From: a virus
DNA: 28,322 bases
Direction: 5' to 3' (one strand)
IMG/VR virus record: IMGVR_UViG_3300009609_000048
Span: 1-28,322 of that record
The position numbers and the translations under genes were made by a program. How positions within the stretch are numbered: position 1 is the first letter of the stretch; each line of letters opens with the position of its first letter. Of this stretch, positions 1 through 28,322 are shown piece after piece. The notes beneath the pieces were generated by a model. That model was not told the DNA's origin. It saw only the letters and a list, made by a program, of their open reading frames with translations, and did no database searches.

Positions 1-1710
1 CTCGGGAGCGAGGTTACCCACCATGACGTCATCGATCGTGGCACCCTGCACCAGCCCGCTCAGGGCATCCCCGGTGTACTCGGCGTCGTCGGGGCCGAGC
101 AGGATCCGCTGCTCCTTCAGCCCCCGGGGCACCGACTTGTCGGACCAGTCGAGCGGGTACGAGGACCCGGTCTTCAGGTAGCGGCGCCGGCCCGCCTCCA
201 TCTCGAACGCGATCTCGTACCTGTCCTTGAGCACCGGGGTCCCGATCTGCGGGCCTTCGCGGAACTCGTACTGTAGTGCGTACGGCTCGGGGCCCCACTC
301 GGGATTCCGGCGGCCGGCGCGGAGCATGATGGACTCGTACTGGCCAGGGTCAGAAAACTGGGAGTGGAACATGATCTCGCGGTTCTCGGCGTCCTTGGCG
401 AGGATCAGGCGTTTGTAGAGCTGTGACGGAACGCCGCCCTTCGTCGCCTCGGCCTCGTCGACCGCGGTCTGGGCCTTGGCCGTATTCTTCTTGGCGGACT
501 GAAGGGCCCGCTCCGCGTCCTCGAATCGCACCGTCTTGCGGGCGATGTCCGAGGTGATCTCTGCGGCCTTGCCCGGGGCGATGGTACCAATGGCCCGAGG
601 CGCGAGACCCAGGATCTTGCTGGGAATACTGCCGATCAGGACCGTGGGCGCGGCGAAGACGTCGGCCCCGGCCGAGGCGAGGGCGACCCCACCGAGAGCC
701 AGATCGCCCCACCGTCCACGGTCCGGGATGGTCTTGTAGATGTCGTCGAGGGTCGCCGGGTCCCACCGGGACTCCAGGGCCTCCTGATAGGACATCATCG
801 GGGCCATACCGGCCACGAGTTGCGGGAGCTGGCCCTGAACCAGGGACGCCTTCTCCTTGCCCACGGCCTTGTCACGCGCCGCCAGATCGTGCATCGCCGC
901 AGCGGCCTCGTCGGCCCCGAGCTGGCCCAGGATGCCGGCCGCGGATTCAGCGGGTAGCGAGGCCAGAGTATTGGCGGCGCCCCAGACCTTCTGTCCCATC
1001 ATCCACAGTGCGGCCTCGGTCGTGGTCCCGAATTCTTTCTGGATCCGGGGGTCTTCCAGTTTCACCTTGGGGAGGTACTTCGATTCCAGCTCAGCCCGTT
1101 TCTCTTCGGGCACGATCGCGAGCTTTACCTGGTTGTCGAGACGACTCACGATGTCGAGCATCGCCATCCCCATGGTCAGGTTCCGCGAGCCGGTGCTCAG
1201 GGCCTCGGCCGCGTTCTCGCCAACGTGGCGACTGAAATCGTCCCACCAGTGACGCACCTCGGAAAGCCCGGTCACGGCCTGATCCCCGATCCCGCGCATA
1301 TAACCCACCAGGGCGTCGTAATCGTCCTCGTTCACGGGGGTGCCGTCCGCCGCCAACTGGTCGATGATCTTGCGAGCCTCGATGCGGGACTGGCGGTCGT
1401 CGCCGAACTGGGACCGGGCATACTTGTAGACCGAGTCGATCGCGGCCGCCGAGACAGGGGTCTGGTTGTCGGGAATCAGGTCATTGATGGTCTCGTCATC
1501 ATACCCGCGCGCCAGGAGCAGGTCGCGCGTGTTGGCGTACTGCTGCTCCAGTGGGAGCACCGGGTCCGTGATGGGCCGCACCGGTACGTCGGGGCGGGGC
1601 GCGCCGGCGATCGTGGTATAGTCGCGCGCGCCGCGCATCACTATACCGGTAGTAATTTCGGCGCTGTCAGCCGAGGCCGGTGCCCCGAGGTTGGTGTAAT
1701 CGCGGGTCAT
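1..1710 (-). CDS. Large internal virion (ejection-type) protein, 3' end beyond window
   Basis: An uninterrupted reading frame runs from ATG at 1710 to the window edge (570 codons read, no stop), so the protein is at least 570 residues and is cut off here. Its ATG overlaps the TAA of the upstream 500 aa gene (TAATG), implying coupled translation. I recognise no catalytic motif. The visible part is mixed: a Gln/Asp-rich N-terminus, helical stretches, an Ala/Gly-rich hydrophobic patch near residues 335-375 (LALGGVALASAGADVF) and a Lys/Ala/Glu coiled-coil-like stretch near 395-430 (RALQSAKKNTAKAQTAVDEA). Its place as third in a row after two Gln/Ala-rich proteins, downstream of nozzle and tailspike, fits a podoviral internal core or ejection protein. 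The role is inferred from position, not homology. The unseen C-terminal part could carry an enzyme domain such as a lytic transglycosylase. Confidence 0.85.
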   Translation of the reverse strand, partial: MTRDYTNLGAPASADSAEITTGIVMRGARDYTTIAGAPRPDVPVRPITDPVLPLEQQYANTRDLLLARGYDDETINDLIPDNQTPVSAAAIDSVYKYARSQFGDDRQSRIEARKIIDQLAADGTPVNEDDYDALVGYMRGIGDQAVTGLSEVRHWWDDFSRHVGENAAEALSTGSRNLTMGMAMLDIVSRLDNQVKLAIVPEEKRAELESKYLPKVKLEDPRIQKEFGTTTEAALWMMGQKVWGAANTLASLPAESAAGILGQLGADEAAAAMHDLAARDKAVGKEKASLVQGQLPQLVAGMAPMMSYQEALESRWDPATLDDIYKTIPDRGRWGDLALGGVALASAGADVFAAPTVLIGSIPSKILGLAPRAIGTIAPGKAAEITSDIARKTVRFEDAERALQSAKKNTAKAQTAVDEAEATKGGVPSQLYKRLILAKDAENREIMFHSQFSDPGQYESIMLRAGRRNPEWGPEPYALQYEFREGPQIGTPVLKDRYEIAFEMEAGRRRYLKTGSSYPLDWSDKSVPRGLKEQRILLGPDDAEYTGDALSGLVQGATIDDVMVGNLAPE

Positions 1711-3212
1711 TACTGGGCCGCCTTACCCTTGAATTGTGCCAATGCTTCGTCCGCGAGGCGCTTGACCTCCTGCTGGTACCGGGCCATGTCGACACGCCCA
1801 TCGGGCCGGGTTGCGGCCTTCATGGCGTCGTCGAGGATCGCCTTCGAGACCGCGTGCGCCTGCTGGACTCCGAGACCGGCCTCCTTCTGGAGCCGCACCG
1901 CGGTGCTGTTTGCCATGGCAGCGTCCTGGTTGGCCTGCGACGTGCGCAGCTGTTGCTGTTGCGCTCGGTACGCGTCCTCGGCCATTCCCCATATCCACTG
2001 CTGCTGCTCCTCATCGGTCATGTTGCGCACGCTCGGGAGCTTATCGATCCCACTGATTCCGATCCCCAGTTTGTACTTGTCCTGGAGCATCTTGTAGTTA
2101 GCCATGATCCCGTTGAACTCGCTCGGGTCCTTGAGTGCCGCCTCGTGCAGATACACGCGCAGGTCGCCCTCGCGACCACCCAGGACCTCCTGCGCGATCT
2201 TGCGCGAGAACTCCTCAGCAGTCGCGGATTCGGCCCGGGTCGCACGCACCATTTCGAGGTTCGCGGGATCGGCCTGCCACGCGTTGATCTCGTTCGCGAG
2301 CCGCAGGAACTCGTCGTTGGGCGTGATCTTGTCGGCGCTGGATTCGGGATTCTTGAACTCGACCATGCGCAGGGTGCGCGGATCGTGCAATGACCACCCG
2401 TTCTCGCCCGCCGCAATCAATGCGTCCAGTCCCGAGGATCCGCCATACTTCAGAATTGAGTCGGCCGTGCTCTGTTCCCAGCCCTGAGTTCCGTACGACT
2501 GCGCGAGCGTGTCCGTGAGTTCGTCGGGAGCGTTGTAACCCATGTTGATGAAGAAGCCCTGCAGGATCTTTTTCGCTTCATCAGGGGAGTGCGACTTACC
2601 CAGGGCCGTGGTAAACAGGTCGTTGCGTTTGGCCCAGGCTTCGTCGCGGCGTTCCATCACGCGCCGGGTCGTGGCGAACAGGGGCATCTTGATGCCGGTC
2701 GCGTAGAATCCGAGCACCTCGGGGCTAACCTTTTGCTCGCCCGTGACTGGGTCTACGAATGCCTCTGGATTCGTGTTGAACAGGGTCGCAACGCGCTGGC
2801 GCGACTTGTCGAGCTGATCGAGTGCGGTCTCGTACCGCTTGTTGAGTTCCTCGATGGCTTTGCGCTTTGTCGCGAGTTCGGCCTGGGTTGCGGCCTCGGC
2901 GCCACCGAGTGCCCCGATCCCGAACCCAGCCGCTGCCGGCGCCCCACCGATAGCGCCCGCGGCCCCGGTACCGAGCAACGCGAGCAACCCTCGGGGCGAC
3001 ATCAACTGGTCGAGCATCGAAGACGTGGGCGCGGCCTCGGTCTGCGCGAGCATCGATTCCAGTAACTGGGCGCGCGCGGTGTCGTCCATGATCGCGTTCG
3101 GGCCGCCGAGCATCTTACCCAGCATGTCCGGCTCCGATGCTTCGTCAACCTTGCTGCTGACCGAGGGCTGCGTGAGCCCCAAGTTTCCTAGACCCATGAA
3201 CGTATTAGGCAT
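1710..3212 (-). CDS. Internal virion protein, 500 aa
   Basis: A 500 aa protein with no enzyme motif that I recognise. Residues about 70-105 form an Ala/Gly-rich hydrophobic stretch (LLALLGTGAAGAIGGAPAAA), followed by a long helical region with coiled-coil character (KRKAIEELNKRYETALDQL at about 115-135). The C-terminal third is Gln/Ala-rich. This composition, an amphipathic or membrane-prone N-terminus followed by long helices, is common in podoviral ejection proteins that leave the head with the DNA. It sits between the 236 aa internal protein (6 nt gap) and the larger internal protein (TAATG overlap). AAAGG lies 9 nt before the ATG. The function is inferred from context and composition. It could also be a head-core protein with no ejection role. 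Confidence 0.8.
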   Translation of the reverse strand: MPNTFMGLGNLGLTQPSVSSKVDEASEPDMLGKMLGGPNAIMDDTARAQLLESMLAQTEAAPTSSMLDQLMSPRGLLALLGTGAAGAIGGAPAAAGFGIGALGGAEAATQAELATKRKAIEELNKRYETALDQLDKSRQRVATLFNTNPEAFVDPVTGEQKVSPEVLGFYATGIKMPLFATTRRVMERRDEAWAKRNDLFTTALGKSHSPDEAKKILQGFFINMGYNAPDELTDTLAQSYGTQGWEQSTADSILKYGGSSGLDALIAAGENGWSLHDPRTLRMVEFKNPESSADKITPNDEFLRLANEINAWQADPANLEMVRATRAESATAEEFSRKIAQEVLGGREGDLRVYLHEAALKDPSEFNGIMANYKMLQDKYKLGIGISGIDKLPSVRNMTDEEQQQWIWGMAEDAYRAQQQQLRTSQANQDAAMANSTAVRLQKEAGLGVQQAHAVSKAILDDAMKAATRPDGRVDMARYQQEVKRLADEALAQFKGKAAQ

Positions 3213-3218
3213 TATTGG

Positions 3219-3929
3219 TTACCTTTGCTGATAAGAACCAAGACGACCCCAGTCCAATCCAGGAGGGCTGCTGCCGGCACCGCCAGCTCCGCCCCCACCA
3301 CCGGTCAACCCCGGCAATGCGAATGCGGACGCGCCACCGGTGAACGGGATCCCGCCGAGTGCGATCGCGGTCTGAAATATCTTGCCCCAGTCTTGCGGCT
3401 GGGTCTGCGTGGTTTTGGGTTGTGCGAGTCTCGACTGGAGTCCACCCGCCATCACCGGATTCGCGGCGCCCGAGAGCATATCGAACAGAGTCCGGTTGGC
3501 GCCGATCTTGGCTTCGGCGCGTTGAAACGGGAGATTCAGTAGTGCCTGTCCGCCCTGCTGCTGCGACTGACTCAGCATGTCGGCGATCCGGCCGCTGATC
3601 TCGCGGCCCCCGAGGAGTCGACTGAGCGTGTCCATCGAGGATCCGGCCACTCCCCGGCCCGTGTTCTGTTCCGTGAGCTGCGCCATGAGTGGGCCCATGA
3701 TCCGCTCGGCCTCGCGCTGTGCCATCTCGCCGGTGCGGCCGATCGTTTGGTTCACGAGCTGGTAGTCCTCGGCGCTCGGGCCCCCGACACCGCCCTGCGC
3801 GAGCTGCGACAGATCGCCCATCTGGCCCCCGAACCGCTGCGCGAGTTGCGCGAGCAACTGCATCATGGCGGCCTCTTGTCCACCGGCACCGGGGATCGTC
3901 GTTTCCTGCGTTGTCTTCTGCTGTCCCAT
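3219..3929 (-). CDS. Internal virion protein, Gln/Gly-rich, 236 aa
   Basis: A 236 aa protein, Gln- and Gly-rich, with a polar N-terminus (MGQQKTTQETTIPGAGGQ), a central helical region (MAQREAERIMGPLMAQLTEQ, about 69-88) and a hydrophobic, Gly-rich C-terminal segment (about 185-225) ending in GGGGGAGGAG and a short polar tail. The design resembles the smallest of the three ejection proteins in P22-like and other podoviral phages. It starts inside the stop codon of the GNAT-like gene (TAATG) and is followed after 6 nt by the 500 aa internal protein. No catalytic residues are evident. The identification as an internal or ejected virion protein rests on gene order and composition. Confidence 0.78.
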   Translation of the reverse strand: MGQQKTTQETTIPGAGGQEAAMMQLLAQLAQRFGGQMGDLSQLAQGGVGGPSAEDYQLVNQTIGRTGEMAQREAERIMGPLMAQLTEQNTGRGVAGSSMDTLSRLLGGREISGRIADMLSQSQQQGGQALLNLPFQRAEAKIGANRTLFDMLSGAANPVMAGGLQSRLAQPKTTQTQPQDWGKIFQTAIALGGIPFTGGASAFALPGLTGGGGGAGGAGSSPPGLDWGRLGSYQQR

Positions 3930-4303
3930 TAGATACTCCTGTGTACGAGAATGTAATCGCCCGAGCGCGTAAACATGCCGAGCGCATCGGCGAGTCTGAC
4001 CGCTGGATCGTTTTCTTGAGCGATGACGCCACGAACTGACCGCACGCCGCTGACCCGCAGTATCTTCTCCAGCATCGCGCCGAGCCGCGCCGCCACGATA
4101 CCCGAGCCCGCCCAGTAGTCGACGTACGCGTTCGGGGCCTCGCCGAAGAACCAGATCGTGCCGTGCAACACGCCCGCTGCGTCGATCGCAATTAGCCAGT
4201 GCCCGCCGAGTGTCGCGGGATCGACTGGCATGAAGTAATCGAGTCCGTGTATGTACTCGCTGATCGCGACCCAGTCAGATACCGTTGCAAGCCGGTAATC
4301 CAC
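3929..4303 (-). CDS. GNAT-like acetyltransferase-fold protein, 124 aa
   Basis: The start is taken as GTG at 4303, embedded in the tailspike stop (TAGTG), the same junction type as at several neighbouring genes. A longer reading frame upstream lies inside the tailspike gene. The 124 aa product has the strand/helix order of a small GNAT domain: an N-terminal strand (DYRLATVSDWVAI), a central hairpin (HWLIAIDAAGVLHGTIWFF), a helix (ARLGAMLEKILRVSG) and a C-terminal segment (ENDPAVRLADALGMF) like the N-x-x-x-x-R-L...G-F region of the family. The usual pyrophosphate loop (R/Q-x-x-G-x-G/A) is only weakly present (AGSGIVAAR), so acetyl-CoA binding may be impaired. GNAT-like proteins are known next to tail and internal-core genes in several podoviruses. 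The substrate is unknown. Confidence 0.7.
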   Translation of the reverse strand: MDYRLATVSDWVAISEYIHGLDYFMPVDPATLGGHWLIAIDAAGVLHGTIWFFGEAPNAYVDYWAGSGIVAARLGAMLEKILRVSGVRSVRGVIAQENDPAVRLADALGMFTRSGDYILVHRSI

Positions 4304-5997
4304 TACTTCGATCCGTGGTAGAAGATGCTGGTTCTGGCCAACGCGATATCTCCCGAGGCACCGTGCGCGGTCAGGTCGAACGTGACGTCCTGATCCGTGG
4401 TCCACGTGACGGCGGGCGAACCAAAGTCAATTTCTTGGTTGACCGCTGCCGGCGTTCTGTCTTCCACTACGATTGTGAACGCGGTGTCGCTGTTTCCGCC
4501 AGTGTTGGCTCGCACCAGACACCGCACCGAGTAGTCCTTGGTAGTCGCGAGCGTGAGCGACTTGAGCGTGGTTGCCCCGATCTTGATCGCCAAAGTTCCG
4601 GTTGTGCCACCGCTGGCTGTTTGGATGATGGCGCAGATTTCGAGAACGTCTCCAGTCTTCAGACTATTCGCGCGCACCGTGTGTGAGTGTGTCGTGAACA
4701 CTCCGGTCGTGGTACCGGACTTGGTCTCGCTGGTGAACGTGTGGTGCGAAGTGCCCACGGTGGGACCAACATCGCCCTCGTTCGCCATGGCGCGCAAACC
4801 GGTACTGCCGGTATGATTCACGCCGTCCGTGACCGCTCCACGACAGTTGTTGCCGACGACGTCACAGGTCGTGGTCGTGTTCGCGTTCACGCCGTATGCA
4901 CCGGCCGCGGTACAATTGTTACCAGTGACCCACAGGTCGACGCTATTCGTGATGTCGATACCATCCGAGGTTGCGGCAGGCACCTGGCATCCGGCCACGC
5001 ACCCACGGTTCGAGGCCACACGAATCCCGTCGGTCGTGGAGTTGGGGGCGAAGCAGTTCCTGACCTGGACATCCTTCAGCAAGGCTGCCGTGTTGCCAAG
5101 CTCGTACGGAAGTCCGGTACAACTAACCACGTGGTTGTTCGCGAGCGTGATGCGACTGTGTGCGTCTATGCCTGCGGCGCCGCTCCCGAGGATCCGCATC
5201 CCCTTTGCACCACCGGTCTGCACGCGGCTATTGGCGATTATGATATCCTGCAGCAGATGCGACGAACTGGGCGGCACCATACTGAGTGCGTCACCAGCGG
5301 CGTTCTTCGAGACCCAGTTGTCTACGATCAGGCCCGAGACATCATCCGCCACAATGTGACTGTCGCTGCCACCGTTGCAGTGCAGATTCGTGATGAGTGC
5401 GTCCGTGCAGCTCTGGCCGGCGACGCCCCCGTTCGTGAGGTACACGAAGTCGCCGGTGAACGCGGTCATGTAGACCTTGTTCATGCGGAATCGCGCAACG
5501 CGCTTGGCGGACACGCCGATGCAGCCCGCGCCCCCACCCGTACCATCGAGCATCAAATTCTCGATGCTGATGTCCGAGAGGCCCGAGGTACCAGTAGTCA
5601 AGAGTGGGCCGGTCGCGGCCGCAGTGATCTTGATCACCGAGGTCGGGCCGTACCCGAATATCTGCACGTTACTAGCGTCGATGCTGACGTTGTTGGCCGA
5701 GATCGTGGTGTAGGGCGGAATCAAAACCGCGCCGCCGCCCGTCGCTTCAACCGCAGATATGGCGGCATCGAGGGTCGCGTACTCGTCCGCGTTCACCACG
5801 TTCCAGAACTTACGCAGCCCCACGATCGAATAGAGCTGCTGCATGTCGATGTCGCCCTGGGCCGTCAAGGGCCAGGTGATATCCGACTGGGACACGCCCC
5901 CGGCGAACTTCGCCTCAAGGATGTCCATGACCGAGTTCCAGATCTCGGCCGTGAGGAAGTCTTTCTTCGCGAGCCGCGTGAGTCCAAGAATTGCCAT
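4303..5997 (-). CDS. Tailspike / receptor-binding protein, parallel beta-helix, 564 aa
   Basis: A 564 aa protein that begins with a short helical segment (residues 1-45, likely virion attachment) and then a pectate-lyase-like entry (NVVNADEYATLDAAISAVEA, about 66-85) typical of phage tailspikes. Residues about 90-410 are repeated short turns rich in Asn, Ser, Thr and Gly (for example VTGNNCTAAGAYGVNANTTT), the pattern of a right-handed parallel beta-helix. A beta-rich C-terminal domain (about 415-564) probably trimerises or binds the receptor. Such spikes bind or cleave surface polysaccharide; catalytic acids cannot be assigned by eye. Start and stop are TAATG/TAGTG couplings with the nozzle and GNAT genes, placing it in the tail module. 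Confidence 0.85.
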   Translation of the reverse strand: MAILGLTRLAKKDFLTAEIWNSVMDILEAKFAGGVSQSDITWPLTAQGDIDMQQLYSIVGLRKFWNVVNADEYATLDAAISAVEATGGGAVLIPPYTTISANNVSIDASNVQIFGYGPTSVIKITAAATGPLLTTGTSGLSDISIENLMLDGTGGGAGCIGVSAKRVARFRMNKVYMTAFTGDFVYLTNGGVAGQSCTDALITNLHCNGGSDSHIVADDVSGLIVDNWVSKNAAGDALSMVPPSSSHLLQDIIIANSRVQTGGAKGMRILGSGAAGIDAHSRITLANNHVVSCTGLPYELGNTAALLKDVQVRNCFAPNSTTDGIRVASNRGCVAGCQVPAATSDGIDITNSVDLWVTGNNCTAAGAYGVNANTTTTCDVVGNNCRGAVTDGVNHTGSTGLRAMANEGDVGPTVGTSHHTFTSETKSGTTTGVFTTHSHTVRANSLKTGDVLEICAIIQTASGGTTGTLAIKIGATTLKSLTLATTKDYSVRCLVRANTGGNSDTAFTIVVEDRTPAAVNQEIDFGSPAVTWTTDQDVTFDLTAHGASGDIALARTSIFYHGSK

Positions 5998-8243
5998 TAT
6001 GCTGCCGCCCCCGCGGCTTCGTAACCATCAGCGTCGAACTCGACCTCGAACCCGAGCAGGTTCAGGTTGTCATTGTCGACGATGTTAAAGTCCAGTGAGT
6101 AACCGCGCACATCCAGATCAATTTCTGATACTGAGAGCTCCTCGGACGAGTACACCTGGGCGTCCGGATCCACGTCGACGCGCATCTCGCTGTCAACGCT
6201 CAGGGCCGGAAAGCTCTCGCGCTGGTTGTGTGTTTCGGATCGATAACCCTCTTCGATGGAGGCATACCAGTTCGCCTGGTAGTTGAAATCGCCGCGTGGT
6301 AGATAGAAAAGGCGCAGTAGACGCCAGGTCTTCATCATGCCGATGAACTGGGAATCGAGACTGCGCCCGTTTAGCGCGGCCCATTCCCAGACTGTCTCGT
6401 ACTGCGTGGTGCGATAGTCTAGTTTGCTGTTGTGGTCGTAGTACGCCACCTTGCCAGTGGACCCTCCCTGGAACACAACCTCGGTGATCGGCGTGGTAAG
6501 TTTGACGGACGCGAGCGCGACCGATTCGGTATCCCAGGGCCCGAGCCACTGCTGCGTCGCCGTGTTGTAGGCCATGACCTGTGTTCCCGCGATCGGGAGC
6601 GTTATGTACACTAAGCTGCGCGAGCGATGGTGCGCCATGCGTGTCTTGTCTTGGAGTTGCTGGTTCACGAGCAACGGGGACCGATTGCTCTGCTGCCACA
6701 TGGACTGGATCACGGCGCTCGGGTACTGAGCTTGGATGTCGCCAAACTGGTCCGTGGCCTGGAGCGAATGGATCCCCTCGGGTCCCGCGAACCACAGATC
6801 GTTTCCGACCATGGCCACACTGTACGCGTTGACACAGCCAGCGGACTGCGAAATGTTGCTGAGGGCGTAGCTGAATACTCCGTTACCGGTCAGCCGCCAC
6901 ACACTGCTCGTGGTCCAGATGATCAACGATCCATAATAGTCGCCCCAGATCGCGGTGATCACGTCACTCTTTTTGGCCGGGATCGGTACCGCGACCGCAT
7001 CCAGGAGCGTATCGAAAAGATCATCGTCCGGGGTCAGGTTGTCCGGATCGAGGTACACGTTGGGTTTGCGGTCACCACTGAGCAACAACATGAGCGGATT
7101 GTCACGATCCACTCCCGCGAGACGAAGTTGGTGCTCGGTCATCAGTACGAAGTTGGGGGCGTTGTCGAGCAATTCGGGGGCCGAGAGTCCGTCCCACTGC
7201 CACACCGATGCCTGGCGGCCGCCATCATTGTCGGACCAGATCAGGGTACGCTGGTACGTGGTGAAGAATACATTGGTGCGCTGTTTCTCCAGTAGCGGGC
7301 GCCAAGACTGCTCCATGCGGTCCAGATAGATGTAGTTGCCGGCGGCCACAAGAACCACGTGCTGGGTGGAGCCCGCCGCGGTCTGGTACACGAAGTCGGT
7401 GGTGGATACGATGGGTGTGGCGATGAACGGATCGTCATCAGTGTCATTGTACATCAGCATCGCGACGCGAGCATTGTATGACTCAAACGTAGGACTGGCT
7501 CCGGGAACGCGCACCGCAATCTCGAATAGGGCGCCGGCTGTGAGCGATACGTCCTTGATCAGGGAACTGGCGATCGTGTCCACGAGCAGATCATCGATAT
7601 ACACGAGCGTGTTCGCGCCGTCGTCGCACCGAATCTCGATCGTCTTCCAGGCGCCTTGACCCAGGAGTTCCGTGCCCTCAATGAGCGTGTACTGGTTATC
7701 GGAGGCGCGCTTGTAGTAGAGGCCATCGCTCCAGAGCACGAACTCTTTGCCGGTGCCAGCGGCGGCGATGGCCCGGATCGTGAGACTGTTTGGCGTGGTC
7801 GAGGCGGCCGTGTAGGCCGGCAGGTTCGTGCCCTGCACCGACAGTCTCAGACCCCACTTGGTTGAGCTGGACGTGCCCGGGTAGTAGTAGGTCAATGTCT
7901 CGGACCCGGCCGACACGGGCACGTTGAATTGGAGGTAGCTCTTGTCCAGGTTCGTGGTGATCAGACCCGCGCTCGTGTCGACCGCGATCAACGATCCCAC
8001 GCTCGCGAGCAGATCCACGATCGCGGTAATGGTACTGCCCGTGGCCGAAGCATCGGGCTGCATCAGGGTCTGGCCCCATTGTGTGAGCGCGGGACGCTTT
8101 TGCATCAGCCCATCCGTGTCCGAGACTACGTTCTTGGCGCGCCATAGAGCGGTCTCTGGAATGTCTTGCTGATGGCCCGCAATCATCAGACCCAGCTTTG
8201 ACGGCATACCGCGTATGACGTATCTGCCACGCTTCGCGCCCAT
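5997..8243 (-). CDS. Tail nozzle / packaged-DNA stabilisation protein (P22 gp10-like), 748 aa
   Basis: A 748 aa protein resembling the large beta-rich nozzle proteins that close the short tail (P22 gp10 type). Diagnostic features are an N-terminal G-x-P...A-x-N-V-x-S-D-x-x-G-x-x-x-K-R-P block (AKNVVSDTDGLMQKRPAL, about residues 36-53) and a later propeller-like region with the characteristic sentence SAGCVNAYSVAMVGNDLWF (about 466-484) followed by GPEGIHSL. Residues about 115-265 look like an inserted jelly-roll or lectin-like domain (strand-rich, with ELLGQGAWKTIEIRCDDG), which might bind sugar. It is coupled by TAATG to the upstream adaptor and the downstream tailspike. The fold assignment is by pattern recognition; the lectin-like insert is inference. 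Confidence 0.82.
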   Translation of the reverse strand: MGAKRGRYVIRGMPSKLGLMIAGHQQDIPETALWRAKNVVSDTDGLMQKRPALTQWGQTLMQPDASATGSTITAIVDLLASVGSLIAVDTSAGLITTNLDKSYLQFNVPVSAGSETLTYYYPGTSSSTKWGLRLSVQGTNLPAYTAASTTPNSLTIRAIAAAGTGKEFVLWSDGLYYKRASDNQYTLIEGTELLGQGAWKTIEIRCDDGANTLVYIDDLLVDTIASSLIKDVSLTAGALFEIAVRVPGASPTFESYNARVAMLMYNDTDDDPFIATPIVSTTDFVYQTAAGSTQHVVLVAAGNYIYLDRMEQSWRPLLEKQRTNVFFTTYQRTLIWSDNDGGRQASVWQWDGLSAPELLDNAPNFVLMTEHQLRLAGVDRDNPLMLLLSGDRKPNVYLDPDNLTPDDDLFDTLLDAVAVPIPAKKSDVITAIWGDYYGSLIIWTTSSVWRLTGNGVFSYALSNISQSAGCVNAYSVAMVGNDLWFAGPEGIHSLQATDQFGDIQAQYPSAVIQSMWQQSNRSPLLVNQQLQDKTRMAHHRSRSLVYITLPIAGTQVMAYNTATQQWLGPWDTESVALASVKLTTPITEVVFQGGSTGKVAYYDHNSKLDYRTTQYETVWEWAALNGRSLDSQFIGMMKTWRLLRLFYLPRGDFNYQANWYASIEEGYRSETHNQRESFPALSVDSEMRVDVDPDAQVYSSEELSVSEIDLDVRGYSLDFNIVDNDNLNLLGFEVEFDADGYEAAGAAA

Positions 8244-9238
8244 TACGGCAATATCTCCTCGGCCCTATCCCAGAACTCGCCCCAGTCGATCTTGACAGAG
8301 GCGCCCGCACGCCGGAACGATGTCCGGATCCCATTCTCTGGGCGCAGGCTGATCGTGTTCGCGGTCGGCCCAAGGTGACTTTGCTGCATGTTGTAGTTGC
8401 GCATCATGCGCTCCAGCACCCGCGCAACCTTGGCGTCGTCCGCTTCCAGGTCCCCGTTCGCGATCTCTAGGATCGCATCGATCAGCAGGTGAATCGCCGA
8501 TTCTGGGTACAGAATCTTGTCGTTGTTGGACGTGATGTCTGGGTGCAGACGCTGGTAGTCGTACTGCACCAGGCGTTGCGAGCGCGGGTATGGAAAGAAG
8601 TGCACGAGCTGATTAGTCTCGCCGTCGTTCAGCCCATACACCGTGAAGATTCGTGGATCATCCAACACCAGTCCCGACTGCTGACGCACGGACAACGCAA
8701 ATTCGCGCGGCTCCTTGGGCGAGATCGTGAGCGGACTGAACGCGTTCTGAGCCTTGTCCGAGAACCGGTCGAAGTCATCCGGGAGCGCATATTGCTCCAT
8801 CGCGATCGTGAACGTGGTCTGATCCGCAGGAACCACGCTCTCGTCTACCCAGATTCTGTGCAACTGGATCTGCCCGGGAGCCGGGACCGCGATGATTGTG
8901 TAAATGTAGTTGCTGCCACTGAACTGGATCGCGCGACCGATGTACGTGTCCGTGAACGTGATGTTGTCCACGGTCACCAAATCGCTGTCGTGGATCCCGG
9001 TCACATACTGTTCCGTGCCCGCGGTCAAGTCGCTGGTCTCAGAGGCCACGAACATGATCGAGCCCGCCTTGCGCAGCATCGGCCAGTCACTGTAGGTGCC
9101 CATGACCTTGAGCGCCCGGTTCTCGATCGCGAGCAACTTACGGTGCCGCGAGGTGAGACTCGGATTCTCGATGCTGTCGATCTGGGGCCAGCCGAGCCGG
9201 TCCAGGATCTCGTTGGTGAAGTCCTTGGCGACGCGCAC
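8243..9238 (-). CDS. Head-to-tail adaptor / connector protein, 331 aa
   Basis: A 331 aa protein that starts with GTG at 9238, directly after the TAA of the preceding gene. The N-terminus is helical (FTNEILDRLGWPQI, SRHRKLLAIENRALKVMG), then comes a beta-rich middle with the LPDDFDRF motif (about residues 152-159) and VHFFPYPRSQRLVQYDYQRL (about 212-231), then a helical C-terminus (SAIHLLIDAILEIANGDLEA). The LP-x-D-F-D-R...FFPYP...V-x-Y-x-Y arrangement is characteristic of podoviral adaptor or tail tubular A-type proteins that join portal and nozzle, and it lies immediately before the nozzle gene (TAATG). I am fairly sure of the class but not of the exact homologue (T7 gp11-like or P22 gp4-like). 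Confidence 0.75.
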   Translation of the reverse strand: MRVAKDFTNEILDRLGWPQIDSIENPSLTSRHRKLLAIENRALKVMGTYSDWPMLRKAGSIMFVASETSDLTAGTEQYVTGIHDSDLVTVDNITFTDTYIGRAIQFSGSNYIYTIIAVPAPGQIQLHRIWVDESVVPADQTTFTIAMEQYALPDDFDRFSDKAQNAFSPLTISPKEPREFALSVRQQSGLVLDDPRIFTVYGLNDGETNQLVHFFPYPRSQRLVQYDYQRLHPDITSNNDKILYPESAIHLLIDAILEIANGDLEADDAKVARVLERMMRNYNMQQSHLGPTANTISLRPENGIRTSFRRAGASVKIDWGEFWDRAEEILP

Positions 9239-9670
9239 TTACTGCACTCTCACGGCAACAGCCCAAATACGATTGGTTGCACTAGCTCCACCAATCGCTG
9301 CAACTGTAAATCGGATGCCACCCCACAAAACAACCCCAGCGTTCCCCGATAGTGTTACTGGAGTACCGCCAACAGTCTGGTAAACTCCGACTCCTCCAAT
9401 GAAGTCAATCAAACTCCAATCGGCAGTTGCAGCATTGCCACCAATAAATGCTAGATCCTCGGTCGCATCTGCTTCGCCGGCTGTACCATCTGGCAATAAA
9501 TAACTCGCCGAAATAGTTCCAGCTGAAACTGCGTTTGCATTTATGAAGAGAGAGACGGCCCAGAGTCCGGCCGGTAGTACCAAATCGTAAGTAGTGTTGG
9601 TAATTGCTCCGGTCACAAGATCGCCATACACTAGTTCGCCTTCGCGAGTATACCTGGTTGAAAGGCCCAT
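9239..9670 (-). CDS. Small beta-rich tail-associated protein, AT-richer gene, 143 aa
   Basis: A 143 aa protein predicted to be almost all beta strand (for example TTYDLVLPAGLWAVSLFIN and GVVLWGGIRFTVAAIGG), with a jelly-roll-like hydrophobic/Gly pattern. I do not recognise a family. It begins in the stop codon of the beta-helix/DUF11 gene (TAATG) and ends just before the adaptor's GTG. Its DNA is visibly AT-richer than both neighbours, with more A/T third positions, suggesting recent acquisition or replacement. The position beside the receptor-binding protein suggests a tail accessory or a chaperone/cap for the spike, but this is inference. Confidence 0.75.
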   Translation of the reverse strand: MGLSTRYTREGELVYGDLVTGAITNTTYDLVLPAGLWAVSLFINANAVSAGTISASYLLPDGTAGEADATEDLAFIGGNAATADWSLIDFIGGVGVYQTVGGTPVTLSGNAGVVLWGGIRFTVAAIGGASATNRIWAVAVRVQ

Positions 9671-11640
9671 TAATCTACCACCACTAGAAGAACGTCCACC
9701 GACGCCGAGGCCGATGGGTTCCTGAGTTTGAGGGTTGTGAAGTCGCCGTCGAGCAGCGCGAGCCGTTCGCAGGCCGGAAAGTATTGGTCGGTGGCGCCGT
9801 CGCTCACGGACACCTCGATGTTGTCTGTTGCTTCAAGAATCAAAAAGTCCGCGCGCTCGATGCTGCTGATCACGGGCGTGGTCGTGCTCGGGGCGATCGT
9901 TAAGCGGCGACTCGTGTACTCGCGCCACTTTCGGCCCTCATAGTCGCGGCGCTGTTCGTGGTGCGTGATGCGGTTGCGCTTGGTGCGCAAAATCGCATTG
10001 ATCTCCGCGAGCAGCACCGGGGCGAAAATCGGGGCCACGTCCAGGAACGGGGTCGTAGCAGGATCGATGTCCTCATCCACAACCACCGAGATCGTCATGC
10101 TGGCGCTGTTGTTTGTCGGATCCGTGTCCGTGAATGGGTCGCCGCTGGTGAAAACAATAGTCACCACGATGTCGGTTCCGACCGCCGCGTCAACGGTGCA
10201 CGTAATCGCCAGTGTTTGCGGGGACGCACTCGCGAGCGAACCGATGGTCCACACGCCCGTGCCCGGGACGTACGTGCCAGCGCTCGCGACGTGACTGACG
10301 TAGGTCAGGCCGGTCGGGATTGTGGCCTGATACAGCACACTCGTAGCGGCGGTGCCGGTGTTGAGTGCCGTCGCTGTAACCGTGATCGTATCGCCGGTGT
10401 CAGGCGCGGTGTTGTCGGCGACGATCGCGGCCGAGTAGTCGGTCGACGAGGCCGGGAGCGCGCCCGGAACCGTGCCCCCGAGTCCCGCGGTCTGAAAGAG
10501 ACGCGGGCGCAGGTCCTTGAGGATTGTGAGCGTGACCCCGTTACCCAGTGCGTCCCAGGCATAGGTGCTTCCGGGCGCATTAAAGATCGTGGACTCGGCC
10601 TGTGAGAACGCGACCTGGTCCGTGGACTTGGGATCGGTGCCGCCATCCCAGGATCCGCCGTACCACCCCACTACACCCAGGTCCGTGATTAGGACACTCG
10701 CGCCGCCTAGCAGCACGTTGTTGCCGAGCGTGCCACTGAAGGGCATGGCCCCGGACCCGGTGTCCGTGATCAATCCCACGTTCGCCGCGCCGCTCGTGGT
10801 CTCCTGGTACACCAGGTTGCTGTGGACGTTGACCGTGCCGGCGTTGGTGCCCGTGGCGTTGTACGCGTAGGGGTACGCGAACACCTGGGCTCCGATGGAC
10901 TGGTAGATCGTGTTGAACGTGGCCGCGAACGTTCCGCCCGTGCCGGACGACAGGGTCTGTGACAGTATCACGCTGGATCCGGACGTTGTCACGTTGTTGA
11001 AGAACACGCACCCTGTGACCGTTTTCGAGAGCGTGGCGCCCACGTTGTGCAGCGTGTTGCTCAGATTTTGGACATAGCAGTCCTCAATCTGCAGCACCTC
11101 GGTGCCGGGGGGCGGGCTCGTAATCACACTGAACAGTTGGCGCGTACCGGCCGAGTTCGTGACACCGGTGCCCCCCACTATGAACCCGCAGCCCTCGAAC
11201 CGTACCGGTCCCGATGTTGAGCCCGCGTTCTGGTAGCGCCCGATCGTGTACACCCCAGCGTCCGCGGTCTGGGATGACATGTCGAAGAGGCAGTTGCGAA
11301 CGATCGCGTACCCGGCACCGGCCTGGATGTTGAATAGGCGGTGGGTACCGGCCCCGGACGGGGCGATGGTAACCTTGGCAGGTGTCGCACTGGAGTCGCT
11401 GACCCCGCGGATCAGGTACCCAAAATCGGAGAACGAGGTCCCGAGACCGGTGGTGAGGTTGGTCTCGGCGGTGGGCCAGGCATGGGTACCATCGGCAACA
11501 ACGTTCAGGATCGAGCCCGTGACGGCGGCGTCCGATACCATTTTGCCGAGGATGCTCGCGAGCGTGGCTCGGGCGTTCGCGAAGGACAGTCCGTCGTTCG
11601 CGTCGTTGCCGCCGCTAGTCTTGACCCAGTACGTTGCCAT
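9670..11640 (-). CDS. Beta-helix tail protein with DUF11 domain, 656 aa
   Basis: A 656 aa protein. The N-terminus (TYWVKTSGGNDANDGLSFAN, residues 3-22) is the classic entry of parallel beta-helix proteins of the right-handed, poly-Asn/Gly type, and beta-helix turns continue to about residue 340. Residues about 398-520 match a DUF11 (TIGR01451-type) domain: DTGDTITVTATALNTG, an S-VLYQATIPTGLTYV strand pair, and the closing D-T-x-P-T-N-N-S-A motif. The C-terminal part (520-656) starts with a helical basic stretch (INAILRTKRNRITHHEQRRD) and ends beta-rich. DUF11 is usual in secreted bacterial and archaeal surface proteins and unusual in phage tails. Likely a receptor-binding or side fibre. The ATG overlaps the stop of the 56 aa gene (TAATG). 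Confidence 0.8.
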   Translation of the reverse strand: MATYWVKTSGGNDANDGLSFANARATLASILGKMVSDAAVTGSILNVVADGTHAWPTAETNLTTGLGTSFSDFGYLIRGVSDSSATPAKVTIAPSGAGTHRLFNIQAGAGYAIVRNCLFDMSSQTADAGVYTIGRYQNAGSTSGPVRFEGCGFIVGGTGVTNSAGTRQLFSVITSPPPGTEVLQIEDCYVQNLSNTLHNVGATLSKTVTGCVFFNNVTTSGSSVILSQTLSSGTGGTFAATFNTIYQSIGAQVFAYPYAYNATGTNAGTVNVHSNLVYQETTSGAANVGLITDTGSGAMPFSGTLGNNVLLGGASVLITDLGVVGWYGGSWDGGTDPKSTDQVAFSQAESTIFNAPGSTYAWDALGNGVTLTILKDLRPRLFQTAGLGGTVPGALPASSTDYSAAIVADNTAPDTGDTITVTATALNTGTAATSVLYQATIPTGLTYVSHVASAGTYVPGTGVWTIGSLASASPQTLAITCTVDAAVGTDIVVTIVFTSGDPFTDTDPTNNSASMTISVVVDEDIDPATTPFLDVAPIFAPVLLAEINAILRTKRNRITHHEQRRDYEGRKWREYTSRRLTIAPSTTTPVISSIERADFLILEATDNIEVSVSDGATDQYFPACERLALLDGDFTTLKLRNPSASASVDVLLVVVD

Positions 11641-11810
11641 TATCCCCGCAGTTTGATCTTCGGTACCACCGGACGACCGCGACTCGGCGGCAGTTCCTTC
11701 GGCATCTTGGTGATGTGGCGCTTGACCTCGTCGAGTTCGTCCTCGGCGCTTCGGAGACGCCCCTTGAGCCCTTCCTTGATCTTCTTGCTGGTTCGGTTAC
11801 TTAGAGCCAT
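11640..11810 (-). CDS. Small basic helical protein, 56 aa
   Basis: The ATG at 11810 is preceded by GAGGAAGC; the longer frame upstream lacks a ribosome site and lies in the DUF6496 gene, with which this gene overlaps by 14 nt. The 56 aa product is strongly basic and helical at the N-terminus (RTSKKIKEGLKGRLRSAEDE), with a Pro-rich, basic tail (ELPPSRGRPVVPKIKLRG). I recognise no family. It ends in a TAATG coupling with the beta-helix/DUF11 protein. The size and coiled-coil-like heptads (LRSAEDELDEV) would suit a small scaffold or DNA-binding accessory protein, but nothing supports a specific role. Confidence 0.65.
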   Translation of the reverse strand: MALSNRTSKKIKEGLKGRLRSAEDELDEVKRHITKMPKELPPSRGRPVVPKIKLRG

Positions 11811-11976
11811 GCTTCCTCTTCTTGCGCGACATGCCGGCCTCACTCATGGCGATGGCCACGGCCTGTTTGGGGTTAGTGACTTTCGGGCCGTGCTTCGATC
11901 CCGAGTGCAGGGTCCCCGACCGGAACTCTCCCATCACCTTCGCGATCTTGTGATTCCCGCGCGACTTTTTCGACAT
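11797..11976 (-). CDS. DUF6496-like protein, 59 aa
   Basis: A 59 aa basic protein containing the recognisable core K-V-M-x-E-F-x-x-G-x-L-H-S-G-S-K-x-G-P-K-V-x-N-P-K-Q-A-x-A-I-A-x-S-E-A (residues 13-47), which I associate with the DUF6496 family found in many phages and bacteria; its function is unknown. The start at 11976 is supported by AGGAGA six bases before the ATG. An in-frame ATG further upstream lies inside the glycosyltransferase gene and has no such site. The gene overlaps the last 104 nt of the glycosyltransferase frame, unusually long for this genome. The C-terminus is Lys/Arg-rich (SRKKRKHGSK). Confidence 0.78.
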   Translation of the reverse strand: MSKKSRGNHKIAKVMGEFRSGTLHSGSKHGPKVTNPKQAVAIAMSEAGMSRKKRKHGSK

Positions 11977-12886
11977 TGAGTCTCTCCTGTGTTTTCTTGA
12001 ATCCCGGGGCGTCCGCCGGCAGTTCGTACACGATCCCGGTCTGCGCATCCAAGTGGCCGCACAGCACCGCGCCGTGCACCACCGTGTGGTATCCGGCCTC
12101 TTGCATCAGCCGGTAGAAGCGGATGTCGTGGCCCCAGAAAATCCCGCGCTTCGAGATCCCGCGCGCCTTGTCCTCGTACGCCACGAGCATCTTCTCGTCG
12201 GCCCAGATCGGGAGCTCGGTGCCACCGTTGTCGACCGCGAGTTTGGCGATGATGTCCTCAATCGCCGAGATGCGTGCCATGATGAAACCCGCGCCCGCGG
12301 CGAAGACCTCCTCGGGGTGCGCACTCGGGCCGCACTCAAAGTCCCAAGTTGCGCCGTCGCCATGGGCGGCGTATACGACCGGCTCGGGTGGGCTAAAGCG
12401 TGTGGTGCACACCGAGGCCGCGATGCCAACCGTGGGGTTGCGTTCCATGAAGTTGTAGAGCCGGTACACGCCGTCCGGGGGCGGTATGACGTCGTCATCC
12501 CAGTACACGATGTACTTCGCGCCCATCCGGATCGCGCGCTTGGTCATTATCTGGCGTGCTTCGGACGAGAGCCGGCCCGATTCGACAATGAACGTGGTGG
12601 TCACGTTCAGCGGCATCTGGAGGTTGTGGTACGCGAACATGAACTGGATCGGTACCATGTTGGGGGTGGTAAAGGCCGGGACGTCCATCCATTCGGCGCC
12701 GCACCCGCCATTGACTTTGTCGCACAGGAAGTGGCTGTTGAGCCGCTTCGAGCCGACCGGAATGGCGAACACGATCTTGGGCGCGTTCGAGAGTTTGATC
12801 TCGGGGGCACGATCGAAGACCATCTTCGGTTCGCCGTCCACCGTGTAGTGATTGAGTCGTACCATGTTCGTCTGCTGCTGATTCAT
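11873..12886 (-). CDS. GT-A-fold glycosyltransferase-like protein, 337 aa
   Basis: A 337 aa protein with GT-A (family 2-like) features: a nucleotide-binding start (PKIVFAIPVGS, residues 36-46), the metal-binding acidic cluster YWDDDVIPPPDG (DDD at 130-132), AGAGFIMARISAIED (197-211), WADEKMLVAYEDKARG (228-243) and WGHDIRFYRLMQEAGY (251-266), ending with CGHLD (276-280) as a likely metal-coordinating His region. A Cys-containing segment FLCDKVNGGCGAEW (53-66) may be a small knuckle. It lies between capsid and tail genes, so it may glycosylate a virion protein or modify a host surface sugar; that is inference. The ATG at 12886 has no visible Shine-Dalgarno, only a CA-repeat upstream. The last ~34 residues overlap the DUF6496 gene and look non-family. 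Confidence 0.8.
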   Translation of the reverse strand: MNQQQTNMVRLNHYTVDGEPKMVFDRAPEIKLSNAPKIVFAIPVGSKRLNSHFLCDKVNGGCGAEWMDVPAFTTPNMVPIQFMFAYHNLQMPLNVTTTFIVESGRLSSEARQIMTKRAIRMGAKYIVYWDDDVIPPPDGVYRLYNFMERNPTVGIAASVCTTRFSPPEPVVYAAHGDGATWDFECGPSAHPEEVFAAGAGFIMARISAIEDIIAKLAVDNGGTELPIWADEKMLVAYEDKARGISKRGIFWGHDIRFYRLMQEAGYHTVVHGAVLCGHLDAQTGIVYELPADAPGFKKTQERLNVEKVARESQDREGDGRVPVGDPALGIEARPESH

Positions 12887-12908
12887 AGTGTGTGTGTGGG
12901 ACCCGGTG

Positions 12909-12947
12909 CCCGCCGGCCGAAGCGTACTCTTTGCCTCAGCCGGCGGG
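12909..12947. terminator. GC-rich hairpin after the capsid module
   Basis: CCCGCCGGC (12909-12917) and GCCGGCGGG (12939-12947) are perfect 9-bp inverted repeats separated by 21 nt, and an imperfect ACCCGG/CCGGG pairing extends outside them. It lies in the only sizeable gap (77 nt) in the late block below the fibre gene, between the 150 aa capsid-associated gene and the glycosyltransferase. No T-run follows on either strand, so it may act as an RNA processing or stability element or as a partial attenuator separating head from tail expression rather than as a full intrinsic terminator. Confidence 0.5.
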
Positions 12948-12963
12948 TGTACCCGGGGTTTGG

Positions 12964-13416
12964 TTAGAAGTGGGTAACCGACCGAACCGACATCGTCAGC
13001 GGCGGCTGCGAAACGTGACCGAACAGGTTGAGAACACCCGCACGAACCACGCCCGTTGCCGAAGCCAGGGTCAACGTCGCGATGATCATCGAGTCCGCCA
13101 CAAAGTTCTGCGACGCTGATTTCACCGTGAGGTTACCCAGATTGGTCGTCAACGCGGTCGTAGCCACGAGGGCCGTAGCGTTGTTGACGGTTCCAACCGC
13201 GAGAGTCGGCGTGCCGGAAATCGCCGATGCACGAAACGTGGCGTTGGTGATCCGGTATCTAGCACCAGGCGGAAGATCCGTCTTGTACTTGAGCGTGATC
13301 GCACCAGTTCCGTTCAACGTGACCGCCAGCAATTGCGCCGCGCCACTTACGGGCCCATCGATTTCGACGGAGACTCCCCCGTCCATCGTTCGGCTCTTGA
13401 ATCGAGTCAAGGCCAT
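12964..13416 (-). CDS. Beta-rich capsid-associated protein, 150 aa
   Basis: A 150 aa, almost wholly beta-predicted, Thr/Ala/Val-rich protein (for example TLNGTGAITLKYKTDLPPGA) with few charges. It lies directly downstream of the major capsid gene (12 nt gap) with a strong AGGAGG site before its ATG. Size, composition and location are those of a head decoration or head-fibre protein. I do not recognise a sequence family. It has compositional similarity to the 123 aa protein at 22231-22602 (both small, Thr/Ala/Gly-rich, beta-sandwich-like), but no clear sequence identity. Confidence 0.75.
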   Translation of the reverse strand: MALTRFKSRTMDGGVSVEIDGPVSGAAQLLAVTLNGTGAITLKYKTDLPPGARYRITNATFRASAISGTPTLAVGTVNNATALVATTALTTNLGNLTVKSASQNFVADSMIIATLTLASATGVVRAGVLNLFGHVSQPPLTMSVRSVTHF

Positions 13417-13428
13417 GAGTGTTACCTC

Positions 13429-14349
13429 CTAACCCTGCCCGCCGACCCAGCCGCGCCAGTCGGCAACGCCATGGGACATGCGGAAGAGCATCTTGACCTT
13501 GAGGTTGAGCGTCTCGGGATCCACGTAGCTGTCGCTAAACGGCTCCTTACGCCAGTAGTACATCAAGCGATGCTGATCGGGCGAGCACGAGACGAACCAG
13601 TTCTCGGGGTTCGTCAGGTACCGGATCACAAGCGGGTCCAGGCCGACCATCGTCAGCGCGTTCGCCGCATTGTTCGCCGTGTCCGACCGAAGCTGCGAAC
13701 GCAGCAACTCGTGGGTGAGCCACTTGAGCTGCGTCGGCACGATCAGGTTCTTCGGCTCCATGCCGATCAAGAGACCACGATCGTTCTTCATCTGCTCGAA
13801 GACGTTCAGCGCCGATTCGAGCGTGCCCTGAGCCAGGTCGCCCGAAACCAGGTTGCTGAACGTGCCACCACTGGGGAACGCCAGAGGGTGCGACGCGCTG
13901 AAAAACGCGACGCCATCCATGCCGGTCACCGAGGTCGTGAAACCGCTATTGAGATCGTCGTAGGCCGAGATCTCGATGCTCCGGCGCGCGGACTCCGCGA
14001 GCTCGGGCGTGACCTGATTGATGACACCATCGAGGTCATCCTCTGCGGCCTCCCACGTCACCATGTACCCGTTGGCAAAGGTGTCATGGGCGTACCGCTT
14101 CGAATAACCCTCGGTGAACTTGTCATAGTCAACCGGAGACCCTTCGTCCTTTTTCTTGAACAACCCGAGACCCACCAGGCTCAGGATCTCTTCGTACGCG
14201 CGTTCGGAATCGCGAACGTTGAAGACCCGCTGGTACGTCATCTCGGGAGCACGCTGGGGCTCGAAGAGAATCTCGTCGATATACGGAATTCTGGCCGCGT
14301 AGAGCTTCTGAAGATTTCCGCGGAATACCAGACTGTTTGCACTAGCCAT
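13429..14349 (-). CDS. Major capsid protein, 306 aa
   Basis: A 306 aa protein consistent with an HK97-fold major head protein of the Mu gpT-related type: an N-terminal helical arm (NSLVFRGNLQKLYAARIPYI), a YEEILSLVGLGLFKKKDEGS segment, the FFSASHPL motif (149-156) seen in this group, the P-domain-like stretch MEPKNLIVPTQLKW (197-210), ALTMVGLDPLVIRYLTNPEN, and a C-terminal FRMSHGVADWRGWVGGQG tail. AGGAGGG lies nine bases before the ATG. The neighbours are scaffold and 188 aa structural genes upstream and the putative decoration gene downstream, the usual head-module order. Its product should be the most abundant virion protein. Confidence 0.88.
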   Translation of the reverse strand: MASANSLVFRGNLQKLYAARIPYIDEILFEPQRAPEMTYQRVFNVRDSERAYEEILSLVGLGLFKKKDEGSPVDYDKFTEGYSKRYAHDTFANGYMVTWEAAEDDLDGVINQVTPELAESARRSIEISAYDDLNSGFTTSVTGMDGVAFFSASHPLAFPSGGTFSNLVSGDLAQGTLESALNVFEQMKNDRGLLIGMEPKNLIVPTQLKWLTHELLRSQLRSDTANNAANALTMVGLDPLVIRYLTNPENWFVSCSPDQHRLMYYWRKEPFSDSYVDPETLNLKVKMLFRMSHGVADWRGWVGGQG

Positions 14350-14364
14350 TGTGTGTCACCCTCC

Positions 14365-14931
14365 TTAGACGGCCTTCGCCGACGTACCATAGAGATGATA
14401 CTCAGGGCGAATGCGGACGATGACACGAGCGAACGACTGGGACGAGATGTTGCCAACCTCGCCGGCGAACCGAACGGCCTGGAAGGGCCGAATGTTGGTT
14501 CCGGTGAAGGCGGCGAGACTCGAACCGGTACTCGCATCGATCTTGGCTTGCGACTGATTTAGGACGGAGCGAGACGTCATGGCGATCCCGACGAAGTTGC
14601 GACCAATGAGGCCGTTGACGCCCGTGACGGAGCCGTCATCGAGCATCACTTCGTATTCCGTGTTCGGGTCCTCACTGATGACGATCGTGCGATCCACTTG
14701 CGTGGTACCGACGGCCGTCATAATGGAGCCGAGCAAGGGTCGGGCACCAAGGGGCGTGGTTGCGGTACCATCATACAGACCAACGAGACCGTCGGTCCGC
14801 TGATAGGCAATCGCGCCCTCGGGGAACGAGATTGACGCCGATGCCGTTCGGGTCGCGACAATCGGAAAATCGCCGTTGCGATTTCGGATTGCCCTGAACC
14901 CGTACGGGGCGTTCGGATTGAGACTAGCCAT
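14365..14931 (-). CDS. Phage structural protein (head-associated), 188 aa
   Basis: A 188 aa beta-rich protein beginning MASLNPNAPYGFRAIRNRNG, the N-N/P-A-P-x-G-[FL]-R-x-[IV] opening shared by many uncharacterised phage head-module proteins, followed by Thr/Ser/Gly-rich strands (LVGLYDGTATTPLGARPLLG, NGLIGRNFVGIAMTSRSVLN). It lies between the scaffold-side 175 aa gene and the major capsid gene, so it is probably a capsid decoration or head-completion protein. The ribosome site is moderate (AAGGAT upstream of the ATG). No enzymatic motif is seen. Confidence 0.78.
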   Translation of the reverse strand: MASLNPNAPYGFRAIRNRNGDFPIVATRTASASISFPEGAIAYQRTDGLVGLYDGTATTPLGARPLLGSIMTAVGTTQVDRTIVISEDPNTEYEVMLDDGSVTGVNGLIGRNFVGIAMTSRSVLNQSQAKIDASTGSSLAAFTGTNIRPFQAVRFAGEVGNISSQSFARVIVRIRPEYHLYGTSAKAV

Positions 14932-14947
14932 AGTTACTTAGAATCCT

Positions 14948-15475
14948 TTACTGATTGTGCTGGCGGATCTTTGCGGCGAGCGCTTTGTCGAGCGCGCCTC
15001 CGCGGCCGAAGGTCGGATTGTTGTCCACCTGTCGACCCCCACCAATGGTTTTGACACCAGGAAGAATCACGTCTCCCTCTGGAACACGGAGATTCTCAAC
15101 GCGGGCCTGCGACTCTGCCGCCGATGCCATTTGCCGCTGGTCGAACCAGTCGGCGCGGATACGGCACAGGATCGTGTCGGCCCTGCGCACAAGGTTGTCG
15201 ATTCGGTCCGGTCCCACCATGCGGCGCGGCGCGTCCGGGATGTAGGGCTGAAGGAGTTCTCCGCTTTCGCCGGTCCACTTATCGCCGTACTCCATCGGAA
15301 TCCACCCCCGCCACCCAATCCCGCTGCCGTTGCGCAGGTGTTCGTTCTTCCAACCGAGCTGCCACCCCTCCGGAGCTTCGTCGTCCGGCGGGAGTCGCTT
15401 CTCGATCTTGAACGGTTCACTGACCGTGAACGGATCGTACGTTACCTTGCCAGTCGGTTTAACTTCGCTGCTCAT
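14948..15475 (-). CDS. Uncharacterised head-module protein, 175 aa
   Basis: A 175 aa hydrophilic protein with a Trp-rich middle (GWQLGWKNEHLRNGSGIGWR, then WIPMEYGDKWTG) and a C-terminus rich in charged residues (ALDKALAAKIRQHNQ). I do not recognise a family. It follows the scaffold-like gene by 3 nt with AAAGGAG before its ATG and precedes the 188 aa structural gene. A head-module accessory, for example a head-assembly or portal-capsid interface protein, would fit the position, but this is inference only. Confidence 0.72.
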   Translation of the reverse strand: MSSEVKPTGKVTYDPFTVSEPFKIEKRLPPDDEAPEGWQLGWKNEHLRNGSGIGWRGWIPMEYGDKWTGESGELLQPYIPDAPRRMVGPDRIDNLVRRADTILCRIRADWFDQRQMASAAESQARVENLRVPEGDVILPGVKTIGGGRQVDNNPTFGRGGALDKALAAKIRQHNQ

Positions 15476-15478
15476 TGC

Positions 15479-16390
15479 TTACTCCTTTGAACCATATAGG
15501 TGCTGGTGATACTCTTGTCCACGCTTCAGAATGCGCTCCTTGCGCGTCTTGGGATCAGCCGTCGACCGTTTAAGGGCCGGGGCCAACCGCTTTGCGATCG
15601 CCTCGTACTCCGCCTCGGACGCAATGACGCTCTCCCCCGACTCTTGACGAGCCACGGGTTTTCCGCCACGCACCGACGCGGGAGGGGTCGCTCCGCGCGA
15701 GCGATTGGTCTGTCGCGGGGTGACACCGAGCTCACCCGCTACATCGTCCGCGAGATTCAGTATGATTCGCGGGTTATACTTCCTGTGGTTCTCGTCAAGG
15801 GCCACGAGGCGCCGGTTGACCTCCTTGTACATCTCGGAAACTCGATTCCCGAGCTGTGGGTATCGGTCAACGGCGATCTGGTTCGACTTGGTTCGTTCGG
15901 CCTTATACTTCTCGGCCTCGCTGACCTGTGTGACCTTTTTCGTGATCGCCTCGCTAATGCGTCGATCCTCGAAGTACGACTCGAAAGCCGTCTTCTGATC
16001 GTCCGGCACCTGCCCCCGCATTCCACGCAACTCGTCGAGCGAGAGGTCGTCGAACGTCTGTGCAGGCTTTTTGCCGACAGCGGCGGTTACGCCACCCAGC
16101 ATCGTCTTGATGAGATCTCCCAGTTGTTCCAGCTGGGTCTGCGTTCTTCGTTCTGATTCACTGAGCTTACGAAGCACTTCTCGCCGAACGTTTTCGACCG
16201 GTCGCGCGGGCGTATCGCCATCAGCACCATCTGTGTCGGTGGCGTCGTCACCTACCTGCGTGTCCAGGTCGTCGGCACCGTCACTGATCGCATCCGCTTT
16301 CGCGCTGGCGTCCGTGACGTCATCGGTGGAGTCGCTGGGCGATACGTCTCCGCTTGCTATTACGCCCTCAAGTTCCTTTTCGAGTGACAT
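15479..16390 (-). CDS. Capsid scaffolding protein (probable), 303 aa
   Basis: A 303 aa protein with the typical scaffold design: a long acidic, disordered N-terminus rich in Asp/Ser/Thr/Ala (residues about 10-65), a helical charged centre (NVRREVLRKLSESERRTQTQ; QLEQLGDLIKTMLGG), further helices (KKVTQVSEAEKYKAERTKSN) and a basic C-terminal helix (STADPKTRKERILKRGQEYH, about 275-294), the kind of element scaffolds use to bind the coat shell. It sits between portal-side small genes and the major capsid gene, the usual scaffold position. AAAGGA precedes the ATG. No protease signature is seen. Confidence 0.75.
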   Translation of the reverse strand: MSLEKELEGVIASGDVSPSDSTDDVTDASAKADAISDGADDLDTQVGDDATDTDGADGDTPARPVENVRREVLRKLSESERRTQTQLEQLGDLIKTMLGGVTAAVGKKPAQTFDDLSLDELRGMRGQVPDDQKTAFESYFEDRRISEAITKKVTQVSEAEKYKAERTKSNQIAVDRYPQLGNRVSEMYKEVNRRLVALDENHRKYNPRIILNLADDVAGELGVTPRQTNRSRGATPPASVRGGKPVARQESGESVIASEAEYEAIAKRLAPALKRSTADPKTRKERILKRGQEYHQHLYGSKE

Positions 16391-16408
16391 TGATTCCTTT
16401 ACGCCGGA

Positions 16409-16621
16409 CTAGCGAGACCCGGCTTTCTTACGCTGTTTGGGTTTATGACCGTACGAGGCTTCCTCCAGACGACGATACATCTCGGGCGTATTACCGCCGA
16501 TCTGCAACGTGTCTGGGCTGACCTTGCGTACATTGTATGGCGTGCCCTTGTTGATCAGGCTGCCAATCGTTTTGAGACTCTTCACCTTGCGGCGGATAAT
16601 CTCTTTCTTCGTGAATGCCAC
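16409..16621 (-). CDS. Small basic protein, 70 aa
   Basis: GTG start at 16621, two bases after the stop of the preceding gene, with AGGAAGG upstream. The 70 aa product is Lys/Arg-rich (FTKKEIIRRKVKSLKTIGSL) with a short central TPYNVRKVSPDTLQIGG strand region and a basic C-terminus (HKPKQRKKAGSR). I do not recognise it. It is one of three tiny basic genes between portal and scaffold. Such proteins may be internal DNA-binding or assembly factors, but no motif proves it. Confidence 0.65.
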   Translation of the reverse strand: MAFTKKEIIRRKVKSLKTIGSLINKGTPYNVRKVSPDTLQIGGNTPEMYRRLEEASYGHKPKQRKKAGSR

Positions 16622-16622
16622 G

Positions 16623-16868
16623 TTACACCTTCCTGCGGCGCGGCTTCTTGGATGCGCTGCGCTCGGCTGTGCCGGTGTTCGCGAGACGTTTCTGCATCTC
16701 GCGTTGCGCGGGTAACGCTACGGTGGCATTGCCGGTCGCACCAAGCACGTTTAGTGCTTTCTCGCTCAGCTGCGCCACACCCGACGGTTTCTTGTTATAT
16801 CGGATGCTGCCGATCACAGCGGTCGTCAGATTCTTGACGGCCCGTTTCATTCTAGCCTGGTTTGCCAT
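16623..16868 (-). CDS. Small basic protein, 81 aa
   Basis: The start at 16868 is chosen because AAGGAG sits four bases before the ATG; a longer frame to 16922 is internal to the preceding gene. The 81 aa product is basic at both ends (MANQARMKRAVKNLTTAVIG; SASKKPRRRKV) with an Ala/Val-rich middle. No family is recognised. It overlaps the 64 aa gene by 17 nt. The Arg/Lys tail suggests contact with nucleic acid, as inference. Confidence 0.65.
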   Translation of the reverse strand: MANQARMKRAVKNLTTAVIGSIRYNKKPSGVAQLSEKALNVLGATGNATVALPAQREMQKRLANTGTAERSASKKPRRRKV

Positions 16869-17046
16869 TTGACTCCTTGTCGAGTTCTTTCTCGATGAGT
16901 TCAACTGCCGCACCCAGCCCATCGAGATATCCCTTGTTGTACCTCAACTCGTCAAGCGAGTCTGTGCGGATTTTACCGAGAACAGTTCCTTGTAGCCGCT
17001 CATGCTCCGCTACGAGTTTCCCGTAGATTCCAACTATGTTGATCAC
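16852..17046 (-). CDS. Small helical protein, 64 aa
   Basis: GTG start at 17046 embedded in the portal stop (TAGTG), implying coupled translation. The 64 aa product is helical and charged (MINIVGIYGKLVAEHERLQG; DGLGAAVELIEKELDKES), with amphipathic periodicity. I do not recognise it. Expression tied to portal suggests a partner in portal or head assembly. Nothing else can be said from sequence. Confidence 0.65.
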   Translation of the reverse strand: MINIVGIYGKLVAEHERLQGTVLGKIRTDSLDELRYNKGYLDGLGAAVELIEKELDKESNGKPG

Positions 17047-19370
17047 TATGCGACACCACCCTCAAGTTGGCTGAGCTCGCCACCAGCGGCCGCGACGTTG
17101 TTCGATTGGCCGCCGCCCATTCCACTCTGCATGGCTCCCGCGGCCTGCTTGGCCACCAATTGTCGCGCGTGCTTATTCATGTGCGACGAAAGGAACGCAA
17201 CCTGCCACGGCTGGAACGATTCGAACACCGAACTGTTCACGAGCCGGCGCAGTACCTGCAGGTGGCCCGCGTCGTCGTCAGTGGGTAGGATGTCCATGTC
17301 CTGTCCCGCGAGCATCAGTTCGATCTCGGACTCCTGGGACATTGGCGCGTGGCTGCCCGGGGACTGCGGTACGCCCGGATCCAGCTTGTCGATGTTGACG
17401 CCCTCGCTATTGTGGCGTAGGAAGTCGAGTATCAGTTCGCGGCGCGCGGCAGGATTCGCAAGGTACGCGGGATCGCCCGCGAGCATCTGGAACCGCTGGA
17501 TCGCGATCGTGCGACGCACCTCTTGGTTCGTGTTGGTACTGTTGCCGCGGAAGATGTATTCGAATTTGCCCTCCATGTCGGAGCGCGTGATCTTCTGCGG
17601 CTTTTCGGAGCCGGTGACCCAGAACCATTCCTCGTCGGGGCCAAAGTGGTGGCAGAGACTATGCACCTGGTACACGAGCTCCTTCCAACCACTCTGTTGC
17701 GCCTCCATGATGAACGAGTCGATTTTGGCGCTACCCTCGCTCAGGAGCGCAAGGGTACCACGCGCGGTGCGCGGGGCGTTACGGACCTGGGTTGAGCCGG
17801 CGGACTGCGGCGACATTGTGAGTCGGTCCGCAAACAGGAGCAATGAGTCTACGGACTGCAGGTTCGCGAGTGGCTGTTGCGGAAACGTGGGGAAGAAAAT
17901 CCCCTTGGCGTTCGCCACCGGCACGCCCATTCCGGGGCGCACACCGTTTTGAAGACTCGCATTGTCCCCGAACGCAATGGGTTCGTAAAAGAAGAACGGA
18001 TTGTTGATGATCTCCTGGGCCTCGTGCACCTGGTTCAGGGTGACGTCGCATTCCTCGTTGATGGGTAGGAGCCATTGCGCGATCGGGATCGTGTACCAGC
18101 GATTGTCGATCTGCACGCCATGCAGCGTCGGAAACGGACGATGCCCGTGCGGGAACACCGATTCGAGATAGTCGGTACGCACGATGGTTTCGGTGTAGGC
18201 CGGGATCTGGTAGATGACCTCCTCGACCTCACCATCCTCGTCCGCGTCATCGAGCGCATACACCTCGAAAATCAGAACCTTGTTGTCGACGAATGGCTCG
18301 AAGGTTCCGTTCGGCCTCTGGTACACACGCGAAAGATTCGAGTCGTGCTCGCCCACCTGAAGATCGCGCTGGTTCTTGAGTTCGGTATTCTCCTCGTGCT
18401 CCTCCATCTTCTCGGAGCGTCCCTGGGCACGCAGTCCATTCATGTCGGCCTCGGACAGGTTCCACTCGCCCGAGTCGACCTTCTCTTGGATCTGGTGCAG
18501 TGTGAGCCAGTACTGGCGCCCCACGCGCTCCGCGGTTTGTGGATCCATTGCGCGATACGGCAGGATGATGTCCTCGGGCTCGATGTTCTCAAACACGACC
18601 CCGTCGCGCACCACAACGGTGCGGTGGACACACAGCTCCACCTCGTCGACACGTTTGGTGTCGTAGAAGTAGACTTTGACATCCCTGTACTTGACGCGAT
18701 CCTCAATAAAGTTCACGGTCGCGACCAGGCCCTCGAAGCCCTCGAACTCGGTCTCTAGCGGAATGTCGGAGCCGTCCAACGAAATCGACGTGACGCTCAC
18801 TGCCTTACCGAACTGTTGCTGCAGAAGTTCGATTGGCAGTTTCAGTCGCTCGGCCAGTACCTCTGTGTCGAGCATGTCGGTCTCACCCACAAGCCAGTAT
18901 TTCTTCTGAAAACTGGTCTGGATACCCTTGCGCGTCTCGTACGAGTAGTACGGCATCAACACCGAAGGTCCATCCAACAACATTCCGCGCACCCAGCGCT
19001 GGATGTGGCGGTAACTGTCGGGGATGCTCACGGCGAACTTCCAGTTGAGGTACGCCTCATTCTTCCGGGTTTTTTCGGGATCGACGTCCTTCATGGGTCG
19101 GGACACGTTCACGAACGGGTCCGCACCGTACATGGCGTTCATTACCTTGAGCGTCATGCCCTCGACCTTCTCGGTAATCACCGGCAGGTGCATGTTGACC
19201 TGGCCCGGGTAACGAAGGTCGCGATCGATGTCCCCGTAGTAGTACTGGCGAATCTTCTCCAGCATCGCCATGTGCGGTTTGCGATCGCGCAAATCGCCAT
19301 CGATCAGCTCCAGAAGCTGCCGGCCGCGATCCTTGGCGAACTTCTCCGTTATCTGGATTGCACGCGCCAC
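17046..19370 (-). CDS. Portal protein (large podoviral type), 774 aa
   Basis: A 774 aa portal, close in size to the P22 gp1 type. The N-terminal segment carries YYYGDIDRDLRYPGQVNMHL and LPVITEKVEGMTLKVMNAMY; then come a wing region with DVKVYFYDTKRV, GHRPFPTLHGVQIDNRWYTI and PINEECDVTLNQVHEAQEII, the core AFGDNASLQNGVRPGMGVPV and the clip/stem region with RNAPRTARGTLALLSEGSAK. The C-terminus is long, with QSPGSHAPMSQESEIELM and a Gly/Gln-rich end, perhaps the barrel. The protein forms the dodecameric ring for DNA packaging and tail attachment. The start is GTG at 19370 within the previous stop (TAGTG). Order terS-terL-portal is classical. Confidence 0.88.
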   Translation of the reverse strand: MARAIQITEKFAKDRGRQLLELIDGDLRDRKPHMAMLEKIRQYYYGDIDRDLRYPGQVNMHLPVITEKVEGMTLKVMNAMYGADPFVNVSRPMKDVDPEKTRKNEAYLNWKFAVSIPDSYRHIQRWVRGMLLDGPSVLMPYYSYETRKGIQTSFQKKYWLVGETDMLDTEVLAERLKLPIELLQQQFGKAVSVTSISLDGSDIPLETEFEGFEGLVATVNFIEDRVKYRDVKVYFYDTKRVDEVELCVHRTVVVRDGVVFENIEPEDIILPYRAMDPQTAERVGRQYWLTLHQIQEKVDSGEWNLSEADMNGLRAQGRSEKMEEHEENTELKNQRDLQVGEHDSNLSRVYQRPNGTFEPFVDNKVLIFEVYALDDADEDGEVEEVIYQIPAYTETIVRTDYLESVFPHGHRPFPTLHGVQIDNRWYTIPIAQWLLPINEECDVTLNQVHEAQEIINNPFFFYEPIAFGDNASLQNGVRPGMGVPVANAKGIFFPTFPQQPLANLQSVDSLLLFADRLTMSPQSAGSTQVRNAPRTARGTLALLSEGSAKIDSFIMEAQQSGWKELVYQVHSLCHHFGPDEEWFWVTGSEKPQKITRSDMEGKFEYIFRGNSTNTNQEVRRTIAIQRFQMLAGDPAYLANPAARRELILDFLRHNSEGVNIDKLDPGVPQSPGSHAPMSQESEIELMLAGQDMDILPTDDDAGHLQVLRRLVNSSVFESFQPWQVAFLSSHMNKHARQLVAKQAAGAMQSGMGGGQSNNVAAAGGELSQLEGGVA

Positions 19371-19732
19371 TAGTCGGTCACCACGTACTCAATGCGTGCC
19401 TCTTGCGCGCCCGTGTTACGCACCCACAGGTGCGAGAAAGAAGCGGTCATCATCAGGACTCCGTTTGCCGAGAGCGTCCACTTGTTGGCGGGTGTCACGC
19501 CCAATCCAACCAGAATCTCTTTGTCGGTCTCCAACATGATGCGCGCCCCAACCGCGACACCACCCAGATTCACCTGCTGCGAGGTCGACATGTTGGTCGA
19601 AAGTACAGCGCGCTCGGTCGTATGCTCCGTGTAGTCGGTGTCCTCGCTCACGTACGACTGGTCGTAGAGAGTAGTGCCGTTGCGCGTGAGGCGCACACGA
19701 ACGAAGTCCTTGCCCTTGAGGCTATCTGCCAT
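19370..19732 (-). CDS. Beta-rich small protein between terminase and portal, 120 aa
   Basis: A 120 aa protein predicted mostly beta (DFVRVRLTRNGTTLYDQSYV; ANKWTLSANGVLMMTASFSH; TGAQEARIEYVVTD), with a good GGAG site five bases before the ATG and an 11 nt overlap with the terminase end. I do not recognise a family. Similar small beta proteins next to portal genes can be head-completion or decoration proteins; this is inference from position. Confidence 0.7.
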   Translation of the reverse strand: MADSLKGKDFVRVRLTRNGTTLYDQSYVSEDTDYTEHTTERAVLSTNMSTSQQVNLGGVAVGARIMLETDKEILVGLGVTPANKWTLSANGVLMMTASFSHLWVRNTGAQEARIEYVVTD

Positions 19733-21326
19733 CGCGTCTCCAGAAGGCGGTCGATTCGACCGTCCGTGATTGAATCTGCTGCTTCATCGTGTGCTTCAAC
19801 ATCCGGAACGTAAGTCCGGACTGGAACCCGTATCTGATCAGATCGATGAAGTCGTCGTTTACTTTGCGCACTTCTTGCTTCTCACCCTTGACATCGCGTT
19901 GCTTACCCGAGGCCCAATCATCCCACACGAAGCGCAGGAAGTTCATCTTCACGTGCTGGCACGTGTTGACGACGACCAGTTGGGGCTTGCTCCATTCGTA
20001 CGGGAGACGCAGCGCCTCGTGAATCGCATCGAATCCGGCGTCCGCGTTCCGCTTGTTCGCGAGAATGTGTGGCAACTTGTTGTCGATGAACCGTGACCAG
20101 ATCGACTCTCCCGTGGTGCGGTCCGTTTCGCGCGAGGACCAGTCGATGAGTCGTGTAACCACGTTCTCGCTTTCGTCAGTCTGGACGAATGTGGGTTTGT
20201 CCTGGTGGTCCCGTCCCGTTTCCTTCCACTTCTCGGCGCGCTTGATTGCGTCGGATACCGTGTCCACTGTCTTCAACGACTCGTCAAACATGTCGCGGTA
20301 GACGATGAACTGGTTGTCGGGGCTGATCGCGATCCAAAGTACCGCGACCGGTTTACGCTTGTGCGGATCGCAGAGTTCCACACGCGGCCAGTGCGCCGGG
20401 ATGTCGAAGGGCGGAACCCAGAACGGTGGTTCGGGCTTCCACTCCTTGAACACGCGGCCGGTCAGGTGCAGCCATTCGCGCCCGACACGCGCGGCGCGCT
20501 GATCGTCGCGCAAACCCGCGATGAAGGACTCGATGGCCTTGCGCGGGAGTACGCCCCCGTTGTCGACACAATTGTCCCAGATCGAGAACTCGAATACGCG
20601 CACCGCGCCGCCTAGATCGTTCGCGCGCGACTCGATCACGTCCGCGATCCAGGGCTGGGATAGTGGCGTAAGCGTGAGCCAATAGTGCCCGCCGTGATCC
20701 ACGAGACCACGCGTCAGGGCCGCGTACTTGTTGTAGCCAATCGGTTCGTCGCCCCAAAACCAGTGCCCACTGGTCCCCTCGAAGACGTCGTCCTCCTGGT
20801 CGTCCGACATGAAGTAGATGACGCTTCCGTTGTTCCAGATAATTTCGACCGGGATCCCGCGCGTATCGAACTTGGTCTTGTACCACCCGAGCGGCGCCCA
20901 TTCGCGAAATTTCGGGTAGATGTTCTGTTTGATCGCCTGGTTGTAGTTCTGCGCGATCACGCGCCCAATGTTCGGGACCGGAATCGGCCGACCATCCGAG
21001 AGTCGCACTATCCGGTTCGGGTCGTCCTTCGGGAGCCAGGGGCGCTCGCCGAGCGAGTACGCGATCGCTTCGCAGACCCCGGACACGGACTTACCCGAGC
21101 GGTTGTCACCCAGCACCAGTCGCTCATTCACGGCCGGGCCCGCCTGATGAAACGCCGCCTGAACCCCGCGTGGCCCGAGTTCGGACTTCGTCCGGGGCCG
21201 GTAGAAACAAATCTTCTGGGTCCGGTACGCTGCCTCCAACGCGACGAGGTCGCGGTACAGGTCGCGCAGGTCCGCGATCAACTTGATGTCTTGGTCAAGC
21301 CTGGTTACGGAAGTCGAGTCGTCCAT
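19722..21326 (-). CDS. terL: Terminase large subunit, 534 aa
   Basis: The DNA-packaging motor ATPase/nuclease. Counting from ATG 21326: Walker A is GDNRSGKS (73-80), and Walker B with the catalytic Glu is HWFWGDEP (188-195). The C-terminal nuclease domain begins with the metal-binding Asp in VELCDPHKRKPVAVLWIAIS (Asp 320), and the terminal metal-binding segment is DDFIDLIRYG (491-500). All main motifs are intact. The start is uncertain: ATG 21326 (AGAGGA just upstream but very close) or ATG 21344. Both overlap the small subunit end, as expected for coupled terminase genes. Confidence 0.92.
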   Translation of the reverse strand: MDDSTSVTRLDQDIKLIADLRDLYRDLVALEAAYRTQKICFYRPRTKSELGPRGVQAAFHQAGPAVNERLVLGDNRSGKSVSGVCEAIAYSLGERPWLPKDDPNRIVRLSDGRPIPVPNIGRVIAQNYNQAIKQNIYPKFREWAPLGWYKTKFDTRGIPVEIIWNNGSVIYFMSDDQEDDVFEGTSGHWFWGDEPIGYNKYAALTRGLVDHGGHYWLTLTPLSQPWIADVIESRANDLGGAVRVFEFSIWDNCVDNGGVLPRKAIESFIAGLRDDQRAARVGREWLHLTGRVFKEWKPEPPFWVPPFDIPAHWPRVELCDPHKRKPVAVLWIAISPDNQFIVYRDMFDESLKTVDTVSDAIKRAEKWKETGRDHQDKPTFVQTDESENVVTRLIDWSSRETDRTTGESIWSRFIDNKLPHILANKRNADAGFDAIHEALRLPYEWSKPQLVVVNTCQHVKMNFLRFVWDDWASGKQRDVKGEKQEVRKVNDDFIDLIRYGFQSGLTFRMLKHTMKQQIQSRTVESTAFWRRDGR

Positions 21327-21978
21327 TGTCCTCTGTTGGCGCATCCGCCTGTTCGACCTCAACCAGTGCATCGAGCCGCGTAGCAAGATCCGGATTGTCT
21401 TCGCGGAAATCAACCTTGAGCACCGAGATGTTGGTGACGCGGTGCTTGATCGCGGTGATAAGCTGCTCGATGCTCTCGGGCATCAGCAACTTGCCGGTCT
21501 GATTGTCCTCGGCAATCGCGCGGCTATAGTCCCGCAGTACCCGCAACTTGTCGGTGAAGATCCCGGCCGCGATCGCCTTTTGCGAGAGCGAGGGGCCGTA
21601 GTGCGTGTAACCCACGAGTTCGCCCTTCGAGTTGTGGATCGGGATCCGGCCCGATTCTAGGTCCTCTGGGGTGAGCGAATCGAGCACCTGTTCGGTCGAC
21701 TCGTAGAACCGCTCCGTGAGCGTGTCCGCCATTGCCTGTTTCTGGCCCTCGATCACCTTTGGGTCCTTGGTACTCTCGATCGCCTTGATCACGTTGTACA
21801 CGGTCGTGGGCGTCACGCCCATAGCGCGCGCCGTGGCCGACTTGTTTCCCAGCGCGAGGTACGACTGGTAAATCGCTTCTCGTTCGGGTGTCGTGAGTCC
21901 GTGCCCGCGACCTTTGTGCTTACCGCGCGTGAGGTCCGGGGTACCGGCCGGTTTCGGTTTCTTGATGCCCTTGGGCAC
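21295..21978 (-). CDS. terS: Terminase small subunit-like protein, 227 aa
   Basis: GTG start at 21978 is chosen because GGAGG lies eight bases upstream, one base after the preceding stop; an ATG at 21993 is possible but poorly led. Residues about 28-68 form a helix-turn-helix (TTPEREAIYQSYLALGNKSA, then TARAMGVTPTTVYNVIKAI). A second conserved region, YGPSLSQKAIAAGIFTDKLR (near 140-160), is the S-L-S-Q-x-A-x-x-x-G-[IL]-x-x-D-K pattern I associate with phage small-terminase-like proteins. It should recognise pac/cos DNA and stimulate the large subunit encoded next, which overlaps its 3' end. Confidence 0.8.
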   Translation of the reverse strand: MPKGIKKPKPAGTPDLTRGKHKGRGHGLTTPEREAIYQSYLALGNKSATARAMGVTPTTVYNVIKAIESTKDPKVIEGQKQAMADTLTERFYESTEQVLDSLTPEDLESGRIPIHNSKGELVGYTHYGPSLSQKAIAAGIFTDKLRVLRDYSRAIAEDNQTGKLLMPESIEQLITAIKHRVTNISVLKVDFREDNPDLATRLDALVEVEQADAPTEDNGRLDFRNQA

Positions 21979-21979
21979 G

Positions 21980-22222
21980 TTACCTGCCTCCATCAATTGG
22001 AAACACTGGAATGATGTAGGGATTCTTGATGTCCGCGCGCTTCTGTCCCAGTGTTTCATACACGGGCGGGCGTAGGATGCGCTTGATCCACACTTCGACA
22101 GTGAGCGTATTCAGGTCATCAATCACTTTGGGATCGGTCGCGATGAGCAGTTGCTTCTCGCGCCAGAATGTGAACGCCTCGATCGTCTCCTTCTCAAAGT
22201 CTGCGCCAAGATCCATGCTCAT
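21980..22222 (-). CDS. Uncharacterised small protein, 80 aa
   Basis: ATG at 22222 (a second in-frame ATG at 22216 is possible); the upstream site is weak. The 80 aa product is acidic-to-mixed, helical at the N-terminus (DFEKETIEAFTFWREKQLLI), with Pro/Ile-rich C-terminal strands (NPYIIPVFPIDGGR). I recognise no family. Its TAA is one base before the terminase small-subunit GTG, and the ribosome site for that gene lies inside this one, so the two are probably co-translated. Confidence 0.65.
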   Translation of the reverse strand: MSMDLGADFEKETIEAFTFWREKQLLIATDPKVIDDLNTLTVEVWIKRILRPPVYETLGQKRADIKNPYIIPVFPIDGGR

Positions 22223-22230
22223 GTGTAGTC

Positions 22231-22602
22231 CTATCCCGAGACGCCGATTTCGCCCTCGGCTGTAAGCGTGAGAGCGGTCGCCGTACCGGCGCCGCCAACC
22301 AAAAAGTCTGCCGAGTCGAGGCGCAGCGCGCCGTACCAGTCGATCGCCGAATTGGGCGGGACGGGTGTACCCGTGCCGACTACTTCCGTGCCGGCCCCAT
22401 TGGCAGCGGATGTGCCGAGCCACAGCGAGAACGTCGCGGCCGTGGCCGTCTTGTTCGTGATCCGAATGTGGCGCAGGATCACGTACTGCGGGGACGATCC
22501 CCCATTCACTCCCCCACTCGCCGTGGGTGGATTAAGGATGTTGGTCGTGAGCGTGGTCGTGAGCGCAATCGGTCCGAGTCTGAAAAGTTTGTTGGCTGCC
22601 AT
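22231..22602 (-). CDS. Small beta-rich structural protein, 123 aa
   Basis: A 123 aa Thr/Ala/Gly-rich beta protein (ALTTTLTTNILNPPT; YVILRHIRITNKTATAATFS; WLGTSAANGAGTEVVGTGTP). The PQYVILRHIRITNKT...FSLWLG pattern is common in small phage tail or head-surface proteins of unknown function. It lies 8 nt after the glycine-rich fibre gene, suggesting a fibre partner, for example a tip or chaperone; this is inference. AGGA precedes the ATG. Confidence 0.7.
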   Translation of the reverse strand: MAANKLFRLGPIALTTTLTTNILNPPTASGGVNGGSSPQYVILRHIRITNKTATAATFSLWLGTSAANGAGTEVVGTGTPVPPNSAIDWYGALRLDSADFLVGGAGTATALTLTAEGEIGVSG

Positions 22603-22610
22603 GTGTATTC

Positions 22611-23846
22611 CTAGAAAAACGTGTAGACCCGAATCTCGCCGCGTCCGCCCGCGCCCCCTGGCCCACCACTACCTGGATCGTCGCCCGATCCGCCGCCGCC
22701 TCCGCCACCACCAACTGCTCCTCCGTTACCCGCAATACCGCCGCTTCCTCCGCCACCAGTTTCGGCTGCGCCACTACCTCCTCCACCTTGACCCGATTTG
22801 GCACTGGTTCCATCAGCGCCGTTGCCGCCGTCCGTCCCACTTACCCCGCTCGCACCCGCGGCTCCGCCCCCACCAGCCGTGTACGCGTTCGAGTCTCCTC
22901 CCGCCGTGGGTTCGAATGGTACCGAGTTGTTACTATTGCCACCGTGCCCGCCTCCACCACCTCCGTACATCGCGCTGCCACCGATACCGATTTGGGAAAC
23001 GCCGTTGTGGCCACCACCCCCGCCACCGCCGTACTCGGCCAGGCCGCCACTACTGGCACTCGCGCTGCCCGAGGCCCCGGCTCCACCCACCACTGTGGTT
23101 CCGCCCGCTCCCGGTGTACCACCAACCCCCAGGGCCGTAGTCCCCAGGGCCCCGTTGCCGAAGGTACCGCCGCCCCCTCCGCCTCCACCGGCCTCGACCG
23201 CCACGCGCCCGCGTCTTCCGCCACCGCCAGAGCCCGCGCGCACACGGATCGTTGTCCCAAAGGTCGAGGTGCCCCCGGTTCCCCCGTCCGTGCCATCTCC
23301 GCCCACTCCCCCGGATCCGGCCGCGCCCGCGGCGCCCACCACAAAGGATTCGGTGGCTCCGAGATCGTCTGGGGTAAACACTTTAGCCGAGTACGCTCCG
23401 CCTCCGCCGCCCGATCCTCCCATGTGGGTAGTGCCCGTGGCCGCAGATCCGCCACCACCACCGCCTCCCCCACCCACGCACACAACGTAGATCCACTTTG
23501 CGCCCGGGAGTTTCACCCAGGTACCCGCGCCCGGGGTCGAATAGGTCTGAACGTAAACCGGTGTGCGCGCCGCGATCAGGGACGTTGGGAGCTCGTCCGC
23601 GTACGGGACCTCGTCCGATGACATGAACGCGCCCGAGGGTACGCTGGGCGCGGTGTCCCCATCTACGCCCACAGACAGGAGCGCGAGGTTCGCTGCCGAG
23701 AGCGAGATCCGGTAGAGCTGGGCCGCGATCGTGGGATCCCGGCGCAGCGACGTCGGCGAGGGTACGCCCGTAACCACATCGAGCGCGTCCGCGATCGACG
23801 CGAGACGGCCGACTATGGTCTTGTCCTGGTCCTGGTTCTGTGCCAT
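22611..23846 (-). CDS. Glycine-rich tail fibre/adhesin, 411 aa
   Basis: A 411 aa protein. Residues 1-105 are ordinary (a helical start, RLASIADALDVVTGVPSP, then ISLSAANLALLSVGVDGD). From about residue 108, TWVKLPGAKWIYVVCVGGG opens a glycine-rich domain running to the C-terminus, with many Gly runs of 4-9 separated by short Ala/Ser/Thr segments, closing with GGRGEIRVYTF. This W-x-x-P...V-x-x-x-G-G-G...G-G-x-G-x-[IV]-x-V-x-x architecture is known in phage tail tips and is likely to form polyglycine-II sandwiches that bind the host receptor. No clear Shine-Dalgarno is seen, and a large palindrome lies just upstream. Gly-rich regions are often hypervariable. Confidence 0.82.
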   Translation of the reverse strand: MAQNQDQDKTIVGRLASIADALDVVTGVPSPTSLRRDPTIAAQLYRISLSAANLALLSVGVDGDTAPSVPSGAFMSSDEVPYADELPTSLIAARTPVYVQTYSTPGAGTWVKLPGAKWIYVVCVGGGGGGGGGSAATGTTHMGGSGGGGGAYSAKVFTPDDLGATESFVVGAAGAAGSGGVGGDGTDGGTGGTSTFGTTIRVRAGSGGGGRRGRVAVEAGGGGGGGGTFGNGALGTTALGVGGTPGAGGTTVVGGAGASGSASASSGGLAEYGGGGGGGHNGVSQIGIGGSAMYGGGGGGHGGNSNNSVPFEPTAGGDSNAYTAGGGGAAGASGVSGTDGGNGADGTSAKSGQGGGGSGAAETGGGGSGGIAGNGGAVGGGGGGGGSGDDPGSGGPGGAGGRGEIRVYTFF

Positions 23847-23857
23847 CGGTGGTGACG

Positions 23858-23889
23858 CCGGGGAACCGGTATATATACCTGTTCCCCGG
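23858..23889. repeat. 32-bp near-perfect palindrome upstream of the fibre gene
   Basis: Fifteen of sixteen base pairs are complementary: CCGGGGAAC (23858-23866) pairs with GTTCCCCGG (23881-23889), one mismatch at 23867/23880, and the centre GGTATATATACC is itself a perfect palindrome. It sits in the 122-bp gap between the 45 aa membrane gene and the fibre gene, 12 bp before the fibre ATG. It could form an RNA hairpin that separates or stabilises messages, or serve as a dimeric-protein site. There is no U-run for classical termination. Confidence 0.7.
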
Positions 23890-23968
23890 GATTGGGGGCC
23901 GCGCCGGGTTCCATGCGAGCCTCTCGGTGGATGTGTCTCGTGTCACCGGGCGCGGCCACTCCCCGTTA

Positions 23969-24106
23969 CTACTTGCTGACCGACTCCGTGGACGGGCTGG
24001 TCGGAAAGGGATTCTGCTCAATATGGTTCTGGACCGCGAGGTACAGGGCCATGACGGCTGCGGCGATCCATACCGCGATGTTGGCAACTTTCTGAAAGAG
24101 CTTCAT
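23969..24106 (-). CDS. Small single-pass membrane protein, 45 aa (holin candidate)
   Basis: A 45 aa protein: a short basic N-terminus (MKLFQK), one hydrophobic helix at about residues 7-26 (VANIAVWIAAAVMALYLAVQ) and a polar tail ending in SVSK. AAGGAG is three to four bases from the ATG, which overlaps the stop of the HicB-like gene (ATGA). Phage membrane proteins this small are often holins, pinholins or spanin-like accessories, but no endolysin is visible nearby, so the holin idea is weak inference. The following 122 bp to the fibre gene contain only the palindrome. Confidence 0.7.
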   Translation of the reverse strand: MKLFQKVANIAVWIAAAVMALYLAVQNHIEQNPFPTSPSTESVSK

Positions 24107-24513
24107 TTTTCTCCTTGGGTTGGTGCTGAGGTAATTTCGTACGGACCGGAGCCGTCAGCGGGCGCCTCCGGTTCGAGTTCGTCGGCGGCTGCGGCCGCCA
24201 TTTCCTTGGCGCGTAATTCGTCCTGGAGCTTAAGGCCGTGCATGAGGCGGTCTATGGCGTTCTGGCGGGTGAAGCCCTGGGCGACTATGCCCGCCGCTGG
24301 TAGCTCGGCCACGTAGCAGCCGACCTGTGGATCGAATGAGCAGCGCGTTGCCTTGCGGATGACGCGCATACGGTGCGCCGCGAACTTGATGATGTCGAGG
24401 GTCGCGCGCAGCTCGGCCATTGCGTCGTCCGCGGTTTCGGCGGTGCACTCCAGGTGGTCGAGGGGCGCGGCCGCGACGAAGCAGGTGTCGTTGATGCGCT
24501 TAAGGGTTATCAC
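24103..24513 (-). CDS. Tandem HicB-like domain protein, 136 aa
   Basis: GTG start at 24513 overlapping the stop of the 83 aa gene (GTGA); an upstream frame extension lies within that gene. The product seems to contain two copies of a HicB-antitoxin-like unit: about residues 5-40 (CFVAAAPLDHLECTAETADD, then AMAELRATLDIIK) and about 58-97 (VGCYVAELPAAGIVAQGFTR, then QNAIDRLMHGLKLQDEL). Each has V-A-x-x-P...T-x-x-[DN]-A-x-x-x-L-x-x-x-L. An acidic Ala/Glu tail follows. HicB proteins bind HicA toxin and often DNA, but no HicA-like gene is visible here. As the second gene of the late block it may regulate, but that is inference. Confidence 0.6.
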   Translation of the reverse strand: MITLKRINDTCFVAAAPLDHLECTAETADDAMAELRATLDIIKFAAHRMRVIRKATRCSFDPQVGCYVAELPAAGIVAQGFTRQNAIDRLMHGLKLQDELRAKEMAAAAADELEPEAPADGSGPYEITSAPTQGEK

Positions 24514-24761
24514 AGCGTGGGTTCCCCCGGATCCTTGACGCCCCCGAAGTGGTACGTGGGGTTGATCAGAATCTCCAGCAGGTCGATGATCCGATCGAGC
24601 TTGGTCCCGATATCGTTCGATGTCAGGGGTGCGTAGCGCCACACCGGCGGCTTTGTCAGCTCGGGCATCGGGACGTAAACCATGCCGGGACTATTGGTTA
24701 CGGTCTGGGACGATGGGTCATTACCCGGAAGTGTCAGGTCATCATGGCAGCTATCGGACAT
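24510..24761 (-). CDS. First gene of the leftward block, 83 aa, unknown
   Basis: The start at 24761 is chosen over a frame extension to 24905 because AGAAGG precedes this ATG and because the extension would run through the sigma-54-like promoter at 24827-24842. The 83 aa product is polar at the N-terminus and contains Pro-rich MVYVPMPELTKPPVWRYAPL and an amphipathic helix (SNDIGTKLDRIIDLLEILIN, about 48-67). I do not recognise it. It is coupled to the HicB-like gene (GTGA) and is the first gene after the putative late promoter. Confidence 0.65.
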   Translation of the reverse strand: MSDSCHDDLTLPGNDPSSQTVTNSPGMVYVPMPELTKPPVWRYAPLTSNDIGTKLDRIIDLLEILINPTYHFGGVKDPGEPTL

Positions 24762-24826
24762 CGTGTCACACCTTCTGGGTCTGGTTACCCGGTTCGAGGG
24801 CCTTTTTGCCCCGTGGGGACTGTATA

Positions 24827-24842
24827 AGCAGGATCCGTGCCA
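24827..24842 (-). promoter_or_regulatory. Sigma-54 (-24/-12) promoter candidate for the late operon
   Basis: On the minus strand TGGCACG-GATC-CTGCT matches 11 of 12 consensus positions of TGGCACG-N4-TTGCW, with the essential GG-N10-GC spacing intact. Predicted initiation near 24815-24818 would give a leader of about 55 nt before the ATG at 24761, the first gene of the whole leftward block. A sigma-54 promoter needs an ATP-driven activator bound upstream (to the right, toward the AT-rich island). Confidence 0.72.
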
Positions 24843-24963
24843 ATTTCTCAGGATTTCTTCGAAGATCTGAAGATTCTGTCGTTTTTCTTTGGAGGGGGCT
24901 GTCACCGCGGAATGTTAGTAGGGAGAATCGCGCGCGCCCGGGCCCCGTGGGGGGCCGCCCCTT

Positions 24964-24979
24964 AGCAAGAACCATGCCA
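24964..24979 (-). promoter_or_regulatory. Sigma-54 promoter candidate, minus strand, copy 2
   Basis: The minus strand reads TGGCATGGTTCTTGCT: 11 of 12 consensus positions with perfect TTGCT and GG-N10-GC spacing. It is back to back with the plus-strand candidate at 24986, their -24 elements only 6 bp apart and forming part of the CCATGCC/GGCATGG palindrome. It would fire leftward toward the late block about 200 bp away. Confidence 0.65.
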
Positions 24980-24988
24980 CCGGCATGG
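24972..24988. repeat. Palindrome linking two divergent -24 elements
   Basis: CCATGCC (24972-24978) and GGCATGG (24982-24988) are perfect 7-bp inverted repeats with a 3-nt spacer. The arms coincide with the -24 elements of the divergent sigma-54-like promoters at 24964-24979 and 24986-25001. It may be just a consequence of back-to-back promoters, or an operator for a dimer that blocks both. Confidence 0.6.
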
Positions 24989-25001
24989 CACGTAACTTGC
25001 T
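24986..25001 (+). promoter_or_regulatory. Sigma-54 promoter candidate, plus strand, perfect core
   Basis: TGGCACGTAACTTGCT matches every position of the TGGCACG-N4-TTGCW core. Predicted initiation is near 25011-25013, reading rightward into the AT-rich island and, if not terminated, to the plus-strand genes at 25688. Its distance to the next plus-strand candidate is exactly 40 bp. Confidence 0.75.
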
Positions 25002-25025
25002 ATGGCATAACCTATTCCAATAACT

Positions 25026-25041
25026 TGGCACATATCCTGCT
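25026..25041 (+). promoter_or_regulatory. Sigma-54 promoter candidate, plus strand, copy 2
   Basis: TGGCACATATCCTGCT matches 10 of 12 core positions with GG-N10-GC spacing. It faces the minus-strand candidate at 25049-25064, so the two start sites fall inside each other's footprints and simultaneous use is unlikely. Confidence 0.55.
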
Positions 25042-25048
25042 AACCATA

Positions 25049-25064
25049 AGCAATAACCATGCCA
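25049..25064 (-). promoter_or_regulatory. Sigma-54 promoter candidate, minus strand, copy 3
   Basis: The minus strand reads TGGCATGGTTATTGCT, differing by one base from the 16-mer at 24964-24979 (15/16 identity), and matches 11 of 12 core positions. The two form a direct repeat 85 bp apart. Convergent with the plus-strand candidate at 25026-25041. Confidence 0.63.
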
Positions 25065-25102
25065 AGGTTCGCGGGACCGCGATTCCCGGCCGCTGCTCTC
25101 CG

Positions 25103-25117
25103 AGCGCGCTTCGCGCT
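25103..25117. repeat. Small GC hairpin at the left edge of the AT-rich island
   Basis: AGCGCG-CTT-CGCGCT is a perfect 6-bp stem with a 3-nt loop, immediately followed by TATAATG and an alternating GC tract (25125-25137). It marks the abrupt border between GC-rich DNA and the AT-rich island. No T-run follows, so it is not a standard terminator. Confidence 0.45.
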
Positions 25118-25140
25118 ATAATGAACGCGCGCGCGCGGCA

Positions 25141-25410
25141 TCTTAGTACTTACCCGTAAATGACTGGTGGTAAACGGTAACTTAGTATTATTACTATAGT
25201 TATAGATAAGTGTTAGATATGTTATTGTTATTGTTATAGTTATATCTTCTTATTGAGTAAGTTCTCTTTTTACTTATAGTTACATCATACTAGTTTACCC
25301 AATAAACAGTGTAACTTGTTATTCTATAATCTGATAACCCGTAAGCAGATAGCCCGTAGCGTGCTAACCTCTTACGTATGCTATAGTTAATCACTAGTCG
25401 TAAGCTGTCC
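25141..25410. other. AT-rich island with phased TATAGTTA repeats; candidate enhancer or origin
   Basis: This stretch is strikingly AT-rich inside a GC-rich genome and has no gene. TATAGTTA occurs at 25195-25202, 25235-25242, 25275-25282 (exactly 40-bp spacing) and again at 25382-25389. ACCCGTAA-like words occur near 25152 and 25337, and CTTACG/CGTAAG arms flank the fourth copy (25371-25376 and 25399-25404). Iterated short repeats in AT-rich DNA are typical of replication origins; regularly spaced sites upstream of sigma-54 promoters are typical of activator-binding enhancers. Sequence alone does not decide. Confidence 0.65.
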
Positions 25411-25411
25411 C

Positions 25412-25445
25412 GCATTCCGCGTCGTGCAAGTTGCGGAACGCACGA
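25412..25445. repeat. Interleaved alternative hairpins
   Basis: GCATTCCGC (25412-25420) pairs with GCGGAACGC (25433-25441) with one G-T pair. TCGTGC (25422-25427) pairs with GCACGA (25440-25445). The second 3' arm overlaps the first, so the two stems are mutually exclusive, as in an attenuator. The element lies between the AT-rich island and the plus-strand promoter at 25510. Confidence 0.45.
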
Positions 25446-25509
25446 TCGGCCCTTGTAATCACGCGAAACAACCCGATACTCCAGGACATCTTGGGGCATT
25501 CCACGCTAT

Positions 25510-25525
25510 TGGCACGGGACTGGCA
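25510..25525 (+). promoter_or_regulatory. Sigma-54 promoter candidate for rightward genes
   Basis: TGGCACGGGACTGGCA matches 11 of 12 core positions (TGGCA instead of TTGCA) with GG-N10-GC spacing. Predicted initiation is near 25536, about 150 nt before the first rightward ATG (25688). The phased TATAGTTA sites lie about 120-315 bp upstream, the usual distance for a sigma-54 enhancer. Confidence 0.62.
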
Positions 25526-25631
25526 TAGGCACGGTCCGGCCGATCAAGTGGCCGACCCGCTCGAAAGGGCGGATGGTGGCGCAACCCGATAGACGCGCCA
25601 CAGTCCCGCGGTCGGCAGCATCGGGGGACGG

Positions 25632-25665
25632 CCAACATACTGCCCACACCGCGCCATAGCAGCCG
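25632..25665 (+). promoter_or_regulatory. 34-bp leader repeat, copy A
   Basis: Conserved blocks CATACTGCCC and CGCGCCATAGC separated by a variable 4-nt spacer, followed by N-GCCG. It matches copy B at 28 of 34 positions, and four of the six differences are in the spacer. It ends exactly 23 nt before the A of the ATG at 25688. The strict spacing to a start codon suggests a promoter or 5' leader element. No sigma-70 hexamers are evident. Confidence 0.62.
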
Positions 25666-25687
25666 GTCGGGCTGAACGGAGGATGCC

Positions 25688-25990
25688 ATGAGTAGACGCC
25701 AGCGAAGGCGCGCCAAGGCAAGGGTACGGGACGCGTACATACACGGGTACGCTATTCCAAGGTTGGACGCGCCTAAGCCCCGGCCCCAGTATCGCGCCGA
25801 TCGTACGTTCAGGGACGCGCTCCCGGACGTGCCGCGCCCGGTCGCCAAGGGTACGGTCCCAGTCCACGAGGTTATCGTCCTGCAGACGCTGACCGCGCGC
25901 GGGACCGGGGAGCATACCAAGGGCAAGCGCCACATACGCTACCGCGCCGTCTCGCTCTGGCGCGGGACCCGTCTCGCGCCGAAACCGTAG
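25688..25990 (+). CDS. Basic uncharacterised protein, 100 aa, first rightward gene
   Basis: A 100 aa, very Arg-rich protein (MSRRQRRRAKARVRDAYIHG), with a Pro-rich middle (PRLDAPKPRPQYR) and a strand-like C-terminal half (VHEVIVLQTLTARGTG; HIRYRAVSLWRGTRLAPKP). I recognise no family. GGAGG is five bases before the ATG. The charge suggests nucleic-acid or ribosome contact, and its location as first gene after the control region suits an early host-takeover or regulatory protein, but that is inference. Confidence 0.68.
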   Translation: MSRRQRRRAKARVRDAYIHGYAIPRLDAPKPRPQYRADRTFRDALPDVPRPVAKGTVPVHEVIVLQTLTARGTGEHTKGKRHIRYRAVSLWRGTRLAPKP

Positions 25991-25999
25991 GCTTCGGTC

Positions 26000-26033
26000 C
26001 CAGCATACTGCCCGACACGCGCCATAGCTGCCG
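26000..26033 (+). promoter_or_regulatory. 34-bp leader repeat, copy B
   Basis: Second copy of the element at 25632-25665, in the same orientation and 10 bp after the stop of the 100 aa gene. It ends exactly 23 nt before the ATG of the 19 aa micro-ORF at 26056, the same distance as copy A to its ATG. Similarity continues weakly into the 5' leader (a GCT-A/G-AA-like stretch before the ribosome site). Confidence 0.62.
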
Positions 26034-26050
26034 TGCGAGCTAGAAAGGTC

Positions 26051-26080
26051 TTGACATGATGGTATTGCTTGGATTATATT
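26051..26080 (+). promoter_or_regulatory. Possible sigma-70 promoter overlapping the micro-ORF
   Basis: TTGACA (26051-26056) and TATATT (26075-26080) are separated by 18 bp, a good sigma-70-type match that would start near 26087, before the gene at 26131. The same bases also encode the start of the 19 aa micro-ORF, whose hydrophobic codons are T-rich, so the match may be coincidental. Confidence 0.38.
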
Positions 26081-26115
26081 TTGTGGCGTGTTACTGGTAC
26101 CTATTTGACCGTTGA
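26056..26115 (+). CDS. 19 aa hydrophobic micro-ORF
   Basis: ATG-ATG at 26056 opens MMVLLGLYFVACYWYLFDR and stops at 26115. AGAAAGG lies seven bases upstream. The peptide would be a single membrane-inserting helix with a charged C-terminus. Two things argue it is real: a ribosome site, and the 34-bp leader repeat at exactly the distance seen before the 100 aa gene. It could instead be a leader peptide whose translation controls the downstream gene 16 nt later. Function is unknown. Confidence 0.5.
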   Translation: MMVLLGLYFVACYWYLFDR

Positions 26116-26130
26116 CAATGGGGGTAAACT

Positions 26131-26403
26131 ATGAACCTATACCGTATATGCACCGAAGGCGGCGCCGAGAATGAGGAGCGCGCGCTGTACCTTGTTTCCC
26201 AGTACTTCCCCGGATACACGGTGCTACGCGGCAAGGGATTCTGGAAGGGCACGCGCGAGAAATCGCTCGTGATCGAAATAGCCGCGGACGCGATAGACGC
26301 GGACAAGGTTCGAAACATGGCCGACGAGATACGCGCGGTAAATCAGCAAGACTCGGTCTGCATTCAAACCCTAACATGCGAGGTTCACCAATGCACGGGC
26401 TAA
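26131..26403 (+). CDS. Conserved phage-type hypothetical protein, 90 aa
   Basis: A 90 aa protein with the pattern of a small phage family I have seen repeatedly but cannot name: an N-terminal strand, an RALYLVSQYFPGYTVLRGKG segment, the motif GFWKGTREKSLVIEI (36-50) and a closing NMADEIRAVNQQDSVCIQTL region. This resembles an alpha/beta ferredoxin-like fold in which residues around W-K-G-x-R-E-x-S are conserved. GGGGG lies about six bases before the ATG. Overlaps the next gene by 13 nt. The role is unknown; probably an early or replication-accessory protein. Confidence 0.75.
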   Translation: MNLYRICTEGGAENEERALYLVSQYFPGYTVLRGKGFWKGTREKSLVIEIAADAIDADKVRNMADEIRAVNQQDSVCIQTLTCEVHQCTG

Positions 26404-26891
26404 ACACAATCATAGCACTAAATCGGCGCCAGCAAGCGGCACACGACGCGCGAGTTATCGCACGGCCGGCCGCCCCACGGTATGTATCGTACGAGTACGC
26501 GCCGGTGCGTGAACTCGGGCGCGCACTGTATGGAGTAACGGACATGGTACGGTGCGCGCCCGATGATGCCACCGCGTGGACCGTGTACGGCCGCGACGCG
26601 GACGGTCTCGCGAACGCGATTTGTGATTGCCTCGACGAGGCATCGGCCGATTCCGCGGTCGCGCTCCTGAATGCGCTCCTGAAGTTTGGTCCCAGTCTCG
26701 CGCCACCGGCCGTTGATACGGTGCACACGTTCGTGGACGAATTGCGCGACACGTGCGACCTTTACCATGGTGGACGCCAGTTGACCCCGGTCGAGAAACA
26801 GGTACAGCGGTACGCGGAGATACTGCTCGCGATGGTATCGCACGCGGACCTGAATAAACTGGCGCCGGTGTTTCCGCTCGAACGGAGGTAG
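26391..26891 (+). CDS. Uncharacterised helical protein, 166 aa
   Basis: ATG at 26391 is chosen because GAGG lies seven bases upstream (an ATG at 26376 is poorly led). The 166 aa product is mostly helical (LANAICDCLDEASADSAVAL; VHTFVDELRDTCDLYHGGRQ; VEKQVQRYAEILLAMVSHAD). I recognise no family or catalytic motif. It is coupled by overlap to the preceding gene and followed after 3 nt by the 66 aa gene. Confidence 0.72.
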   Translation: MHGLNTIIALNRRQQAAHDARVIARPAAPRYVSYEYAPVRELGRALYGVTDMVRCAPDDATAWTVYGRDADGLANAICDCLDEASADSAVALLNALLKFGPSLAPPAVDTVHTFVDELRDTCDLYHGGRQLTPVEKQVQRYAEILLAMVSHADLNKLAPVFPLERR

Positions 26892-26894
26892 GAC

Positions 26895-27095
26895 ATGAAG
26901 ACGGAAAAAATCGGGTTTTATGTCTTCGAGCGCGCCGGCCGCGAGCGCGCCATGGGGCCCCAAGTGTTTGATTCGTACGAAGACGCAATGGCCGTGAAAC
27001 TCCCGCCGGGAAAACTGTATTGGGTGCACGCGCCGTTTTTCGATGAGTGCGACGAGGTTGATGAAATTGTTGCGGAAGGAAAGAGGTCATTTTGA
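26895..27095 (+). CDS. Uncharacterised small protein, 66 aa
   Basis: A 66 aa protein starting at 26895 after GGAGG (six bases). Composition alternates strands and charged loops (IGFYVFERAGRERAMGPQVF; PPGKLYWVHAPFFDECDEVD). I do not recognise it. The stop overlaps the next ATG (TGATG). Perhaps an early regulator or inhibitor, with no sequence proof. Confidence 0.7.
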   Translation: MKTEKIGFYVFERAGRERAMGPQVFDSYEDAMAVKLPPGKLYWVHAPFFDECDEVDEIVAEGKRSF

Positions 27096-27262
27096 TGGAC
27101 GACGAACACTATTCGCCAGCGTGTACCCAGTGCGGCAGCGAGGGTACGTACATGGGCGACCTTGGGTATCTGTCGCATTACCGCTGCCACGCGTGCGGCT
27201 GGGTGTATAGTGCGAGGGAGGCACTCGACCATGATGAAAACATGGAGCGCGAGACCCGGTGA
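27095..27262 (+). CDS. Zinc-ribbon protein, 55 aa
   Basis: A 55 aa protein beginning at the ATG that overlaps the previous stop (TGATG). Four cysteines form two knuckles, CTQC (10-13) and CHAC (31-34), giving C-x2-C-x17-C-x2-C, the spacing of a small zinc ribbon. The Y-x-C-x-x-C-G-W-V-Y region resembles ribbon domains of transcription factors and rubredoxin-like proteins. AGAGG lies eight bases upstream. It probably binds one zinc ion; whether it contacts DNA, RNA or protein is not visible. Confidence 0.75.
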   Translation: MDDEHYSPACTQCGSEGTYMGDLGYLSHYRCHACGWVYSAREALDHDENMERETR

Positions 27263-27416
27263 CAGGTACCTTGTCACGGGCGTGACTGTGGAAGGCAAAC
27301 GGTTCCGGATCGTGTGCGACACGTGGTGGCACGCGTGCGGAATCAATCTCTATCGCGGGAGCAGGTGGCTACTACGCGACGGGCGGCGCGCCCTGATTGC
27401 GCGCGTGTACAACTAA
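27231..27416 (+). CDS. Uncharacterised small protein, 61 aa
   Basis: ATG-ATG at 27231 preceded by GGGAGG (nine bases) inside the zinc-ribbon gene, overlapping it by 32 nt. The 61 aa product is beta-rich and basic (DRYLVTGVTVEGKRFRIVCD; TWWHACGINLYRGSRWLLRD; GRRALIARVYN). The pattern is like small SH3-like beta-barrel proteins common in phages, but I cannot name a family. Stop 14 nt before the DUF932 gene. Confidence 0.7.
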   Translation: MMKTWSARPGDRYLVTGVTVEGKRFRIVCDTWWHACGINLYRGSRWLLRDGRRALIARVYN

Positions 27417-27430
27417 CGGGAGGTTTTCCT

Positions 27431-28258
27431 ATGTTGACCAAGCACAAAGTGTTCGATGGTAAGCTGGTGCACGCGTGGACCGAGCCCGCGTACCGCGAGA
27501 CTACGCGCCCCGATACGCGCGCGAAACAGTACGAGGGTACAAATCACCGGTTCGTCGTGGACGAGCGCGACGATATTGTCGGCACGGTCTCGGACCAGTA
27601 CACGCTGGTGCGGAACGCGGACGTGATCGCGGCGCTCGACCTGGCCGCGGGTGAGCGGAATCTTGCGCTCGACCCCACCAAGGCCGCGTACCGGAACGGG
27701 CGCAGTTTTTACGAGGTGAAGGTCCCGGGCTTCGGGTACCGGGTGAGCGGCGATCCCAGCGGGATGGTGCCGAGCATCATCGTGCGCAACGACTACCGGG
27801 GGGGCGGTGGGCTCAAGATTCAGGGTGGAATCTTCAGGCTCGCGTGCACCAATGGACTGGTCGTGGGTGATATCGCGTACTTCACGAACCAGCGCCACGT
27901 GGGCCAGATCGACGTGATCGGGTTCTTCCGCGACGCCCTGTCCCGGATGGAGGAAAAGATCGAGGTCAACCGGCTCCTGGCCGAGGCTATGACGCGGGTC
28001 AGGCCCGTGCCCGAAGTGGTCGAGGCGATCATCGCCGACACCGCGGACCGGTACCGTGCCGACTGGGACCGCGCGCTTCGCGAGAACGTGGCCGAGATCG
28101 GCGACAACATGTGGGCCGTGGCGCAGGCGGTTTCGGAACTGTCAACGCACCGGATGCAGACCCGCGCAACGGGCGACGCCCGGACCGAGTACAACATGGG
28201 CGCGGACACCTGGGCCACGCGCCAGTGGGATCGGATCGCGGCCCTGGTCGGGGCGTAG
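27431..28258 (+). CDS. DUF932 family protein, 275 aa
   Basis: A 275 aa protein matching the DUF932 family (phage/plasmid-related proteins of unknown function). Features: KHKVFDGKLVHAWTEPAYRE at the start, VVDERDDIVGTVSDQYTLVR (about 42-61) giving the typical V-S-x-x-Y-x-L-V-x-N block, SIIVRNDYRGGGGLKIQGGI (about 115-134), and FRLACTNGLVVG, the strongest DUF932-like motif (about 135-146). The C-terminal third is helical. GGGAGG lies seven bases before the chosen ATG; a longer frame to 27314 has no ribosome site and overlaps the preceding gene. DUF932 genes are frequent in early or accessory phage regions. Confidence 0.82.
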   Translation: MLTKHKVFDGKLVHAWTEPAYRETTRPDTRAKQYEGTNHRFVVDERDDIVGTVSDQYTLVRNADVIAALDLAAGERNLALDPTKAAYRNGRSFYEVKVPGFGYRVSGDPSGMVPSIIVRNDYRGGGGLKIQGGIFRLACTNGLVVGDIAYFTNQRHVGQIDVIGFFRDALSRMEEKIEVNRLLAEAMTRVRPVPEVVEAIIADTADRYRADWDRALRENVAEIGDNMWAVAQAVSELSTHRMQTRATGDARTEYNMGADTWATRQWDRIAALVGA

Positions 28259-28270
28259 GAGGTTATAACA

Positions 28271-28322
28271 ATGGAGATTCACGAGGGTTATCGGGCCGGC
28301 TGCGCGTGCGCGCGTTGTGTAA
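28271..28322 (+). CDS. Start of a Cys-rich small protein, cut by window edge
   Basis: ATG at 28271 preceded by GGAGG (eight bases); 17 residues are visible, MEIHEGYRAGCACARCV, with a C-x-C-x-x-C motif. It is open to the edge, so identity and length are unknown. The spacing and the strong ribosome site make it a likely continuation of the rightward operon and perhaps another zinc-binding protein. Confidence 0.6.
   Translation, partial: MEIHEGYRAGCACARCV

Follow-up and report, generated by a model that had tools for sequence, protein, structure and literature searches.

The 28.3-kb virus record IMGVR_UViG_3300009609_000048 (61% GC; the whole of this stretch is referred to as the window) carries, between two divergent gene blocks, six copies of a motif which, in the window and in its relatives, most likely represents sigma-54-type promoter elements. 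Judging from the sequence comparisons presented here, the divergent control region that holds them would probably act as a docking platform for host sigma-54 polymerase. We also consider, with some reserve, that many unrelated uncultured phages might possess regulatory DNA of a type not described before, namely compact alternating arrays of near-perfect sigma-54 sites that are nearly absent from cellular genomes and that would capture host polymerase as a decoy, a reservoir or a divergent switch instead of serving as ordinary promoters; the window would be a small version of these.

Six sigma-54-type sites in a divergent control region

In the window, a leftward (late) block of genes, including those for terminase and the major capsid protein, extends over 1-24.8 kb, and a rightward (early) block begins at ~25.7 kb with genes for a small conserved protein, a protein weakly resembling S-adenosylmethionine (SAM) lyases and a DUF932 protein (Table 1). 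Noncoding DNA, AT-rich in its centre, separates the two. The SAM-lyase resemblance, although below cut-off, occurs at the start of the early block, where an anti-restriction gene would be expected. No end repeats and no tRNA were found in the window; blastn of the control region against cultured phages returned no match, the terminase is at most ~27% identical to those of named phages, and no relative of the phage was found in the cellular genome collection.

An earlier note on this DNA had described six 16-mers, three per strand, matching the sigma-54 consensus at 10-12 of 12 positions with exact GG-N10-GC spacing. Each of the six was found exactly where the note had placed it, with the spacing intact in 6/6. 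Sites were scored over the 12 consensus positions, a hit being defined as at least 10/12 with both GG and GC. By this measure, region 24643-25687 contains 6 hits against a mean of 0.075 in dinucleotide shuffles (maximum 2 in 1000 shuffles), and the remaining 27.3 kb of the window contains none, so that the comparison with coding DNA and shuffled controls which the note had proposed as a check came out in its favour. An external matrix was built from 24 ChIP-mapped Salmonella sigma-54 sites (sequences from PMC3844500). It ranks the six sites above all other 16-mers of the window on both strands, and places five of them at 16.3-19.6 bits, within the range of the Salmonella ChIP sites when left out (11.9-19.7 bits). 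The identification as sigma-54 -24/-12 elements thus stands, with the sixth site, at 25510, being marginal: it reaches 11.6 bits, the top coding hit, at 17650, reaches 11.1 bits, and its assignment therefore rests more on position than on sequence. The -12 form of this site, TGGCA, is also seen at position 4394 of a related record (L004), 60 nt before a start.

Table 1 Features of the window and of related or array-carrying records (positions without a record name refer to the window)
Feature	Position	Strand	Remarks
Terminase large subunit	19722..21413	-	P-loop GDNRSGKS; anchors leftward (late) block
Major capsid protein	13429..14349	-	PHROG 371
Leftward-block ORF	24103..24642	-	Partly conserved in L011 (5083-5370)
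First leftward-block gene (our gene call)	24510..24761	-	Start ATG 24761; AGAAGGTG before ATG
Sigma-54-type -24/-12 site TGGCACGGATCCTGCT	24827..24842	-	11/12; 17.5 bits; candidate late promoter, GC 67 nt before ATG 24761
Sigma-54-type site TGGCATGGTTCTTGCT	24964..24979	-	11/12; 18.2 bits; inner cluster, back to back with 24986
Sigma-54-type site TGGCACGTAACTTGCT	24986..25001	+	12/12; 18.4 bits; inner cluster
Sigma-54-type site TGGCACATATCCTGCT	25026..25041	+	10/12; 16.3 bits; inner cluster, face to face with 25049
Sigma-54-type site TGGCATGGTTATTGCT	25049..25064	-	11/12; 19.6 bits, best of the window; inner cluster
AT-rich noncoding stretch between site groups	25140..25400		Carries sigma-70-like promoters
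Weak sigma-54-like site TGGCACGGGACTGGCA	25510..25525	+	11/12; 11.6 bits; candidate early promoter, ~164 nt before ATG 25688
First rightward (early) gene	25688..25990	+	Conserved in L011 (3312-3506)
Early gene, weak S-adenosylmethionine lyase resemblance	26131..26403	+	PF23780, 19.8 bits vs cut-off 28; relatives in L011, L012
DUF932 protein, early block	27314..28258	+	PF06067, 7e-15; homologue in L004
Dense array	L077:328-523		Nine sites in ~195 bp
Dense array	L162:178-700		Thirteen sites in 400 bp
Dense array	L124:650-941		Eleven sites
Dense arrays, mostly strand-alternating	L062:8236-8447; L152:16-219; L112:688-917
Palindromic motif near arrays	L146:9205-9280; L133:2105 and 2515; L241:7138; L195:5546; L235:3565; L144:3931

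The four inner sites lie back to back at 22 bp, in tandem at 40 bp and face to face at 23 bp. As polymerase footprints, 24964/24986 and 25026/25049 (23 bp start to start) overlap; thus, although all six sites match the consensus, they are not six independently usable promoters, and the overlapping inner sites cannot all be simultaneous promoters. That every site is noncoding holds if the first late gene starts at ATG 24761, but an alternative GTG-start ORF, 24510-24905, would cover site 24827. Only AGAAGGTG is available as a ribosome-binding site before ATG 24761, which fails a strict Shine-Dalgarno (SD) rule, as do the window sites themselves. Sigma-70-like promoters are present in the AT-rich part (+ 25303-25330, + 25253-25280 and - 25216-25187), indicating that sigma-54 need not be the sole entry to the early block; strict gating of both blocks by sigma-54, tied to host nitrogen, stress or surface signals, cannot be maintained in the form in which it had been proposed.

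Conservation of the sites in relatives of the phage

Terminase searches yielded records L001-L042, with terminases ~38-78% identical. Several sites are present in the divergent gap of L004, L006, L007, L011 and L012 and weaker ones in L010, L015 and L041, while the more distant L042 and L039 show no clear sites. In relatives with 55-78% identical terminases, early-facing and late-facing sites are kept in the same gap, upstream of the terminase operon. Both the motif and its position are thus retained across related phages, a comparison that the note had also put forward. When read so that the terminase points rightward, a region usually passes from early genes and an early-facing site through an AT-rich stretch to one or more late-facing sites, often followed by an opposed site, and then to the late genes. 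L011 deviates in that one late-facing site precedes its AT-rich stretch; such stretches are also contained in the control regions of L004, L007 and L012.

When spaced 4-mer pairs were counted without bias in five related control regions, GGCA-N7-TGCT came out as top dyad (15 against 0.38 expected), and between TGGCAY and TTGCW a gap of 5 bp alone is enriched, with 20 hits where other gaps have 0-8; since these regions were partly selected for having hits, the dyad count is supporting rather than independent evidence. Among 26 intergenic sites in eight records of the window family, 11 are followed, 10-110 nt past the GC, by an open frame with its SD sequence and start codon, compared with 1/26 when the same sites are read backwards and 18% of random intergenic positions. 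Clear cases, with the distance to the start, are L012 7000 (25 nt), L011 4780 (70), L011 3788 (102), L012 743 (31) and L012 6406 (66). In L011 a site stands 70 nt before the first late start, and in L004 the site at 2625 lies 47 nt before the start of a DUF932 gene homologous to that of the window. Such placement at gene starts favours the outward-facing sites being real promoters.

Dense alternating arrays in other phages

We scanned IMG/VR for two inverted sites in face-to-face and back-to-back arrangements. Both arrangements proved abundant, where ~1 row would be expected by chance as estimated from pattern information. The back-to-back pattern returned at least 119 rows with an internal spacer of N5, 0 with N4 and 3 with N6. 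At least 55 non-redundant groups, two of which are cellular records, hold 4-13 near-perfect sites in 400 bp. The earlier note knew of no phage control region as rich in such sites as that of the window, yet other phages hold 7-13 of them in 400 bp. The inner four sites of the window are a minimal four-site alternating case, not a dense array.

Across the arrays, 179/362 sites are perfect if the sixth position may be either C or T. Neighbouring sites alternate in strand in 208/277 pairs, a share biased upward because groups were found via opposed pairs, the further sites of each array being unselected. Distances between neighbours peak at 17-21 bp face to face and 21-26 bp back to back, and the inner sites of the window fall within the spacing that we took to define alternating arrays (opposite strands, at ~17-24 bp when face to face and 21-28 bp when back to back). 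Same-strand arrays (L154) and isolated single sites also exist. Bases in the centre of the site vary; the -24 and -12 boxes and the distance between them are constant, and the degenerate box positions match those of ChIP-mapped sigma-54 sites (C/T at 6, G/A at 7, T at 12, A/T at 16). Phages carrying the motif range from 31 to 63% GC, which favours a conserved host factor; as far as sequence can tell, such a factor would be the simplest binder of the arrays.

Almost all arrays are intergenic, usually between divergent genes, and in 20 groups a terminase gene pointing away from the array is located at a distance of ~1-3 kb. Neighbour genes are rarely common to groups, which fall into 47 components at a threshold of at least 3 shared proteins and into 25 at any shared protein. 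Only 18/362 array sites (5%) precede an SD sequence and start, as against 13% of random intergenic positions (array-to-gene distances in L076 are unreliable, the gene caller having missed small early genes). The outermost sites both face inward in 22/55 arrays and both outward in 8/55. Few gene-start placements and inward-facing ends together indicate that the arrays are not simply promoters of the flanking genes.

Among ~85,000 cellular genomes, the three-site alternating pattern was found in two records only, and rpoN is present in both genomes. One is a deltaproteobacterial draft genome with four-site arrays beside transposase-like gene copies (L256:694-1278, L265:4046-4130), where a mobile element may carry the arrays. 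The other is a 4.3-kb contig binned with a Verrucomicrobiia draft and holding four alternating sites (L257:137-211); this is possibly a phage contig and hence a host clue. A search for the face-to-face pair in 388 and 395 genomes from the two phyla revealed no further genome.

Proposed mechanism and alternative explanations

Sigma-54 holoenzyme stays inactive at its sites until an AAA+ activator acts on it. For an enhancer-binding protein (PF00158), no match above cut-off was obtained in 14 relatives or 50 array records, mostly fragments, and for the RpoN DNA-binding domain of sigma-54 none in the window, 13 relatives and 50 array records, most of them fragments. With no gene for either in the records searched, the phage would offer the sites, and the host would supply sigma-54, polymerase and the AAA+ activator. 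We propose that the outward sites closest to the first gene of each block (24827 on the late side and, probably, 25510 on the early side) would function as activator-dependent promoters, and that the inner four, a compact cluster with array-like spacing, probably keep sigma-54 holoenzyme bound in its inactive state, facing either way.

The sites might instead serve only to bind sigma-54 holoenzyme and not act as promoters at all, which we regard as unlikely for the window. Multiplying phage DNA would then soak up sigma-54 polymerase, silencing the host's flagella, pili and stress genes, or polymerase would be parked as a barrier between the two blocks. Such a role would suit the density and near-perfection of the arrays in other phages, their inward-facing ends and the scarcity of starts behind their sites, and the window's inner spacings of 22 and 23 bp are array-like. 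It would also be in keeping with E. coli, where sigma-54 holoenzyme binding is mostly inactive and most bound sites are silent (PMC4591121). In the same organism, however, bound holoenzyme has no roadblock effect inside genes (PMC4591121), overlapping sites are ill suited to binding many polymerases, and many sites of the window's relatives precede gene starts in the sense orientation.

Rather improbable, in our estimate, is that another DNA-binding protein, such as a phage or host repressor or a replication initiator, recognises a motif that coincides with the sigma-54 consensus by accident. Repeats beside an AT-rich stretch are indeed reminiscent of replication origins and alternating inverted sites of operators, and the arrays next to transposase-like genes in the deltaproteobacterial draft are similar; but iterons conserve the whole repeat, and here the middle varies while boxes and spacing hold, the degenerate positions track ChIP-mapped sigma-54 sites, and the motif occurs in phages with few or no neighbour genes in common. 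Hairpins, in RNA or single-stranded DNA, could form by pairing of the conserved boxes of face-to-face and back-to-back copies. As the functional feature they appear very improbable, given that same-strand arrays and isolated single sites occur, that no Rfam match was found, and that the five-base spacers of inverted neighbours match at 1.70/5 positions against 1.87/5 at random; a hairpin constraint was rejected on this absence of complementarity beyond random. Chance or base composition could be invoked at most for the sixth site, which scores little above the best coding hit; for the cluster it is refuted by the shuffle, spacing, positional and cross-phage controls, and as an account of the whole it can be practically dismissed.

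Comparison with known systems

Phage takeover of transcription is usually thought to proceed via sigma-70, the phage's own sigma factors or its own polymerases. No description of phage sigma-54 arrays of this kind was found in full-text searches of open-access papers. If the proposal is correct, widespread phage sigma-54 sites together with a host activator would couple infection or takeover to a stress or nutrient pathway of the host; alternatively, phages would be depriving their host of one of its alternative sigma factors. Scanning for such arrays is straightforward.

The stoperators of mycobacteriophage L5 are many short asymmetric sites in intergenic DNA, bound by the phage repressor. 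The sites described here are likewise numerous, short, asymmetric and intergenic, but their motif is the sigma-54 consensus and is common to unrelated phages. In iteron-type replication origins, clustered repeats adjoin an AT-rich stretch, as they do in the window, whereas the centres of the phage repeats are unconserved and their orientation alternates. With the RpoN -24/-12 promoters of Salmonella and E. coli (PMC3844500, PMC4591121) the sites share the boxes, GG-N10-GC and the pattern of degenerate positions, and those of the relatives are often followed, after 25-105 nt, by a ribosome-binding site with its start codon. Unlike these promoters, the phage sites are predicted from sequence, are clustered and overlapping on both strands of one divergent region, and have no accompanying activator gene in the phage records searched (14 relatives, 50 array records). 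The Psp (phage shock) response is a pathway of host sigma-54 and PspF activated in some phage infections (PMC3844500, PMC3128695); there the sites are host promoters, whereas here they are on phage DNA.

Additional features of the array-carrying phages

The IHF consensus looked enriched near arrays (26 hits, 0.35 vs 0.13 per kb elsewhere), but was rejected as such since it resolved into a longer palindrome, GTAAGT..TTGA..TCAA..ACTTAC, roughly GTAAGTNNTTGA..TCAANNACTTAC (Table 1). Half-sites of this palindrome are found within 1 kb of the array in 14/55 groups (0.22 vs 0.05 per kb elsewhere), and the palindrome is absent from the control region of the window. It could be bound by an activator, or could mark phages that have a group of hosts in common.

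Four AT-rich array phages have in common a 215-230 aa protein (L076:1352-2029, L109:5881-6528, L178:3516-4205 and in L219) that by eye resembles sigma-70 region 2 and has no match in cultured phages. Proteins of ~245-330 aa ahead of the terminase in L124:1776-2759, L144:5062-6051 and L194:6490-7227 have ends that by eye look Hint/intein-like. The cultured relatives identified by capsid or terminase (Caulobacter phage RW, MW202545, Roseobacter CRP-901 and Alcaligenes QDWS535) have no array. In Caulobacter phage RW, which has a tractable host, the divergent gap (L259:2720-3218) contains two tandem copies of TTTTGGCACNNNNNNTGCC, possibly weak sigma-54 promoters.
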